A DNA stretch of 64,000 bases, taken from assembly GCF_003323735.1 (NCBI RefSeq), contig NZ_QOIM01000038.1, forward strand, positions 62,001 to 126,000. The letters run 5' to 3'. The stretch's first letter is position 1. The number at the start of each line of letters is the position of its first letter. The notes under the pieces were generated by a model. It was not told the DNA's origin. It searched no databases and saw nothing but the letters and a program-made list of their open reading frames with translations. Source of the stretch: Streptomyces reniochalinae (GTDB lineage: Bacteria > Actinomycetota > Actinomycetes > Streptomycetales > Streptomycetaceae). Positions 1 through 64,000 of the stretch are shown in pieces. A program made the translations under genes and the position numbers.

Positions 1-2
1 TC

Positions 3-704
3 GAGCGGCTGCTGGAGGACCAGGGCTCGGGGCTGAACAAGCCGGCCGCCGTGATCGTGGAGACCGTGCAGGGCGAGGGCGGCATCAACGTCGCCCGCGC
101 CGAGTGGCTCAAGGCGCTCTCCGAGCTGTGCGAGCGGCACGACATGCTGCTGATCGTCGACGACATCCAGATGGGCTGCGGCCGCACCGGCGCCTTCTTC
201 TCGTTCGAGGAGGCGGGCATCAAGCCGGACATCATCACGCTGTCGAAGTCCATCGGCGGGTACGGGATGCCGCTGGCGCTCACCCTGTTCAAGCCGGAGC
301 TGGACATCTGGGAGCCGGGCGAGCACAACGGCACCTTCCGCGGCAACAACCCCGCCTTCGTCACCGCGACCGCCGCGCTACAGACCTACTGGGCCGACGG
401 ACAGATGGAGAAGCAGACGCTCTCGCGCGGTGAGCAGGTCGAGGCGGCGCTCAAGGCCATCGCCGAGGAACACGCCGGTGAGGTCGCCGACCACCGCGGC
501 CGCGGCCTGGTGTGGGGCCTGGAGTTCCACAACAAGAGCCGGGCGAACGCCGTGGCCCGTCGCGCCTTCGAGCTGGGGCTGCTCATCGAGACCTCGGGCC
601 CGCAGAGCGAGGTCGTCAAGCTGCTGCCCTCACTGACCATCACCCCCGAGGAACTGGACGAGGGGCTGCGCATCCTCGCGCGAGCCGTACGCGAGACGGT
701 CTGA
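3..704 (+). CDS. ectB: Diaminobutyrate--2-oxoglutarate transaminase EctB (C-terminal part)
   Basis: This is the C-terminal part of a class III PLP-dependent aminotransferase; the 5' end lies outside the window and the reading frame is open from base 3. EctB converts aspartate semialdehyde to L-2,4-diaminobutyrate using glutamate, the first step of ectoine synthesis. Visible family signatures are the PLP-contacting segment LIVDDIQMGCGRTG, the lysine segment ITLSKSIGGYG that would form the Schiff base, and the substrate-end motif GTFRGNNPAF. ectC and ectD follow on the same strand, which fixes the identity. A strong hairpin begins 12 bases after the stop codon. Confidence 0.95.
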   Translation, partial: ERLLEDQGSGLNKPAAVIVETVQGEGGINVARAEWLKALSELCERHDMLLIVDDIQMGCGRTGAFFSFEEAGIKPDIITLSKSIGGYGMPLALTLFKPELDIWEPGEHNGTFRGNNPAFVTATAALQTYWADGQMEKQTLSRGEQVEAALKAIAEEHAGEVADHRGRGLVWGLEFHNKSRANAVARRAFELGLLIETSGPQSEVVKLLPSLTITPEELDEGLRILARAVRETV

Positions 705-716
705 CCCCCCGGACGC

Positions 717-745
717 GGCCCGTCCCGGCACAACCGGGACGGGCC
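717..745 (+). terminator. Inverted repeat between ectB and ectC
   Basis: A perfect 12-bp stem (717-728 with 734-745) and a 5-base loop, followed by tcttcc. It has the form of a Rho-independent terminator but lies inside an operon. It may therefore act as a partial terminator or an mRNA-stability element that sets ectB against ectC levels. That role is inferred. Confidence 0.6.
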
Positions 746-782
746 TCTTCCGTGATACACACAGAGAAAGGCACCATCAGAC

Positions 783-1187
783 GTGATAGTCCGTTCATTC
801 AAGGACATCGAGAACACCGACCGTCACATCAAGTCACAGTCGGGCACTTGGGAGAGCAAGCGCATCGTCCTGGCGAAGGAAAAGGTGGGCTTCTCCCTGC
901 ACGAGACGATCCTCTACGCGGGGACGGAGACGTCGATGTGGTACGCCAACCACATCGAGGCCGTGCTCTGCGTCGAGGGCGAGGCGGAACTGACCAACGA
1001 CGAGACCGGCGAGAAGCACTGGATCTCTCCCGGCACGATGTACCTGCTCAACGGGCACGAGAAGCACACGATGCGCCCGAAGACCGACTTCCGCTGCGTG
1101 TGCGTCTTCAACCCGCCGGTCACCGGCCGTGAGGACCACGACGAGAACGGCGTCTACCCGCTGCTCACCGAGCCGGACGAGAGCTGA
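783..1187 (+). CDS. ectC: L-ectoine synthase EctC
   Basis: A 134-residue cupin-fold protein that cyclises N-gamma-acetyl-diaminobutyrate to ectoine, the last step to the compatible solute. The length equals the usual EctC length. Typical segments are the start [15 protein letters not shown], the cupin strand region [20 protein letters not shown], and [16 protein letters not shown], which holds conserved metal- and substrate-site residues. The start is GTG at 783, preceded by the purine-rich stretch agagaaagg. It lies between ectB and ectD and is expected to be induced by salt or heat; no promoter specific to ectC is evident after the hairpin. Confidence 0.97.
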
Positions 1188-1236
1188 GCACCAAGCTCCC
1201 GCCGCGAAAAGGGGACCGTTCGCCGGTCCACGTCGG

Positions 1237-1273
1237 CCGGACGGCCTCCCGGCACCACGGGGAGGCCGTCCGG
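1237..1273 (+). terminator. Inverted repeat between ectC and ectD
   Basis: A perfect 14-bp GC-rich stem (1237-1250 with 1260-1273) around a 9-base loop. It lies 50 bases after the ectC stop and about 50 bases before ectD. It is a second intra-operon hairpin, like the one before ectC. Confidence 0.6.
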
Positions 1274-1323
1274 ACCGTTTCGCCTGAGAACAGGGCCGTA
1301 CGAGAGGAGAGGAAGGCACCACC

Positions 1324-2223
1324 ATGACCACCGCACCCGAGCGCACCGCCGACCTGTACCCGACCCGTGGAGCCACCGAGGTGGCCACTCCGCGGATGGA
1401 CCCCGTCGTGTGGTCCGAACCGGGTACTCCGGGGCCCATCGAGGCCACGGACCTGGCGGGCTTCGAGCGGGACGGGTTCCTCGCCATCGACCAGCTCATC
1501 ACCTCCGACGAGGTGGAGACGCTGCGCGCGGAACTGGAACGGCTCACCTCGGATTCGGAGATCCGCGCGGACGAACGCTCGATCGTCGAGCCGAAGTCGT
1601 CGGAGATCCGGACCGTGTTCGAGGTGCACAAGATCAGCGAGGTCTTCGCCCAGTTGGTGCGGGACCCGCGCATCGTGGGCAGGGCACGGCAGATCCTGGG
1701 CTCGGACGTCTACGTCCACCAGTCCCGGATCAACGTCAAGCCGGGCTTCGGGGCCACGGGCTTCTACTGGCACTCCGACTTCGAGACCTGGCACGCGGAG
1801 GACGGTCTGGCGAACATGCGGACCGTGTCGGTCTCGATCGCACTGACGGAGAACTACGACACCAACGGCGGCTTGATGATCATGCCGGGGTCGCACAAGA
1901 CCTTCCTCGGCTGCGCGGGCGAGACGCCGAAGGACAACTACAAGAAGTCGCTGCAGATGCAGGACGCGGGGATTCCGTCCGACGAGTCCCTGACCAAGTT
2001 CGCCGACGCGCACGGCATCAAACTGTTCACCGGCAAGGCCGGCTCGGCGACCTGGTTCGACTGCAACTGCATGCACGGAAGCGGTGACAACATCACTCCC
2101 TACCCGCGGAGCAACGTGTTCATCGTCTTCAACAGCGTCGAGAACGAGGCGGTGGAGCCCTTCGCCGCGCCCGTCCGCCGCCCCGAGTTCATCGGGGCCC
2201 GGGACTTCACGCCCGTGAAGTGA
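1324..2223 (+). CDS. ectD: Ectoine hydroxylase EctD
   Basis: An Fe(II)/2-oxoglutarate-dependent dioxygenase of 299 residues that hydroxylates ectoine at C5 to give 5-hydroxyectoine. The iron triad is visible: His150 and Asp152 in FYWHSDFETWH and His251 in NCMHGSGDN. The EctD signature around GFGATGFYWHSDFETWH is intact. The ATG start follows a GAGAGGAGAGG ribosome-binding region. It ends the ectoine operon and is followed by a terminator-like hairpin before a convergent aminotransferase gene. Full length, with no sign of decay. Confidence 0.97.
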   Translation: MTTAPERTADLYPTRGATEVATPRMDPVVWSEPGTPGPIEATDLAGFERDGFLAIDQLITSDEVETLRAELERLTSDSEIRADERSIVEPKSSEIRTVFEVHKISEVFAQLVRDPRIVGRARQILGSDVYVHQSRINVKPGFGATGFYWHSDFETWHAEDGLANMRTVSVSIALTENYDTNGGLMIMPGSHKTFLGCAGETPKDNYKKSLQMQDAGIPSDESLTKFADAHGIKLFTGKAGSATWFDCNCMHGSGDNITPYPRSNVFIVFNSVENEAVEPFAAPVRRPEFIGARDFTPVK

Positions 2224-2247
2224 CCCGGCAGGCGGCCCGCTGACGTC

Positions 2248-2275
2248 GGGGCGGGACAGTGCACGGTCCCGCCCC
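2248..2275. terminator. Terminator after ectD
   Basis: A perfect 10-bp stem (2248-2257 with 2266-2275), 8-base loop, then ttc. It lies 25 bases after the ectD stop, between convergent genes, so it could serve both directions. Confidence 0.65.
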
Positions 2276-2337
2276 TTCGCCGAGCCCCCGCACGGGGCGG
2301 CGCTCCCCGGCCCACCACCGGTGCGCCGGTGCCGCGC

Positions 2338-3402
2338 TCAGCCCTTCAGCAGCCCCAGCAGCCGGTCCACGTCGTCCCCGGTGTTGTACAGGTGGAAGCC
2401 GGCGCGCAGATTGCCCTCACGGACCGAGAGTGACACCCCCTCGGCCGCCAGCCGCTCCGCGGCATGACCGAGCCCCGGCACGGCGACGACCGCCGAGTCC
2501 CCCGGCACCGGTGCGTACCCGCCGTCCAACTCGGCGACCCCTGCGCGGAACCGCGCCGCGAGCGCCCGGTCGTGCGCGCCGATGGCCTCGGGCCCGCCGA
2601 GCTCCTCGATCAGCGCCAGCGACCGCGCGGCCCCCACGTACGACAGGAACGGCACCGGCTGTTCGTACGCCCGCGCGTGCGGCGCGAGCCGGGCGACGGG
2701 CCCGTAGCAGTCGTCCCACGGCGAGGCCCCCGCGACCCATCCGGCGTGCAGCGGCCGCAGCGCCCCCGCCTCCTGCGCCTGGCGTGAGACGACCAGGAAC
2801 GAGGTGCCCCGCGGGCAGAGCAGCCACTTGTAGGCGCCGCACACCACGTAGTCGTAGTCGTCGGCCGACAGTGGCAGCCAGCCCGCCGCCTGCGTCACGT
2901 CCAGCATCACGCGGGCACCGGCGGCGCGTGCGGCCTCCCTGACCGCCGGCAGATCGGCGATCCTTCCGTCGACCGACTGCACCGCGCTCAACGCCACCAG
3001 CGTCGTCGTGTCGTCCACCGCGTCGGCCAGCGCCTCGAGCGGAACGGTCCGCAACTGGACGTCCTCACGGACGGTGAAGGGGTTCACGACGGAGGAGAAC
3101 TCGTTCTCGGGCGCGAGGACCCGCGCGCCGGCAGGGAGCGAGGCCGCTATCAGCCCGACGTGCGTGGAGACCGCGCTGCCCGCCGCCACGCGGTCGGGCG
3201 TCGTGCCCACGAGGCGCGCGAACGCCCCGCGCGCCGCGTCCGCCTCGGCGTAGTACGCGGCCTGGTCGATGTGGCCCGCAGCCATACGCGTGGCGGCTTG
3301 TGCGACCGCCGCAACCGTGCGGGCGGGGAGCAGACCGTGGGAGGCGGTGTTGAGGTAGCAGACCTCGGGCGCGAACTCGGCGGCAAGCAGGCGTTCATCC
3401 AT
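2338..3402 (-). CDS. Class V aminotransferase (PLP-dependent)
   Basis: A PLP-dependent aminotransferase/cysteine-desulfurase-fold protein of 354 residues from the ATG at 3402; an in-frame GTG at 3438 would add 12 residues. Typical segments are YLNTASHGLLP at the N-terminus, the PLP-aspartate region VMLDVTQAAGWLPL, and the Schiff-base lysine in VCGAYKWLLCPRGTSF. The substrate cannot be read from the sequence. No conserved catalytic Cys loop like that of SufS is seen, so a desulfurase role is unlikely. It stands convergent to ectD and just downstream, on the same strand, of an aldehyde dehydrogenase, with which it may be co-transcribed. Confidence 0.85.
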   Translation of the reverse strand: MDERLLAAEFAPEVCYLNTASHGLLPARTVAAVAQAATRMAAGHIDQAAYYAEADAARGAFARLVGTTPDRVAAGSAVSTHVGLIAASLPAGARVLAPENEFSSVVNPFTVREDVQLRTVPLEALADAVDDTTTLVALSAVQSVDGRIADLPAVREAARAAGARVMLDVTQAAGWLPLSADDYDYVVCGAYKWLLCPRGTSFLVVSRQAQEAGALRPLHAGWVAGASPWDDCYGPVARLAPHARAYEQPVPFLSYVGAARSLALIEELGGPEAIGAHDRALAARFRAGVAELDGGYAPVPGDSAVVAVPGLGHAAERLAAEGVSLSVREGNLRAGFHLYNTGDDVDRLLGLLKG

Positions 3403-3475
3403 CCGCCCAGTCTCGCCGGGCGCGGAGGCCGGGTCCACCGGGTTGTTTCCCCGGCTTCCCGGCCCGCCCGCTGCC

Positions 3476-5020
3476 TCACTCCCGGGTGCCGTCCACCCGC
3501 CGCGGCAGTCCCAGCGGGTTCCCGTCCCGCAGTTCCCGTGGCAGCAGCGCTTCAGGGGTGTCCTGGTAGGCGACGGGCCGCAGCCAGCGTTCGACGGCGG
3601 TGGCGCCCACGGAGGTGGAGGTGGAGGTCGTGGCCGGGTAGGGCCCTCCGTGGTGCTGGGCGGGCGCGACGGCCACCCCGGTGGGCCACCCGTTCACCAC
3701 CACCCGCCCCGCGAGGGCGGTGAGCCGGGCGAGCAGGGCGGCGGCGGTGCCCCCTTCCTGCGCGGCCTCCTCGGTGCCGAGGTGCACGGTGGCGGTGAGC
3801 GACCCGGTCACCCGGGCGAGCACGGCCTCGATGTCCGACTCGTCGCCGTAGCGCACGGCGACGGTCACGGGCCCGAAGCACTCCTCCCACAGCAGTGCGT
3901 GCCCCTCGTCCAGGTCGCGTGCGGCGAGGGTGAGCACGCCGGGCCGCACGGTGCGTCCCGTCCCCTCCGCGCCCGCTCCGGCCTCGACAGGAGCCGACAC
4001 CTTGGCGAGGGCAGCCCGTGCGCGGACACCGTCGAGGAAGGCGTCCCGCATCCGCGCGTCGAGCAGATGTCCGGGCGCGGTATCGCGCAGCGTCGCGGCG
4101 AGCGCGTCGAGCGTCCGGTCGCCGTCGGGGCCTTCGGGGACGAGGACGAGTCCGGGCTTGACGCAGAACTGTCCGGTGCCCAGTGTCACGGAGCCGCCGA
4201 GCCCCTGGCCGAGCTGTTCGGCGCGTTCGGCGACGGCGGAGGGGGTGAGGACGACGGGGTTGAGGGAGCCGAGTTCGCCGTGGAAGGGGATGGGCACGGG
4301 GCGGGAGGACGCGGCGTCGAAGAGGGCGCGTCCGCCGCGTACCGATCCGGTGAACCCGGCGGCGGAGACCAACGGGTGGCGCACCAGTTCGACGCCGGCG
4401 TCGAATCCGTGCACCACCGAGACGACGTCCGGCGCGAGACCCGCCTCGACCGCGGCCGAACGCAGCGCGGCGGCGCACAGTTGAGAGGTCGCGGGGTGGT
4501 CGGGGTGCGCCTTGACGACGACGGGGCAGCCGGCCGCGAGGGCGCTGGCGGTGTCGCCTCCGGGGACGGAGAAGGCGAGCGGGAAGTTGGAGGCGGCGTA
4601 GACGGCGACGACCCCGAGCGGCAGCTTGTAGCGGCGCAGGTCGGGCTGCGGCGGGGTGCGCGAGGGATCGGCGTGGTCGATGACGACGCCGAGGTGGTCG
4701 CCGTCCTCGACCTCGTCGGCGAAGGCGCGCAGCTGCCCCGTGGTGCGGGCGAGTTCGCCGGTGAGCCGGGGCGCGCCGAGCGCGCTCTCGGCGTCGGCGG
4801 TCGCCACGATGCGCTCGCCGTCGGCCTCCAGGTGCGCGGCCGCGGTCCGCAGGAAGGCCGCCCGCGCGCCGCGGTCGGCGAGCGAGGGCAGCGCGTCGCG
4901 TGCCGCCCGCACGGCGGCGTCTACGTCGGCCGCGGTGGCCTCCTCCGCGACGCGCTCCCGCTGGTTCCCGGTGCGGGGGTCGACGCTCCAGACCGGTACT
5001 GCTCCTGCCACTGCGGCCAC
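3476..5020 (-). CDS. NADP-dependent aldehyde dehydrogenase, ketoglutarate-semialdehyde dehydrogenase type
   Basis: An aldehyde dehydrogenase superfamily enzyme of about 514 residues from the GTG at 5020, chosen because GAAGGGA lies 7 bases upstream; the frame remains open to 5128. The catalytic elements are YAASNFPLAF (oxyanion Asn), HGELGSLNP (general-base Glu) and GTGQFCVKPG (nucleophilic Cys). The sequence type matches alpha-ketoglutaric semialdehyde dehydrogenases of sugar-acid and hydroxyproline catabolism. It diverges from an IclR-family regulator, the usual arrangement for a regulated catabolic gene. The precise substrate is inferred from family resemblance only. Confidence 0.88.
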   Translation of the reverse strand: MAAVAGAVPVWSVDPRTGNQRERVAEEATAADVDAAVRAARDALPSLADRGARAAFLRTAAAHLEADGERIVATADAESALGAPRLTGELARTTGQLRAFADEVEDGDHLGVVIDHADPSRTPPQPDLRRYKLPLGVVAVYAASNFPLAFSVPGGDTASALAAGCPVVVKAHPDHPATSQLCAAALRSAAVEAGLAPDVVSVVHGFDAGVELVRHPLVSAAGFTGSVRGGRALFDAASSRPVPIPFHGELGSLNPVVLTPSAVAERAEQLGQGLGGSVTLGTGQFCVKPGLVLVPEGPDGDRTLDALAATLRDTAPGHLLDARMRDAFLDGVRARAALAKVSAPVEAGAGAEGTGRTVRPGVLTLAARDLDEGHALLWEECFGPVTVAVRYGDESDIEAVLARVTGSLTATVHLGTEEAAQEGGTAAALLARLTALAGRVVVNGWPTGVAVAPAQHHGGPYPATTSTSTSVGATAVERWLRPVAYQDTPEALLPRELRDGNPLGLPRRVDGTRE

Positions 5021-5108
5021 CTGTGTCCCTTCGCGTTCCGCGGATGCGCCCGTGCCGTCGTCCGTTCCGCCGGACCGGTCCCGCGGATCCGCGCTCAGAC
5101 AGGCCATC

Positions 5109-5128
5109 TTGTTCGGTATTCTGAACAA
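5109..5128. promoter_or_regulatory. Candidate IclR operator between aldehyde dehydrogenase and iclR
   Basis: TTGTTCGGTATTCTGAACAA has perfect 6-bp arms (TTGTTC/GAACAA) and an AT-rich centre in otherwise GC-rich DNA. It is midway between the two divergent starts, 63 bases before the IclR ATG. Its form and place fit an operator for the adjacent regulator. Confidence 0.55.
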
Positions 5129-5190
5129 CGTCCCTGTAGGTGAATACCCTTCGGGACTGTAGGTCCGCCTGAACTAAGGGGTCAAGGTCG

Positions 5191-5961
5191 ATGTCCGCTA
5201 CCGAGGCGGGGAGCGCGCAGGTCAAGTCAGCCGTCCGGACGGTGCAACTGCTGGAGTTCTTCGCCGGCCGCCCGGGCATGCACACGCTCGCCGGCGTCCA
5301 GGAAGCACTCGGCTACCCCAAGTCGAGCCTCTACATGCTGCTGCGCACACTCGTCGACCTCGGCTGGGTGGAGGCCGACGCGACGGGCACCCGCTACGGG
5401 ATCGGCGTCCGCGCCCTGCTGGTGGGCACCTCCTACCTGGACGGCGACGAGGTGGTGGCGGCCGCGAAACCCACCCTCGACAGGCTCGCCGCACAGACCA
5501 CCGAGACCATCCACCTGGCCCGGCTGGACGGCACCGACGTCGTCTACCTCGCGACCAGGGCCTCGCAGCACCACCTGCGCCCCTTCTCCCGGGCCGGACG
5601 GCGGCTCCCCGCGCACTCCACCTCGCTCGGCAAGGCGCTGCTGGCCACCCACACGGACGCGGAGGTGCGCACGCTGCTGCCCGCACGCCTAGCGCGCGTC
5701 ACCGACAACACCCTCACCGACCCGGAAGAACTGCTGGAGGAGCTGCGGCTGGTGCGCGAGCAGGGCTACGCGATCGACCGGGAGGAGAACACCCTGGGCC
5801 TGCGCTGTTTCGGCATCGCCGTGCCCTACCGCTCCCCCGCCCGCGACGCGATCAGCTGCTCTGTTCCGGTGGCCCGGCTGACACCGGCGCACGAACAGGC
5901 GGTGAAGAGCGCGCTGTTCGACGCGCGGGATCAACTGATGCAGGCCGCCCGCACGCTCTGA
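5191..5961 (+). CDS. IclR family transcriptional regulator
   Basis: A 256-residue protein with an N-terminal winged helix-turn-helix (about residues 10-70, SAVRTVQLLEFFAGRPG then YPKSSLYMLLRTLVDLGWVE) and the IclR effector-binding GAF-like domain. The latter contains LPAHSTSLGKALLA and the C-terminal GLRCFGIAVPYRSPARDAISCSVPV. Length and layout are normal for the family. It diverges from the aldehyde dehydrogenase gene across a 170-base intergenic region with a palindrome, so it probably controls that gene and itself. The effector is unknown, possibly a sugar-acid breakdown intermediate. An 11-bp hairpin at 6048-6071 would terminate it. Confidence 0.93.
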   Translation: MSATEAGSAQVKSAVRTVQLLEFFAGRPGMHTLAGVQEALGYPKSSLYMLLRTLVDLGWVEADATGTRYGIGVRALLVGTSYLDGDEVVAAAKPTLDRLAAQTTETIHLARLDGTDVVYLATRASQHHLRPFSRAGRRLPAHSTSLGKALLATHTDAEVRTLLPARLARVTDNTLTDPEELLEELRLVREQGYAIDREENTLGLRCFGIAVPYRSPARDAISCSVPVARLTPAHEQAVKSALFDARDQLMQAARTL

Positions 5962-6047
5962 CGGCTATGGCTACGGCTACGACTGCCGCTACCGCCCGTA
6001 CGAGGTGACGGCTGCGTCCGCACACCTGCGGCCCGCGGGGAGGACGG

Positions 6048-6071
6048 CGGCTCCGCCGTGCGGCGGAGCCG
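6048..6071 (+). terminator. Terminator after iclR
   Basis: A perfect 11-bp stem (6048-6058 with 6061-6071) and a 2-base loop, 86 bases after the IclR stop and before the membrane protein gene. Confidence 0.5.
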
Positions 6072-6124
6072 GTTCGTCGTCCAGCAGGACGTTCCCCCGG
6101 CACCGGCCAGGAACAGTGAAGGGC

Positions 6125-7084
6125 ATGGAGAGAGCCAGAACCGTCCTCGTCGCACTGACCGTCGCCGCGTGCCTGCCGTACCTCACCCTCAAGGTGATCT
6201 GGCTGACCGGCGGGCGCACCGGCATCCCCCGCGGCAGCCTCCTGCTCGACGGAGGCGCCACGCTGTGGGTACTCAACGCGCTGACCGTCGCCATGGACTG
6301 CGTGGTCGTCCTGCTGGCCCTCGCCCTCACCCGCCCCTGGGGCCGCCGGCTCCCCGGCGGGCTGCTCGCCCTCCCCCTGTGGTGCGCCGGGGGACTCCTG
6401 GGACCGATCGCGGTGGCCTTCCCGCTCCAGGCCGCCCAGAGCGCGCTGACGGGAGGAGCCGACGGGCACGGCGACGCCGGCCCGCAGGAGGTCCTGGCCG
6501 GCTGGGTGTGGACGCTGGTCTACACCGGCTTCACCGTGCAGGCCCTCGGCCTGGGCACCCTGTTCGCCCTGTACGTGCGCGAGCGCTGGGGCGCGCTCTT
6601 GCGCTCCCCGCTCCGGCCCGACGGGACGCGTCCGCGCCCCGCGGCGGACCGGCCGTCCTCCCGCACCTTCGCCGCGGCCGTGCTGCTGGCGGTCCCGACC
6701 GCGGTGGTGCACGCGCGCGACGCGGTCGGTCACGGCGGTGACAACCGGATCACCGACGCCACCTTCGCGATGTACGCGGTGGTCGCCGTCGTGGCGGTGG
6801 GGACGCTGCTCCGCTCGGAGAGCGGAGCGCGGACCTCGCGGGCCCCGCTGTGGCCGACACTGACCGCGGCCTGGATCGGCTCAGCCGTACTGGCGTGCTG
6901 GGGCGGCTGGCTGCTCGTCGGCGCGCTGTCCGGCGCAGGACGTCGTGTGGGCCAGCAGGCGGACGGCATGCTGGAGCTCGCCTACGCTTGCCAGACACTG
7001 GCGGGGCTCGCCCTCGCGGCGGTGATGACACGGGCCGTCCGCCGCCGCGCCCACGCGTTGCCGCCCTCGCCGGCCCCCGTGTGA
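6125..7084 (+). CDS. Multi-pass membrane protein of unknown function, coupled to a two-component system
   Basis: About 319 residues from the ATG at 6125 (GAAGG just upstream). The sequence holds around eight hydrophobic segments, for example VLVALTVAACLPYLTLKVIW, TVAMDCVVVLLALAL, GLLGPIAVAFPLQAA, and AVLACWGGWLLVGAL near the C-terminus. No enzymatic motif is recognised. Its stop overlaps a possible GTG start of the histidine kinase gene (GTGA at 7081-7084), so it is probably made together with the kinase and response regulator. It may be a signal input partner or a target of that system; this is inferred from position only. Confidence 0.75.
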   Translation: MERARTVLVALTVAACLPYLTLKVIWLTGGRTGIPRGSLLLDGGATLWVLNALTVAMDCVVVLLALALTRPWGRRLPGGLLALPLWCAGGLLGPIAVAFPLQAAQSALTGGADGHGDAGPQEVLAGWVWTLVYTGFTVQALGLGTLFALYVRERWGALLRSPLRPDGTRPRPAADRPSSRTFAAAVLLAVPTAVVHARDAVGHGGDNRITDATFAMYAVVAVVAVGTLLRSESGARTSRAPLWPTLTAAWIGSAVLACWGGWLLVGALSGAGRRVGQQADGMLELAYACQTLAGLALAAVMTRAVRRRAHALPPSPAPV

Positions 7085-7140
7085 CGGTGCGGCAGGCGGG
7101 CGCGGGTGACGGGGCGCGGGCAGGGGAGGTGCAGCGGCAC

Positions 7141-8460
7141 ATGGGAGAAACGCGGGCCGCAACGGGTACGGGGCCGCGGGTCCGGGGCGCGGTGCGGAAG
7201 CTGGGGTTGCGCTGGGTGCACCTGCTACAGGGCGGCGCGCTGCTGATGCCCTTCTTCCTGCTGACGGTGGTCGGGATGGGGGTCGTCAGGCCGTCCGCCG
7301 GCAGGGTGCTGGGGGCGCAGCTCGCCCCCCACTTCCTGGCGTACGCACTGTCGCTGCCGCTGGTCGCGATCGCCGGGCTGCTCCCCCTCGTACGGGCACT
7401 GGAGTCGGCCGCGGCCCGCACCCTGTGCGGCGTGCCAGCCGCCGCGCTGGCCCAGGGGCCGGCGGGCTCGTGGGCGGCGCGGCGCCGCTCGGCCGCGTGG
7501 TTCACCCTGCACGCGGGCCTCGGCGCGCTGGTGAGCGGCGCTTCGCTGGCCGTGCCGCCCATGGCCGCCGTCCTGCTGGCCTTCCCCCTCGTGCCGGCGC
7601 TGCGCGGCAAGCGGTGGCTGTGGCCGTGGCACCACGCGGGCGACGCGCTGTGGACGGCTCCGGCCGCCGGCGCGGCGCTGCTGGCCGGACTGGTGGCCGT
7701 GGTGTACGGCGCGGGTGCGCTGCTGGCGCGCTGTGCTCCCCTGCTGCTGGGGCCTGCCCCGGCCGACCGGCTGGCCGCCGCCGAGGCCCGTGCCGCCGAT
7801 CTCGCGGCCCGCAACCGGCTGGCACGCGACCTGCACGACTCCGTCGGCCACGCGCTGAGCGCCGTGGCGCTCCAGGCGGGCGCCGCACGCCGGGTACTGG
7901 AGGCGGACCCGGTGTTCGTACGGGAGGCGCTGGCCGCGATCGAGGAGACCAGCCGGGGGGCCGTCGCGGAACTGGACACCGTGCTGGGCGTCTTGCGGGA
8001 CGGCCGCCTCGGCGAGCAGCGCGGTGAGGCGGGCGGTCCCACGCTCGCCTCGGGTCTGGACGGGCTGCTGGCCCGCACCCGCGCCACCGGCACGGTGGTC
8101 GACCTGTCGGTCGACGCGGCCGTGGGCCCTCTCGACCTGCTGGAGCGGCGGGTCTCGGCCGAGGCGTTCCGTGTGGTGCAGGAAGGGCTGAACAACGCGC
8201 TGCGGCACGCGCCGGGCACCGCCGTGCACGTCCGAGTGGCCACGCAACGCGCCCCTTGCGGTGCCGTGTTGGCTCTCGCCCTGACGAACCAGGTGCACGC
8301 CGAGCGCCCTGCGCGCCGTGGCGGCGGGCGCGGACTCGCGGGGATCGCCGAGCGCGCGGCGCTGCTGGGCGGTACGGCGGACGCGCGCGACGAGGCCGGA
8401 ACGTGGCGGCTGACGGCCCGGCTGCCGCTGACTCCCCGGACGGAAGAGGTCACCACATGA
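7141..8460 (+). CDS. Sensor histidine kinase, NarL/DesK-type
   Basis: About 439 residues from the ATG at 7141; an alternative GTG at 7081 overlaps the previous stop and would add 20 residues. The N-terminal half has several membrane segments (HLLQGGALLMPFFLLTVVG, FLAYALSLPLVAIAGLLPLV and others). The HisKA_3 phosphoacceptor is in RNRLARDLHDSVGHALSAVA, where His follows the DL pair. The ATPase region has the N-box in VVQEGLNNALRHAPG and the G-box in GGGRGLAGIAERAALLGG. It overlaps the response regulator start by ATGA, which shows they are a cognate pair. The stimulus is unknown. Confidence 0.92.
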   Translation: MGETRAATGTGPRVRGAVRKLGLRWVHLLQGGALLMPFFLLTVVGMGVVRPSAGRVLGAQLAPHFLAYALSLPLVAIAGLLPLVRALESAAARTLCGVPAAALAQGPAGSWAARRRSAAWFTLHAGLGALVSGASLAVPPMAAVLLAFPLVPALRGKRWLWPWHHAGDALWTAPAAGAALLAGLVAVVYGAGALLARCAPLLLGPAPADRLAAAEARAADLAARNRLARDLHDSVGHALSAVALQAGAARRVLEADPVFVREALAAIEETSRGAVAELDTVLGVLRDGRLGEQRGEAGGPTLASGLDGLLARTRATGTVVDLSVDAAVGPLDLLERRVSAEAFRVVQEGLNNALRHAPGTAVHVRVATQRAPCGAVLALALTNQVHAERPARRGGGRGLAGIAERAALLGGTADARDEAGTWRLTARLPLTPRTEEVTT

Positions 8461-9137
8461 CGGCCGCACCCCTGCGGGTGGTCCTCGTCGACGACGAGCG
8501 TCTCGTCCGCACGGCGCTGCGCGCCATCCTGGCGAGCGAGCCGGGGATCGAGGTGGTGGGCGAGGCGACGGACGGCGACGAGGCGATCGGTGCCGTCCGC
8601 GCGCTCCGCCCCGACGTCGTCCTGATGGACGTGCGGATGCCGCGCGTCGACGGCATCCGCGCCACCGAACGCCTGACGGACACCGGCGAGGGGTCACCGC
8701 GCATCCTGGTGCTGACGACCTTCGAGAACGACGCGTACGTCTACGACGCGCTGCGCGCGGGCGCCCACGGTTTCCTGCTCAAGCGCGCGACGGCCGAGGA
8801 ACTGGTGATGGGCGTGCGCATGGTGGCCACGGGTGACTCGCTGCTGTTTCCCGCCGCGGTACGCACCCTGGCGGCCCACCACGCGCGAGGCCGCCGCGCG
8901 GAGGCGCTCACCGCCCGGCTGACCGACCGGGAGGCGGCGGTGCTGCGGCTGATGGCCAGAGGGCTGACGAACGGGCAGATCGCGGAGCACTTCACCGTCG
9001 GCCCGGCGACGGCCAAGACGCACGTCGCCGCCGTCCTGGCGAAGCTGGGCGCCCGCGACCGCACTCAGGCGGTGATCCTGGCGTACGAGCACGGGGTCGT
9101 CACCCCGCACGAGGGCCTGTCGGACGAGCCCGGCTGA
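8457..9137 (+). CDS. LuxR/NarL family response regulator
   Basis: 226 residues. The receiver domain has the acidic pocket Asp12-Asp13, the phosphoacceptor Asp58 in VVLMDVRMPRVDG, the switch Thr in ILVLTTF, and the conserved Lys in GFLLKRATAEEL. The C-terminal LuxR helix-turn-helix is LTDREAAVLRLMARGLTNGQ through AKLGARDRTQAV. The start ATG overlaps the kinase stop (ATGA), so the two are translationally coupled. The target genes are not evident; the membrane protein gene upstream is the closest candidate. Confidence 0.94.
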   Translation: MTAAPLRVVLVDDERLVRTALRAILASEPGIEVVGEATDGDEAIGAVRALRPDVVLMDVRMPRVDGIRATERLTDTGEGSPRILVLTTFENDAYVYDALRAGAHGFLLKRATAEELVMGVRMVATGDSLLFPAAVRTLAAHHARGRRAEALTARLTDREAAVLRLMARGLTNGQIAEHFTVGPATAKTHVAAVLAKLGARDRTQAVILAYEHGVVTPHEGLSDEPG

Positions 9138-9207
9138 GGGCCGGCCGAGGACGGCCGGATACGGCTGCACCCGGTCGTCGCGGTGGCGCGCCGTGCGGCC
9201 CGGCAGG

Positions 9208-10044
9208 TCACCCGCCCCCCTCCTCCCGCGCTGCGGCCACGCGCCCGCGACGGTGGACGCGCCACACGTGGAAGTTGTGGCCGGCGAGCGGCCCGCCGAG
9301 GACCACGAAGCCCACGCCGATGAGCCAGGACTGCACGATGAGCAGAGTGCCTGCCGGACCGTTCGTCTTCGTGCTGCTGACGATGAGCGGCGAGAAGACG
9401 AGGGAGGAGAACACCCGCAGTCCCCCCAGGCCCACCATGGTGGCCACCGCGCCGGGAAAGAGCGCGGCCCACCGGATCCGGCTGCTCAGAAGCAGGTACT
9501 GCCCCCACCAGAAGAACAGCACCCCGAAAAGGACCGTCAGAAGAACCCGTGCGGTGACCTGGGCCGTGCCCTGCCGCAGTACCGCCTCGCTTTCCACCTC
9601 GGCGAAGAGAAAAGCGGTGATCGCCGCGAGCCACACGCCCTGCCGCCACAATTTGTGCCAGCGTCCCGGCGGAAGTGTCCAGATCAATTCGTAACTGCTC
9701 TGCACACTGGCCGCGAAACTCAGCCCGAAAACGCCCAGCAGTACCGCGCTGAGGACACTGGTGGTGCTGATGACCTGTTGCGGGGCGGAGAAGAGGCGGT
9801 GCACGGCGCGGGCCGCCGTCGGGTTGTCCAGGCCCATTCCGTTGACGATCCACTGCTCGAACCCCGCGTGGTGGACGGGGTCCAGCGCCGCCACCACGAT
9901 CAGCAGCGGCACCATCGAGACGAAACCGAGCATGCCGAACGCCATCGCCCTGCGCATGAGCTCGAAATCGGTGCCGTGCTGCCACAGACGTCCGCCAAGG
10001 GACTGCTCGACACGCTGTTTCCAGGTCGGCCACCGCCCGAACAC
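9208..10044 (-). CDS. YihY/BrkB family membrane protein
   Basis: 278 residues starting at GTG 10044, with GGAGGTG 6 bases upstream. Six hydrophobic segments are visible (AFGMLGFVSMVPLLIVVAAL, VLSAVLLGVFGLSFAAS, VWLAAITAFLFAEVE, VLLTVLFGVLFFWWGQYLLL, LIVQSWLIGVGFVVLGG and others), matching the YihY/virulence factor BrkB family of inner-membrane proteins. The molecular function of the family is not settled. The gene is convergent with the response regulator and divergent from an MFS transporter. Confidence 0.85.
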   Translation of the reverse strand: MFGRWPTWKQRVEQSLGGRLWQHGTDFELMRRAMAFGMLGFVSMVPLLIVVAALDPVHHAGFEQWIVNGMGLDNPTAARAVHRLFSAPQQVISTTSVLSAVLLGVFGLSFAASVQSSYELIWTLPPGRWHKLWRQGVWLAAITAFLFAEVESEAVLRQGTAQVTARVLLTVLFGVLFFWWGQYLLLSSRIRWAALFPGAVATMVGLGGLRVFSSLVFSPLIVSSTKTNGPAGTLLIVQSWLIGVGFVVLGGPLAGHNFHVWRVHRRGRVAAAREEGGG

Positions 10045-10173
10045 GCCCGCACCTCCATCAACGGCCCGTCATTATCCCAACGGAAAGGCCGGGCAAACCG
10101 CCAGCCACGCCGCCCGCCGGTGCGCGACGGCGCGCCGTTTCGGTAAGGCCCCTTCGGTGACATAGGAAGGAAC

Positions 10174-11757
10174 GTGCCTTTCACGCCCCGCGGTCTCCGC
10201 CACCGGACGGAACGCCTTTTCGGTGACCGGGCCTCGGCGCGTGCCGTGCTGACGATGGCGTCGGTGCTCGCGCTGGACGGCGCGGACAAGGGCACCGTCT
10301 CGGCGATGGCGGGTCCGCTGGGCAACGCCTTCGGCATCGGCTACGCCGCGATCGGACTGCTGGTGTCCGTGGTCGCCTTCGTCGGTGCCGCCTTCACCGT
10401 GCCGTTCGGCCTGCTGACCGACCGGGTGAGCCGCACCCGGTTGCTGGCGCTCACCGCGACGCTGTGGGGGCTGGCGATGATCATGGCAGGCGCGGCCATG
10501 TCCTACCTGTGGCTGCTGGTCTCCCGTGCGGTCCTCGGCGCGGTCACCGCCAGCTCGGGGCCGGCCGTCAACTCGCTGGTCGGCGACTACTTCCCGGCCC
10601 GGCAGCGCGCCAGAATGCTCGGTTTCGTGGTCGGCGGGGAACTCCTGGGCACTGCACTGGGCTTCACCGTCTCGGGGGTGATCGGAAGCGCACTGGGATG
10701 GCGGTACGCGTTCTGGTGGCTCACGCTGCCCACGGTGGCCCTCGTGTGGGCCCTGCTCCGGCTGCCCGAGCCGCCGCGCGGGGAGCAGAAGGACCTCAGG
10801 TCCCAGGAGGCGGACGTCACCGGGCGCGGGGGCGCGGACGAGGACGCGCGCGCCGCCAGAGGCCCCGGCGCGGGCCCCGACGCCGACTCCGGCACGAGAG
10901 CCGGCACGGGCGCCGGTGCGGGCGCCGGTGCGAGAGCCGGCACGGGCACGGACGGGCAGGGCGGGCGGAGCGGGGACGGAGGGCAGGGCGGGGACGGCGA
11001 GCGGGTCGGTCGGACACGGGCGCGGGTCGTGGCGGAGCCCGACGCACGGTTCGTGCTCCACACCGACCCGCGCTCCCTGCCGCCGTGGCGCACCCTGGTG
11101 TACGTGGTGCGGATCCCCACCAATCTCGTGCTGATCGTCGCCTCGGCGCTCGGCTACTTCTTCTTCTCCGGGCTCCGCGCCTTCGCGACCGTCTTCACCA
11201 CCGACCAGTACGGGGTGAGCACGTCGGTGGCCAGTTCCCTCGTCCTGGTGGTCGGCGCGGGCGGCGTGTGCGGGGTGCTGGTCGGCGGACGGGCCGCCGA
11301 CCGGCTGCTGGAGCGCGGACGGGTCGAGGCCCGCGTCCTGGTGCCCGTCGTGTGCCTGCTGGCCGTGCCGCTGCTGGTGGCGCCCGCCCTGCACACCACG
11401 TCGCTGGCGGTGGCGCTGCCGCTGCTGCTGTGCGGCACGGCGTTCCTCGGCGCGGTGAACCCGCCGCTGGACGCGGCGCGGCTGGACATCATGCCGCACA
11501 TGCTGTGGGGCACGGCCGAGGGCGCCCGTACCGTGCTGCGCACGCTGAGCGAGGCCATGGCCCCCGCCCTGCTCGGTTACATCGCCGACCACGTCTTCAC
11601 GGGCAGGCACACCCTGGAGTACACCCTCTTCCTCTCGCTGCTCCCCCTGCTGGCCGCCGCCCTCATCGGGGTCCTCGCCCTGCGCACCTACCCCCGCGAC
11701 GTCGCCACCGCCGCCGCCTCCACCGCCAACCTGCGCACGAGCGGCCGCCCCGCCTGA
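10174..11757 (+). CDS. MFS transporter with a long low-complexity central loop
   Basis: 527 residues from GTG 10174 (AGGAAGG 6 bases upstream). The N-terminal half shows the MFS loop 2-3 motif GLLTDRVSRTR and segments such as LLVSVVAFVGAAFTVPFG; the C-terminal half repeats the pattern with GGRAADRLLERGR. Between the halves (about residues 208-310) is a charged, Gly/Ala/Arg-rich stretch encoded by GC-rich repeats, including two copies of a 16-base unit 36 bases apart (10896 and 10932). This is much longer than the usual MFS central loop. The substrate is unknown; the layout fits sugar-phosphate or drug transporters of the superfamily. Confidence 0.88.
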   Translation: MPFTPRGLRHRTERLFGDRASARAVLTMASVLALDGADKGTVSAMAGPLGNAFGIGYAAIGLLVSVVAFVGAAFTVPFGLLTDRVSRTRLLALTATLWGLAMIMAGAAMSYLWLLVSRAVLGAVTASSGPAVNSLVGDYFPARQRARMLGFVVGGELLGTALGFTVSGVIGSALGWRYAFWWLTLPTVALVWALLRLPEPPRGEQKDLRSQEADVTGRGGADEDARAARGPGAGPDADSGTRAGTGAGAGAGARAGTGTDGQGGRSGDGGQGGDGERVGRTRARVVAEPDARFVLHTDPRSLPPWRTLVYVVRIPTNLVLIVASALGYFFFSGLRAFATVFTTDQYGVSTSVASSLVLVVGAGGVCGVLVGGRAADRLLERGRVEARVLVPVVCLLAVPLLVAPALHTTSLAVALPLLLCGTAFLGAVNPPLDAARLDIMPHMLWGTAEGARTVLRTLSEAMAPALLGYIADHVFTGRHTLEYTLFLSLLPLLAAALIGVLALRTYPRDVATAAASTANLRTSGRPA

Positions 11758-11774
11758 AAGAGGCCCGCCGCGGC

Positions 11775-11838
11775 CTACGGCCGATGGCAGACGGCCTCGA
11801 CGTTGTCCCCATCGGGGTCGCGGACGAAGGCGCCGCGA
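11775..11838 (-). pseudogene. C-terminal remnant of a VOC/glyoxalase-fold gene
   Basis: Reading the minus strand, the last codons before a TAG stop give RGAFVRDPDGDNVEAVCHRP. This matches the conserved C-terminal end of glyoxalase/bleomycin-resistance (VOC) proteins, including the metal-ligand Glu in VEAV. Upstream of this the similarity stops abruptly and the DNA leads into the start of the penicillin-binding protein gene on the other strand. It is therefore a broken gene end, not an expressed gene, and it marks an old rearrangement. Confidence 0.6.
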
Positions 11839-11909
11839 CGAGATGAGAATGTCCTGAGAAGAGCTGTTCGCGGGAACCCGGAGCCTCGGCGCACGCGTTC
11901 TCGTGCGGG

Positions 11910-13382
11910 ATGAACAGGACAATCAGGCGTGCGGCCACCGTCACACTGCTCCTGGTGATGGCCCTGCTGCTGCGGGTGACCTGGGTGCAGATGGTGAACG
12001 GGGAAGCGCTCGCGGACGACGACCAGAACCGGCGGAACACCATCGAGGAGTACGCACAGCCGTTCGGGGACATCATCGTGGGCGGCAAGCCCGTGACCGG
12101 CTCCAAGCGCGCGGAGGGCGGCGGTGACCTGCACTACAAGCGCACCTACACCGACGGCGCCCGCTACGCGCCCGTCACCGGCTTCTCCTCCCAGGTGCGC
12201 GGGGCCACCCAGCTGGAGGGCATCTACCAGGACGTGCTCAACGGCACGGACGACCGCCTCAAGAGCCCCCTGGACATGCTGACCGGCGAGCAGGCGGAGC
12301 CGGGCAACGTGCTCACCACCATCGACCCCGAGGTGCAGCGCGCCGGCTCCGAGGCGCTGGGCGACAAGAAGGGCGCCGCCGTCGCCGTCGACCCCGACAG
12401 CGGCGAGCTCCTCGGCGTCGTCAGCACCCCCTCCTACGACCCGTCGAGCTTCAGCGGCAGCGGCGAGGACGACGACGCGGCCTGGCAGAAGCTGACCGCG
12501 CGCGGCGGCAACGACAAGAACGACGACAAGCCCACGCTGAACCGGGCGCTGCGCCAGGCCGTGCCGCCCGGGTCCACGTTCAAGCTGGTGGTGGCGGCCG
12601 CGGCGCTGGAGAACGGGCTGTACTCCTCCGTCGACCAGCACACCGACAGCCCCGACCCGTACACCCTCAAGGGCACCTCGACGGTCCTGCACAACGAGAA
12701 CAGGGCGGCGCCCTGCGAGGACGCCACCCTGCGGACGGCGCTGCGCTACTCGTGCAACAACGTCTTCGCGAAACTGGCGACCGACCTCGGGGAGAAGAAG
12801 GTCCGCGCGCAGGCCGAGAAGTTCGGCTTCAACGACGAGAAGCAGGACGTGCCCGTCCGTGCGGCCACCTCCAACTACCCGGAGAAGATGGACGACGCGC
12901 AGACTGGCCTCACGGGCATCGGCCAGTTCGAGGTCACCGCGACACCGCTCCAGATGACGATGGTCTCGCAGGCCATCGCGCACGGCGGTGAGCTGGTCGA
13001 CCCGCACATGGTCTCCCAGGTGCAGGACGCCTCGGGCCACACGCTCCAGTCGTACGAGGACCCGGACTCGCACCGGGTGATGAGCCAGGATTCCGCGGCC
13101 CAGCTCAGGTCGGCGATGCAGACGGTGGTCGACAAGGGCACGGGCAGCAACGCCCGGATCGACGGCGTGACGGTCGGCGGCAAGACAGGAACGGCGCAGC
13201 ACGGCGTCGACAACAGCGGCACCCCGTATGCCTGGTTCACCTCCTACGCCAGGACGGACAGCGGCAAGAAGGTCGCGGTGGCGGTCGTGGTCGAGGACTC
13301 GGACGCCGCTCGCGCCGAGGTCAGCGGCAACGGCCTGGCGGCCCCGATCGCGAAGAAGATGATGAAGGCCGCACTGCGGTGA
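11910..13382 (+). CDS. Penicillin-binding protein, PbpA type (class B transpeptidase)
   Basis: 490 residues. A single N-terminal membrane segment (about 7-24, AATVTLLLVMALLLRVTW) is followed by the PbpA-like dimerisation region with GDIIVGGKPVTGS, then the transpeptidase domain. Catalytic motifs are all present: SxxK at Ser222-Lys225 in PPGSTFK, SxN at Ser281 in RYSCNN, and KTG at Lys425 in VGGKTGTAQ. It should cross-link peptidoglycan outside the membrane. Streptomyces usually carries several PbpA paralogues; this copy is not in a division/ftsW cluster. It sits beside a gene remnant and metal-resistance genes, which suggests an accessory paralogue. Confidence 0.9.
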   Translation: MNRTIRRAATVTLLLVMALLLRVTWVQMVNGEALADDDQNRRNTIEEYAQPFGDIIVGGKPVTGSKRAEGGGDLHYKRTYTDGARYAPVTGFSSQVRGATQLEGIYQDVLNGTDDRLKSPLDMLTGEQAEPGNVLTTIDPEVQRAGSEALGDKKGAAVAVDPDSGELLGVVSTPSYDPSSFSGSGEDDDAAWQKLTARGGNDKNDDKPTLNRALRQAVPPGSTFKLVVAAAALENGLYSSVDQHTDSPDPYTLKGTSTVLHNENRAAPCEDATLRTALRYSCNNVFAKLATDLGEKKVRAQAEKFGFNDEKQDVPVRAATSNYPEKMDDAQTGLTGIGQFEVTATPLQMTMVSQAIAHGGELVDPHMVSQVQDASGHTLQSYEDPDSHRVMSQDSAAQLRSAMQTVVDKGTGSNARIDGVTVGGKTGTAQHGVDNSGTPYAWFTSYARTDSGKKVAVAVVVEDSDAARAEVSGNGLAAPIAKKMMKAALR

Positions 13383-13408
13383 GCAGCGGGCCGGCGCCCG
13401 GCGCGGGG

Positions 13409-13454
13409 CCCACAGTACATGGTTTCCTGAATTCAGGAAACCATGTACTGTGGG
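13409..13454. promoter_or_regulatory. 46-bp perfect palindrome overlapping the cmtR promoter/RBS region
   Basis: Bases 13409-13431 and 13432-13454 are exact reverse complements with no spacer, centred on GAATTC. The right end lies 3 bases before the regulator ATG at 13458 and includes part of its GGGAG ribosome-binding site. It is AT-richer than the flanks. It is a strong candidate operator for the ArsR/CmtR-type repressor encoded next to it, and as RNA it would fold into a 20-plus-bp hairpin that hides the RBS. Confidence 0.75.
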
Positions 13455-13457
13455 AGC

Positions 13458-13793
13458 ATGCTGACACTCGCCGCCGACATCGACGTGCTGGCGCGGTTCG
13501 GCCGCGCCCTGGCCGACCCCATCCGCTGCCGCATCCTGCTCGCCCTGCGCCAGGCCCCGGCCTACCCGGCCGACCTCGCCGACGCTTTGGAGATCTCCCG
13601 GACCCGGCTGTCGAACCACCTGGCCTGCCTGCGGGACTGCGGCCTGGTCGTCGCGGTCCCCGACGGGCGGCGCACCCGCTACGAACTCGCCGACGAACGC
13701 CTCGGCCACGCGCTCGACGACCTGCGCACCGCCGTAGTGGCCGTTGAGGCCGACCGCACCTGCCCGGACGCCGACGAGAAGGGCTGCTGCTGA
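13458..13793 (+). CDS. cmtR: CmtR-type ArsR/SmtB family Cd(II)/Pb(II)-sensing repressor
   Basis: 111 residues from the ATG at 13458. The winged helix-turn-helix runs from GRALADPIRCRILLAL to SRTRLSNHLACLRDCGLV, with the wing at VPDGRRTRYEL. Counting from this Met, cysteines fall at positions 24, 57, 61 and 102. Cys57, Cys61 and Cys102 are the metal ligands known for mycobacterial CmtR, so all three are conserved at the same positions. Metal binding should release it from DNA. It precedes a cation transporter gene with zero spacing and follows a 46-bp palindrome that is probably its own operator. It ends in a further Cys pair (KGCC). Confidence 0.88.
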   Translation: MLTLAADIDVLARFGRALADPIRCRILLALRQAPAYPADLADALEISRTRLSNHLACLRDCGLVVAVPDGRRTRYELADERLGHALDDLRTAVVAVEADRTCPDADEKGCC

Positions 13794-14504
13794 ATGACCG
13801 CGAGATCCCCCGGCCCCAGCCCCTCCCGCCGCGACACGCTCACCCGGCGCATACGCCTGCTGGTCGCCGCCACCCTCACCTACAACGTCGTCGAGGCCGT
13901 CATCGCGCTCGCCGCGGGGAACGCCGCCTCCTCCAGCGCCCTGATCGGCTTCGGGCTCGACTCCGTCATCGAGGTCTCCTCCGCCGCCGCGGTCGCCTGG
14001 CAGTTCTCCGCCCGCGACCACACCACCCGCGAGGCTCGCGAGAAGACCGCCCTGCGCATCATCGCGCTGTCCTTCTTCACCCTCGCCCTCTATGTCACCG
14101 CCGACGCCGTCCGCACGCTGACCGGCAGCGGCGAGGCCGACCGCTCCCTGGCCGGCATCGCGCTCGCCGCCCTCTCCCTGGCGATCATGCCCTTCCTCTC
14201 CGCCGCCCAGCGCCTGGCCGGACGGGAGTTGGGCTCGGCCACCGCCGTCGCCGACTCCAAACAGACTCTGCTGTGCACCTACCTCTCCGCCGTTCTGCTG
14301 CTGGGCCTGCTGGCCAACTGGCTGTTCGGCTGGGGTTGGGCCGACCCGGTCGCCGCCCTGGTCATCGCCGCCATCGCCGTCAAGGAAGGCCGCGAGACCT
14401 GGCAGGGCAAGGGCTGCTGCGTCCCGACCGAATCCGCCGGCCGCACCCCCGCCCCGGCAGAAACCGGCGGATGCGGCTGCGCGGTGGGCTGCGCCTGCTG
14501 CTGA
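13794..14504 (+). CDS. Cation-efflux-like membrane transporter with Cys-rich tail
   Basis: 236 residues, starting right after the cmtR stop. About six membrane segments fill residues 20-200, with a cation diffusion facilitator-like arrangement: ALIGFGLDSVIEVSSAAAVA in an early helix and TAVADSKQTLLCTYLSAVLL in a later one. The classical HxxxD metal-site pattern is not seen; an acidic/Cys version (D-S-x-x-E, and D-S-K-Q-T-x-x-C) is present instead. The usual C-terminal cytoplasmic domain is missing and is replaced by a short tail with seven Cys (KGCC and CGCAVGCACC). Together with cmtR this suggests export of Cd or Pb; substrate inferred. Confidence 0.78.
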   Translation: MTARSPGPSPSRRDTLTRRIRLLVAATLTYNVVEAVIALAAGNAASSSALIGFGLDSVIEVSSAAAVAWQFSARDHTTREAREKTALRIIALSFFTLALYVTADAVRTLTGSGEADRSLAGIALAALSLAIMPFLSAAQRLAGRELGSATAVADSKQTLLCTYLSAVLLLGLLANWLFGWGWADPVAALVIAAIAVKEGRETWQGKGCCVPTESAGRTPAPAETGGCGCAVGCACC

Positions 14505-14529
14505 GCCGCCGGCCCCGCCGGCCGCCCAC

Positions 14530-14563
14530 CGCTGACCCTTCGGGCCGGGTCGAAGGGTCAGCG
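14530..14563 (+). terminator. Terminator of the cmtR-transporter operon
   Basis: A 13-bp perfect stem (14530-14542 with 14551-14563) and an 8-base loop, 26 bases after the transporter stop. Confidence 0.7.
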
Positions 14564-14950
14564 TCGAGCACGTGAGCGCCATGCGGATCTCCCAGCTCGC
14601 CAGAACGGGGAAGACCCCCGCCGAGCCGCAGTCTTGATCTGCAAGACCGCGCGAATGTCCCGACCGCGTAGCCGGTACGGCGCCGGACCGGAGGGCAGAC
14701 GGGTCCCGCTCGTCAAGACTCTGACACCGCGGAACCTCTTCGACCACCTTCTGCGCCGCAGCTACGGGCTGCCGAGCTGAACAGCCCGTGACGCCCGCAT
14801 CCGCCGTCCAAAGCACGGCCCCTGCCCAGTACCGCCGAGTCGTCGACAAGAAACCCTGCGACTTCCGGGAGCGGGCAGTACCACCGGACTCTCCTTCGGC
14901 GGGACAGGGCATGATGGGGCCGCAACGATCGATCTCGGGGAGGCCCTTCC
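14564..14950. other. Gene-poor stretch with possible gene remnants
   Basis: No convincing intact gene. A short open stretch from an ATG at 14580 begins MRISQLARTG, like the N-terminus of MerR-family regulators, and then stops after 18 codons, so it may be a decayed start of such a gene. The rest shows no recognisable coding sequence, and long frames on the minus strand lack family resemblance. Confidence 0.4.
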
Positions 14951-15319
14951 ATGCCCGCCACGCCGCTCAGCTCCTGGACCCTGCTCGCCGACGGGGGCGA
15001 CTCGGAGTCGAACGCCCTCTCGGACGCACTGTCCGATCTGCTGCACTCGGGCGTGATGAGCTGGATCGTCCTGGGCCTCGTCGCCGGGACGATCGCCAAG
15101 ATCCTGCTGCCGGGCCGCGATCCGGGCGGTGTCGTGGGGACGGTGCTGATCGGCATCGCGGGCGCCTTCATCGGCGGCTGGCTCTCCGCGACGTTCCTGG
15201 ACCGGCCCGTGGCCAACAACGTGGTGGACCCCAGCCTGTGGGTGGCCTCCATCGCCGGCTCCCTCGTCCTACTGATCGTCTACCGTCTCCTCTTCGGCCA
15301 CTCCCGCGAACGCCGTTGA
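14951..15319 (+). CDS. GlsB/YeaQ/YmgE family (transglycosylase-associated) membrane protein
   Basis: 122 residues from ATG 14951, preceded by GGGGAGG at a 7-base spacing. The conserved domain begins at residue 36 (MSWIVLGLVAGTIAKILLPG) and shows the family's glycine-rich helices GTVLIGIAGAFIGGWLSATF and IAGSLVLLIVYRLLFG. Members are small stress-linked inner-membrane proteins of unclear mechanism. The 35-residue extension before the domain is unusual; an internal ATG at 15056 would give the usual short form but has no good ribosome-binding site. Confidence 0.87.
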   Translation: MPATPLSSWTLLADGGDSESNALSDALSDLLHSGVMSWIVLGLVAGTIAKILLPGRDPGGVVGTVLIGIAGAFIGGWLSATFLDRPVANNVVDPSLWVASIAGSLVLLIVYRLLFGHSRERR

Positions 15320-15480
15320 CTCCACGGGCCACCCGGGCCGCGGGGTCATCCCGCACCGCCGGGCCACCCGTACCGCCGAGGCCCCGTCGGCGTCCGGGCG
15401 CCGGGGCCGCCCTCTGACACCGGGCGGCGGAAGTGGTAGAAACGCGGAGGAAACCAACCGCTCCGCGGAAAGGAGGCGCC

Positions 15481-15558
15481 ATGTCGTCCAAGCGTCGGCG
15501 CAAGAAGAAGGCCCGCCGTAACAACGCGGCCAACCACGGCCGCAGGCCCCAGTCCTGA
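15481..15558 (+). CDS. Ribosomal protein bL37 (25 residues)
   Basis: A tiny, strongly basic protein beginning MSSKRRRKKKARR and ending NHGRRPQS. This matches the actinobacterial large-subunit protein bL37, found in mycobacterial ribosome structures. The ATG is preceded by AAAGGAGG at an ideal distance, and a terminator-like hairpin follows at once, so it is a single-gene transcript. It is too short for default gene finders and easily missed. Nearly half of the residues are Arg or Lys, as expected for an rRNA-embedded peptide. Confidence 0.88.
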   Translation: MSSKRRRKKKARRNNAANHGRRPQS

Positions 15559-15562
15559 GCGC

Positions 15563-15610
15563 GGCTCCCCGCGTGCCGTCCCCGTCCGCGGGGCCCGCGC
15601 GCGGGGAGCC
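15563..15610 (+). terminator. Terminator after bL37
   Basis: An 11-bp perfect stem (15563-15573 with 15600-15610) enclosing a smaller GC hairpin, starting 5 bases after the stop and followed by ctcgctttcc. Confidence 0.65.
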
Positions 15611-15765
15611 CTCGCTTTCCCGCCCCACACTGCCGGGTCTCTCACCTGCGGGCCCTTCACGTTGCCGGCCCACGCTTGCAGACCCGCCCCCGAGGCTTTT
15701 CAACTGGGCGCGAACGAAACGGAGTTGCCCCGCATCTTCGCGTGGCCGCGTCTCGTTGTGAGGGT

Positions 15766-16200
15766 GTGAGCACTCGAACCCTTGCCCGGCACCTCGTTGC
15801 CGCCGCTGCCGTCACCGCCGCCGCCTTCCCCCTGCTCGGCACGCAGACCGCGACCGCGCAGACCGCGGCCCGCCCCTCCGACTCCGCCTCCACCGTCCGC
15901 CCGGGGCTCTTCTTGACCATCTCGGGGAGTGAGGACACCTGGATGCGCGGAGTCCGGCTCGTCTGCGAGCCCACTTGGCACGGCCGCCACCCCAAGGCCG
16001 CCGAAGCGTGCACCGCGCTCGACCGGGCCGGGGGCGACCTCGACACGCTCCCGGACGCCACGGGGCCGTGCACGATGGAGTACGACCCGGTGACGGTCTC
16101 CGCCGAGGGCAGGCACCGCGGGGAGCGCGTCACCTGGAAGAAGACGTTCCCCAACCTCTGCACCATGCACAGCGCGACGGGCCCCGTCTTCGACTTCTGA
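15766..16200 (+). CDS. Secreted subtilisin-inhibitor-like (SSI family) protein
   Basis: About 144 residues from the GTG at 15766. A signal peptide is visible: a basic start (STRTLARHL), a hydrophobic core and a cleavage region near TATAQTA. The mature part has the SSI pattern, with four Cys forming two disulfides (VRLVCEP, AEACTAL, GPCTMEYDP, FPNLCTMH) and the ending SATGPVFDF. By alignment with SSI the reactive-site P1 residue is the Met in CTMEYDP, the same P1 as classical SSI, with Glu at P1'. Likely a secreted inhibitor of subtilisin-like proteases that accumulates late in growth. Confidence 0.9.
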   Translation: MSTRTLARHLVAAAAVTAAAFPLLGTQTATAQTAARPSDSASTVRPGLFLTISGSEDTWMRGVRLVCEPTWHGRHPKAAEACTALDRAGGDLDTLPDATGPCTMEYDPVTVSAEGRHRGERVTWKKTFPNLCTMHSATGPVFDF

Positions 16201-16330
16201 CTCCGCCCGCGCGGACTCCTCGGACCTCACCGGGCCGGAACCGGGCCTGGTGACCGGGGGCCGGGTGTCCGGGCCGGGGGCCGGGGCGGGTCCGCGTCGC
16301 CGGAGACCGCCCCACGCCCCGCCGCCGGGC

Positions 16331-17557
16331 CTACAGCGCGGCGCCGCCCGGTTTGATCATGCCCCGCACCGTGCGCGAGTCGACGAACTCGCCCAGCGCC
16401 GTCATGTCCCACTCCCCCGAGAACTGGCGGACGAACTTGGCCATCAGCACCCCGGTGCGGGGCTCGGAGTGCGTCAGGTCGAAGCGGACGAGCTCACCGC
16501 CGGCGCCGTCGAGAAGGCGGCAGTAGGCCTTGGCGACATCCGTGAACTTCTGCCCCGAGAAGGAGTTCACGGTGAAGACCAGGCCGGTCACCTCGGGCGG
16601 CAGGTCGCCGAGGTGGACGGTGATCACCTCGTCGTCCCCCGCGCCCTCGCCCGTGAGGTTGTCGCCCGAGTGCTGGATGACACCTCCGAGGATGGCGAGC
16701 TTGCCGAAGTAGCAGGCGTCGATCTTCTTGCGGTTGGCGTCGTAGGCGATGACCGAGGCGTCGAGGTCGATGTCCTTGGCCCGCCTGCCCGCGCGGAAGA
16801 CGGGCTCCCAGCCGAGGCCCATACGCACCGAGGAGCGCAGCGGCTGTCCCCCCTTGACCAGGGAGACCGTCTGGTTCTTCTCCAGGCTGACCCGGCCCTT
16901 GTCCAAATTGATCTTCCCTCCCCCTGCCGCGCCCGCGGGGGCGGCAGGGGGAGCCGAGGGAGCCGCCGGCGCGGAGGGAGCCGCGGGCGCGGGCGGTGCG
17001 GACGGGGCGGGCGCCGCGGGCGGGGCCGTCGGCGCGGGCGGAGCGGTGGGAGCGGCCTGGGCGGCGGGCTCCTCCACGTTCACCCCGAAGTCGGTGGCGA
17101 TGCCGCCCAGCCCGTTCGCGTACCCCTGGCCGACCGCGCGGACCTTCCAGGCGTCGTTCCTGCGGTAGAGCTCGACCACCAGCAACGCCGTCTCGGAGCC
17201 GAGCTGCGGCGGGGTGAAGGTGGCGAGCACGGCGCCGCTCGCGGCGTCGCGAACCGTGGCGGTGGGCTCCGTACCCGCGAAGGTGGCGCCCGCGTCGAGG
17301 CTCGCGGTGACGACGACCTTGTCGATCTCGGCGGGGACGGCACCGGTCTCCACCGTGATGGTGTCGGCGGCGCCGCTGCTGTGGGTCACGCCGGGCGCGG
17401 TCGGCTGGTTGTAGAAGACGAAGTCCTCGTCCGAACGCACCTTGCCCTGGGGGCTCAGCAGCAGCGCCGAGACGTCGAGCTTCGTGGGGGCGGTCACGTC
17501 CACCGCCACGCGCTGCGCGGTCAGCGGAAGGTTGGCGCCGGGAGTCATTGCGGTCAT
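16331..17557 (-). CDS. Tandem TerD-domain stress protein
   Basis: 408 residues. It has two TerD/CABP-type domains: residues 1-160 (PLTAQRVAVDVTAPTKLDVS, SDEDFVFYNQPTAP) and about 225-408 (INLDKGRVSLEKNQTVSLVK, DIDLDASVIAYD, VFTVNSFSGQKFTDV). A linker of about 55 residues, almost only Pro and Ala, joins them. TerD domains bind Ca2+ and are tied to tellurite and general stress responses. Streptomyces has many paralogues, but the Pro/Ala-bridged double form is less common. It diverges from a TetR regulator with a palindrome between, so that regulator may control it. Confidence 0.9.
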   Translation of the reverse strand: MTAMTPGANLPLTAQRVAVDVTAPTKLDVSALLLSPQGKVRSDEDFVFYNQPTAPGVTHSSGAADTITVETGAVPAEIDKVVVTASLDAGATFAGTEPTATVRDAASGAVLATFTPPQLGSETALLVVELYRRNDAWKVRAVGQGYANGLGGIATDFGVNVEEPAAQAAPTAPPAPTAPPAAPAPSAPPAPAAPSAPAAPSAPPAAPAGAAGGGKINLDKGRVSLEKNQTVSLVKGGQPLRSSVRMGLGWEPVFRAGRRAKDIDLDASVIAYDANRKKIDACYFGKLAILGGVIQHSGDNLTGEGAGDDEVITVHLGDLPPEVTGLVFTVNSFSGQKFTDVAKAYCRLLDGAGGELVRFDLTHSEPRTGVLMAKFVRQFSGEWDMTALGEFVDSRTVRGMIKPGGAAL

Positions 17558-17658
17558 GCCGAAGGTAACGACCGGCCCCGCTTTGCGGTTCCTTTGCCGA
17601 GGGCCCGTTCCGGTGCGGCCGCGGGCGTGGGGCGGCGCGGGCGTACAGTGGGTGACGG

Positions 17659-17674
17659 TAGACCGGACGGTTTA
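17659..17674. promoter_or_regulatory. Candidate TetR operator
   Basis: TAGACCGGACGGTTTA contains ACCG-GA-CGGT with further flanking T/A symmetry. It resembles operators of AcrR/TetR-type repressors and lies 63 bases before the TetR GTG, in the region shared with the divergent TerD gene. Confidence 0.5.
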
Positions 17675-17736
17675 CCGGAGGGCGGGACGCCACAGCGGAC
17701 GGGGCCGGTTCGATCCGGGAAGGGAGCCGTGGGGCA

Positions 17737-18330
17737 GTGGGGACGGGAACGGCCGAGGCGGGGGAGCTGACCCCGGGGGCCCGCAAGGTCCTGGAGGCGG
17801 CGAGCACGCTCTTCTACGAGCGGGGCATCACGGCTGTCGGCGTCGACCTGATCGCGAAAGAGGCGGGGACCACCAAGAAGACGCTCTACGACAGGTTCGG
17901 CGGCAAGGACGCGCTGATCGCCGCGTATCTGCGCGAGCGCGACCTGCGCTGGCGCTCCTGGCTCACGGGGTGGCTGGAGGAGCACGCCGGGTCCGCAGGG
18001 CCGCGGGCCAGGCTGCTGGCCACCTTCGACGCGCTCGCGGAGTGGACGCGGCGCCACAACCCGCGCGGCTGCGGTTTCGTCAACGCCGCGGCGGAGCTGC
18101 CCGACCCGGCGCACCCGGGCCGTCGGATCATCACCGACCAGAAGCTGTGGCTGCGCGGCTGCCTCTACGATCTGGCGGTCGAGGCGGGCGCGGCCGACCC
18201 CGGAAGGCTGGCCGACGAGCTGACGCTGCTGCACGAGGGCGCGACGGTGCTGCGCGGTCTCGCGCTGGTCGACGACCCGGTGGCCCGCGCCCGCTCCCTG
18301 GCCGAGCAGGCCCTCGACCGAGCGAGCTAG
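17737..18330 (+). CDS. TetR/AcrR family transcriptional regulator
   Basis: 197 residues from GTG 17737 (GAAGGGAG upstream). The N-terminal helix-turn-helix is clear: RKVLEAASTLFYERGITAVG then LIAKEAGTTKKTLYDRFGGK. The C-terminal ligand domain contains NPRGCGFVNAAAELPDPAHP, typical of a TetR subgroup common in Streptomyces. The ligand is unknown. It probably represses itself and perhaps the divergent terD gene through the palindrome at 17659. Its stop codon lies in a CTAG that is also the stop of the convergent DUF2267 gene. Confidence 0.92.
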   Translation: MGTGTAEAGELTPGARKVLEAASTLFYERGITAVGVDLIAKEAGTTKKTLYDRFGGKDALIAAYLRERDLRWRSWLTGWLEEHAGSAGPRARLLATFDALAEWTRRHNPRGCGFVNAAAELPDPAHPGRRIITDQKLWLRGCLYDLAVEAGAADPGRLADELTLLHEGATVLRGLALVDDPVARARSLAEQALDRAS

Positions 18331-18719
18331 CCCTCGGGGGTGAAGAGGGCGGCGAAGTCCTCGGGAAGTTGCGTGACGACGTGACGCACCTGTCCCGCTG
18401 ACACCGCCTGCGGGAGAGCGGAGAGGACCGCCGCCGTGTGCGTCCGTGCGTCCTCCGTCCTCGACGAGGTCCGCTCCGCGACGCGCCGGTAGAACTCCTC
18501 GACACCGAATGCCTCGCCCCCGGCCTCCGCGTCGGCTCCGCTGCCTCGCAACGGTCGATCCAGCGGTGTGGGCATCTGGTCGGCCAGATCCTGAGCTTCG
18601 TCGGCGGTGATGCGTGCGGCCAGCACCCCCAGGACGGCCTCCGTGACCTTCCTGGTCTCGTCCTGGTCCCGGTAGCCGCCCTGGTCACGCACCAGTGCCA
18701 AGAACTCGTCGTCGCGCAT
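18327..18719 (-). CDS. DUF2267 domain protein
   Basis: 130 residues from the ATG at 18719. The sequence fits the DUF2267 family: MRDDEFLALVRDQGGYRDQD, the repeated helical pattern VTEAVLGVLAARITADEAQD, then LADQMPTPLDRPL, and a second copy of the pattern near the C-terminus (HTAAVLSALPQAVSAGQVRH, VVTQLPEDFAALF). The function is unknown. The stop codon overlaps the TetR stop through a shared CTAG. A longer start at 18788 is possible but has no better ribosome-binding site. Confidence 0.82.
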   Translation of the reverse strand: MRDDEFLALVRDQGGYRDQDETRKVTEAVLGVLAARITADEAQDLADQMPTPLDRPLRGSGADAEAGGEAFGVEEFYRRVAERTSSRTEDARTHTAAVLSALPQAVSAGQVRHVVTQLPEDFAALFTPEG

Positions 18720-18842
18720 GAAACATCTCAATCGTTCGATATCGGTTGCTGGACGCTCCGGTTTCCCCCGCGCGCTCGTCCTATGCATCGGCGTCTCGTG
18801 CCGCCGCGGGCGCGGCGGCCGCGGGAGAGCAAAGTCGCCGGC

Positions 18843-19211
18843 TCACAGCTCCTCCTCGAGTCGGATCGCCTGACGCAGGGAATCCCGTGCCTGGTGCGAC
18901 TCGCCCTCCTGCGACTCCAGCAGCGCCGCCGCAATGGCATCCAGCTTTCGCTGGAGAGCGGCCTCGGCACGTCGTTCCGAGTTCTTCAGCAGAGCCAGCA
19001 TGAGGAGGTTGACGGAGGTCAGTACGTCGCCGGCGAAGATCAGCCAGGGCACCGGCAGATGCACCAGGTGGACGATGACCATACCGACGATCAGGAACAG
19101 GCACAGCAGGAAGAACACCGGAGAACTGGTCAGGTTCGACGCGGTCTCTGCGAGGCGTGCGAAGCGGTCGCGCTGCCCCCCGCCTCGGTCCGAGGGGTGC
19201 TGAAGAGTCAT
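18843..19211 (-). CDS. Low-affinity iron permease family small membrane protein
   Basis: 122 residues. Two membrane segments (SPVFFLLCLFLIVGMVIVHL and VPWLIFAGDVLTSVNLLMLAL) are followed by a charged helical tail with LKNSERRAEAALQRKLDAI. This pattern fits the bacterial family annotated as low-affinity iron permease, named after yeast Fet4. An iron-transport role in bacteria is not established for such short proteins. It precedes the DUF2267 gene on the same strand with a gap of about 120 bases. Confidence 0.8.
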   Translation of the reverse strand: MTLQHPSDRGGGQRDRFARLAETASNLTSSPVFFLLCLFLIVGMVIVHLVHLPVPWLIFAGDVLTSVNLLMLALLKNSERRAEAALQRKLDAIAAALLESQEGESHQARDSLRQAIRLEEEL

Positions 19212-19648
19212 GCGTCACCGTGTTCCCCGGACACGGGCGACATGATCGGTGTGCGGAGGAGCGGCTGCCGCGCGGAGCCGTGCGGCAGCCCCTCCCAGCC
19301 GCGTCTTCGTGCCGTTCGCGTTCTCGGTGCCGCGCCTCTTGGCGTCCTTCGCGGAGGCGGACCTACACCCCGTAGCCGTCTACGGCCGCATCACCGCGAT
19401 CGAAAACGCCCCTCGGGAGCTGCCGGTCCTCCGACTCGACGCCTGCCACCGTCCGCACCGACAGGTGGCGGCCAGGCAGCCGTCGACCGGGGCCGGCCTT
19501 CCCCGCCCGCCCGCGGCGTCTTGAGGAGCCGCCCCGGAAGGGTCCTGGTCGGCGCCGGGCACACGCAGTTGTCACGCACCCGCAGTCGAGGACGGCGCCC
19601 CGCCGGGCCGAGGTGCGTGACGCGAGGCGCGGGCGCAACCTGGAGGGT
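19212..19648. other. 437-base stretch without a convincing gene
   Basis: Open frames exist on both strands, including a plus-strand stretch with FVPFAFSVPRLLASFAEADL, but none has a good ribosome-binding site or recognisable family resemblance. Possibly decayed coding sequence; no repeat or RNA gene seen. Confidence 0.4.
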
Positions 19649-19864
19649 ATGAGTGCGGTCATCGTCGTCCATCCGCCCTCCCCCGCCGGCGGCCGCCAGG
19701 TGAGTGCGCGCGGCGAGACGCTGGGCACCGCCTACGGGCTGACCGATCTGATCGAATATCTGCGCCGTGCCGGGCTGGATGTCGCTACTGTCGATCTGTA
19801 CGACGAAGCGATAATCGAGTGGCAGGGCGGCAACCACCTGGTCTGGGGCCGCGAGCCGGAATGA
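19649..19864 (+). CDS. Small hypothetical protein
   Basis: 71 residues from the ATG at 19649, directly after GGAGG with unusually short spacing (2 bases). The sequence MSAVIVVHPPSPAGGRQVSA continues with an amphipathic middle (LTDLIEYLRRAGLDVATVDL) and an acidic end. It looks like a real small soluble protein with codon use like its neighbours. I do not recognise a function; similar short proteins occur widely in Streptomyces as conserved hypotheticals. Confidence 0.65.
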   Translation: MSAVIVVHPPSPAGGRQVSARGETLGTAYGLTDLIEYLRRAGLDVATVDLYDEAIIEWQGGNHLVWGREPE

Positions 19865-19919
19865 ACACCGCTCGGACGGGACACCGGGCCCGTGAGGGCG
19901 GTGCGTGGGGAGGGGAAGC

Positions 19920-20501
19920 ATGGCTGGGCAGGGGGAGGACACGGGTGCGGAAGCGCGGTTCCCGTGGCTGTGGCTGGTTCCGGGGGTAGTGGTGCTGGCC
20001 GTACTGACGGTGTGGGGCGTGCTGGTCTACCCGGATCTGCCCGCGAGGGTGCCGCAGCACTTCGGCGGCGACGGCGTCGACACGTACGCGGACAAGTCGG
20101 TCGGCAGCGCCTTCGTCCCCGTGTTCGTGCACCTCGGCGTCCTCGTGGTGATGTCCGCGACGACGCTGCTGACCGTGCGCATCACACCCGAGTCCGCGTT
20201 GCCGCCGCACAGGCGCACCGTGGGCCTCGTCAACCGGCCGAGCACGGCCGAGGGCGCCCGGCAGGTCGCCAGGGCCCAGCTCTTCCTCGCGTTCTGCGTG
20301 GGGCTGGGGCTGCTGGCGACGTGCCGGGTGATGTGGAGCACCACACCGCAGCAGGAGGCCGAGGGCTCCGCCACCTCGACGCTCGTTCTCACGCTGCTGC
20401 CCATCGCCCTCGGCACCCTTGCCGTGCTGGTGACGGCGCTGCGGGACCGGGGGCGTGGGGCGCGGAGCAGCGGCGGCGGGCGGTCTAGCGCCGACGGCTG
20501 A
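19920..20501 (+). CDS. DUF1648-domain membrane protein
   Basis: 193 residues from ATG 19920, which follows GGGGAGGGGAAG; a GTG at 19905 is an alternative. The first membrane helix (FPWLWLVPGVVVLAVLTVWG) leads into the DUF1648 motif VYPDLPARVPQHFGGDGVDT. Three more helices follow, including PVFVHLGVLVVMSATTLLTV and LTLLPIALGTLAVLVTAL. DUF1648 occurs in SdpI-like immunity proteins and other small membrane proteins. A specific role cannot be read here. It is convergent with the ProP-like transporter gene and overlaps its 3' end by 17 bases. Confidence 0.82.
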   Translation: MAGQGEDTGAEARFPWLWLVPGVVVLAVLTVWGVLVYPDLPARVPQHFGGDGVDTYADKSVGSAFVPVFVHLGVLVVMSATTLLTVRITPESALPPHRRTVGLVNRPSTAEGARQVARAQLFLAFCVGLGLLATCRVMWSTTPQQEAEGSATSTLVLTLLPIALGTLAVLVTALRDRGRGARSSGGGRSSADG

Positions 20502-22029
20502 GCGTCTGCAACTGCTGGCTGGTGGAGATCAGCTCCCTGGCCTCCTCCTCGTTGCTGACCATGGGCTGCGAGCCGTGCAGCGGCACACCGGCGCTCTCCG
20601 GCAGGAAGCGGACGGCGAGCAGTCCGATCAGCCCGCTCACGATCAGATAGAGGCCGGGGATCAGGTTGTTGTCCGTGGCGCTGACGAGGCTCTCGGTGAA
20701 CAGCGGTGTCGTTCCGCCGAAGGCGGCGACGGAGAAGTTGAACCCGATGCCCATGGCGGCGTAGCGCACGCTCGTGGGGAAGAGCGCGGGCAGCGTGGCG
20801 GCCGAGGGGGCCGCGAACCCGGCGAGCAGCGTCGCCAGGATGAGCACACCGAGCGCGGGCAGCAGCCAGCCGCCCGAGCGGATCAGCAGGAAGGAGGGGA
20901 CGGCCAGCACGATCTGGCCGATCGCCGCCCACCGGTAGACCGGGCGGCGGCCGACGCGGTCGCTCAGCCGTCCGACGAAGGTGATCAGCACCACCACCCA
21001 GACCATGCCGACCAGCACGAGCACGTCGGAGGTGGTCCCCGAGCGTCCCAAAACTTCCGTCTGGTAGGTCGGCAGGTAGCCGGTGACCATGTAGTTGGTC
21101 ACGTTGTAGAGCAGCACCAGGCCGACGCAGATCAGCAGCGGCTCCCAGTGCTTGCGCAGGATGGTGCGGAACTCGCGCCGGTTGGTCTCCTGGGCCGCGA
21201 CCTTCTGGTCGTGTTCGTCCAGCTGCTGCTGGAAGGCGGGGGACTCCTCCAGCTTGAGCCGCATGTAGAGGCCGATCAGGCCCAGCGGCCCCGCGATCAG
21301 GAACGGGATGCGCCAGCCCCAGGAGAGCATCTGCGCGTCGCTGAGGGCGAAGTTCAGCCCGGTGACGAGGACCGAGCCGAGCGCGTAGCCGGTGAACGTC
21401 CCGAAGTCGAGGAAGCTGCCGAGGAAGCCGCGTCGGCGATCGGGCGAGAACTCGGCGATGAAGGTGGTCGCACCGCCGTACTCGCCGCCCGTCGAGAAGC
21501 CCTGCAACATGCGGGCGACCAGCAGCAGGATCGGCGCGGCGATCCCGATGGTGGCGTAGCTGGGGATGAACCCGATCAGGAAGGTGCCGAACGCCATCAG
21601 GATCATGGTCGCGGCCAGCACCTTCTGGCGGCCCAGCTTGTCGCCGAGCGGCCCGAAGAAGAGCCCTCCGAGCGGGCGGACGACGAAGGCGGCGGCGAAG
21701 GTGGCGAACGAGGCGAGCAGCTGCGCCGAGTCGGAGGCCCCCGGGTAGAAGACCTTGCCGATCGTGGCGGCCAGGTAGCTGTAGACGCCGAAGTCGAACC
21801 ACTCCATGCAGTTGCCGAGGGCGGAGGCCGTCACCGCCCGCTTGAGCATCGGCTCCTCGACGACCTGCACGTCGTCCTTGGTGAAGGGTCGGCCCTTACG
21901 GCGCAGTCTGCGCACCAGCTCGTCGCGCACCTGGCGGGGCAGCTCGGCGACCGCGCGCGGTACCTGCCGAGCCGCCGCCGCTTTGCCCCCCGATGGTCGC
22001 TTGGGGCTCTCTGTCACGTCGGCATTCAC
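20485..22029 (-). CDS. ProP-like MHS family symporter (probable osmoprotectant uptake)
   Basis: About 514 residues from GTG 22029; GTG 22017 is an alternative. It is closely similar in pattern to E. coli ProP: LGNCMEWFDFGVYSYLAATI, RPLGGLFFGPLGDKLGRQKV, FSTGGEYGGATTFIAEFSPD, GWRIPFLIAGPLGLIGLYMR and ALFPTSVRYAAMGIGFNFSV. It has twelve predicted helices and a C-terminal coiled tail shorter than that of ProP. ProP takes up proline, betaine and ectoine with protons under osmotic stress. That fits a genome that also makes ectoine, about 20 kb away. The exact substrate is inferred. Confidence 0.88.
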   Translation of the reverse strand: MNADVTESPKRPSGGKAAAARQVPRAVAELPRQVRDELVRRLRRKGRPFTKDDVQVVEEPMLKRAVTASALGNCMEWFDFGVYSYLAATIGKVFYPGASDSAQLLASFATFAAAFVVRPLGGLFFGPLGDKLGRQKVLAATMILMAFGTFLIGFIPSYATIGIAAPILLLVARMLQGFSTGGEYGGATTFIAEFSPDRRRGFLGSFLDFGTFTGYALGSVLVTGLNFALSDAQMLSWGWRIPFLIAGPLGLIGLYMRLKLEESPAFQQQLDEHDQKVAAQETNRREFRTILRKHWEPLLICVGLVLLYNVTNYMVTGYLPTYQTEVLGRSGTTSDVLVLVGMVWVVVLITFVGRLSDRVGRRPVYRWAAIGQIVLAVPSFLLIRSGGWLLPALGVLILATLLAGFAAPSAATLPALFPTSVRYAAMGIGFNFSVAAFGGTTPLFTESLVSATDNNLIPGLYLIVSGLIGLLAVRFLPESAGVPLHGSQPMVSNEEEARELISTSQQLQTLSRRR

Positions 22030-22134
22030 ACCCTTTGTTCCGTATGGCCGAATAGGCGGGATCTGCTCGATCGTACGGAAAGGCCGTAGCGGATCACGGA
22101 ACCGGGTTGCCGGACTCGCCGCACGCACACACGC

Positions 22135-22154
22135 CCCCCGCACTTCGGCGGGGG
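22135..22154 (-). terminator. Possible terminator after the YeeE-type gene
   Basis: CCCCCGC and GCGGGGG arms with a 6-base loop, extended imperfectly by flanking CACAC/GTGTG. It lies between the YeeE gene stop and the ProP-like gene start. Confidence 0.4.
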
Positions 22155-22220
22155 TGTGCGGACACGTGTGCGCGCGGGACCTCGTCGTCAGGGGGGCCGA
22201 AGCGGACGGCGGGGCGCCGC

Positions 22221-23495
22221 TCAGCAGACGCCGTCGCCGGGCTTCGGGTTCGCGAGTCCGACGTACGGGCGCAACCGCAGCCCCACCCAGGTACCGACCA
22301 GCGCGGCGGCACCCCAGAGCCAACCGTGCAGGCTACCCGAGGCGATCCCGGCGAGGTACGCGCCGATGTTGCAGCCGCCCGCCATACGTGCGCCGACGCC
22401 CATCAGGATGCCGCCGAGCACCGCGGCTCCGGCCGTGCGCCAGGCGACGCCCCTGTGCCAGGTCCACACGCCGCCCGTGGCCGCGGCCACGGCGGCGCCG
22501 ATCATGATGCCGATGTCGGTGAGGCTGGTCTTGTCGGCGAGCACCGGCCCTGCCAGGGCCTCGGCGTTTCCGGGCTGCCGCCAGTACGCCCAGCTCTCGG
22601 GCGAGCCGCCGAGCGCCCCCACGACCTTGGCGCCCCACAGGGCGAACGCGCTGGTCACACCCCACGCGCCACCGGAGACGAGCAGCACGGCAGCGCCCAG
22701 GACGGCGAGGACCAGCGCTCCGGCGGCCAGCGGCCAGGAGCCGCGCACGACGCGGAGCAGACCACCGCGCGCGGACGGCGGCACGCCCACGGGCGGCGGG
22801 TTGCGGCGCGCCTGCACCCGGCGCGAGACCAGCACCACGAGCCCAAGCAGCACCAGCGTCACCGCCAGGGATCCCGCCCAGCCGAGATGGTCGGAGAAGA
22901 GCACCGGATCGACGGCGGGCAGGTCGCTCCACAGCCCGTACTGCCAGGCGGCGAGCGTCGAGCCGACGACGAAGCCGCCCAGCGTCAGCACGATGGTGCT
23001 CTGCCCCGATCCGACGGCGAAGAGGGTCCCCGAGGCGCACGCGCCGCCGAGCTGCATGCCGACGGCGAAGAGGAAGGCGCCCAGCAGCAGCCCCACGCCG
23101 ATCGGTCCGGCGCTGGGGGCGGGAGCCGCCCCGAACAGGCCCGTTCCGGTGCCGATGATCAAGGCGAACAGGGTGGCGGTCGTTCCGAGCAGGAGGGCGT
23201 GGGCCCGCAGGCCCGTGCCGTTGCCGACGGCGATCAACTGCCGCCAGGCGGAGGTGAAGCCGAAGCGGGAGTGGAAGAGGCCGACGCCGAGGCCGAGGCC
23301 GAGGAGCAGCAGGACGCCCGGCTTGGTGCCGTGCGCGGCCCACACGTAGCCGGTCAGCCCCAGGCCGAGCACCAGTGCGATGACGAGCGGCAGCCGCCGC
23401 ACGGCCGGCGCGGCGGGTGCCTCAGGCGCGGGCAGCCGGGTCGGCGCGGGCGTCAGCAGCGCGGTCGTCCGGGCGGAGGGAGGAGCGGTTGTCAC
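22221..23495 (-). CDS. YeeE/YedE family (sulfur transport, TsuA-like) permease
   Basis: 424 residues from GTG 23495, with GGAGA 7 bases upstream. It holds multiple membrane helices and the two pseudo-symmetric YeeE/YedE glycine-cysteine signatures, FAVGMQLGGACASGTLFAVG and GVGARMAGGCNIGAYLAGIA. In bacterial TsuA these loops carry the Cys residues that relay thiosulfate through the membrane, so uptake of thiosulfate or another sulfur oxyanion is likely. No TusA-like partner is adjacent. The 5' region holds two copies of a GTCTC-type inverted repeat that may be an operator. Confidence 0.88.
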   Translation of the reverse strand: MTTAPPSARTTALLTPAPTRLPAPEAPAAPAVRRLPLVIALVLGLGLTGYVWAAHGTKPGVLLLLGLGLGVGLFHSRFGFTSAWRQLIAVGNGTGLRAHALLLGTTATLFALIIGTGTGLFGAAPAPSAGPIGVGLLLGAFLFAVGMQLGGACASGTLFAVGSGQSTIVLTLGGFVVGSTLAAWQYGLWSDLPAVDPVLFSDHLGWAGSLAVTLVLLGLVVLVSRRVQARRNPPPVGVPPSARGGLLRVVRGSWPLAAGALVLAVLGAAVLLVSGGAWGVTSAFALWGAKVVGALGGSPESWAYWRQPGNAEALAGPVLADKTSLTDIGIMIGAAVAAATGGVWTWHRGVAWRTAGAAVLGGILMGVGARMAGGCNIGAYLAGIASGSLHGWLWGAAALVGTWVGLRLRPYVGLANPKPGDGVC

Positions 23496-23580
23496 AAGGG
23501 TCTCCGTGCGCGTACGGGGAGGGCGGGGACGGGAGGGGACGGGAGCGCCGACGCCGTCTCGTTCCCGGACGTCCACCTCG

Positions 23581-23603
23581 CGCGTCTCGCGACATGAGAC
23601 GCG
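23581..23603. promoter_or_regulatory. Inverted repeat, copy 1 (GTCTCGCGACATGAGAC)
   Basis: 8-bp perfect arms CGCGTCTC/GAGACGCG around a 7-base centre. Its core has the same form as the repeat at 23784: GTCTCGCGA, three variable bases, GAGAC. Confidence 0.5.
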
Positions 23604-23643
23604 ACCTGGACTCGCGCGGGTACGGAGGGCTGCGCGTGCGCCG

Positions 23644-23742
23644 TCAGCGACGGGTGCGGCGACAGAGCGCGTCGTCCACGCTCCACGCGGTGGCCGCGAA
23701 GAGCGTGAGCGCGAGCGCCAACAGGCACGCTGGTCCGAACAT
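23644..23742 (-). CDS. Possible 32-residue membrane peptide, perhaps leaderless
   Basis: Begins MFGPACLLALALTLFAATAW and ends SVDDALCRRTRR: one hydrophobic helix and a basic tail. No Shine-Dalgarno sequence precedes the ATG. A TACTGT hexamer ends about 7 bases upstream, which would suit a leaderless transcript. It lies between two copies of a shared inverted repeat, upstream of the YeeE gene and on its strand. It may be a real small protein or chance; no family recognised. Confidence 0.3.
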   Translation of the reverse strand: MFGPACLLALALTLFAATAWSVDDALCRRTRR

Positions 23743-23783
23743 GGGGGAAACAGTAAAGGAAGTCGCCGCCCGTACAGCACCGC

Positions 23784-23800
23784 GTCTCGCGAGCCGAGAC
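23784..23800. promoter_or_regulatory. Inverted repeat, copy 2 (GTCTCGCGAGCCGAGAC)
   Basis: Matches copy 1 at 14 of 17 bases and lies just upstream, on the minus strand, of the TACTGT patch and the small ORF. Two identical-form sites flanking a short gene suggest a shared regulator. Confidence 0.5.
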
Positions 23801-24029
23801 ACCCCATGAGACGAGCGCCCCGGAGTGTGGCGCCCGAAGGGGCGCGCGGAACCGCGCGACCAGCCACCACGCACGCGCACCCGGCACGGAAGCCGCAACC
23901 GACCACAGCGGGAACACCGCGCCGCTCCCCCGGCGCGGCCGCCTCCTCAACGCGGCGCGGCACAAGGCAGGCGCGCCGCAACGCAGGCGCGCCACCAGCA
24001 CAAGCCGGCACACACCCCGTGAGGAAACC

Positions 24030-25622
24030 TCAGCGCGAGCGGGCCTTGAAGGCGGCCTTCCTGGCCGCCTTGGCCGCGTGCTTGTCGGGGTGCACCCTGC
24101 CCATCGTCTCCAGCACGTCCCCGGTCGCCGGGTGCTCGACCCGCCACGCCTTGTCGAAGAATCCCGCGTGCTGGTCCACCAGGTCGCGGACGAGCTCGCG
24201 GAGTTCTTCCGGCTCCCCCGCGGTGGCGACCTGCGCGGCGATGGTGTCGACGGTCAGCCAGAAGACCATCTCCTCGTCGGGCTGCGGCACGTCCGTCGCG
24301 CCCCGCTCGGCGAGCCAGACCCGGGCCAGGCCGCCCAGTTCCCGGTCCTCCAGCACCTCGCGAAGGGCGGGCTCGGCCTCCGGCCCGGCCAGGGAGAGCG
24401 CCTGCTGGCAGGTGAGCCGGCGGACGGGTGCGGCCTCGTCGGTGCCGCGGGCGGCGGCGAGGAGTTCGCGGGCCGCGCCCAGCGTCCCCTCCTTCTCCCG
24501 CGCCGCGAACCAGCCCTCGATCTCGCTGCGCGCGTTGTCCTCGGTGTAGACGGGCAGGGTGGCCAGCAGCCGGTCCGCCCCGGCGTCCGCGAGGTCGCCG
24601 ACGGCGGGCACCTCCATACCGGCCTCCCGCATGCGGGCCCGTACACCGTGCAGCCCCAGCGGGGTCAGCCGCACCATCCCGTAACGGGAGACGTCCTCCT
24701 CGTCGAGGTCGCCGCCCAACTCCTCTGCGGCCGCGGCCTCTTCGTCCTCGGCCGCCTCCTGGGTGAGCGCTTCGTCGACCGGGCGGTACTCGACCAGCCC
24801 CGTCGGCTCCAGCATGCGGAACTGCTCGTCGAGCCGCATCATCGCCGTGGAGACCTCTTCGAGCACCTCGTCGGTGGGCTCGTCCATGTCCTCGGGGACG
24901 ATCATGGAGGCGGCCAGCACGGGGAGCGGGACCATTGAGCCCGCGGCGACCGCGGGTTCGGTGGCCGTGAGCAGATAGAGGTTGCCGAGCGCGCTGTCGA
25001 GGGCTTCGCCCTCCTCCTCCGGGTCCCAGTCCATGGCGTCGAGGTCGATGGCGTCGGTGTTGATCTCGCCGTCTTCGCCGACCGCTCCCTCGATACCGCC
25101 GAGCAGCTCCTCGAAGCTGGGCGTAGCGGCGTCGGCGAGCACGGTCTCCAGGCCGCCCAGCCACAGCTCCAGGATGTCGGCGGGCGCCGGCATGGCCTCG
25201 TCAGGGTCACCGGTCAGGCCCCCGAGTTCGGCCTCGGGCGTGGCCAGGCCCACGGGTTCGTCGCTGCTCGGATTCCCGTCGTCGGCCGCCGGGTCCGCCT
25301 CGCCCTCCTGGTCCTCCTCGATGACGAGGAGTCCGGTGTCCACGGCGAAGTTCCAGGCGTCGGCCGCCAGTGCCGGTGCCTCCTCCTCGCCGCCGAGACC
25401 CAGGTGCGCGGCGGCCTCCTTCAGTTGCTCGGACAGGAGTTCGCCGCCGGCCCCGACCGGAACCCCCGCCCCCTCAGGGCCGCCGCGGCGCGCCCAGCGG
25501 GTGAGTTCCACGGCACGGGCGAGCAGCGGTGCGGCCAGTGCGTCCCGTGCCAGTTCGGCATCGGAGGGCAGCCGTACAGGCGGCAGGGTGGGACGGTCGT
25601 CACCGGTCATGTGCGGGTTCAT
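24030..25622 (-). CDS. Large acidic hypothetical protein
   Basis: 530 residues (MTGDDRPTLPP is an alternative start 4 codons in). The protein is very acidic in the middle (for example EEEGEALDSALGNLYLLTAT and EDEEAAAAEELGGDLDEED) and ends in a strongly basic tail rich in Lys, Arg and Ala (HAAKAARKAAFKARSR). The C-terminal third has HEAT-like helical segments and GRVHPDKHAAK. Such proteins are conserved in Streptomyces as hypotheticals. I do not recognise a catalytic motif. The acid/base split could suggest nucleic-acid or ribosome association, but that is speculation. Confidence 0.8.
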   Translation of the reverse strand: MNPHMTGDDRPTLPPVRLPSDAELARDALAAPLLARAVELTRWARRGGPEGAGVPVGAGGELLSEQLKEAAAHLGLGGEEEAPALAADAWNFAVDTGLLVIEEDQEGEADPAADDGNPSSDEPVGLATPEAELGGLTGDPDEAMPAPADILELWLGGLETVLADAATPSFEELLGGIEGAVGEDGEINTDAIDLDAMDWDPEEEGEALDSALGNLYLLTATEPAVAAGSMVPLPVLAASMIVPEDMDEPTDEVLEEVSTAMMRLDEQFRMLEPTGLVEYRPVDEALTQEAAEDEEAAAAEELGGDLDEEDVSRYGMVRLTPLGLHGVRARMREAGMEVPAVGDLADAGADRLLATLPVYTEDNARSEIEGWFAAREKEGTLGAARELLAAARGTDEAAPVRRLTCQQALSLAGPEAEPALREVLEDRELGGLARVWLAERGATDVPQPDEEMVFWLTVDTIAAQVATAGEPEELRELVRDLVDQHAGFFDKAWRVEHPATGDVLETMGRVHPDKHAAKAARKAAFKARSR

Positions 25623-25921
25623 CTCCTACGAGTCCTACAGGTTGCCGGACGGTGCGAGGACCCAGCGTAGACGGGTTCTGTCCACCCGTGCCCGAATCGT
25701 GCACCGGGCACGCAACGGAGGCGTGGCGCGGCCGCTCGCCGCCCTGTCACGACCTTGACAACTGCCGTTCGCCCGCCATGCTTTACGCGCGTTGACAATG
25801 CCGCGCGAGTAGCCCGATCCGACGTCTCCCAGCACCCACGTACTCCGCACCGCTCCCGTACTCCCCCACCACGCCCGTACGTCCTTGTTCCGTACGTCCC
25901 CCACGCCCCCGGAGGCTCTCC
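25623..25921. other. Promoter region between the acidic hypothetical gene and the nuclease gene
   Basis: Contains two TTGACA hexamers on the plus strand (25754 and 25794) in an AT-richer patch, either of which could be a -35 element for the secreted nuclease gene. No paired -10 box is clear. No gene seen. Confidence 0.35.
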
Positions 25922-27889
25922 GTGCCGTCCCGTACCGCCATCGGATCCACGTCCCGCACCCCCGCCACCGCGCCCCGCACGTCCGGCTCAGGCTCCGGCC
26001 AGGGCTCGTCGCGAGCCTCCTCGCGGTCGGCCAGGACCGCGACGCTGACCGTCGCCGCCGTCTGCGCCGCGCTGCTCACGCTCCCCGCGCTTCCGGCCTC
26101 CGCGGCCGTACCGGGCGACGGCGCGGCCCCCGCACCCCGGATCCACGACATCCAGGGCACCACCAGAGTGTCCCCGCTGGCAGGCCGGCACGTCGCCGAC
26201 GTGCCCGGAATCGTCACCGGGGTGCGCGACTTCGGGTCCGCACGCGGCTTTTGGATGCAGGACCCGCACCCGGACCGGAACCCGGCGACCAGCGAGGGCC
26301 TCTTCGTCCACACCGGCGAGGAGAGCCCCGGCGTCTCGGTCGGCGACAGCCTGCGCGTGGCGGGCCGGGTCGGCGAGTACTACCCGGGCGGCGAGGAGGC
26401 GGGCGGCCAGTCGGTCACCGAGCTGACGGACGCCACCTGGAAGGCGGCGGGCGAGCGCGGGAACCGGGGCGAGGGCGAGCTGCCGGCCGCCTTCCGGCTC
26501 ACCCCGCGCTCGGTGCCCGCGGCCTACGCGCCCGACGCCGGCGGGGACAGCATCGAGAACCTCCGCCTGCGGCCCGACCGGTACGCACTGGACCGCTACG
26601 AGGCGCTGGAGGGCATGCGCGTCGCCGTCCGCGACGCCCAGGTCACGGGGCCCACCTCCCCCTACCACGACCTGTGGGTGACCACCGACCGGCACCAGAA
26701 CCCGACTCCGCAGGGCGGCACCCTCTACGGCTCGTACGAGGACCAGAACGGCGCACGCGTGAAGGTCTCCTCGCTCCTGCCGCTTCAGGAGCACCCCTTC
26801 CCCCAGGCGAACGTCGGCGACGAGCTGCGCGGCACCACCGAAGGCCCGCTCGACTACGACCAGTTCGGCGGCTACACGCTGCGCGCCACCACGCTCGGCT
26901 CTCACCGCGACCACCACCTGGAGCGCGAGCGCACGCGCGGACAGCGGCCCGACGAGCTGGCGGTGGCCACCTACAACGTGGAGAACCTCTCCCCCGCGTC
27001 GGAGCCCGCCAAGTTCCGGCGCCTCGCCGACGGGCTGGTCACCAACCTCTCCTCGCCCGACATCGTCACCGTCGAGGAGGTGCAGGACGACACGGGCCCC
27101 GAGGACGACGGCACGGTCAGCGCGGACCGCACCCTGGCGATGCTCACCGAGGCCATCGAGAAGGCGGGCGGCCCGTCCTACGAGTGGCGCCAGACAGACC
27201 CGGTCGACCAGGCGGACGGGGGCCAGCCCGGCGGCAACATACGCGTCGCCTTCCTCTACAACCCCGAGCGGGTCTCCTTCACCGACCGCCCCGGCGGGGA
27301 CGCGACGACGCCCGTGCGGGTGGTCGACGAGGGCGGCGAGCCCGCGCTGTCCGCCTCGCCGGGACGCATCGCGCCGCAGGATCCGGCCTGGAAGGCCAGC
27401 CGCAAGCCGCTGGCCGGCGAGTTCCGCTTCCGGGGCCGCACGGTGTTCGTGGTCGCCAACCACTTCAGCTCCAAGGGCGGCGGCGACCTGGAGGGCGACC
27501 AGCCGATGGAGGGCCGGTTCCAGCCGCCCGCCCGGCACTCGGAGCCGCAGCGCGTGGAACAGGGCAGGCTGCTGAACGCCTTCGTACGGGACATCCGAGC
27601 ACGCGACCGCGACGCCGTCGTCGTCGCGGGCGGAGACTTCAACGACTTCCCCTTCTCGCCGACGCTGGACGCCCTGCGCTCAGGTCACGCCCTCACCAGT
27701 CCCATGAACCGGCTGCCCGAGGACGAGCGCTACGGCTACGTCTTCAACGGCAACTCCCAGACGCTGGACCACCTGCTCACCAGCCCCGGCGCCGGCCGAC
27801 CCGAGTACGACATCGTCCACATCAACGCCGAGTTCGCCGATCAGATCAGCGACCACGACCCGTCGGTGGTCCGCATCAGGCGCCACTGA
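25922..27889 (+). CDS. Secreted endonuclease/exonuclease/phosphatase family nuclease
   Basis: 655 residues from GTG 25922 (GGAG 7 bases upstream). A long Ser/Arg-rich N-region precedes a signal core (TVAAVCAALLTLPALPASA), so export, perhaps by Tat or Sec, is expected. Residues about 75-165 look like the OB-fold that accompanies such nucleases (DVPGIVTGVRDFGSARGFWM). The EEP domain follows: VATYNVENLSP, VTVEEVQDD, VVANHFSSKGGG, VVVAGGDFNDFPFSPTLDAL, and the catalytic SDHDP at the C-terminus. Likely degrades extracellular DNA or RNA, for example for phosphate recovery. Full length. Confidence 0.9.
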   Translation: MPSRTAIGSTSRTPATAPRTSGSGSGQGSSRASSRSARTATLTVAAVCAALLTLPALPASAAVPGDGAAPAPRIHDIQGTTRVSPLAGRHVADVPGIVTGVRDFGSARGFWMQDPHPDRNPATSEGLFVHTGEESPGVSVGDSLRVAGRVGEYYPGGEEAGGQSVTELTDATWKAAGERGNRGEGELPAAFRLTPRSVPAAYAPDAGGDSIENLRLRPDRYALDRYEALEGMRVAVRDAQVTGPTSPYHDLWVTTDRHQNPTPQGGTLYGSYEDQNGARVKVSSLLPLQEHPFPQANVGDELRGTTEGPLDYDQFGGYTLRATTLGSHRDHHLERERTRGQRPDELAVATYNVENLSPASEPAKFRRLADGLVTNLSSPDIVTVEEVQDDTGPEDDGTVSADRTLAMLTEAIEKAGGPSYEWRQTDPVDQADGGQPGGNIRVAFLYNPERVSFTDRPGGDATTPVRVVDEGGEPALSASPGRIAPQDPAWKASRKPLAGEFRFRGRTVFVVANHFSSKGGGDLEGDQPMEGRFQPPARHSEPQRVEQGRLLNAFVRDIRARDRDAVVVAGGDFNDFPFSPTLDALRSGHALTSPMNRLPEDERYGYVFNGNSQTLDHLLTSPGAGRPEYDIVHINAEFADQISDHDPSVVRIRRH

Positions 27890-27922
27890 TCCCGTAAGGC
27901 CCCGATCCGGTACGGCCCCGCC

Positions 27923-28900
27923 TCAGCGCGGCGGCTGCTGGGGGTAGGGACCGGGGGGCTGGGCGTACGGGCCGCCGGGCGGCTGGGCGTACGGGCCGCC
28001 GGGCGGCTGGGCGTACGGGCCCGGCTGGGCATACGGGCCCGGCTGGGCCGGTGGCGGCTGCTGGACGTGCGGTGCGGCGGGCCGGGGCGGCGCCTGGGAG
28101 CCCTGGGCCCCGTACCGGTTCCCCGGCGCGCCCGCGTCCGCGTCCCCGTCCGCGGCTGTGCCCGTACCCGTCAGGTCCCGCACCAGCAGCGTCGCGCCGG
28201 CGACGGCGCCCGGCATCAGCGGGACGGCCAGCAGCGGCACCAGGAAGGCGAGCGCGAGAGGGACGCCGAAACCGAGGGCGAGCGCCTTGCGGCCCCGCAT
28301 CATGCGCAGCCGCTCCCGCACGGGGATGCCCCGGCGCTGCATCGCGACCGAGGTGAGCTCCAGGGCGAGGAAGAAGCCGGAGACGCAGAAACCGAGTACG
28401 GGGATGACGGTCTGGCCGGCCACCGGGATGAAGCCGAGTGCGAAGAGCGGGACGGTGAACACCAGGGTGCGGGAGAGCACGTAGAGACTGTCGGTGAGCG
28501 AGGTCCACAGCTCGCGCCACAGAGGCTGCTCGACGGCGCCCTCCGGCAGCCCGCCCTCGCTCTCCTCGACCTTCTCCGACAGCTTCTCGTAGAAGGGGTC
28601 ACCGATCAGCAGGGCGACGGCGGCGAACGTCACCACGGCCAGCATGAGCACCGCCAGCCACAGCATGACGGCGAAGGCGCCGCGCGTCAGCATCCGCCCC
28701 ACCGAGCCCCAGTCGTCGGCGAAAGGCGTGGCCCAGGCGGCGATGTCGTCGGCGTAGAAGCCGAGCGCGGTGAGCACGGCGGCGTAGAGCACGAGCGTGA
28801 TCAGCGCGGGCAGCAGCCCGAACCCGAACCACCGTCCCCGGGTGAGTACCCACCGCTGTCCCTGCCCCAGATACCGCAGCCCGGCCCCAAGATCGCGCAT
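27923..28900 (-). CDS. EI24 domain membrane protein with Pro/Gly/Tyr/Gln repeat tail
   Basis: 325 residues from ATG 28900. The EI24/CysZ-like region holds four hydrophobic segments (LLPALITLVLYAAVLTALGF, AFAVMLWLAVLMLAVVTFAA, VFTVPLFALGFIPVAGQTVI, LALGFGVPLALAFLVPLLAV) with the sequence IGDPFYEKLSEKVEES between. Residues 255-325 are a disordered tail with repeats of GPYAQPPG. The family is linked to sulfate uptake (CysZ) in some bacteria, but its role here is not known. A 13-bp hairpin spans the start codon, and in-frame ATGs lie 11 and 13 codons upstream. Confidence 0.82.
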   Translation of the reverse strand: MRDLGAGLRYLGQGQRWVLTRGRWFGFGLLPALITLVLYAAVLTALGFYADDIAAWATPFADDWGSVGRMLTRGAFAVMLWLAVLMLAVVTFAAVALLIGDPFYEKLSEKVEESEGGLPEGAVEQPLWRELWTSLTDSLYVLSRTLVFTVPLFALGFIPVAGQTVIPVLGFCVSGFFLALELTSVAMQRRGIPVRERLRMMRGRKALALGFGVPLALAFLVPLLAVPLMPGAVAGATLLVRDLTGTGTAADGDADAGAPGNRYGAQGSQAPPRPAAPHVQQPPPAQPGPYAQPGPYAQPPGGPYAQPPGGPYAQPPGPYPQQPPR

Positions 28901-28931
28901 GCCCGCAAGCCTACGGCCTGCGGGCATGCGC
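28895..28931 (-). terminator. Hairpin downstream of dapD, overlapping the EI24 gene start
   Basis: A 13-bp perfect stem (28895-28907 with 28919-28931) and an 11-base loop, 37 bases after the dapD stop. The distal arm contains the EI24 ATG, so it may both terminate dapD transcripts and mask that start. Confidence 0.5.
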
Positions 28932-28967
28932 ATGAGGAGGCTGTTACCCAGTCCTCGCGATCGCTGC

Positions 28968-29957
28968 TCAGTTGTGACTGTGGAGCGCCTCGTTGAGGCC
29001 ACCCCACGAGCCGCTGCGCTGAAGGGCCTCGACGGTGCCGGTCTGGGAATTGCGGCGGAAGAGCAGGTTGTCGGCGCCGGACAGCTCCAGCGCCTTGACG
29101 ACCTCGCCGTCCGGCAGCGTGATCCGGGTACCCGCGGTGACGTAGAGGCCCGCCTCGATGACGCAGTCGTCACCCAGCGCGATGCCGAGCCCGGCCTCGG
29201 CGCCGATCAGGCAGCGCTCGCCGACGGAGACGATCTGCTTGCCGCCGCCGGAGAGGGTGCCCATGATCGACGCGCCGCCGCCCAGGTCGGTGCCGTCACC
29301 GAGGACGACGCCGGCGCTGATGCGGCCCTCCACCATGGAGGTGCCCAGGGTGCCCGCGTTGAAGTTGCAGAAGCCCTCGTGCATGACGGTGGTGCCCTCG
29401 GCCAGGTGGGCGCCGAGCCGGACACGGTCGGCGTCGCCGATCCGTACGCCCTTGGGGACGACGTAGTCGGTCATGCGCGGGAACTTGTCCACGCTGGTGA
29501 CAGCCAGGTGGGTGCCGGAGGCGCGGGCGGCGAGCCGCACCTGCTCGACCCTGTCCACCGGGACGGGGCCGATGTTCGTCCAGGCCACGTTGGCCAGGTG
29601 GGCGAACTGTCCCTCCAGGCTCAGCCCGTGCGGCCGCACGAGGCGGTGGCTGAGCAGGTGCAGCCGCAGGTAGACGTCGTGCGCGTCCAGCGGCTTCTCG
29701 TCCAGCGAGGAGATGACCGTACGGACGGCCACGATCTCGACGCCGCGGCGGGGGTCCTCGCCGAGGGCCTGCGGCGCGCTCTCGCCGAGGAGCTGGGCGG
29801 CGCGCTCGGCGCTCAGCCGTTCGCTGCCCGCGGGCCCGGGCTCGGCGACGAGCTCCGGGCGCGGGAACCAGGTGTCCAGTACGGTCCCGTCGGCGGCGAC
29901 CGTGGCGAGGCCGGCGGCGACGGCCCCTGTGGTGCGGGGATTGGGTGCTTCGGTCAT
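28968..29957 (-). CDS. dapD: Tetrahydrodipicolinate N-succinyltransferase DapD
   Basis: 329 residues from ATG 29957. It catalyses succinyl-CoA-dependent acylation of tetrahydrodipicolinate in lysine and meso-diaminopimelate synthesis. The left-handed beta-helix of hexapeptide repeats is clear in [60 protein letters not shown] and [13 protein letters not shown]. The N-terminal domain is of the actinobacterial long type. It forms a trimer in related enzymes. Transcribed alone, with a hairpin after the stop. Confidence 0.95.
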
Positions 29958-30011
29958 GTCAGGAACGCTATCCGGAGTGCGCACGGGATGACGAACCGGT
30001 CCGCGTGACGG

Positions 30012-30566
30012 TCACAGGTCGTCCGGGTCGCCGAGCACTCTGGCGAGCGCTCCGCGTACCTCGTCCCGGTCGAAGGGCCGGTCGGTGAGCAGGAACTGGA
30101 GCAGCAGTCCGTCGATGAGCGCGACCAGGGCGCGGGCCGTCGCCAGGTCGGCGGTGTGCCGGGAGAGCACCCGCACCATGTCGTCCAGCCAGGCGGCGGC
30201 CACCGGCTGGAGCAGCGGGCGCCGCAGCGCCGCGAGGTACAGCTCGTACTCCAGCCGGATGCGGCCGCGCCCGCCGGAGGCGTACTCCTCCAGCACCCGT
30301 GTCAGCCCGTCCGCCAGGGGGACGCCCTCGGACAGGTCGTCGCCCCAGCTCTCGATGGCGGTCTGCGGCTCGCAGTTGACCTGCTCCAGCGCTGCGAGCA
30401 GCAGGTCGTCCAGGCTGGCGAAGTGGTAGGTGGTCGAGCCGAGCGGGACGTCCGCCTCCGCGGCGACCGTGCGGTGGCTCAGCGCCGCCATCCCCTTCAG
30501 TTCCACGATGCGGATGGCCGCGTCGATGATGCGCTGCCTGCGCTCGGGGTCGTACCGGCGCGCCAT
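30012..30566 (-). CDS. TetR family regulator of the adjacent SMR pump
   Basis: 184 residues. The N-terminal helix-turn-helix is MARRYDPERRQRIIDAAIRI then LSHRTVAAEADVPLGSTTYH, followed by a ligand-binding helical domain. Its ATG overlaps the stop of the SMR transporter gene by one base (TGATG), so it is translated from the same transcript. Two tandem copies of GTACGAGCGTAC directly upstream of the SMR start are the probable operators. A repressor co-transcribed with the pump it controls is a common arrangement for drug efflux. Confidence 0.93.
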   Translation of the reverse strand: MARRYDPERRQRIIDAAIRIVELKGMAALSHRTVAAEADVPLGSTTYHFASLDDLLLAALEQVNCEPQTAIESWGDDLSEGVPLADGLTRVLEEYASGGRGRIRLEYELYLAALRRPLLQPVAAAWLDDMVRVLSRHTADLATARALVALIDGLLLQFLLTDRPFDRDEVRGALARVLGDPDDL

Positions 30567-30886
30567 CAATGGGTCCCTCCCAGGTTCAGGACGACCACCC
30601 CGCAGATCACCAGCAGCAGGCCGAGGATCTTCGCGGCGGTGACGGACTCGCCGATGAAGACCATGCCGATCAGGGCGATGACCGCGGTGCCCGCGCCCGA
30701 CCAGATGGCGTACGCCGTTCCGACGGACATCGTCTTGAGGGTGCGCGACAGCAGCACGAACGCCACCACGTATCCGGCGGCGGTGATCAGCGAGGGCACC
30801 AGCTTGCTGAAGCCGTCGCTGTACTTCATCGCCGTCGTTCCCAGCACCTCGGCGAGGATCGCTCCCGCGAGCGTCACGTAGACCAT
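30566..30886 (-). CDS. Small multidrug resistance (EmrE/QacE family) transporter
   Basis: 106 residues with four membrane helices: MVYVTLAGAILAEVLGTTAM carrying the membrane-embedded Glu in AEVLGTT that is essential in EmrE, VPSLITAAGYVVAFVLLSRT, MSVGTAYAIWSGAGTAVIAL, and AAKILGLLLVICGVVVLNL. All family landmarks are present. It would exchange protons for cationic compounds or guanidinium-like substrates. It is the first gene of a two-gene operon with a TetR regulator. Confidence 0.94.
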   Translation of the reverse strand: MVYVTLAGAILAEVLGTTAMKYSDGFSKLVPSLITAAGYVVAFVLLSRTLKTMSVGTAYAIWSGAGTAVIALIGMVFIGESVTAAKILGLLLVICGVVVLNLGGTH

Positions 30887-30922
30887 GCGTACGAGCGTAC
30901 ACAACGATGCGTACGAGCGTAC
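30887..30922. promoter_or_regulatory. Tandem operators for the SMR-tetR operon
   Basis: Two exact copies of GCGTACGAGCGTAC (30887-30900 and 30909-30922), each containing the near-perfect palindrome GTACG-AG-CGTAC. Centre-to-centre distance is 22 bases, about two helix turns. The first begins right next to the SMR start codon, so the transcript may be leaderless or repression may act at the start. Confidence 0.65.
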
Positions 30923-31007
30923 GCAAGAGGGCTCGACAGCGTGGTCCGGCCCGCCGGGGCGGGCCGGCGAGGTGGCTCGGTCCACCGGGGGGCGCGGGCG
31001 GCGTGGC

Positions 31008-31382
31008 TCAGTCCGCGAAGGCGATGAGGTTCCGGCGCGGCTTGAGGACGCAGAACTCGTTGCCCTCGGGATCCTGGAGCACGACCCAGCTCCTGCCCCC
31101 GCCCTGGCCGATGTCGAGGCGCCGGGCGCCCAGCGCCAGCAGCCTGGCGACCTCCGCTTCCTGGTCGTCGGGCGCGAGGTCGAAATGGAGGCGGTTCTTG
31201 ACGCTCTTGGCGTCCGTGACGGGCATGAAGCAGATCCCCGTGCCGGCCTCGGCGGAAGGGCCGATGATCACCTCCCGCTCCTTCTCGGAGAGCACCCGCC
31301 ACTCCAGCACCCGGCACCAGAACCGGGCGAGCGCGGGCAGGTCGTGGGCGTCGACGACGAGATGATGCAGCGAAAGGGCCAT
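31008..31382 (-). CDS. VOC family protein (glyoxalase/dioxygenase fold)
   Basis: 124 residues from ATG 31382. It is a single VOC module pair: ALSLHHLVVDAHDLPALARF at the N-terminus, NRLHFDLAPDDQEAEVARLL, and WVVLQDPEGNEFCVLKPRR near the end. Metal-ligand-like residues (His in LHHL, His in LHFD, Glu in GNEF) are present. The subfamily is common in actinomycetes and its substrates are unknown. It lies downstream of the suf operon on the same strand but with a 60-base gap. Confidence 0.85.
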   Translation of the reverse strand: MALSLHHLVVDAHDLPALARFWCRVLEWRVLSEKEREVIIGPSAEAGTGICFMPVTDAKSVKNRLHFDLAPDDQEAEVARLLALGARRLDIGQGGGRSWVVLQDPEGNEFCVLKPRRNLIAFAD

Positions 31383-31441
31383 GCCCCAGGTTCCCCTGGC
31401 GGGCACGGCCCTTTCGAACGGTTTTCCGGCGACGCGCGCGC

Positions 31442-31771
31442 TCAGACGTTGAAGCCCAGCGCCCGCAGCTGCTCGCGGCCGTCGTCGGTGATCTTGTCCG
31501 GGCCCCACGGGGGCATCCACACCCAATTGATCTTGAGCTCGTTGACGATGCCCTCGGTGGCGGACTGCGCCTGGTCCTCGATGACGTCGGTCAGCGGACA
31601 GGCCGCCGAGGTGAGCGTCATGTCGATGGTCGCGCTGTTCGCGTCATCGACGTGGATCCCGTAGATCAGGCCGAGGTTGACGACGTCGATGCCCAGCTCC
31701 GGGTCGACGACGTCCATGAGCGCCTCGCGGACCTCTTCCTCGCTCGCGGGCTTGGTGGTCATCTCGGTCAT
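31442..31771 (-). CDS. sufT: SufT-like metal-sulfur cluster assembly factor
   Basis: 109 residues of the MIP18/PaaD (DUF59) family: EALMDVVDPELGIDVVNLGL, then MTLTSAACPLTDVI, which has the family's conserved Cys, and the ending WGPDKITDDGREQLRALGF. These proteins help deliver or mature Fe-S clusters. The start ATG overlaps the sufU stop (ATGA), so it is the last gene of the suf operon. The gene symbol reflects common usage in related genomes. Confidence 0.9.
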   Translation of the reverse strand: MTEMTTKPASEEEVREALMDVVDPELGIDVVNLGLIYGIHVDDANSATIDMTLTSAACPLTDVIEDQAQSATEGIVNELKINWVWMPPWGPDKITDDGREQLRALGFNV

Positions 31772-32244
31772 GCCGTCTTCTCCTTGGCCGAGTCGGCTTC
31801 GGTCGTCCCCAGCGCCTGCGCCGTCGCGTCCTTCCAAGCCATCCAGCTCAGCAGCGCGCACTTCACCCGCGCCGGGTACTTCGAGACCCCGGCGAACGCC
31901 ACGGCGTCCTCCAGCAGGTCCTCCATGTGCTCGTCCGGCTCCAGCTGGCCCCTGGACTGCATCAGCTCCAGAAACTTCTCCTGGATGCTGCGGGCCTCGG
32001 ACAGCTCCTTGCCGACCAGCAGCTCGTTGAGCACCGAGGCGCTGGCCTGGCTGATGGAGCAGCCCTGGCCGTCGTACGACACGTCCTCGATCCTGTCGCC
32101 GTCGTACCGCACCCGCAAGGTGATCTCGTCGCCGCACGTCGGATTGACGTGGTGCACCTCGGCGTCGCCCTCGCGCAGCCCACGCCCGTGCGGGTTCTTG
32201 TAGTGGTCCAGGATCACTTCCTGGTACATCGAGTCCAGCTTCAC
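31768..32244 (-). CDS. sufU: SufU Fe-S assembly sulfur-transfer protein
   Basis: 158 residues from GTG 32244. The three Cys plus Asp zinc/active site of SufU is visible: Cys in VNPTCGDE with its Asp, Cys in DGQGCSISQAS, and Cys in ARVKCALLSW. SufU accepts persulfide sulfur from SufS and passes it on. The C-terminal 20 residues are variable and charged. It lies 10 bases after sufS and overlaps sufT, so it is part of one transcript. Confidence 0.95.
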   Translation of the reverse strand: MKLDSMYQEVILDHYKNPHGRGLREGDAEVHHVNPTCGDEITLRVRYDGDRIEDVSYDGQGCSISQASASVLNELLVGKELSEARSIQEKFLELMQSRGQLEPDEHMEDLLEDAVAFAGVSKYPARVKCALLSWMAWKDATAQALGTTEADSAKEKTA

Positions 32245-32253
32245 CGACAGCCC

Positions 32254-33510
32254 CTAAGCGAAGAAGTTCCGTACGTGCTCCAGGCCGTCCGCCAGGGCGT
32301 CCACCTCGGCGGGCGTGGAGTACAGATAGAACGACGCTCGCGTCGTCGCGGGAATTCCGTACCGCAGGCAGACCGGGCGGGCGCAGTGGTGCCCGACCCG
32401 CACGGCGATGCCCTGCTCGTCCAGCACCTGGCCCACGTCGTGCGGGTGGATGTCACCGAGCGTGAAGGAGATCGTCGCACCGCGGTCCTCGGCCGTGGCA
32501 GGGCCGATGATCCGCAGGTCCGGGATCTCCCTGAGCCGGCGCACCGCGTACTCCGTCAGCGCCTGCTCGTGCTGGTGGATGCGGTCCATCCCGATCGCCG
32601 ACAGGTAGTCCACCGCGGCACCCAGCCCGACGGCCTGGGCGACCGGCGGGGTGCCCGCCTCGAACTTGTGCGGCGCCGGAGCGTACGTCGAGGAGTGCAT
32701 CGTGACGGTCTCGATCATCTCCCCGCCGCCCAGGAAGGGCGGCAGGTCGTTGAGCAGCTCCTGGCGGCCCCACAGCACGCCGATGCCGGTCGGGCCGCAC
32801 ATCTTGTGCCCGGTGAAGGCCACGAAGTCGGCCTGGAGCGCCTGCACGTCCAGCACCATGTGCGGCGCCGCCTGGGAGGCGTCCACCACCACCAGAGCGC
32901 CCACCTCCTGCGCCCGCCGCACGATGTCCTCGACGGGGTTGAAGGTGCCCATGATGTTGGAGACGAGCGTGAGCGCGACCACCTTGGTCTGCTCCGTGAT
33001 CAGCTCCTCGACCCCGGCCAGGTCAAGACGCCCCTCGTCGGTGAGCCCGAACCACTTCAGCTTCGCGCCCGTACGCTGCGAGAGCAGCTGCCACGGGACG
33101 ATGTTGGAGTGGTGCTCCATCTCCGTGATGACGATCTCGGTGTCCCGCTCCACACGGTAGGGCTCGTCGGCCCAGCCGAGCATGTTCGCCACCAGGTTCA
33201 GCGACTCCGAGGCGTTCTTGGTGAAGATCACCTCATCGCGGCTGGGCGCGTTGACGAACGCGGCGACCTTGTCGCGCGCGCCCTCGTACAGCGCCGTCGC
33301 CTCCTCCGCGAGCACGTGCACGCCACGGTGGACGTTGGCGTTGTGCTTCTCGTAGTAGTCGGCCAGCGCGTCGAGCACCTGGGTCGGCTTCTGCGAGGTC
33401 GCGGCGTTGTCCAGGTAGACGAGCCTCTGCCCGTCGTGCACCCGGCGGTCCAGGACGGGGAAGTCCTTACGGATGGCCTCGGTGTCCAGCAGGCCCGGGA
33501 GCTGTGTCAC
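32254..33510 (-). CDS. sufS: SufS cysteine desulfurase
   Basis: 418 residues; PLP-dependent enzyme that removes sulfur from cysteine as a persulfide for SufU. Landmarks are VYLDNAATSQKPTQVLDAL, EMEHHSNIVPWQ, the Schiff-base Lys in AFTGHKMCGPTGIGVLWG, and the catalytic Cys loop in VGHHCARPVCLRYG. The start GTG overlaps the sufC stop (GTGA). Length is typical for group II desulfurases. Confidence 0.96.
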   Translation of the reverse strand: MTQLPGLLDTEAIRKDFPVLDRRVHDGQRLVYLDNAATSQKPTQVLDALADYYEKHNANVHRGVHVLAEEATALYEGARDKVAAFVNAPSRDEVIFTKNASESLNLVANMLGWADEPYRVERDTEIVITEMEHHSNIVPWQLLSQRTGAKLKWFGLTDEGRLDLAGVEELITEQTKVVALTLVSNIMGTFNPVEDIVRRAQEVGALVVVDASQAAPHMVLDVQALQADFVAFTGHKMCGPTGIGVLWGRQELLNDLPPFLGGGEMIETVTMHSSTYAPAPHKFEAGTPPVAQAVGLGAAVDYLSAIGMDRIHQHEQALTEYAVRRLREIPDLRIIGPATAEDRGATISFTLGDIHPHDVGQVLDEQGIAVRVGHHCARPVCLRYGIPATTRASFYLYSTPAEVDALADGLEHVRNFFA

Positions 33511-34271
33511 GCAGTGGCACCACCCTTCACGTACTGCTCGTAGCCCTCTTCCTCCAGCTTGTCGGCCAGCTCGGGACCGCCGGACTCGGCGATCCGGCCC
33601 TTGGCGAACACGTGCACGTGGTCGGGCTTGATGTAGCGGAGGATGCGGGTGTAGTGCGTGATCAGCAGGGTGCCGACCTCGCCCGACTCGCGGACGCGGT
33701 TGACGCCCTCGGAGACGATGCGCAGCGCGTCCACGTCGAGCCCGGAGTCGGTCTCGTCGAGGATCGCGATCTTCGGCTTCAGCAGCTCCAGCTGGAGGAT
33801 CTCGTGGCGCTTCTTCTCACCGCCGGAGAAGCCCTCGTTCACGTTGCGCTCGGCGAACTTCGGGTCGATGGAGAGCCGCTCCATGGCCTCCTTGACCTCC
33901 TTGACCCACGTCCGCAGCTTGGGGGCCTCACCGCGGATGGCGGTGGCGGAGGTGCGCAGGAAGTTGGAGACGGAGACACCGGGGACCTCGACCGGGTACT
34001 GCATGGCGAGGAAGACACCGGCGCGGGCGCGCTCGTCGACGGACATCTCCAGGACGTCCTCGCCGTCGAGCTTCACCGAGCCGCCGGTGATCGTGTACTT
34101 CGGGTGGCCCGCCAGCGAGTAGGCCAGGGTGGACTTGCCGGAGCCGTTGGGGCCCATGATCGCGTGCGTCTCACCCTGCTTCACGGTCAGGTCGACGCCG
34201 CGCAGGATCTCGTTCGGGCCGCCCTCGGTCTCGACGGAGACGTGCAGGTCGTTGATCTCAAGCGTTGCCAT
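33507..34271 (-). CDS. sufC: SufC Fe-S assembly ATPase
   Basis: 254 residues from ATG 34271. An ABC-type ATPase: Walker A GPNGSGKST, signature NEGFSGGEKKRHEILQ, Walker B KIAILDETDSGLDVDAL, and the switch His in LLITHYTRIL. The DETDSGLD form of Walker B is typical of SufC, not of transport ATPases. It forms a complex with SufB and SufD that builds clusters. It overlaps sufS and is separated from the Rieske gene by 7 bases. Confidence 0.97.
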   Translation of the reverse strand: MATLEINDLHVSVETEGGPNEILRGVDLTVKQGETHAIMGPNGSGKSTLAYSLAGHPKYTITGGSVKLDGEDVLEMSVDERARAGVFLAMQYPVEVPGVSVSNFLRTSATAIRGEAPKLRTWVKEVKEAMERLSIDPKFAERNVNEGFSGGEKKRHEILQLELLKPKIAILDETDSGLDVDALRIVSEGVNRVRESGEVGTLLITHYTRILRYIKPDHVHVFAKGRIAESGGPELADKLEEEGYEQYVKGGATA

Positions 34272-34278
34272 GGGGGCT

Positions 34279-34617
34279 TCAGGACTCCTGTGTGACGGAG
34301 ACGAGCACTGCCGCATCGGGGCCGTCTCCTTCGATCTTTACGGGGTACACGGGCACGGGACGGGTGGCGGGCAGACCGGAGGGCTTGCCGGTCCGCAGGT
34401 CGAAGCGCGAGCCGTGCAGCCAGCACTCGATCATGCAGTCCTCCACGTCACCCTCGGACAACGACACGTTCGCGTGCGAGCAGATGTCGTTGATGGCGAA
34501 GACCTCGCCGTCGGTGCGGACGACGGAGACCGGGACGCCGCCCAGCTCCACCCGCAGCGGGGTGTCCTCCTCCAGCTCGCCGAGCGAGGCGACACGTGCG
34601 AAGCCTTCCTCGCTCAT
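34279..34617 (-). CDS. Rieske [2Fe-2S] ferredoxin-like protein within the suf operon
   Basis: 112 residues. The Rieske ligand motif is complete: Cys-x-His in DICSHANVSL and Cys-x-x-His in IECWLHGSRFD, which bind a [2Fe-2S] cluster. The fold matches the ferredoxin component of non-haem dioxygenases. Its start overlaps the sufD stop (34614-34617), so it is a true operon member. In the suf context it may supply electrons for cluster assembly; that role is inferred and not proven. Confidence 0.93.
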   Translation of the reverse strand: MSEEGFARVASLGELEEDTPLRVELGGVPVSVVRTDGEVFAINDICSHANVSLSEGDVEDCMIECWLHGSRFDLRTGKPSGLPATRPVPVYPVKIEGDGPDAAVLVSVTQES

Positions 34618-35795
34618 GAGACGGACGCCTCCAGCTCGGCCTCGATCTTGGCGAGGAGCCGCTCCTCCACGTCCGGGAGGCCGACCTGCTGCACGAGCTC
34701 GGCGAAGAAGCCGCGCACCACCAGGCGGCGGGCCTCCTGCTCGGAGATGCCCCGCGCCATCAGGTAGAACAGCTGCTCGTCCTCGAAACGGCCGGTCGCC
34801 GAGGCGTGTCCGGCGCCGACGATCTCGCCGGTCTCGATCTCCAGGTTCGGCACCGAGTCGACGCGGGAACCGTCGGTCAGCACCAGGTTCCGGTTGAGCT
34901 CGTAGGTGTCGGTGCCGACGGCGTCCGCCTGGATGAGCACGTCACCGATCCACACCGCGTGCGCGTCCTCGCCCTGGAGCGCGCCCTTGTAGGCGACGTT
35001 GCTGCGGCAGTTCGGCGTGTCGTGGTCGACCAGCAGGCGGTGCTCCTGGTGCTGGCCCGCGTCGGTGAAGTACAGCCCGTACAGCTCGGCCTCACCGCCG
35101 GGGCCCGCGTAGGTCACGCGCGGGTTGAGCCGCACCACGTCGCCGCCGAAGGTGACCACGACGGACTTGAACGTCGCGTCGCGGCCGACCAGCGCGTTGT
35201 GCTGCGAGCAGTGCACGGCGGTGTCGTCCCAGTCCTGCACCGAGACCACGGTCACCTTCGCGCCGTCGCCGAGGACGAACTCGACGTTGGCCGAGCGCAC
35301 CGCGTCACCCGTGTGGTCGATGACGATGACAACCTCGGCGAAGGCGCCGACGTCGAAGACCGTGTGCCCGTAGGACACGCCGCCCTCGCCGTGCAGGCTC
35401 ACCCGCACCGGATCGGTCAGCACCGCGTCCTTGGGCACCGAGATGACGGACGCCTTCTCGAAGGAGGAGAACGCCTGGGCCGCCACCCGGTCCACCGGCT
35501 TGCCGGCCCGGCCGACGCGCTCGTCGTCGCGCCCGACGGCCTCGACGGTGACGCCGTCGGGCGCCGACACGTCGATCTTGATGCCGCCCGACGCCTGCGC
35601 CGAGCCGTCGTGCAGGCCCTTGAGCCGGTCCAGCGGAGTGAAGCGCCACTCCTCCTCGCGACCGTGCGGCACGGGGAAGTCCGCCACGTCGAAGGACGGC
35701 GGGGCGCTCATCCTCGTGGCGGTGGTGGACTCTGCGGCCACCGCGATGGATCCGGAGGTGTTGGACCCACCGGGGATTGTCTGGGCCTCAGCCAT
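34614..35795 (-). CDS. sufD: SufD Fe-S assembly scaffold protein
   Basis: 393 residues. The SufBD beta-helix core is clear from VRVSLHGEGGVSYGHTVFDV through HCSQHNALVGRDATFKSVVV to HASATGRFEDEQLFYLMARG. The C-terminal ISEQEARRLVVRGFFAELV with the family's helical end is intact. It forms the SufBC2D scaffold complex. A 138-base gap with a hairpin separates it from sufB, the only sizeable gap in the operon. Confidence 0.95.
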   Translation of the reverse strand: MAEAQTIPGGSNTSGSIAVAAESTTATRMSAPPSFDVADFPVPHGREEEWRFTPLDRLKGLHDGSAQASGGIKIDVSAPDGVTVEAVGRDDERVGRAGKPVDRVAAQAFSSFEKASVISVPKDAVLTDPVRVSLHGEGGVSYGHTVFDVGAFAEVVIVIDHTGDAVRSANVEFVLGDGAKVTVVSVQDWDDTAVHCSQHNALVGRDATFKSVVVTFGGDVVRLNPRVTYAGPGGEAELYGLYFTDAGQHQEHRLLVDHDTPNCRSNVAYKGALQGEDAHAVWIGDVLIQADAVGTDTYELNRNLVLTDGSRVDSVPNLEIETGEIVGAGHASATGRFEDEQLFYLMARGISEQEARRLVVRGFFAELVQQVGLPDVEERLLAKIEAELEASVS

Positions 35796-35844
35796 GGCTG
35801 TCGTGTTGCTCGCTTTCTTGGGTCAAGTCCAGGAACTCTCCCCG

Positions 35845-35871
35845 GCCGCCGCGGCGCTCGGCCGCGGCGGC
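35845..35871 (-). terminator. Hairpin between sufB and sufD
   Basis: An 11-bp perfect GC stem (35845-35855 with 35861-35871) and a 5-base loop. No T-run follows, so it more likely stabilises or processes mRNA than terminates it. Confidence 0.5.
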
Positions 35872-35933
35872 GAGGATCCGGCCGCGTACGCGACGGGCCG
35901 GAGAGGAACGTCCGGCTCGGTGCCGGGGCGGCA

Positions 35934-37355
35934 CTAGCCCACCGCGCCTTCCATCTGCAGCTCGATCAGCCGGTTCAGCTCCAGCGCGTACTCCATCGGC
36001 AGCTCCTTGGCGATCGGCTCGACGAAGCCGCGCACGATCATCGCCATGGCCTCGTCCTCGGCCAGACCGCGGCTCATCAGGTAGAAGAGCTGGTCGTCGC
36101 TGACCTTGGAGACCGTCGCCTCGTGGCCCATCGTCACGTCGTCCTCGCGGACATCGACGTAAGGGTAGGTGTCCGAGCGCGAGACCGTGTCGACCAGCAG
36201 CGCGTCGCACAGCACGTTGGACTTGGAGCCCTCGGCGCCCTCGCCGATCTCGATGAGACCGCGGTAGGAGGTGCGGCCGCCGCTGCGCGCCACCGACTTG
36301 GAGACGATGTTGGAGGACGTACGCGGGGCCATGTGGACCATCTTGGCGCCCGCGTCCTGGTGCTGGCCCTCGCCGGCGAAGGCGACGGACAGCGTCTCAC
36401 CCTTGGCGTGCTCACCCATGAGGTAGACCGCCGGGTACTTCATCGTCACCTTGGAGCCGAGGTTGCCGTCGACCCACTCCATGGTCGCGCCCTCGTAGGC
36501 CACGGCGCGCTTGGTGACCAGGTTGTAGACGTTGTTCGACCAGTTCTGGATCGTCGTGTAGCGGCAGCGGCCGCCCTTCTTGACGATGATCTCCACGACG
36601 GCCGAGTGCAGCGAGTCCGAGTCGTAGATCGGCGCGGTGCAGCCCTCGACGTAGTGCACGTAGGCGTCCTCGTCGACGATGATCAGCGTCCGCTCGAACT
36701 GGCCCATGTTCTCCGTGTTGATCCGGAAGTAGGCCTGGAGCGGGATGTCGACGTGCACGCCCGGCGGGACGTAGATGAAGGAGCCGCCGGACCACACCGC
36801 CGTGTTCAGCGCGGCGAACTTGTTGTCGCCGGCCGGGATGACGGTGCCGAAGTGCTCCTGGAACAGCTCGGGGTGCTCACGCAGCGCCGTGTCCGTGTCC
36901 AGGAAGAGGACGCCCTGCTTCTCCAGGTCCTCGCGGATCTGGTGGTAGACGACCTCCGACTCGTACTGCGCGGCGACACCGGCGACCAGGCGCTGCTTCT
37001 CCGCCTCCGGGATGCCGAGCTTGTCGTAGGTGTTCTTGATGTCCTCGGGCAGGTCCTCCCAGGACTGGGCCTGCTTCTCGGTGGACCGGACGAAGTACTT
37101 GATGTTGTCGAAGTCGATGCCCGACAGGTCCGAGCCCCAGTTCGGCATCGGCTTCTTCTCGAAGAGCTTGTGGCCCTTGAGGCGGAGCTTGAGCATCCAG
37201 TCGGGCTCGTTCTTCTTCTCCGAGATGTCGCGGACGACATGCTCGGAGAGGCCGCGCTTGGCGGCGGCGCCCGCGGCGTCGGAGTCGGCCCAGCCGTACT
37301 CGTACTTGCCCAGCCCCTCGAGCTCAGGGTGAGCAGTCTCCGTAGGAGCAGTCAT
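35934..37355 (-). CDS. sufB: SufB Fe-S assembly scaffold protein
   Basis: 473 residues from ATG 37355. SufB is the main cluster-building subunit. Landmarks are [20 protein letters not shown] near the start, the conserved [40 protein letters not shown] with a conserved Cys, and [20 protein letters not shown]. The C-terminal [20 protein letters not shown] pairs with SufD. The start overlaps the sufR stop (ATGA), so regulator and scaffold are co-translated. Confidence 0.97.
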
Positions 37356-38308
37356 GCGGGGTTCCTCCCGGCCTCGTTCGCATGGGTGGCGGTGCTGCTG
37401 GTCTTGCTGGTCTTGGGCGGTATCGCGGTGGTGGGTGGTGCTGAGGTCTGCGGTGGTCCTTGGGCCTGCGGCCGCGGCGGGTGCTTCTGCGCCGCGGTCT
37501 TCGGCTGTGCCCCCGGGACGAAGGTCGTACACACCCCGTCGCCGTGCGCGATGGTCGCCAGACGCTGGACGTGCGTGCCGAGCAGGCGGGAGAAGACCTC
37601 CGTCTCCGCCTCGCACAGCTGGGGGAACTGCTCGGCCGTATGCGCCACCGGGCAGTGGTGCTGGCACAGCTGCTCGCCCGCCTGCGCGGGGGCCTCCCGC
37701 GCCGTGGCAGCGTACCCGTCCTCGGACAGGGCGCGTGCCAGCGCCCGCGCCCGATCCTCGGGGGGCACTCCGGCGAGCGCCGCGTGGTACTTCTCGGCCT
37801 GCGCCTCGACGCGGGCCCGCGCGAAGGCGGCGACCGCCGCCTCCCCGACCTCTCCGCCGCCCGCCTGCTGGGCGATCCAGCGCAGCGCGTCGGCGGCGAG
37901 TTCGTCGTACGCCTGATCGAAGGCGTCCCGGCCGCAGTCGGTGAGGGCGAACACCTTGGCGGGCCGCCCTCTGCCCCGCGAGCCGTAGACCCGCTTCGCC
38001 CGGGCCTCCACGACGCCCTCACCTGTGAGCGCGTCGAGGTGCCGGCGGACGGCCGCCTGCGTCAGCTCCAGGCGCAGCGCCACCTCGGCCGCGGTCGACG
38101 GACCGTGGTCGAGAAGGGAACGGGCGACCTTGTTCCGCGTGCCGGGCTGCTCGTCCTGCGCCGACTGGGGCGCGGGGGCGGGCTGCACCGGCTGCGGGAC
38201 CCGGGCCGGCCGCGGGGGCACGCCCGCCTCGCTCGCCCGTACCGTGTGCGTCGTCTGCGATGCGGAGGAGCCGGACACGGCGGCCTCGCCGGTGGCCGCT
38301 GCGGCCAT
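37352..38308 (-). CDS. sufR: SufR-type Fe-S-sensing repressor of the suf operon
   Basis: About 318 residues from ATG 38308, which has GGGAGGA 8 bases upstream. The winged helix is [39 protein letters not shown], and [20 protein letters not shown]. The cluster-binding Cys set is in [20 protein letters not shown] and the following LCEAE, as known for SufR. Tails at both ends are Pro/Ala/Thr-rich, including a C-terminal extension of about 50 residues. As the first gene of the operon and next to a CAAC-N6-GTTG site, it should sense cluster status and repress the operon. Confidence 0.92.
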
Positions 38309-38343
38309 CGGTCGGTCCTCCCGAGCCTCGTCCCTCTTTTTCA

Positions 38344-38357
38344 CAACGTCATTGTTG
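38344..38357. promoter_or_regulatory. SufR operator candidate
   Basis: CAACGTCATTGTTG has CAAC-N6-GTTG arms and lies 36 bases upstream of the sufR start, in AT-richer DNA. This is the operator form I recall for actinobacterial SufR; the recollection is from memory, not checked. Confidence 0.65.
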
Positions 38358-38481
38358 CTTAATTCGCCGGAGCGCGGCAAGCGCCGCCTGTGACCAGTCG
38401 CGATGGGGTGCGTCACGTAAGGCGTACCTAACCCGCAAACCCCCGGGCGGGGCGCCCGTGACCGCTCCTTAGACTGCGTCC

Positions 38482-39408
38482 ATGCAAAGTGCAGCGGCGC
38501 TCCAGGTCGCGGGGCTGGTGAAGCGGTACGGCGACAAGACCGCCGTCGACGGACTCGACCTGACCGTCGAGCGCGGCACCGTCACCGCCTTCCTGGGCCC
38601 CAACGGCGCGGGCAAGACGACCACCGTCGAGACCTGCGAGGGCTACCGCCGTCCGGACGGCGGCACCGTCCGGGTGCTCGGGCTCGACCCCGTCACCCAG
38701 GGGAGCGAGCTGCGGCCCCGGATCGGGGTCATGTTGCAAAGCGGCGGCATCTACCCCACCGCGCGCGCCGAGGAGACCCTGCGCCACATGGCCACCCTCC
38801 ACGCCCACCCCCTGGACGTGCCCGCGCTCGTCGACCGCCTCGGCCTGGGCGGCTGCGGCCGCACGCCCTACCGCCGGCTGTCCGGCGGCCAGCAGCAGCG
38901 CCTCGCACTGGCCCTCGCCCTGGTCGGACGGCCCGAACTGGTCTTCCTGGACGAGCCCACCGCCGGGCTCGACCCGCAGGCCCGCCACGCCACCTGGGAC
39001 CTCGTGCGCGCCCTGCGCGCCGACGGCGTCACCGTGCTGCTGACCACCCACCACATGGAGGAGGCCGAGGAGCTTTCGGACGAGGTCGCCATCGTCGACG
39101 GCGGCAAGGTCGTCGCCCAGGGCGCGCCCGACGTCCTGTGCAAGGGCGGCGCCGAGAACACCCTCCGCTTCGCGGGGCGCCCGGGACTCGACCTCACCTC
39201 CCTGCTCAAGGCCCTCCCCGCGGGCACCGACGCGGTCGAGCTCCACCCGGGCAGCTACCGCCTGACCGGAACGGTCGACCCCCAGCTGCTCGCCACCGTC
39301 ACCTCCTGGTGCGCCCAGAACGGCGTACTGCCGGACCGCATCTCGGTGGAGCGCAGAACACTGGAGGACGTCTTCATGGAGCTGACCGGGAAGGAGCTGC
39401 GCTCGTGA
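38482..39408 (+). CDS. ABC transporter ATP-binding protein (drug/lipid exporter type)
   Basis: 308 residues. Walker A is FLGPNGAGKTTTVETCEGYR, the signature RRLSGGQQQRLALALAL, Walker B LVFLDEPTAGLDPQARHATW, and the switch His LLTTHHMEEAEELSDEVAI. It resembles the daunorubicin-resistance DrrA group, with an extended C-terminal region. The stop overlaps the permease start (GTGA), showing a two-gene exporter. It diverges from the suf operon. Substrate unknown. Confidence 0.94.
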   Translation: MQSAAALQVAGLVKRYGDKTAVDGLDLTVERGTVTAFLGPNGAGKTTTVETCEGYRRPDGGTVRVLGLDPVTQGSELRPRIGVMLQSGGIYPTARAEETLRHMATLHAHPLDVPALVDRLGLGGCGRTPYRRLSGGQQQRLALALALVGRPELVFLDEPTAGLDPQARHATWDLVRALRADGVTVLLTTHHMEEAEELSDEVAIVDGGKVVAQGAPDVLCKGGAENTLRFAGRPGLDLTSLLKALPAGTDAVELHPGSYRLTGTVDPQLLATVTSWCAQNGVLPDRISVERRTLEDVFMELTGKELRS

Positions 39409-40184
39409 GCGGGCGTGCCGCCGCCGGTACGTACGCGCCGGAGCCGGGTGCCGCGCCGCTGCCGCGCATGGTGCGCGCGCAGGCGTGGCTGGAGACGCGG
39501 ACACAGTTGCGCAACGGCGAACAACTGCTGCTGACCGTCATCATCCCGACCCTGCTGCTGGTGCTCTTCAGCGCCGTGGACATCGTCGACACCGGCAAGG
39601 GCTCGCGGGTGGACTTCCTCGCCCCCGGCATCCTCGGCCTGGCCGTCCTGTCGACCGCCTTCACCGGGCAGGCCATCTCCACCGGCTTCGAGCGCCGCTA
39701 CGGCGTGCTGAAACGGCTCGGCGCCTCTCCGCTGCCCCGCTGGGGGCTGATGACGGCCAAGACCTGCTCCGTCCTGGTCATCGAGGCCCTCCAGGTGCTG
39801 CTGCTGAGCGTGGTGGCGCTCGCCCTGGGCTGGTCGCCGCACGGCAACCCGGCCACCGTGCTGCTTCTGCTGCTGCTGGGCACGGCCGCCTTCTCGGGGC
39901 TCGGCCTGCTGATGGCGGGCACGCTCAAGGCGGAGGCGACGCTGGCGGGGGCGAACCTCGTCTTCATCCTGCTGCTGGTCGGCGGGGGCGTGATCGTCCC
40001 GCTGGACAAGTTCCCCGAGGCGGCGCAGAGCGCTCTGAATCTGCTGCCGATCTCCGCTCTCTCCGACGGGCTGCGCGACGTGCTCCAGCAGGGGTCCGGG
40101 ATGCCCTGGGGCGACCTGGCGGTCCTGGCGGTGTGGGCCGTGGTGGGGCTGGGCGCGGCGGCCCGCTTCTTCAAGTGGGAGTGA
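39405..40184 (+). CDS. ABC-2 type transporter permease
   Basis: 259 residues from GTG 39405, overlapping the ATPase stop. Six membrane segments fit the ABC-2 family: LLLTVIIPTLLLVLFSAVDI, FLAPGILGLAVLSTAFTGQA, VLVIEALQVLLLSVVALALG, VLLLLLLGTAAFSGLGLLMA, NLVFILLLVGGGVIVPLDKF and LAVLAVWAVVGLGAAARF. It forms the exporter with the preceding ATPase. It lies directly before ctaA, a neighbourhood often conserved in actinomycetes, but no shared role is shown. Confidence 0.92.
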   Translation: MSGRAAAGTYAPEPGAAPLPRMVRAQAWLETRTQLRNGEQLLLTVIIPTLLLVLFSAVDIVDTGKGSRVDFLAPGILGLAVLSTAFTGQAISTGFERRYGVLKRLGASPLPRWGLMTAKTCSVLVIEALQVLLLSVVALALGWSPHGNPATVLLLLLLGTAAFSGLGLLMAGTLKAEATLAGANLVFILLLVGGGVIVPLDKFPEAAQSALNLLPISALSDGLRDVLQQGSGMPWGDLAVLAVWAVVGLGAAARFFKWE

Positions 40185-40269
40185 CAGGCCGCCGCGCCGG
40201 TCGGGGGCGCGCGCCGGCACCCGGCACCCCTCGTGAAAGCGCGCACAAGCGGCGCTCTACGATGGCTCC

Positions 40270-41301
40270 GTGCCGAATCTGCTCGAAGTCGTACGTAACC
40301 CCATCGCGTACATCGCCGCGCGCTGGACCCCCTCGCCCCGTACCGTGCGGCGGGCGGCCCTCACCGCGCTGCTGATGAGCATTCTCATCGTGGTGACCGG
40401 CGGGGCCGTGCGGCTCACCGGCTCGGGGCTCGGGTGCGACACCTGGCCCAAGTGCAGCGACGACAGCCTCACCGCCACCTCGGCGATGGGCGTCCACGGC
40501 GCCATCGAGTTCGGCAACCGCATGATGACGTGGGTGGTCTCGGCCGCCGTCGGCTGGACCATCATCGCCGTACGGTCGATGAAGCCCGCCCGCAAGGGGC
40601 TGAGCCGGCTCGCGTGGTCGCAGTTCTGGGTCGTGATGAGCAACGGCGTCGTCGGCGGCATCACCGTGTGGGTGAAGCTGAACCCGTTCGTGGTGGCCGG
40701 CCACTTCCTGGCGGCGATGGCACTCCTGACGGTCACGACGCTCACCTGGTTGCGCACCCGCGAGGGCGGGGCACCGCCCCGCCCGCTGGTGGGCAGCCCG
40801 GTCAGGAAGCTCACCTACGTTTTGACCTTCTTCTCCGCCTGCCTCCTCGTCGCCGGCACGGTCGTGACGGGCGCCGGGCCGCACGCGGGCGACAGCAGCG
40901 ACGTGAAGCGCATGCCGGTCGCCGTGGAACTGGCGACGCAGAGCCACGCGGCGCTGGCCTGGATCGTGGTGGCGCTGGCGGTGCTGCTGTACGCCGGCCT
41001 CCGCGTCATGGACGCCCCAAAGGGCCCGCGGAGCACCGCACGCAATCTGATCGTCATTCTGCTCGCCCAGGGCGTCATCGGATACGTGCAGTACGTCACC
41101 GACCTCCCCGAGGTGCTGGTCGGCGTGCACCTGCTGGGCTCGACGCTGGTGTGGATCGGCGTCCTGCGGGTGGTGCTGTCGACGCGCGAGCGGGCGCCGC
41201 TCGCGGCCACCGCGCCGGAACCGGAGCCGGGCCCGGCCCCCGCCGCCGCCGAGGCGACCCCGCAGCCCGCGGGCGCGCCGGCGGCGACCGCGGGCCCCTG
41301 A
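40270..41301 (+). CDS. ctaA: Haem A synthase CtaA (COX15 family)
   Basis: 343 residues from GTG 40270. It has eight membrane helices and the CtaA/COX15 pattern: VTGGAVRLTGSGLGCDTWPK, which includes the Cys pair region, GAIEFGNRMMTWVV with the catalytic Glu and nearby conserved residues, FVVAGHFLAAMALL, ELATQSHAALAWIVV and VLVGVHLLGSTLVWIG with haem-ligand His. It converts haem O to haem A for cytochrome c oxidase. The C-terminal 45 residues are a Pro/Ala-rich tail. ctaB, which makes haem O, lies nearby on the other strand. Confidence 0.95.
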   Translation: MPNLLEVVRNPIAYIAARWTPSPRTVRRAALTALLMSILIVVTGGAVRLTGSGLGCDTWPKCSDDSLTATSAMGVHGAIEFGNRMMTWVVSAAVGWTIIAVRSMKPARKGLSRLAWSQFWVVMSNGVVGGITVWVKLNPFVVAGHFLAAMALLTVTTLTWLRTREGGAPPRPLVGSPVRKLTYVLTFFSACLLVAGTVVTGAGPHAGDSSDVKRMPVAVELATQSHAALAWIVVALAVLLYAGLRVMDAPKGPRSTARNLIVILLAQGVIGYVQYVTDLPEVLVGVHLLGSTLVWIGVLRVVLSTRERAPLAATAPEPEPGPAPAAAEATPQPAGAPAATAGP

Positions 41302-41408
41302 CGACGCCCCGCCTCTCCCGGCGCGCCCGGGGTGTGGCCCGGCCGCACGCCGACGCCGTCGTCCCCGCCCTCTCGCCCCCGCCGCTACCCGCCGGTAGCA
41401 TCTGCCTC

Positions 41409-41726
41409 ATGGCAGCAGACAGCAGCAAGCAGGCGGGCCGGCTCGCCAAGCAGATCAGCGGGTTCGCGAAGCGGCACGGCGGCAGCGCCGAAGCCCAGAT
41501 CGCCTACGTGGGCCAGCGGGGTTTCCGCATCTCGCTGGTGAGCTCGGACGGCACCTGGGGCGATCTGATGGCGCCCTCGAAGGAGGCGGCCGAGGAGGCC
41601 GTGCAGGCGGCCGGTGCCACGCTCAAGGAGAGCTTCGACGGCGAGATGGCCGAGCACATGCGCACGGGCCCCTACGAGTGGCAGCGCATGGCCGGCATCC
41701 AGGTGGGCGGCCCCGCCAACCGGTAG
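41409..41726 (+). CDS. Small conserved hypothetical protein
   Basis: 105 residues. A predicted helical N-terminus (SSKQAGRLAKQISGFAKRHG) is followed by a short beta region (AEAQIAYVGQRGFRISLVSS) and amphipathic helix APSKEAAEEAVQAAGATLKE. No signal peptide or membrane helix. No strong ribosome-binding site precedes the ATG. It lies between ctaA and two terminator hairpins. Similar proteins are conserved in Streptomyces; function unknown. Confidence 0.8.
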   Translation: MAADSSKQAGRLAKQISGFAKRHGGSAEAQIAYVGQRGFRISLVSSDGTWGDLMAPSKEAAEEAVQAAGATLKESFDGEMAEHMRTGPYEWQRMAGIQVGGPANR

Positions 41727-41744
41727 GAGCGGCCTCCCGGGACA

Positions 41745-41776
41745 CGCCCCTGGCCCGCGGGCGCGGGCCAGGGGCG
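41745..41776 (+). terminator. Terminator after the small hypothetical gene
   Basis: A perfect 15-bp stem (41745-41759 with 41762-41776) with a 2-base loop, 18 bases after the stop. Confidence 0.65.
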
Positions 41777-41824
41777 CCGTCGGCTCTCCGGAACACCACC
41801 GCTGTGCCGCCGCGGAGCGTCGTG

Positions 41825-41869
41825 ACGCGAATGGCTCCCTCCCGACTGACGGGAGGGAGCCATTCGCGT
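41825..41869. terminator. Bidirectional terminator between convergent genes
   Basis: A perfect 20-bp stem (41825-41844 with 41850-41869) and a 5-base loop, between the hypothetical gene and ctaB. The arms include AATGG/CCATT, so either strand ends with T-containing sequence. Confidence 0.75.
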
Positions 41870-41968
41870 GAGGTGTGGCGTGGGGGCGCCGGCGCGCAGA
41901 AGCGTGCGCGCGGCGGCGCGAGGGGCGCGAGGCACCGTACGAGCCGTCCTCGCGCGGACGAGGGGGCC

Positions 41969-42907
41969 TCAGCGCAGGAACGGGTCGATGGCCACGGCGG
42001 CGAAGACGAGCGACACGTAGGTGATCGACCAGTGGAAGAGGCGCATCTCCTTGAGCTTGGCGCCGGTCAGGCCCGCGCGGGCGCGGGCGCGCAGGGCGTG
42101 CGCCTCCCAGAGCCACAGTCCGCCGGCCAGTACCGCCACCAGAGGGTAGAACCAGCCGACGTACCCCAGCGGCCACAGCAGCAGGGACACCAGCACCATG
42201 ATCCAGCTGTAGACGACGATCTGGGTGGCCACGGTGACGTTGCTGGCGATGGCGGGCAGCATCGGTACGCCGACCCGCTGGTAGTCCTCCTTGACCTTCA
42301 TGGACAGCGGCCAGTAGTGCGGCGGCGTCCAGAAGAACATCACCAGGAAGAGGATGACGGCGGCCCAGCTCACCTCGTTCGTGACGGCGGACCAGCCGAT
42401 GAAGACGGGCAGGCAGCCGGCGATGCCGCCCCAGACGATGTTCTGCGACGTACGCCGCTTGAGAAGCATCGTGTAGACGACGACGTAGAAGAGGAGAGCG
42501 CCCAACGACAGGGCGGCCGAGAGCCAGTTGACCAGCAGGCCGAACATCAGGGTGGAGGCCACCGCGAGGCTGATGCCGAAGACCAGGCACTCCCACGGCT
42601 TGACCATGCCGGTGACCAGCGGACGGCGCTCGGTGCGGTGCATGAGCGCGTCGATGTCGCGGTCGATGTACATGTTCAGCGCGTTGGCGCCGCCCGCAGA
42701 GAGATAACCACCGAGGCAGGTGATCACCACGAGCCGGAGGTCGGGCACGCCCTGAGCCGCCAGGAACATGACCGGGATCGTGGTCATGAGAAGCAGCTCG
42801 ATGATCCGCGGCTTGGTCAGCTCGATGAACGCCTTCACGCGGGCGCCGAGCGGCCGGTGACCGCTGGGCTCCAGCGTCCCCGCGGGACGGGATTCGACGG
42901 CCGTCAC
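41969..42907 (-). CDS. ctaB: Protohaem IX farnesyltransferase CtaB (haem O synthase)
   Basis: About 312 residues from GTG 42907; in-frame ATGs at 42928 and 42958 are alternatives. A UbiA-family prenyltransferase with the polyprenyl-diphosphate binding motif [20 protein letters not shown] and a second acidic region [16 protein letters not shown]. Membrane helices run throughout, starting [20 protein letters not shown] (approximate). It adds a farnesyl group to haem B, giving haem O for CtaA. It is divergent from tkt and convergent with the ctaA side. Confidence 0.95.
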
Positions 42908-43403
42908 GGACACCCCTGATCGACTCATTAGGAACCAGCGAGCCGACGTCACGGGCACACAGCAGGAATAAGGTGCAGGCCCGGGTCAAGCTCGCGCGTA
43001 CCACGCCACTTTAGACGCCTGCCATACCTCGCCCGTCATGGGGGTCGCCCGTGTTGGCCCCCGTCGTGGGTGGTCAGCACGGGCGCGTCGGCGGCCCGCG
43101 GGGCGCGGAGCGTTCCCGGAGGTCAGCGGGGCGGGCAGATCCGAGCGCGGATGGGCCGTGTTCGACGGGCGAATCGGGGGAACAGACGTCAGCCTGGAAG
43201 CGGGTGCCGCGGCGCCCCGGGCAGCCAATCGGTGGGAATAGCACATATCTCTCCCACGTTCTGGTGAATGTCGGCCGGGGACGAGGTGGCGACCGCACAG
43301 TGACCTGTCGAAAAGTCGCACGTCCCGGCAACGGTACGCTCGACACCGCCCGGTGAGCGCACACACCGGCCATCGAACATGTGGAGAGGAGCCCTGACGC
43401 AGG
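42908..43403. other. Divergent intergenic region between ctaB and tkt
   Basis: About 500 bases with promoters presumably for both genes. Visible structure is a GTGGGA/TCCCAC inverted repeat (43232-43257) around an AT-rich centre. On the minus strand a TAAAGT hexamer near 43010 could be a -10 box for ctaB. No gene is recognised here. Confidence 0.4.
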
Positions 43404-45479
<2,076 letters not shown>

Positions 45480-45517
45480 ACCGCCGAGGACTCCCCCGGA
45501 CCCCGTCCGGGACGTGC

Positions 45518-45555
45518 CCCCCGGGTGGTCGCTCACCTGAGCGACCACCCGGGGG
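45518..45555 (+). terminator. Hairpin between tkt and tal
   Basis: A perfect 18-bp stem (45518-45535 with 45538-45555) and a 2-base loop, 38 bases after the tkt stop. The stem is strong enough to stop much of the tkt transcript, so tal and the later genes may also have their own promoter. Confidence 0.65.
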
Positions 45556-45600
45556 CCCCGACACAACGAAAAGCCAACAAGCACAGGAGATGCGAATCCC

Positions 45601-46719
45601 ATGACAGACGCACTGAAGCGCCTTACCGACGAAGGCGTCGCGATCTGGCTGGACGACCTGTCGCGCAAGCGCATCACGTCGGGCGACCTCGGCGAGCTGA
45701 TCGACGAGCACCACGTGGTCGGCGTGACGACCAACCCGACCATCTTCCAGAAGGCCATCTCGGCAGGTGACGGCTACGAGCAGCAGGTCTCCGACCTGGC
45801 CGCCCGCCGCGTCTCCGTCGAGGAGGCCGTCCGCATGATCACCACGGCGGACGTCCGCGACGCCGCCGACGTGATGCGTCCGGTCTACGACGCGACCGGC
45901 GGCAAGGACGGCCGGGTCTCCATCGAGGTCGACCCGCGGCTGGCCCACAACACCAAGGCGACGGTCGCCGAGGCCCGCCAGCTGGCCTGGCTGGTCGACC
46001 GGCCCAACACCTTCATCAAGATTCCGGCTACCGAGGCCGGTCTCCCCGCCATCACCGAGACGATCGGCAAGGGCATCAGCGTCAACGTCACGCTGATCTT
46101 CTCGCTGGAGCGGTACCGGGCGGTCATGGACGCCTACATGGCGGGCCTGGAGAAGGCCAAGAGCCTGGGCCTCGACCTGTCCGACATCCACTCCGTGGCG
46201 TCCTTCTTCGTCTCCCGCGTGGACACCGAGGTCGACAAGCGGCTCGCCGCGCTCGACACCGACGAGGCCAAGGCTCTCAAGAGCAAGTCGGCCATCGCCA
46301 ACGCCCGACTGGCCTACCGGGAGTACGAGCAGGTCGTCGCCTCCGACCGCTGGCAGGCCCTGGAGAGGGCCGGCGCCAACCAGCAGCGCCCCCTGTGGGC
46401 GTCCACCGGCGTGAAGGACCCGCAGCTGTCCGACACCCTGTACGTGACCCAACTGGTGGCCCCCAACACGGTCAACACCATGCCGGAGGCCACCCTCAAG
46501 GCCGTCGGCGACCACGGCGACAACGAGGGCGACGCGGTCCGCGGCACCTACGAGGACGCGCAGGCCGTCCTCGACGGCCTCGCCAAGCTGGGCATCTCCT
46601 ACGACGACGTCGTCAAGGTGCTCGAGGACGAGGGCGTGCAGAAGTTCGAGGACTCCTGGAAGGACCTGCTCACGTCCACGGAGGCCGAACTGCAGCGCCT
46701 CGCGCCGAAGGAGGCGTAA
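45601..46719 (+). CDS. tal: Transaldolase
   Basis: 372 residues, the long actinobacterial form. It transfers dihydroxyacetone units in the pentose phosphate pathway. Landmarks are [20 protein letters not shown] near the N-terminus, [20 protein letters not shown] with the Schiff-base Lys (FIKIPAT), [20 protein letters not shown] and [20 protein letters not shown]. The start follows GGAG closely, and zwf begins 5 bases after its stop. Confidence 0.96.
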
Positions 46720-46724
46720 GCGAA

Positions 46725-48260
46725 TTGAGCAACGTCAGCGGTACGGACAACCCGCTGCGTGACGCTCAGGACCGGCGGCTCCCGCGTATCGCGGGGCCGT
46801 CGGGCCTGGTCATCTTCGGTGTCACGGGCGATCTGTCCCGGAAGAAGCTGATGCCCGCGGTCTACGACCTCGCCAACCGCGGACTCCTGCCACCCGGCTT
46901 CTCCCTCATCGGCTTCGCACGCCGCGACTGGGAGGACGAGGACTTCGCCCAGGTCGTCCACGACGCGGTCAAGGAACACTCCCGGACCACCTTCCGCGAG
47001 GAGGTCTGGCAGCAGCTCGCCCAGGGCATGCGCTTCGTCCCCGGCGAATTCCACGACGACGAGGCTTTCGAAACCCTGCGGGCCACCATCGAGGAACTCG
47101 ACAAGTCCCGCGGCACCGGTGGCAACTTCGCCTTCTACCTGTCGGTACCGCCCAAGTTCTTCCCCACGGTCGTCTCCCAGCTCAAGAAGCACGGCCTCTC
47201 CGACGTGGGGCCAGGATCCTGGCGCCGCGCCGTCATCGAGAAGCCCTTCGGGCACGACCTGAAGTCGGCCCAGGAGCTGAACTCCGTCATCCACGAGGTC
47301 TTCCGGGCCAGCTCGGTCTTCCGGATCGACCACTACCTCGGCAAGGAGACGGTCCAGAACATCCTGGCCCTCCGCTTCGCCAACACGATGTTCGAACCGC
47401 TGTGGAACCGCAGCTACGTCGACCACGTGCAGATCACCATGGCCGAGGACATCGGCATCGGCGGACGCGCCGGCTACTACGACGGCATCGGCTCCGCGCG
47501 CGACGTCATCCAAAACCACCTCCTCCAGCTCCTCGCCCTGACCGCCATGGAGGAACCCACCTCCTTCGACGCCAAGGCGCTCGTCACCGAGAAACTCAAG
47601 GTCCTCAACTCGGTACGGCTGCCGAAGGACCTGGGCAAGCACACGGTGCGCGGCCAGTACGCGGCCGGCTGGCAAGGCGGCGAGAAGGTGCCCGGATACC
47701 TGGACGAAGAGGGCATCGACCCCCAGTCCAAGACCGACACCTACGCCGCCATCAAACTGGCGATCGACAACCGCCGCTGGGCGGGCGTCCCGTTCTACCT
47801 GCGCACCGGCAAGCGACTCGGCCGCCGCGTCACCGAGATCGCCGTCGTCTTCCAACGCGCCCCCCACTCGCCCTTCGACACCACCGACACCCAGGAACTG
47901 GGGGAGAACGCCCTCGTCATCCGCGTCCAGCCCGACGAAGGCGTCACCATCAGGTTCGGCTCGAAGGTGCCCGGCACCCAGATGGAGATCCGCGACGTCA
48001 CGATGGACTTCGCCTACGGCGAATCCTTCACCGAGTCCAGCCCCGAGGCGTACGAACGGCTCATCCTCGACGTCCTGCTGGGCGACGCGAACCTCTTCCC
48101 CCGGCACCAGGAAGTCGAACGCTCCTGGGAGATCCTCGACCCCGTCGAGGAGTACTGGGACACACACGGCAAGCCCGAGCAGTACCCCGCCGGCACCTGG
48201 GGGCCCCAGAGCGCCGACGAGATGCTCGCACGCGACGGACGGATTTGGCGGCGGCCATGA
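46725..48260 (+). CDS. zwf: Glucose-6-phosphate 1-dehydrogenase Zwf
   Basis: About 511 residues from a TTG at 46725 with GAAGGAGG upstream inside the end of tal; TTG is an unusual start here. Landmarks are the NADP-binding GLVIFGVTGDLSRKKLMPAV, the active-site SVFRIDHYLGKETVQNILAL, YYDGIGSARDVIQNHLLQLL and VPFYLRTGKRLGRRVTEIAV. It makes 6-phosphogluconolactone and NADPH. The stop overlaps the opcA ATG (ATGA), consistent with opcA being its assembly partner. Confidence 0.96.
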   Translation: MSNVSGTDNPLRDAQDRRLPRIAGPSGLVIFGVTGDLSRKKLMPAVYDLANRGLLPPGFSLIGFARRDWEDEDFAQVVHDAVKEHSRTTFREEVWQQLAQGMRFVPGEFHDDEAFETLRATIEELDKSRGTGGNFAFYLSVPPKFFPTVVSQLKKHGLSDVGPGSWRRAVIEKPFGHDLKSAQELNSVIHEVFRASSVFRIDHYLGKETVQNILALRFANTMFEPLWNRSYVDHVQITMAEDIGIGGRAGYYDGIGSARDVIQNHLLQLLALTAMEEPTSFDAKALVTEKLKVLNSVRLPKDLGKHTVRGQYAAGWQGGEKVPGYLDEEGIDPQSKTDTYAAIKLAIDNRRWAGVPFYLRTGKRLGRRVTEIAVVFQRAPHSPFDTTDTQELGENALVIRVQPDEGVTIRFGSKVPGTQMEIRDVTMDFAYGESFTESSPEAYERLILDVLLGDANLFPRHQEVERSWEILDPVEEYWDTHGKPEQYPAGTWGPQSADEMLARDGRIWRRP

Positions 48261-49435
48261 ACATCGACCTCACGGACACCACGTCCAGCCGCATCAACAC
48301 CGAGCTGGTCAAGGCGCGCCGCTCCCTCGGCTCGCCTGCCATGGGCATGGTGCTCACCCTCGTCATCGTCACCGACGAAGGCAACCACTACGACGCGCTC
48401 AAGGCCGCCAGCGGCGCCTCCAAGGAACACCCCTCCCGCATCCTCGTCGTCGTCCGACGCCCCGGACGCTCCCCCCGCGACCGGGCGCGCCACCGGCTCG
48501 ACGCCGAGGTCCGCGTCGGCGCCGACGTGGGCGAGGCGGGCTCCGGCGAAACGGTCATCCTGCGGCTGCACGGAGAACTGGCCTCGCACTCCCACAGCGT
48601 CGTCCTGCCGCTCCTGCTGCCGGACGCCCCCGTGGTCGTGTGGTGGCCCGAGGACGCGCCCCCCAACCCGGCCGAGGACGCCCTCGGCAAACTCGCACAG
48701 CGGCGCATCACCGACGCCGCCGCCACGGAGGACCCCGTCGGCGCGCTCAGCATGCGCGCGAGCACCTACGCGCCCGGCGACACCGACCTGTCCTGGACCC
48801 GCGTCACCCCCTGGCGCAGCATGCTCGCCGCCTCGCTGGACCAGAAACTGGCCACCATCGACTCGGCAGTCGTCGAAGGCGAGGAGTACAACCCCTCCAG
48901 CGAACTCCTCGCCCTCTGGCTCGCCGAACGCCTCCGCGTCCCCGTCGAACGCCGCATCTCCGAAGGCCCCGGCATCACCGGCGTACGGCTGGAGACCGTA
49001 GACGGCCAGATCTGCCTCGACCGCGCCGACGGCGCCCTCGCCGAACTCGCCGTCCCCGGCCAGCCCGACCGCCACGTCGCCCTCCAGCGGCGCACCACCG
49101 CCGAACTCCTCGCCGAGGAACTGCGGCGGCTCGACCCCGACGAGGCGTACGCCGAAGCCGTCCGCTTCGGAGTCAACAAGATCTCGGGCCCCGACCCTGC
49201 GCACCCCACACCCGCCTCACCCGCCCCCGCACCTGCGGAGGCCTCCGGCGTGACGGATGCCGAGGCACAGGCGGCACCGGGTGCGACCTCCGAGGAGGCC
49301 GCGGCCAGCGCTCCGGCCTCCCCGGGCACCGGAGCCACCGAACGGCCCACCGCCGCCTCCCCCGCGCCGGCGAAGAAGAAGGCCACCTCACCGTCACCGT
49401 CGAAGACCCGGGCGGCGAAGAAGGGCCAGAAGTGA
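48257..49435 (+). CDS. opcA: Glucose-6-phosphate dehydrogenase assembly protein OpcA
   Basis: 392 residues. OpcA is a redox-linked activator of Zwf in cyanobacteria and actinobacteria. Landmarks are SRINTELVKARRSLGSPAMG, VLPLLLPDAPVVVWWPEDAP, LSWTRVTPWRSMLAASLDQK and GVRLETVDGQICLDRADGAL. The C-terminal 80 residues are a Pro/Ala/Thr-rich tail ending in a Lys-rich patch, longer than most. It overlaps zwf (ATGA) and pgl (GTGA), so the three are tightly coupled. Confidence 0.95.
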   Translation: MNIDLTDTTSSRINTELVKARRSLGSPAMGMVLTLVIVTDEGNHYDALKAASGASKEHPSRILVVVRRPGRSPRDRARHRLDAEVRVGADVGEAGSGETVILRLHGELASHSHSVVLPLLLPDAPVVVWWPEDAPPNPAEDALGKLAQRRITDAAATEDPVGALSMRASTYAPGDTDLSWTRVTPWRSMLAASLDQKLATIDSAVVEGEEYNPSSELLALWLAERLRVPVERRISEGPGITGVRLETVDGQICLDRADGALAELAVPGQPDRHVALQRRTTAELLAEELRRLDPDEAYAEAVRFGVNKISGPDPAHPTPASPAPAPAEASGVTDAEAQAAPGATSEEAAASAPASPGTGATERPTAASPAPAKKKATSPSPSKTRAAKKGQK

Positions 49436-50208
49436 ACGCGGCAGCCACCGGACGCGAAATCCTCATCCACCGCGACAAGGACGAACTCGCCCAGGCCACA
49501 GCCGCGCGCCTCATCACGCGCATCGCCGACGCCCAAGCCGCACACGGCACCGCCTCCGCCGTCCTCACCGGAGGCCGCAACGGCAACGCACTGCTCGCCG
49601 CGGTCGCCGCCTCCGGCGACCGCGACCGCATCGACTGGTCACGGCTCGACCTGTGGTGGGGCGACGAACGGTTCCTCCCCGAGAACGACCCCGAACGCAA
49701 CCACACACAGGCCCGCGAAGTCCTCCTCGACACCGCGCCGCTCGACCCCGCACGCGTCCACGTGATGCCGCCCTCCGACGGGCCGTACGCCGGCGACCCC
49801 GAAGCCGCGGCGGAGGCCTACGCCACCGAACTCGCCGCCGCGGCAGGGCCCGACTCCGCCGAGCGCGTCCCCGCCTTCGACGTGCTCCTCCTCGGCGTCG
49901 GACCCGACACCCACGTCGCGTCCCTCTTCCCCGAACACCCCGCACTCCGGGAAACGGAACGGACGGTCGTCGGCGTCCACGGCGCGCCCAAACCGCCACC
50001 CACCCGCCTCTCCCTCACACTGCCCGCCATCCGGGCGGCACGAGAGGTATGGCTGCTGGCGGCGGGGGAGGACAAAGCCGGAGCGGTCGCCTGCGCCCTT
50101 GCGGGCTCCGGCGAACTTCAGGCGCCCGCCGCGGCGGTGTGCGGGCGTTCCCGCACCCTTTGGCTGCTCGACGAAGCCGCCGCCTCCCGCCTTCCCGCCA
50201 CCACATGA
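49432..50208 (+). CDS. pgl: 6-phosphogluconolactonase
   Basis: 258 residues from GTG 49432, overlapping the opcA stop. SugarP isomerase-like fold with SAVLTGGRNGNALLAAVAAS, the conserved WSRLDLWWGDERFLPENDPE, HVMPPSDGP, and VLLLGVGPDTHVASLFPEHP, which has the catalytic His. It hydrolyses the lactone from Zwf. One antisense frame runs through it, but codon use and family match support this strand. Confidence 0.96.
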   Translation: MNAAATGREILIHRDKDELAQATAARLITRIADAQAAHGTASAVLTGGRNGNALLAAVAASGDRDRIDWSRLDLWWGDERFLPENDPERNHTQAREVLLDTAPLDPARVHVMPPSDGPYAGDPEAAAEAYATELAAAAGPDSAERVPAFDVLLLGVGPDTHVASLFPEHPALRETERTVVGVHGAPKPPPTRLSLTLPAIRAAREVWLLAAGEDKAGAVACALAGSGELQAPAAAVCGRSRTLWLLDEAAASRLPATT

Positions 50209-50439
50209 GCCCCGGGGGACAGGGGCCCTACCCCCTGTCCCCCTCCCCCTCGCACGGCAACTTCTGCTCCACCTCTGCCATGGCCGCCTGCACCCCATGG
50301 GCCCTCTTTCTCCGCGCTGACTCCCTCGCCGGGTCGAAACACCGGGCTGTACAAGGTGCGCGGAACCTTCAGCCCGCAGAGGGTCTGCGGTAGTCGATAC
50401 TCGCGTACGGGCCCGCCGCATCCAACGGCGACGAATACG

Positions 50440-51207
50440 AGTGCCAGGCTGGTGTGCGAGCGGGCTCAGCCGGTGTGCTGCTCGCATGGTGCCCTGGGGG
50501 CCGAGGGCGGCCAGCAATGTGCGCGCGTACTCGGGGTCGTCGGCGTTCTGGCGCTGGAGGAAGGCGAGGTCCTGGAGTTCGGAGGAGGTGAGGGTGTCGC
50601 CGCGCGCGAGCTTCTCGTAGAGCGTGGTGGCGCGGCGGGCGTGGGCGGTGCCCGCGTCACCGGGCAGGGCGCCGTTGAAGCCGTCGGGGAGGCCGCGGCC
50701 GTCGTCGGCGGGGTCTGTCTGGAGGGCGAGCCGCAGGTTGCGGTCGGCGCCCTGGGTGTTCTGGACGGCGCGGGCGATGCGCTCGGTCCACTCGGTTTCG
50801 GCGTGCCGGCGGGTGGCGGGGTCCTGGTCGGTGGTGGTGCGGGCGGGGTCAACCGTGCGGCGGCCGGTGGGTGAGACCGTCATTCCGGCGTCCCGCGCCT
50901 GGTCGCGCAGGCGCTCCAGGCGTTGCCGGTGCTCGTGGAGGGTTTCGTATGCCTCGTCGAGCAGTTTGCCGACCGCGCGGGCCTCGTCGCGGGCGCTCGC
51001 GAACTCCTCCAGTGTGGTGCGGGTGTGCGTGCGGTAGGCGGTGGCCGCCGCGCCGTGCCGGTTCTGTGCGGAGGCGGCTGCGGCCGCGTGGTCGCGGTAG
51101 GTGCCGTGGAGGGTGGCGTAGCGGTCTCCTATGGCCTGCCAGGCGCGGGCGGCGGTACGCAGGAGGCCGAGGTCGCTGTTGAGGATCGTCGCGTAGTCGA
51201 GGCTCAC
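50440..51207 (-). pseudogene. Truncated WXG/ESX-like helical protein
   Basis: The N-terminal 240 or so residues look real: MSLDYATILNSDLGLLRTAA, a long helical hairpin (KLLDEAYETLHEHRQRLERL), then LQDLAFLQRQNADDPEYART and LLAALGPQGT. This is the pattern of a large Streptomyces family with a WXG-like N-terminus. After about 50480 the similarity ends and the frame continues without a stop, as an antisense shadow, into pgl down to 49639. The gene seems to have lost its C-terminal half by deletion. It may still be expressed, but not as the normal protein. Confidence 0.65.
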
Positions 51208-51348
51208 TCCGGGCCGCCACTCGATCGAGTGACCGGTGGGCAGGCGGGAAGGGCGGAGATCTCACCGGTCTCCGCCCCTCCAGGCAGCGTGTTCGGCTGT
51301 GCGACGGGTGCGCGCAGCGGCACGGCACGCACTCCGACGCGCGCGCCC

Positions 51349-53004
51349 TCAGGCTGTGCGCCCCCGCAGGGAGCGGTAGCGCTCGACCAGTGTGGTGGTC
51401 GAGGCGTCGAGCCCTGGCACGTCCGCTCCTTCGGTGAGGGCGGGTTCCAGGCGCTTGGCGAGGACCTTGCCGAGTTCGACGCCCCACTGGTCGAAGGAGT
51501 CGATGTCCCAGATGGCGCCCTGGACGAAGACCTTGTGTTCGTACAGGGCGACGAGTTGGCCGAGGACGGACGGGGTCAGCGCCGAGGCGAGGATGGTGGT
51601 GCTGGGGCGGTTGCCGGGGAAGGTGCGGTGCGGCACCTGGGCTTCGGGGGTGCCTTCGGCGCGTACCTCGTCGGCGGTCTTGCCGAAGGCGAGCGCCTGG
51701 CCCTGGGCGAAGAGGTTGGCCATGAGGAGGTCGTGCTGATCGCGCAGGTCGCCGAGTTCGGCGATGGGGTCGGCGAAGCCGATGAGGTCGGCGGGGATCA
51801 TCTTGGTGCCCTGGTGCAGCAGCTGGTAGTAGGCGTGCTGGCCGTTGGTGCCGGGCGTGCCCCAGACGACGGGCCCGGTCTGCCAGTGCACGGGGTCGCC
51901 GCCGCGGGTGGTGGACTTGCCGTTGGACTCCATGTCCAGCTGCTGCAGGTAGGCGGTGAACTGGGACAGGTAGTGGCTGTAGGGCAGTACGGCGTGCGAC
52001 TGGGCGTCGTGGAAGTTGCCGTACCAGATGCCGAGCAGGCCGAGCAGCAGCGGCGCGTTGGACTCGAAGGGCGCGGTGCGGAAGTGCTCGTCCATGAGGT
52101 GGAAGCCGGCGAGCATGTCGCCGAAGCACTCGGGGCCGATGGCGACCATGAGGGAGAGGCCGATGGCGGAGTCGTAGGAGTAGCGGCCGCCGACCCAGTC
52201 CCAGAACTCGAACATGTTGTCGGTGTTGATGCCGAATTCGGAGACCTTCTCCGCGTTGGTGGAAACGGCGACGAAGTGCTTGGCCACGGCCGAGGGGTCG
52301 CCGTCGAACGCGCCGAGCAGCCAGGCGCGCGCTGCCTTCGCGTTGGTGATCGTCTCGATCGTGGTGAAGGTCTTGGAGGCGACGATGAACAGCGTCTCGG
52401 CCGGGTCGAGGTCGCGGACCGCCTCGTGCAGGTCGGCGCCGTCGACGTTGGAGACGAAGCGGAAGGTCATGTCGCGTCGCGCGTAGGGGCGCAGCGCCTC
52501 GTAGGCCATCTTCGGGCCGAGGTCGGAGCCGCCGATACCGATGTTGACGACGTTCTTGATGCGCTTTCCGGTGTGGCCGGTCCAGTGCCCCTCGCGCACC
52601 TTGGTGGCGAAGGTGCCCATGCGGATGAGGACTTGGTGCACCTTGGGGGAAACGTTCTCCCCGTCCGTGCGCACGGTGGCCGATTCCGGGGTGCGCAGCG
52701 CCGTGTGCAGGACAGCGCGGTCCTCGGTGACGTTGATCTTCTCGCCCTCGAACATGGCGTCGCGCAGCGGTGCGACGCCCGCCGCCTCGGCGAGCTGTCG
52801 CAGCAGGCGCAGCGTCTCGTCGGTGACCAGGTGCTTGGAGTAGTCGATGTAGAGATCACCGACCCGCACGGTGTAGCGTCCGGCGCGCTGAGGGTCGTCG
52901 TCGAACAGCCGCCGCAGGTGCGTCTGGCCGAACTCCTCGCGGTGCTGGGACAACGCGCGCCACTCGGGCATCTGGTCGAGTTGGGTGCGGCCTTCAGCGT
53001 TCAT
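51349..53004 (-). CDS. pgi: Glucose-6-phosphate isomerase
   Basis: 551 residues from ATG 53004. Landmarks are [40 protein letters not shown], the active-site [20 protein letters not shown], and the end [20 protein letters not shown]. It links glycolysis with the zwf pathway encoded just upstream on the other strand. The truncated WXG-like gene follows on the same strand. A long hairpin lies 54 bases upstream of its start. Confidence 0.97.
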
Positions 53005-53057
53005 CAGCGAAATCAGCCCATTCGTCTCGTAATGATCCCCGCCGCTCCCCAACCTAG

Positions 53058-53115
53058 ACGATGGACGGCTCGGCCGCGGACCGCAGGGGCGGTGTGCGGC
53101 CGAGCCGTCCATCGT
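53058..53115 (-). terminator. Long hairpin between rbpA and pgi
   Basis: A perfect 20-bp outer stem (53058-53077 with 53096-53115) and a 5-bp inner stem (53080-53084 with 53089-53093). It lies 91 bases after the rbpA stop and just upstream of pgi, so it probably ends rbpA transcription. Confidence 0.65.
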
Positions 53116-53205
53116 TCGGTGCTGTGCGGGTGTCGTGCGGAGGCTGTGGGCTGCCGGATGGCGCGCTGCGGCCCGGAGGTGCGGGCTGTGAGGCGGGCTG
53201 CGCGC

Positions 53206-53541
53206 TCAGATCTCCCCGCGGAGCTTGGCGAGCGCCTCGGCGAGAATCGCCTCGCCGTCCGCGTCGCTGCGCCGCTCCCGCACGTAGGCGAGATGAGTCT
53301 TGTACGGCTCCGTACGCGGCGGGTCCGGGGGGTTGTCCTGGTCCTTGCCTGCGGGGAAACCGCAGCGCGGGCAGTCCCAGGTCTCCGGGATGTCCGCGTC
53401 GCTGGCGAAGCTCGGCTGGGTCTCGTGCCCGTTGGAGCACCAGAAGGAGATGCGAAGGCGGGGCGCGGACTCGCCTCGCTCGGCCTCGCCCATCGGCCCC
53501 GCTCCGACCCGGCTGCCCCGGATCGCGTTGCCACTTGCCAC
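53206..53541 (-). CDS. rbpA: RNA polymerase-binding protein RbpA
   Basis: 111 residues from GTG 53541 with GCAGGAG upstream. RbpA activates RNA polymerase carrying HrdB-type sigma in actinobacteria. The RbpA core is visible: RISFWCSNGHETQPSFASDA with the first Cys/His ligands, then CPRCGFPAGKDQDNPP, and the sigma-interaction region RTEPYKTHLAYVRERRSDAD. Both ends match the family. It is divergent in function from its neighbours and appears to be its own unit. Confidence 0.93.
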   Translation of the reverse strand: MASGNAIRGSRVGAGPMGEAERGESAPRLRISFWCSNGHETQPSFASDADIPETWDCPRCGFPAGKDQDNPPDPPRTEPYKTHLAYVRERRSDADGEAILAEALAKLRGEI

Positions 53542-53750
53542 GGTCGTAACTCCTGCCTCACGGTGCTACGGAGCAGCGGTCCATGCGCGCGCTCCGCTGC
53601 GGGCGCCCTAGTGTACGTAGGGCCCAACGCGCGCCCGGTGACCGGAGTTACTGCGTCGGTACCGGACGCGAGCCCTCATGATAGGCAGGGGGTGCGAGGC
53701 TCTGTCAGCCGTTGTGCAGGCGTCAACTGGCGATCAGTCGGACGAGGGCC

Positions 53751-53984
53751 TCACTTGAACTTCATCAGCAGGCCGAGCACGACGATGACGGCGAACCACA
53801 GCAGGCCGACGACGACCGTGATCCGGTCGAGGTTGCGCTCGGCGACCGACGAACCGCCGACGGAGGACTGCATGCCGCCGCCGAACATGTCGGAGAGGCC
53901 GCCGCCCTTGCCCTTGTGCATCAGCACCAGCAGCAGCAGCAGCGCGCTGAAGACGATGAGGGCGATAGAGAACCCCATGACCAC
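53751..53984 (-). CDS. secG: Preprotein translocase subunit SecG
   Basis: 77 residues from GTG 53984 (the in-frame ATG at 53978 may be the true start). Two membrane helices (FSIALIVFSALLLLLVLMHK and ITVVVGLLWFAVIVVLGLLM) flank a cytoplasmic loop with GKGGGLSDMFGGGM, the SecG signature. It belongs to the SecYEG channel. It follows tpiA, a common position in actinomycetes, but a 14-bp hairpin separates the two. Confidence 0.95.
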   Translation of the reverse strand: MVMGFSIALIVFSALLLLLVLMHKGKGGGLSDMFGGGMQSSVGGSSVAERNLDRITVVVGLLWFAVIVVLGLLMKFK

Positions 53985-54034
53985 GGCTGGACCAACTCTC
54001 TCGGATCGTCGCTGAACACTTTCGGTTACAAAGT

Positions 54035-54072
54035 GCTTACGGGGCCGGTGCGTGTGCCCCGGCCCCGTAAGC
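54035..54072 (-). terminator. Terminator after tpiA
   Basis: A perfect 14-bp stem (54035-54048 with 54059-54072) and a 10-base loop, between tpiA and secG. Confidence 0.7.
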
Positions 54073-54147
54073 CTACGACGGGCGAGCGCCCCTCGTCACA
54101 CGCTGCACAGGAGCGCGCCCCGGTGCGGGGTCGGGCACCTGCCGCGA

Positions 54148-54200
54148 AGGGACCTCACCGGTCCCGGAAGGGCCTCGCCGGTCGCGGAAGGTCTCACTGG
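54148..54200. repeat. Three imperfect 19-20-base direct repeats at the end of tpiA
   Basis: Three adjacent units of the form cctcaccggtcccggaagg / cctcgccggtcgcggaagg / tctcactggtcgcggaag; the last encodes the tpiA C-terminus. Looks like slippage duplication of the gene end. Confidence 0.6.
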
Positions 54201-54970
54201 TCGCGGAAGCGGATGATCTTGACGAACTCCTCCGCGTCCAGGGAGGCACCGCCGACGAGGGCGCCGTCGATGTCGGGCTGCGCCATGATCTTGGCGACGT
54301 TGCCGGACTTCACGGAGCCGCCGTACTGGATGCGGACCCGCTGGGCCGTCTCCTCGTCGTACAGCTCACCGATCCGCTGCCGGATCGCGCCGCAGACCTC
54401 CTGCGCGTCCTCCTCGCCGCAGACCTTGCCCGTGCCAATGGCCCAGACGGGCTCGTAGGCGATGACCAGCCCGGCCACGGACTCGGCGGAGACGTCCTTG
54501 AGCCCGCCGTCGACCTGGGCGAGGGTGTGGGAGACGTGGTTGCCCGCCTCGCGGACGGACAGCTCTTCGCCGACGCACATGATCGGGGTCAGGCCGTGCT
54601 TGAGGGCGGCCTTGACCTTGGCGTTGACGACCGGCTCGTCCTCGCCGTGGTACTGGCGGCGCTCGGAGTGGCCGATGGTGACGAAGGTGCAGTTGAGCTT
54701 CGCCAGCAGCGGCCCCGAGACCTCACCGGTGTAGGCACCGGAGTCGTGCGCGGAGACGTCCTGCGCGCCGTACTTGATCCGCAGCTTGTCGCCGTCGACC
54801 AGCGTCTGCACGGAGCGCAGGTCGGTGAAGGGCGGCAGCACCGCGACCTCCACGGCCTCGTAGTCCTTGTCCGTGAGCGCGAAGGCGAGCTTCTGGACGT
54901 GGGCGATGGCCTCCAGGTGGTTGAGGTTCATCTTCCAGTTGCCCGCCATCAGCGGGGTGCGGGTAGCCAT
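54194..54970 (-). CDS. tpiA: Triosephosphate isomerase
   Basis: 258 residues. Landmarks are [20 protein letters not shown] (active-site Lys), [20 protein letters not shown] (catalytic His), [20 protein letters not shown] (catalytic Glu and flexible loop) and [20 protein letters not shown]. It interconverts the triose phosphates. The last codons (FRDQ) are part of a triplicated, about 20-base, DNA repeat that continues past the stop. Confidence 0.97.
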
Positions 54971-55066
54971 GCCCCTCCTGTCGTGTTCGCTTCTCCGCCC
55001 ACGCGGCGCAGTGCGAGTTTCGTGGTTGTCCGCGGCCCGGCAGCCGCGCGTGCGACGCTCACGGCG

Positions 55067-56299
55067 TCAGTCCTCCAGTGCGGCCAGCCCAGGGAGCGTC
55101 TTGCCCTCGAGGTATTCGAGGCTGGCGCCGCCGCCGGTCGAGATGTGTCCGAACGCGTTCTCGTCGAAGCCCAGCTGACGGACCGCGGCGGCGCTGTCGC
55201 CGCCGCCCACGACGGTGAAGGCCCCGTTCCCCTCCGAAGAGGAGGCGGCGTCGAGCAGGCCCTGGGCGACGGCCTTCGTGCCGTCGGCGAAGTCAGGGTG
55301 CTCGAAGACGCCCATCGGACCGTTCCAGAAGACCGTGGCCGCGTCGGCGAGCTTCGCGGCGTAGAGCTTACGGCTCTCGGGGCCGATGTCCAGGCCCTCC
55401 AGGTCGGCGGGGATCGCGTCCGCGGCGACCACCGTCGGGTCGGCCGGTGCCTTGGTCTTCAGGTCGGGGAACTCGGCCGCTGCCACCACGTCGACCGGCA
55501 GCACGAACTCCACGCCCAGCTGCTCGGCGCGCTCCAGGTAGCCCTTGACCGCGGGGATCTGGTCCTCCTGGAGGAGCGACTCGCCGACCTCGTAGCCCTT
55601 GGCCGCCAGGAAGGTGTACGCCATACCGCCGCCGATCAGCAGCCGGTCGGCCTTGCCGAGCAGGTGGTCGATGACGCCGAGCTTGTCGGAGACCTTGGCG
55701 CCGCCCAGGACGACGACGTAGGGCCGCCGGACGTCCTCGGTCAGCTTCTTGAGGACGCCGACCTCGGTGGCGATCAGGTACCCGGCGGCGTGCGGCAGGC
55801 GGGCCGGCAGGTCGTAGACCGAGGCGTGCTTGCGGTGCACGGCGCCGAAGCCGTCACCCACGTAGGCGTCGGCCAGCGCGGCCAGCTCGTCGGCGAAAGC
55901 GCCGCGCTCGGCGTCGTCCTTGCTCGTCTCGCCGGCGTTGAAGCGGAGGTTCTCCAGCAGCGTGACCCCGCCGTCGGCGCTCTCGCCGACGGTGGCCTTC
56001 GCACTGTCGCCCACCGTGTCGGTCGCGAACGCGACCTGCTTGCCGAGGAGTTCGCCGAGCCGTCGCGCGACGGGCGCCAGCGAGAACTGCGGGTCAGGGG
56101 CGCCCTTGGGGCGGCCCAGGTGCGAGGCCACGACCACCCGCGCGCCGTTCTCGGCGAGCTTCGTGATCGTGGGCACGGCCGCGCGGATGCGGCCGTCGTC
56201 GGTGATGGTGTCGCCGTCGAGCGGGACGTTGAGGTCGGCGCGGACGAAGACCCGCTTGCCGCTCACGCCGTCGGCGACGAGTTCGTCGATCGTCTTCAT
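55067..56299 (-). CDS. pgk: Phosphoglycerate kinase
   Basis: 410 residues from ATG 56299. Landmarks are [80 protein letters not shown] and the nucleotide-binding [20 protein letters not shown]. It makes ATP from 1,3-bisphosphoglycerate. It lies between gap and tpiA on the same strand, as in many actinomycetes. Confidence 0.97.
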
Positions 56300-56362
56300 G
56301 GCTGGCTCCTGTGGCTCCAGTCGGGGGGTGCAAGGGGTGTGCACCGGTCGGACGCGGCATGG

Positions 56363-56395
56363 GACAGGGCTCGTGCGCGGGGCACGAGCCCTGTC
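56363..56395 (-). terminator. Intercistronic hairpin between gap and pgk
   Basis: A perfect 14-bp stem (56363-56376 with 56382-56395) and a 5-base loop, 23 bases after the gap stop. It may reduce readthrough into pgk or protect gap mRNA. Confidence 0.6.
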
Positions 56396-56417
56396 GTTCA
56401 TGCGCGGCCGCCCGGAC

Positions 56418-57437
<1,020 letters not shown>

Positions 57438-57559
57438 CTAGGTACGCCGGTACGAGACACCGGCGAGTGCTGTTTGGATGTCCCCGACCGAGTCCGACCC
57501 TACCTCTCCATCGGGGCGGGTCCCACATCGGCCGGGCGGGCCGGGCAGCCGCTCGAACT

Positions 57560-57655
57560 CGCCGCTCAGGCGAGCGTTTTCCCGCTCGTCGGACAAGTAA
57601 TTCCACGCTCGCGGGAGCGGCATTTCCCCGCTCATCAGACGAGCGTTCCACTGCT
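57560..57655. repeat. Four imperfect ~23-base repeats with CGCTC/GAGCG half-sites upstream of gap
   Basis: Successive units start with CGCTC near 57563, 57583, 57606 and 57629 and end in a TTTTCC, TAATTCC, ATTTCC or GTTCC tail. Several pairs form inverted repeats, such as CGCTCATCAGACGAGCG. The unit is AT-richer than its surroundings and lies between whiA and gap. Confidence 0.55.
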
Positions 57656-57681
57656 CTCCTGAGAAGCGTTTATCCGGCCTT

Positions 57682-58659
57682 TCAGCCGACCATTTCCTCG
57701 GTCAGATTGGACTCGGTACCCGCAATTCCGAGGTCCTGCGCACGCTTGTCCGCCATGGCCAGCAACCGGCGGATGCGGCCCGCCACGGCGTCCTTGGTCA
57801 GCGGCGGGTCGGCCAGCGCGCCCAGCTCCTCCAGCGAGGCCTGCTTGTGCTCCATCCGCAGCCGCCCGGCGGCGGCCAGGTGCTCGGGCACCTCGTCGCC
57901 CAGGATCTCCAGAGCGCGCTGCACCCTGGCGCCCGCGGCGACGGCGGCGCGGGCCGAGCGGCGCAGGTTGGCGTCGTCGAAGTTGGCCAGCCGGTTGGCG
58001 GTGGCGCGCACCTCGCGGCGCATCCGCCGCTCCTCCCACGCCAGCACCGACTCGTGCGCGCCCAGCCGCGTCAACAGCGCGCCGATGGCGTCACCGTCAC
58101 GGACGACGACGCGGTCCACACCGCGCACCTCGCGCGCCTTGGCGGCGATCTGGAGCCGGCGGGCCGCGCCGACCAGGGCCAGTGCCGCCTCCGGGCCCGG
58201 GCAGGTGACCTCCAGGGACGAGCTGCGCCCCGGCTCGGTGAGCGAACCGTGCGCCAGGAACGCGCCCCGCCAGGCGGCCTCGGCGTCGCAGGTGGCCCCC
58301 GAGACCACCTGCGGGGGCAGGCCGCGGATGGGCCGGCCGCGCCCGTCGACCAGGCCGGTCTGCCGGGCGAGCTGATCGCCGCCGGCGACCACCCGTACGA
58401 CGTACCGGCTGTTGCGCCGCAGGCCGCTGGGGGCCATCACCACCAGGTCGGAGGAGTGCCCGAAGATCTCCAGGATGTCCTTGCGCAGCCGGCGGGCGGC
58501 GATGCCCGTGTCCAGCTCCGCCTCGATCACGATCCGCCCGCTCACCAGGTGCAGCCCACCAGCGAAGCGCAGGATCGACGAGACCTCCGACTTCCGGCAG
58601 CAGGTGCGGGTGACGGGCAGCCGGGAGATCTCGTCCTTCACCGCAGGCGTCATCGCCAT
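57682..58659 (-). CDS. whiA: Sporulation regulator WhiA
   Basis: 325 residues, close to the usual WhiA length. The N-terminal half is a degenerate LAGLIDADG homing-endonuclease-like domain ([40 protein letters not shown]). The C-terminal half is a DNA-binding domain ([40 protein letters not shown]). It controls early sporulation in Streptomyces together with WhiB. It overlaps yvcK and belongs to the conserved yvcK-rapZ-uvrC cluster. Confidence 0.96.
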
Positions 58660-59684
58660 GGGCCGATCCTTCCATGCATCCGAAAAATACGGTCGTACGC
58701 GGCGGCCAGCAGCTCCGGGTCGTGCCGGGGAGCTCCCCCAGCTGCCGCCACGGGTGCCAGCTCGACCTTCCCGCCGAGCTGATCGGCGGCCTCGCTGAGG
58801 GAATCCTGGTCGGGCACGGCATCCTGGTCGGCCAGCACCACGTCGAAGGTGAGTTTAGGGGCGTGTCGCCCCAAAACCTCCAAATGACGCTGCGGGGAAA
58901 AACCGTCCGTTTCTCCCGGTTGCGGAGCGAGGTTGAGTGAGAGGACCTTGCGGGCCTTCGTCTCGGTCAGCGCCTCCAGCAGCTCGGGCACCAGCAGATG
59001 CGGGATGACGGAGGAGAACCAGGAGCCGGGGCCCAGCACCACCCAGTCGGCGTCAAGGACCGCCTGCACGGCCTCCGGCACCGCGGGCGGGTCGGCGGGG
59101 ACCAGATGGACCTCCTGGACCTCGCCGCGGGTGAGCGCCACAGTGGCCTGGCCGCGGACGGTGGAAAGATCCTCGGGGTGCGCCGGATCGTGCCCGCGCA
59201 CGCTCGCGCGCAGCTCCAGCGGCACCGCCGACATCGGCAGCACCCGGCCGTGCGCGCCCAGCAGCTTGCCGACCAGGTCCAGCGCCTGCACGTGATCGCC
59301 CAGCTGCTCCCACAGTGCGACGATCAGCAGATTGCCGACCGCGTGTTCGTGCAGCTCGCCCCTGCTCTCGAAGCGGTGCTGGATCACCTGCGCCCAGGTG
59401 CGGCCCCACTCGTCGTCTCCGCACAGCGCGGCCAGCGCCTTGCGCAGGTCACCGGGTGGCAGCACCCCCAGCTCGTCGCGGAGCCGCCCGCTGGAGCCGC
59501 CGTCGTCGGCGACGGTGACCACGGCGGTCAGGTCCCCGGTGATGCGGCGCAGCGCCGTCAGCGACGCCGACAGGCCCATGCCGCCGCCGAGCGCGACCAC
59601 CTTGGGCTGCTTGGAAGTGAAGCCGCGCAGTGCGCCGCGCGGCCCGGCCAGATGCCTCAGGCTCCTACGGGCCATGGGCGTCAC
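58650..59684 (-). CDS. yvcK: YvcK/CofD-like UDP-sugar-binding regulator
   Basis: 344 residues from GTG 59684. Landmarks are [60 protein letters not shown] and [20 protein letters not shown]. Family members bind UDP-GlcNAc and influence cell-wall and carbon metabolism. The start overlaps the rapZ stop (GTGA), and the stop overlaps whiA, so all are translated together. Gene name follows the B. subtilis homologue. Confidence 0.94.
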
Positions 59685-60625
59685 TCACGCCCCATGTCAC
59701 GGTGGACGACCACCGTCTCCACGCCGCCGTCGGAGAGCCTGCGTGCCAGCTTCTCGGACATGGCGACGCTGCGGTGCTTGCCGCCGGTGCACCCGACGGC
59801 GACGGTCACATACCGCTTGCCCTCCCTGCGGTAGCCGGCGGCGATCAGTTGCAGCAGCTCCGTGTAACGGTCCAGGAACTCCTTGGCGCCCGGCTGGTTG
59901 AAGACGTAGTTGGAGACCTCCTCGCTGGTGCCCGTGTAGGGGCGCAGCTCGGGGACCCAGTGCGGGTTGGGCAGAAAGCGGCAGTCGACGACGAGGTCGG
60001 CGTCCACGGGCAGGCCGTACTTGTAGCCGAACGACATGACGGTGGCCCGCAGCTCGGGCTCCTCCTCGCCCGCGAACTGGGCGTCCAGCTTGGCGCGCAG
60101 CTCGTGCACGTTCAGGCTGGAGGTGTCGATCACCAGGTCGGCGTCACCGCGCAGCTCGCGCAGCAGGTCGCGCTCGGCGGCGATGCCGTCCACGATGCGC
60201 CCGTCGCCCTGCAACGGGTGCGGGCGGCGCACGGACTCGAAGCGGCGGACCAGGGCCTCGTCGGAGGCCTCCAGGTAGACGATGCGGCGGGCGACGTTGT
60301 AGGTCGCCAGGTCGGCGAGCGAGCCCTTGAGGTTGTCGAAGAAGTTACGGCCGCGTACGTCCACGACGACGGCGATCCTGGCCACGTTCCCCTGCGACCT
60401 GGCGCCCAGCTCGACCATCGTCGGGATCAGCTCGGGCGGCAGGTTGTCGACGACGAACCAGCCCAGATCCTCCAGGCACTTGGCCGCGGTGCTGCGGCCC
60501 GCGCCCGACATCCCCGAGATGATCACCAACTCCGGGATCGTCGCGCCCGCCGCCTCCTCCGGCTGCGCCGGCTTGAGCGTACTCACCACTGCTCCGTCTC
60601 CGCGCTGCTCACGTTCCGCGCTCAT
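59681..60625 (-). CDS. rapZ: RapZ-like nucleotide-binding protein (RNase adapter family)
   Basis: About 314 residues from ATG 60625 (GGGGGA 7 bases upstream). An in-frame GTG at 60739 overlaps the uvrC stop and would add 38 residues, so the true start is open. Landmarks are the P-loop [40 protein letters not shown], and [40 protein letters not shown]. In E. coli RapZ guides RNase E to GlmZ; in actinobacteria its job is less clear. Confidence 0.94.
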
Positions 60626-60735
60626 GCTGTCATCCCCCGAAATGTCGATCTTCGTGCGGTGCGGCGGCACCGGCGCCCCCGGCTCCACCAACCGTCCGGC
60701 GCCGTTCGCACGCACGTCGATCCGGCGCCGTTCAC

Positions 60736-62859
60736 TCACTCCTCTTCAACGATCTCACCGGTCGCGGTATTCACCACCGGGCCCGCGGGCGCGCCCTGGG
60801 CGAGGGCTGCGGCGACCGTCTCGGCCGTCTTGCGGCCGATGCCGGGCACCTGGGAGATCTCCTCCACGCGGGCCGCCCGCAGCTTCTTGACCGAGCCGAA
60901 GTGCTTGAGCAGCGCCTTCTTCCGGGTCTCCCCCAGCCCCTGGACGGCGTCCAGCGGGCTGCTGCGGAGCCGCTTGCCGCGCTTGCCCCGCTGATAGCGG
61001 ATCGCGAAGCGGTGGGCCTCGTCCCGCACCCGCTGGAGCAGATAGAGCCCCTCGCTGGAGCGGGGCAGCACCACCGGGTCGCTGTCGCCTGGCACCCACA
61101 CCTCCTCCAGCCGCTTGGCCAGCCCGCAGACCGCCACGTCGTCGATCCCCAGCTCCTCCAGCGCCGCCTTCGCCGCCGCGACCTGCGGCTGGCCGCCGTC
61201 GACGACCACGAGCTGCGGCGGGTAGGCGAACTTCTTGGGGCGGCCCTCCTCGTCCCTGACGGCGCCCTGGGCCGACGCGCCGTGCTCGGGCGCGGGCTCC
61301 GGCGACAGCTGGGGAGAGAGCTCGGGTACGGACTCGTGCACGGGTTCGGATCCGGGCCGCGGGTCAGGGGAGCCGCCCTCCGGGCCCGCCTCCAGCTCGC
61401 CGCCCAGCTCCTCCTCGGGCCACTCCCCGGTCTTCTGCTTCTCGACCAGGTAGCGGCGGAACCGGCGGCTGATCACCTCGTGCATGGCGCGCACGTCGTC
61501 CTGTCCCGCGAAGGACTTGATCTGGAAGCGGCGGTACTCGCTCTTGCGGGCGAGGCCGTCCTCGAAGACGACCATGGAGGCCACCACGTCGTCGCCCTGG
61601 AGGTGCGAGATGTCGAAACACTCGATGCGCAGCGGCGCGGAATCCAGCTCCAGCGCGTCGGCGATCTCCTCCAGGGCGCGCGAGCGGGTGGTCAGGTCGG
61701 AGGCCCGCTTCGTCTTGTGCAGCACGAGGGCGTGCTCGGCGTTGCGCTTGACCGTCTCCATCAGGGCCCGCTTGTCGCCGCGCTGCGGAACGCGCAGGCT
61801 CACCTGGGCGCCCCGGCGTCCGGTCAGCCACTGCGCTATCGGCTCCTGGGGCTCCGGCAACGCCGGGACCAGCACCTCCTTGGGGACGCCTCCGCTGCCG
61901 CCGCCCTCGGACGCGTCGCCCTGCTCCGCTCCGTACAGCTGCTGGAGCGCGTGCTCGACCAGCTCCGGGGTGCCGACCGCCTCCACCTTGTCGGTGACCC
62001 AGCCGCGCTGACCGCGCACCCGGCCGCCGCGCACATGGAAGATCTGGAGGGCGGCCTCGAGCTCGTCCTCCGCGACGGCGATCAGGTCGGCGTCGGTGGC
62101 GTCGGTGAGCACCACCGCGTTCTTCTCCATGGCCCGCTTGAGCGCGTCGATGTCATCGCGCAGCCGGGCGGCCTGCTCGTACTCCATCTCCTCGGCCGCC
62201 TCCTGCATCCGCCCCTCCAGGCGGCGCAGGTACGAGCCCGTGTGGCCCGCCATGAAGTCGCAGAACTCCTCGGCGAGTTCGCGGTGCTCCTCGGGTGAGA
62301 CGCGGCCGACGCACGGGGCCGAGCACTTGCCGATGTAGCCCAGCAGGCAGGGCCGGCCGATCTGCGCCGAGCGCTTGAAGACCCCGGCCGAGCAGGTGCG
62401 CACGGGGAAGACGCGCAGCATCAGGTCGACCGTCTCGCGGATCGCCCAGGCCTGGCCGTAGGGGCCGAAGTAGCGCACGCCCTTCTTCTTGGGGCCGCGC
62501 ATCACCTGGACGCGGGGGAACTCCTCGTTCATCGTCACCGCGAGGGACGGATAGCTCTTGTCGTCGCGGTACTTGACGTTGAAGCGGGGTGCGAACTCCT
62601 GGATCCAGGTGTACTCGAGCTGGAGCGCCTCCACCTCGGTGCCCACCACCGTCCACTCCACCGAGGCGGCCGTCGTCACCATCGTGCGGGTGCGCGGGTG
62701 GAGGCCCGCGAGGTCCTGGAAGTAGTTGTTCAGCCGCTGGCGGAGGCTCTTGGCCTTGCCGACGTAGATCACCCTGCGGTGTTCGTCGCGGAAGCGGTAG
62801 ACCCCGGGCGAGTCGGGGATCTCTCCCGGTTTCGGGCGGTAGGTGGAGGGGTCTGCCAT
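60736..62859 (-). CDS. uvrC: Excinuclease ABC subunit UvrC
   Basis: 707 residues. GIY-YIG nuclease domain at about 14-95 ([20 protein letters not shown]), UVR motif near 205-240, the C-terminal RNase H-like nuclease with [20 protein letters not shown], and helix-hairpin-helix DNA-binding motifs at the end ([39 protein letters not shown]). It makes both incisions in nucleotide excision repair. An acidic and Pro/Ser-rich insert of about 60 residues (about 480-545, including [17 protein letters not shown]) interrupts the C-terminal nuclease region. First gene of the conserved cluster. Confidence 0.96.
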
Positions 62860-62902
62860 ACGTCACACCCTACTGGGGAGGGGTGACGGCGATCATCGGG
62901 CG

Positions 62903-62957
62903 CGCGTCCCGCGGCCGCACGCCCGACAGGCGGGTCGCGCGGCGGCCGCGGGACGCG
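62903..62957 (-). terminator. Terminator after the metallo-beta-lactamase-fold gene
   Basis: A perfect 16-bp stem (62903-62918 with 62942-62957) and a 23-base loop with a small inner stem, 29 bases after the stop of the next gene upstream on the minus strand. Confidence 0.6.
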
Positions 62958-62985
62958 TGAGCGCGTCTCCCACCAGCCGCTCGTC

Positions 62986-63642
62986 CTACCAGCCCCGCTC
63001 GCGCCACTCCCGCAGCCGCGGGCGCTCGGCGCCGAGGGTGGTGTCGCTGCCGTGGCCCGGGTAGACCCAGGTCTCGTCGGGCAGTTGACCGAACAGCTTG
63101 TGCTCGACGTCGTCGAGGAGGCGGACGAAGTTCGCGGCGTCACCGAAGGTGTTGCCCACCCCGCCGGGGAAGAGGCAGTCGCCGGTGAACAGGTGCGGAT
63201 GGCCGTGCGGGTCGTCGTAGACCAGCGCGATCGACCCCGGGGTGTGCCCGACCAGATGCCGCGCCGTCAGCTCCACCTCGCCGACCCGCAGGGTGTCCCC
63301 GTCCTCGACGGGGACGTCGGTGGGCACGGGGATGCCCTCGGCGTCGTACCGTCCCGCGTACGTGCGCGCACCCGTCGCGTCCACCACCTCGGCGAGCGCC
63401 TGCCAGTGGTCGCCGTGCCGGTGGGTGGTCACGACGGAGGCGATGCCGTCGCCGCCGATGAGCTCCATGAGGGTGCCCGCGTCGTTGGCGGCGTCGATCA
63501 GCAGCTGCTGTCCTGTGGCCCGGCAGCGCAGCAGGTAGGCGTTGTTGTCCATCGGGCCGACGGCGACCTTGGAGATCATCAGGTCCCGCAGCTCGTGCAC
63601 GTCCGCGGGGCCGCCGACCTGGACCGTTCCGGTGTATGGCAT
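62986..63642 (-). CDS. Metallo-beta-lactamase-fold hydrolase (glyoxalase II-like)
   Basis: 218 residues from ATG 63642. The metal motif HxHxDH is in VVTTHRHGDHWQALAEV, with the further ligands in VGHTPGSIALVY, FTGDCLFPGGVGNTF and WVYPGHGSDTTLG. This set is that of the glyoxalase II/hydroxyacylglutathione hydrolase type. In mycothiol-using actinomycetes such enzymes may act on mycothiol adducts, and the neighbouring gene is a mycothiol-dependent enzyme family member. Substrate inferred. Confidence 0.88.
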   Translation of the reverse strand: MPYTGTVQVGGPADVHELRDLMISKVAVGPMDNNAYLLRCRATGQQLLIDAANDAGTLMELIGGDGIASVVTTHRHGDHWQALAEVVDATGARTYAGRYDAEGIPVPTDVPVEDGDTLRVGEVELTARHLVGHTPGSIALVYDDPHGHPHLFTGDCLFPGGVGNTFGDAANFVRLLDDVEHKLFGQLPDETWVYPGHGSDTTLGAERPRLREWRERGW

Positions 63643-63652
63643 GGGCCTCACC

Positions 63653-64000
63653 CTAAAGGGACGGCAGCATCGGCAAAGGGCCCCTCGCCGACAGGCCGCT
63701 GCCGGTCGTCCGGCCCGTGAGCCAGCCCACCAGCGCTACGGAGCTGCCCACCACCACCAGCGGCCCCTCGGGGCCCTCCGTCTTCGCGCCTGTGCGCCAG
63801 GTCCTGCCGTCCTCCGCGCGCAGTTCCAGGGCGACGGGGATGTCGGGGTGCTCGTGGAAGCGGTGCGCCATGTTGGTCAGCTCGCGGTCCACGAAGGTGC
63901 CGGGAAGGTCCTGGAGCGTGTAGCCGATGCCGAGGTCGACGTGGTGCAGTTCGACCTCGATCCAGCGGCGGAACGGGAGGGAGGAGGCGAGATCGGTCAC
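63653..64000 (-). CDS. Maleylpyruvate isomerase family mycothiol-dependent enzyme (C-terminal part)
   Basis: The C-terminal 115 residues of a longer protein; the 5' part lies beyond the window end. SSLPFRRWIEVELHHVDLGI carries conserved His of the DinB-like fold, and the C-terminal SCP2-like region contains RTWRTGAKTEGPEGPLVVVG, SSVALVGWLTGRTTG. The GTG at the window edge is in frame but is probably internal. It is 11 bases upstream of the metallo-hydrolase gene, so they form one transcript, consistent with mycothiol-linked chemistry. Confidence 0.85.
   Translation of the reverse strand: MTDLASSLPFRRWIEVELHHVDLGIGYTLQDLPGTFVDRELTNMAHRFHEHPDIPVALELRAEDGRTWRTGAKTEGPEGPLVVVGSSVALVGWLTGRTTGSGLSARGPLPMLPSL

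Follow-up and report, generated by a model that had tools for sequence, protein, structure and literature searches.

Judging by the title of a 2009 report by Chauhan et al., CmtR reportedly interacts cooperatively with multiple operator sites. In Mycobacterium tuberculosis, CmtR is an ArsR-family sensor of cadmium and lead that is capable of self-regulation (excerpts of PMC3338718). The arms of imperfect inverted repeats, or quasi-palindromes, can become identical by template switching, also in a single event (available part of PMC8794818), and the correction of quasi-palindromes is likewise treated in excerpts of PMC7202029, PMC3820800 and PMC8604942. In the present study, a window of 64,000 nucleotides from Streptomyces reniochalinae, by which the whole analyzed stretch of DNA is meant, was found to contain a 46-base palindrome, which is genuine and is an extreme form of a control site that Streptomyces and some related bacteria conserve 5' of a gene for a heavy-metal sensor. 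Judged from its sequence context, this palindrome is probably bound as DNA by the sensor protein rather than working as a hairpin in RNA. We consider it likely that the palindrome is the operator through which a CmtR-type sensor of cadmium and lead regulates its own gene, with a two-dimer architecture placed over a leaderless promoter, and that its perfection was probably produced by the overwriting of one arm.

The palindrome occupies positions 13409-13454 of the window (CCCACAGTACATGGTTTCCTGAA / TTCAGGAAACCATGTACTGTGGG); its 23-nt arms are exactly complementary with zero spacer, its right end lies 3 bases 5' of the ATG at 13458, and it spans both the operator and the -10 element. The perfect 46-bp symmetry described in the earlier note was confirmed by reading the arms and by a census of every even palindrome in the 64-kb window, in which this is the longest and the single one with 23-nt arms, the runner-up having arms of 9 nt. 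At the base composition of the window, the expected number of such palindromes is 4e-8 per window, or 5e-6 per 7.69 Mb, the size of the source genome (70 contigs), the census itself covering the 64-kb window. The G+C content of the palindrome is 48%, compared with 71% for the window. Two further strong hairpins with perfect 20-nt arms are present in the window, at 41825-41869 (loop 5) and 53058-53115 (loop 18), the latter of which overlaps the beginning of the longest frame in what is likely a glucose-6-phosphate isomerase gene (named by eye). Taken simply as a long perfect palindrome, the 46-bp site is a curiosity.

On the plus strand, the palindrome is followed by a gene for a cmtR-like ArsR/SmtB regulator of 111 amino acids (13458-13793, with a predicted leaderless start at 13458) and, immediately 3' of it, by a gene identified from a domain match as a cation diffusion facilitator (CDF; Cation_efflux, 13794-14504). 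A penicillin-binding protein (PBP) gene, also assigned from a domain match, lies upstream on the same strand (11910-13382) and is regarded as outside the system. The regulator carries a winged-helix ArsR/SmtB domain (HTH_5, 54.8 bits, cut-off 22) and matches the metalloregulator model NF033788 with 74.2 bits (cut-off 55), and its match to the CmtR equivalog model NF047906 extends over positions 1-104 of 104 with 141.1 bits, 9 bits short of the curated cut-off of 150. Its best relative in the PDB is 2jsc, the CmtR of M. tuberculosis (E 3e-28). Cys24, 57, 61, 102, 110 and 111 are all found in the window protein, and each is present in 139-140 of 141 loci in an unaligned reading; we take Cys57, 61 and 102 to be metal ligands, presumably joined by Cys24, 110 and 111 in the Streptomyces type. 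A CDF homologue was observed at most 150 bp downstream of cmtR in 77 of the 80 named loci (75 from Streptomyces and 5 from Microbispora, the best 80 of 228 confirmed places). The same genome contains a second cmtR-CDF pair (locus L002, 1510-1870; contig C11 near 638,400) with 89% protein identity, whose operator is ordinary and imperfect, with 13 of 23 arm pairs, and offers a natural control for the perfect one in the window.

To describe the site in relatives, 143 distinct loci were aligned from the genomes of the genus and the 80 named loci. The genus sample consisted of 199 genomes, 78 of which had a protein match at E 1e-12 or better, and the genomes of genus and class were even draws that represent a part of the species. 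Three loci without a cmtR hit, duplicates and five divergent or partial loci were set aside; among the latter, L081 carries the exact site and L080 one core change, and L075, L079 and L082 are without the site. A core, for which at least six of the eight TGAATTCA letters had to be present 23-32 bases from the start, was found in 141 of the 143 loci, where the site is conserved but imperfect; its centre lies 26 bases before the aligned start in 82 of these 141 loci and 27 bases before it in 51. Judging by the sequence rows, L070 and L078 seem to be the two loci without the core; they are cmtR homologues with an in-frame TGA (in genomes G173 and G038), with no operator upstream and with a common, unrelated upstream sequence. 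The column consensus over the 141 loci is TnCA-N8-TGAA|TTCA-N8-TGTA, and the outer letters, which were outside the selection criterion, are nearly invariant both on the left (T 138, C 141, A 140 of 141) and on the right (T 140, G 141, T 141, A 140). In other words, the core operator is TnCA-N8-TGAATTCA-N8-TGTA, represented in the window by TACATGGTTTCCTGAATTCAGGAAACCATGTA (13416-13447), and all four half-sites, read in the same sense, share the consensus RRTnCAnG.

From this column conservation, the four half-sites are best read as two abutting TnCA-N8-TGnA dimer sites with centres 16 bp apart, the predicted left site being TnCA-N8-TGAA at 13416-13431 and the predicted right site TTCA-N8-TGTA at 13432-13447. 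The suggestion of the earlier note that the site differs from the usual imperfect 12-2-12 operators of the ArsR family holds, the conserved cmtR operator having the architecture TnCA-N8-TGAATTCA-N8-TGTA instead of an imperfect 12-2-12 inverted repeat. No Streptomyces CmtR operator sequence was found in open-licence full texts among the matches listed, and within these open-paper searches the predicted architecture appears to be a new variant of ArsR/SmtB operators. The arrangement extends beyond the family: of 18 loci from four other families, with 68-90% protein identity, 15 carry both predicted dimer sites at the corresponding position and three the right one only. Among all 28 new loci that were read, four are missing at least one predicted dimer site (L225, L232 and L233 have the right one only, L222 has none); further matches, most with about 50-66% identity, were outside this reading.

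The association of the site with cmtR is highly specific. The exact pattern was found at 64 places in 59 of the 199 genus genomes, and the reversed-pattern control gave none. Sixty-two of these 64 sites are followed on the same strand by a cmtR match 11-41 bp downstream, and the other two adjoin apparent remnants of the operon. In one remnant (G126; L238, 1587-1780) the site is followed by the apparent last part of a CDF gene and a cmtR match is absent; in the other (G070; L239, 1200-1262, minus strand) a second site of that genome is followed by a cmtR fragment with 88% identity over 50 bases. In the reverse direction, the exact site was observed at 62 of 78 cmtR matches, and several others carry one core change. 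The genome of the window itself contains two sites only, each before a cmtR copy, even with two mismatches allowed, and a larger CmtR regulon in this genome was rejected on that count. A looser pattern was found in 136 of 392 genomes of the genus and, class-wide, in 43 of 340 genomes with one reversed-pattern control hit (G408), and an initial pattern taken from the inner repeat gave, besides the window, chance-like matches only. Thus, the proposal of an extended site in a CmtR-type promoter, beyond that of a single ArsR-type dimer, gains sequence support from a site that is conserved and specific for cmtR. The search before cmtR homologues that had been suggested as a check came out in two parts: absence from close relatives, which the earlier note named as grounds for refutation, applies to the perfection but not to the underlying operator, which is kept in 141 of 143 loci. 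The sequences define a highly specific operator of four half-sites, belonging to the CmtR-type sensors of Streptomyces and of some other Actinomycetes and placed on a predicted leaderless promoter, and this definition may serve annotation as well as Cd/Pb biosensors.

The right arm also contains the promoter element. A -10 hexamer, TACTGT, lies at 13446-13451 on the plus strand, and the corresponding positions 15-20 of the right arm fit TANNNT in 97% of the 141 loci, with TACTGT itself in 63, the window included; the gap between this hexamer and the start codon is 6 or 7 nt in 133 of the 141 loci. None of four tested SD-like 4-mers was found at -16 to -5 in any of the 141 loci, positions closer to the start being outside this count. 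In the window, GGGAG (13452-13456) is just 1 nt from the ATG and a normally spaced ribosome-binding site is absent, so that the earlier description of the palindrome as including part of the ribosome-binding site is not upheld. A consensus scan of the locus returned no sigma-70 -35/-10 pair. In S. coelicolor, leaderless transcripts account for 21% of primary starts, the -10 motif is TANNNT, and leaderless mRNAs prefer AUG (76.4%), which is a preference and not a strict requirement (accessible sections of PMC4895711). The cmtR loci share with these the TANNNT near the start codon and the lack of SD-like sequence, and differ in the usual start codon, which is GTG in 118 of the 141 loci and ATG in the window. 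That the right arm holds a -10 hexamer only 6-7 nt away from the start codon, and that SD-like 4-mers are lacking at -16 to -5, suggests that the cmtR mRNA is probably leaderless and starts downstream of the palindrome.

A start after the palindrome argues against an RNA hairpin that hides the ribosome-binding site. In that explanation, control is dual: the cmtR mRNA includes the palindrome, and the hairpin formed there is added to repression at the DNA level. The folding energy is in its favor, since the segment 13383-13520, if transcribed, would fold at -84.6 kcal/mol compared with a mean of -58.9 for shuffled sequences (0 of 200 as low), and read-through from the upstream gene would carry the palindrome into RNA; under the leaderless model, the palindrome would be present in such upstream-initiated transcripts only. 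However, with the -10 inside the right arm, no SD-like 4-mer to be hidden at -16 to -5 and pairing of the spacers near chance in relatives, we regard dual control as very improbable, and an RBS-hiding hairpin as the main function was rejected; the hairpin role suggested by the earlier note is thus unsupported. An even smaller likelihood is given to the idea that the palindrome is mainly a terminator or boundary hairpin of the upstream PBP gene, although it begins only 26 bp past the stop codon of that gene and a fully paired palindrome elsewhere in the genus and class searches (G711) follows a histidine kinase-like frame (by eye) with no cmtR match nearby. A T-run is absent, and on this ground the terminator reading was rejected; a terminator scan found none, and in relatives the site accompanies cmtR (62 of 64 sites) and it is the half-sites, rather than the pairing, that are kept.

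The perfection seems dispensable, because the pairing of spacer positions outside the half-sites is near the expectation from column composition in the 141 loci. The arms are slightly better paired than chance: the mean is 13.48 pairs of 23, compared with 13.10 when the right arms are redealt among the loci (2 of 2000 shuffles as high), and after removal of the three long palindromes it is 13.33 compared with 13.02 (equalled or exceeded in 9 of 2000 shuffles); positions 5-7 and 12 show small excesses. This weak excess may reflect relatedness or partial copying. Counted from the centre, the unbroken run of pairs is 1-9 in 138 of the 141 loci, and the outliers are the window (23), L010 of G197 (18) and L158 of S. 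flaveus (17); further long runs were seen in G464 (18) and G480 (16), and G512 has one core mismatch and is otherwise paired over 32 bp. A larger set of 223 distinct sites was formed from the matches listed by the looser-pattern searches of the genus and of the class, together with 56 further distinct locus sites; four class-wide matches judged chance-like (G250, G413, G441 and G499) and one identical duplicate (G598) were left out. All eight spacer pairs are formed in 8 of the 223 sites, compared with 0.2 expected, and none of 2000 shuffles reaches 8. Seven pairs are formed in 2 sites (2.3 expected) and six in 9 (10.6 expected), and 213 of the 223 sites have fewer than seven. In seven of the eight fully paired sites, position 15 is paired as well, a position at which the left base can vary freely (it is A in 23 of the 213 sites with fewer than seven pairs). 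One of the eight, the CmtR-operator-like palindrome of G711 (L240, 1251-1282, downstream of the histidine kinase-like frame named by eye), has no cmtR match within the 1,987 bases examined.

Template switching in quasi-palindromes would be expected to leave long, fully paired stretches with no intermediates, and the excess of full pairing suggests that one arm is occasionally copied onto the other. A different explanation is that the symmetry was itself selected, either for tighter binding or because the mirrored -10 in the left arm would provide a divergent antisense promoter. The recurrence of perfect forms (8 of 223) and the presence of TACTGT on the minus strand of the mirrored left arm are consistent with selection; yet sites with six and seven pairs are no commoner than in shuffled sequences, so that a ramp of intermediates is lacking and nearly all sites stay below seven of eight pairs, and a leftward transcript would run antisense to the plus-strand PBP gene. 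Selected symmetry is considered unlikely, at perhaps one chance in a few, and remains a rival to arm copying. As for arm-to-arm copying, the direction appears weakly right-to-left in five cases, opposite in G344 and undecided for the window and G197, the differences from ordinary arms amounting to no more than about 1.5 standard deviations. Both the window and G197 have nearest coding relatives with ordinary sites; the relative of the window (L120), 92% identical in coding sequence, has a run of 7. On a tree, six labelled rows need six changes, compared with about 5.9 for shuffled labels, and well supported branches force only one change (with three rows, three changes are needed). Independent origins of the perfect forms are thus plausible, and a shared ancestral palindrome of the window and G197 is undecided. 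We give roughly even chances to the broader hypothesis that template switching repeatedly rewrites the repressor operators of wild bacteria, turning an imperfect two-dimer operator into a perfect palindrome in a single event. If this is true, several bases change at once with the four half-sites kept, operators evolve by jumps and not by point mutation alone, and the 46-bp palindrome is the clearest natural case, so that this copy offers a natural test of operator evolution by arm-to-arm copying. Among the matches listed in open-licence full texts, none described template switching in a repressor operator.

Herein, we propose the following course of events at this locus. Four RRTnCAnG half-sites, ordered forward-reverse-forward-reverse, would receive two CmtR dimers on two 16-bp inverted repeats (TnCA-N8-TGnA), and with dimer centres 16 bp, or about 1.5 turns, apart, the two proteins would lie on roughly opposite sides of the helix. 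When bound, apo-CmtR would cover the -10 hexamer of the right arm and block RNA polymerase. Metal would release CmtR, and transcription of cmtR and the cation-efflux gene would then begin at about the A of the start codon. One arm has probably been overwritten by the reverse complement of the other through quasi-palindrome template switching, and none of these regulatory steps would require the resulting perfection.

Compared with known systems, the locus shows both likeness and difference. The CmtR of M. tuberculosis (Rv1994c) is the closest solved relative of the window regulator, and its cooperative use of multiple sites, as reported, would fit two dimer sites. The partner gene in the window encodes a CDF transporter, which we count as a difference, and the comparison was made at the level of the protein. 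Template switching is known from E. coli, yeast, RNA genes and coding repeats, as far as the available parts of the articles cited above describe it, whereas it is proposed here for a natural repressor operator. With the operators of the SmtB/ArsR family (SmtB, ZiaR and AzuR), the present site shares a location at or close to the promoter and inverted repeats whose half-sites resemble TGAA/TTCA (excerpts of PMC8790569). However, those excerpts describe an imperfect 12-2-12 repeat, whereas here two TnCA-N8-TGnA repeats abut at TGAATTCA.
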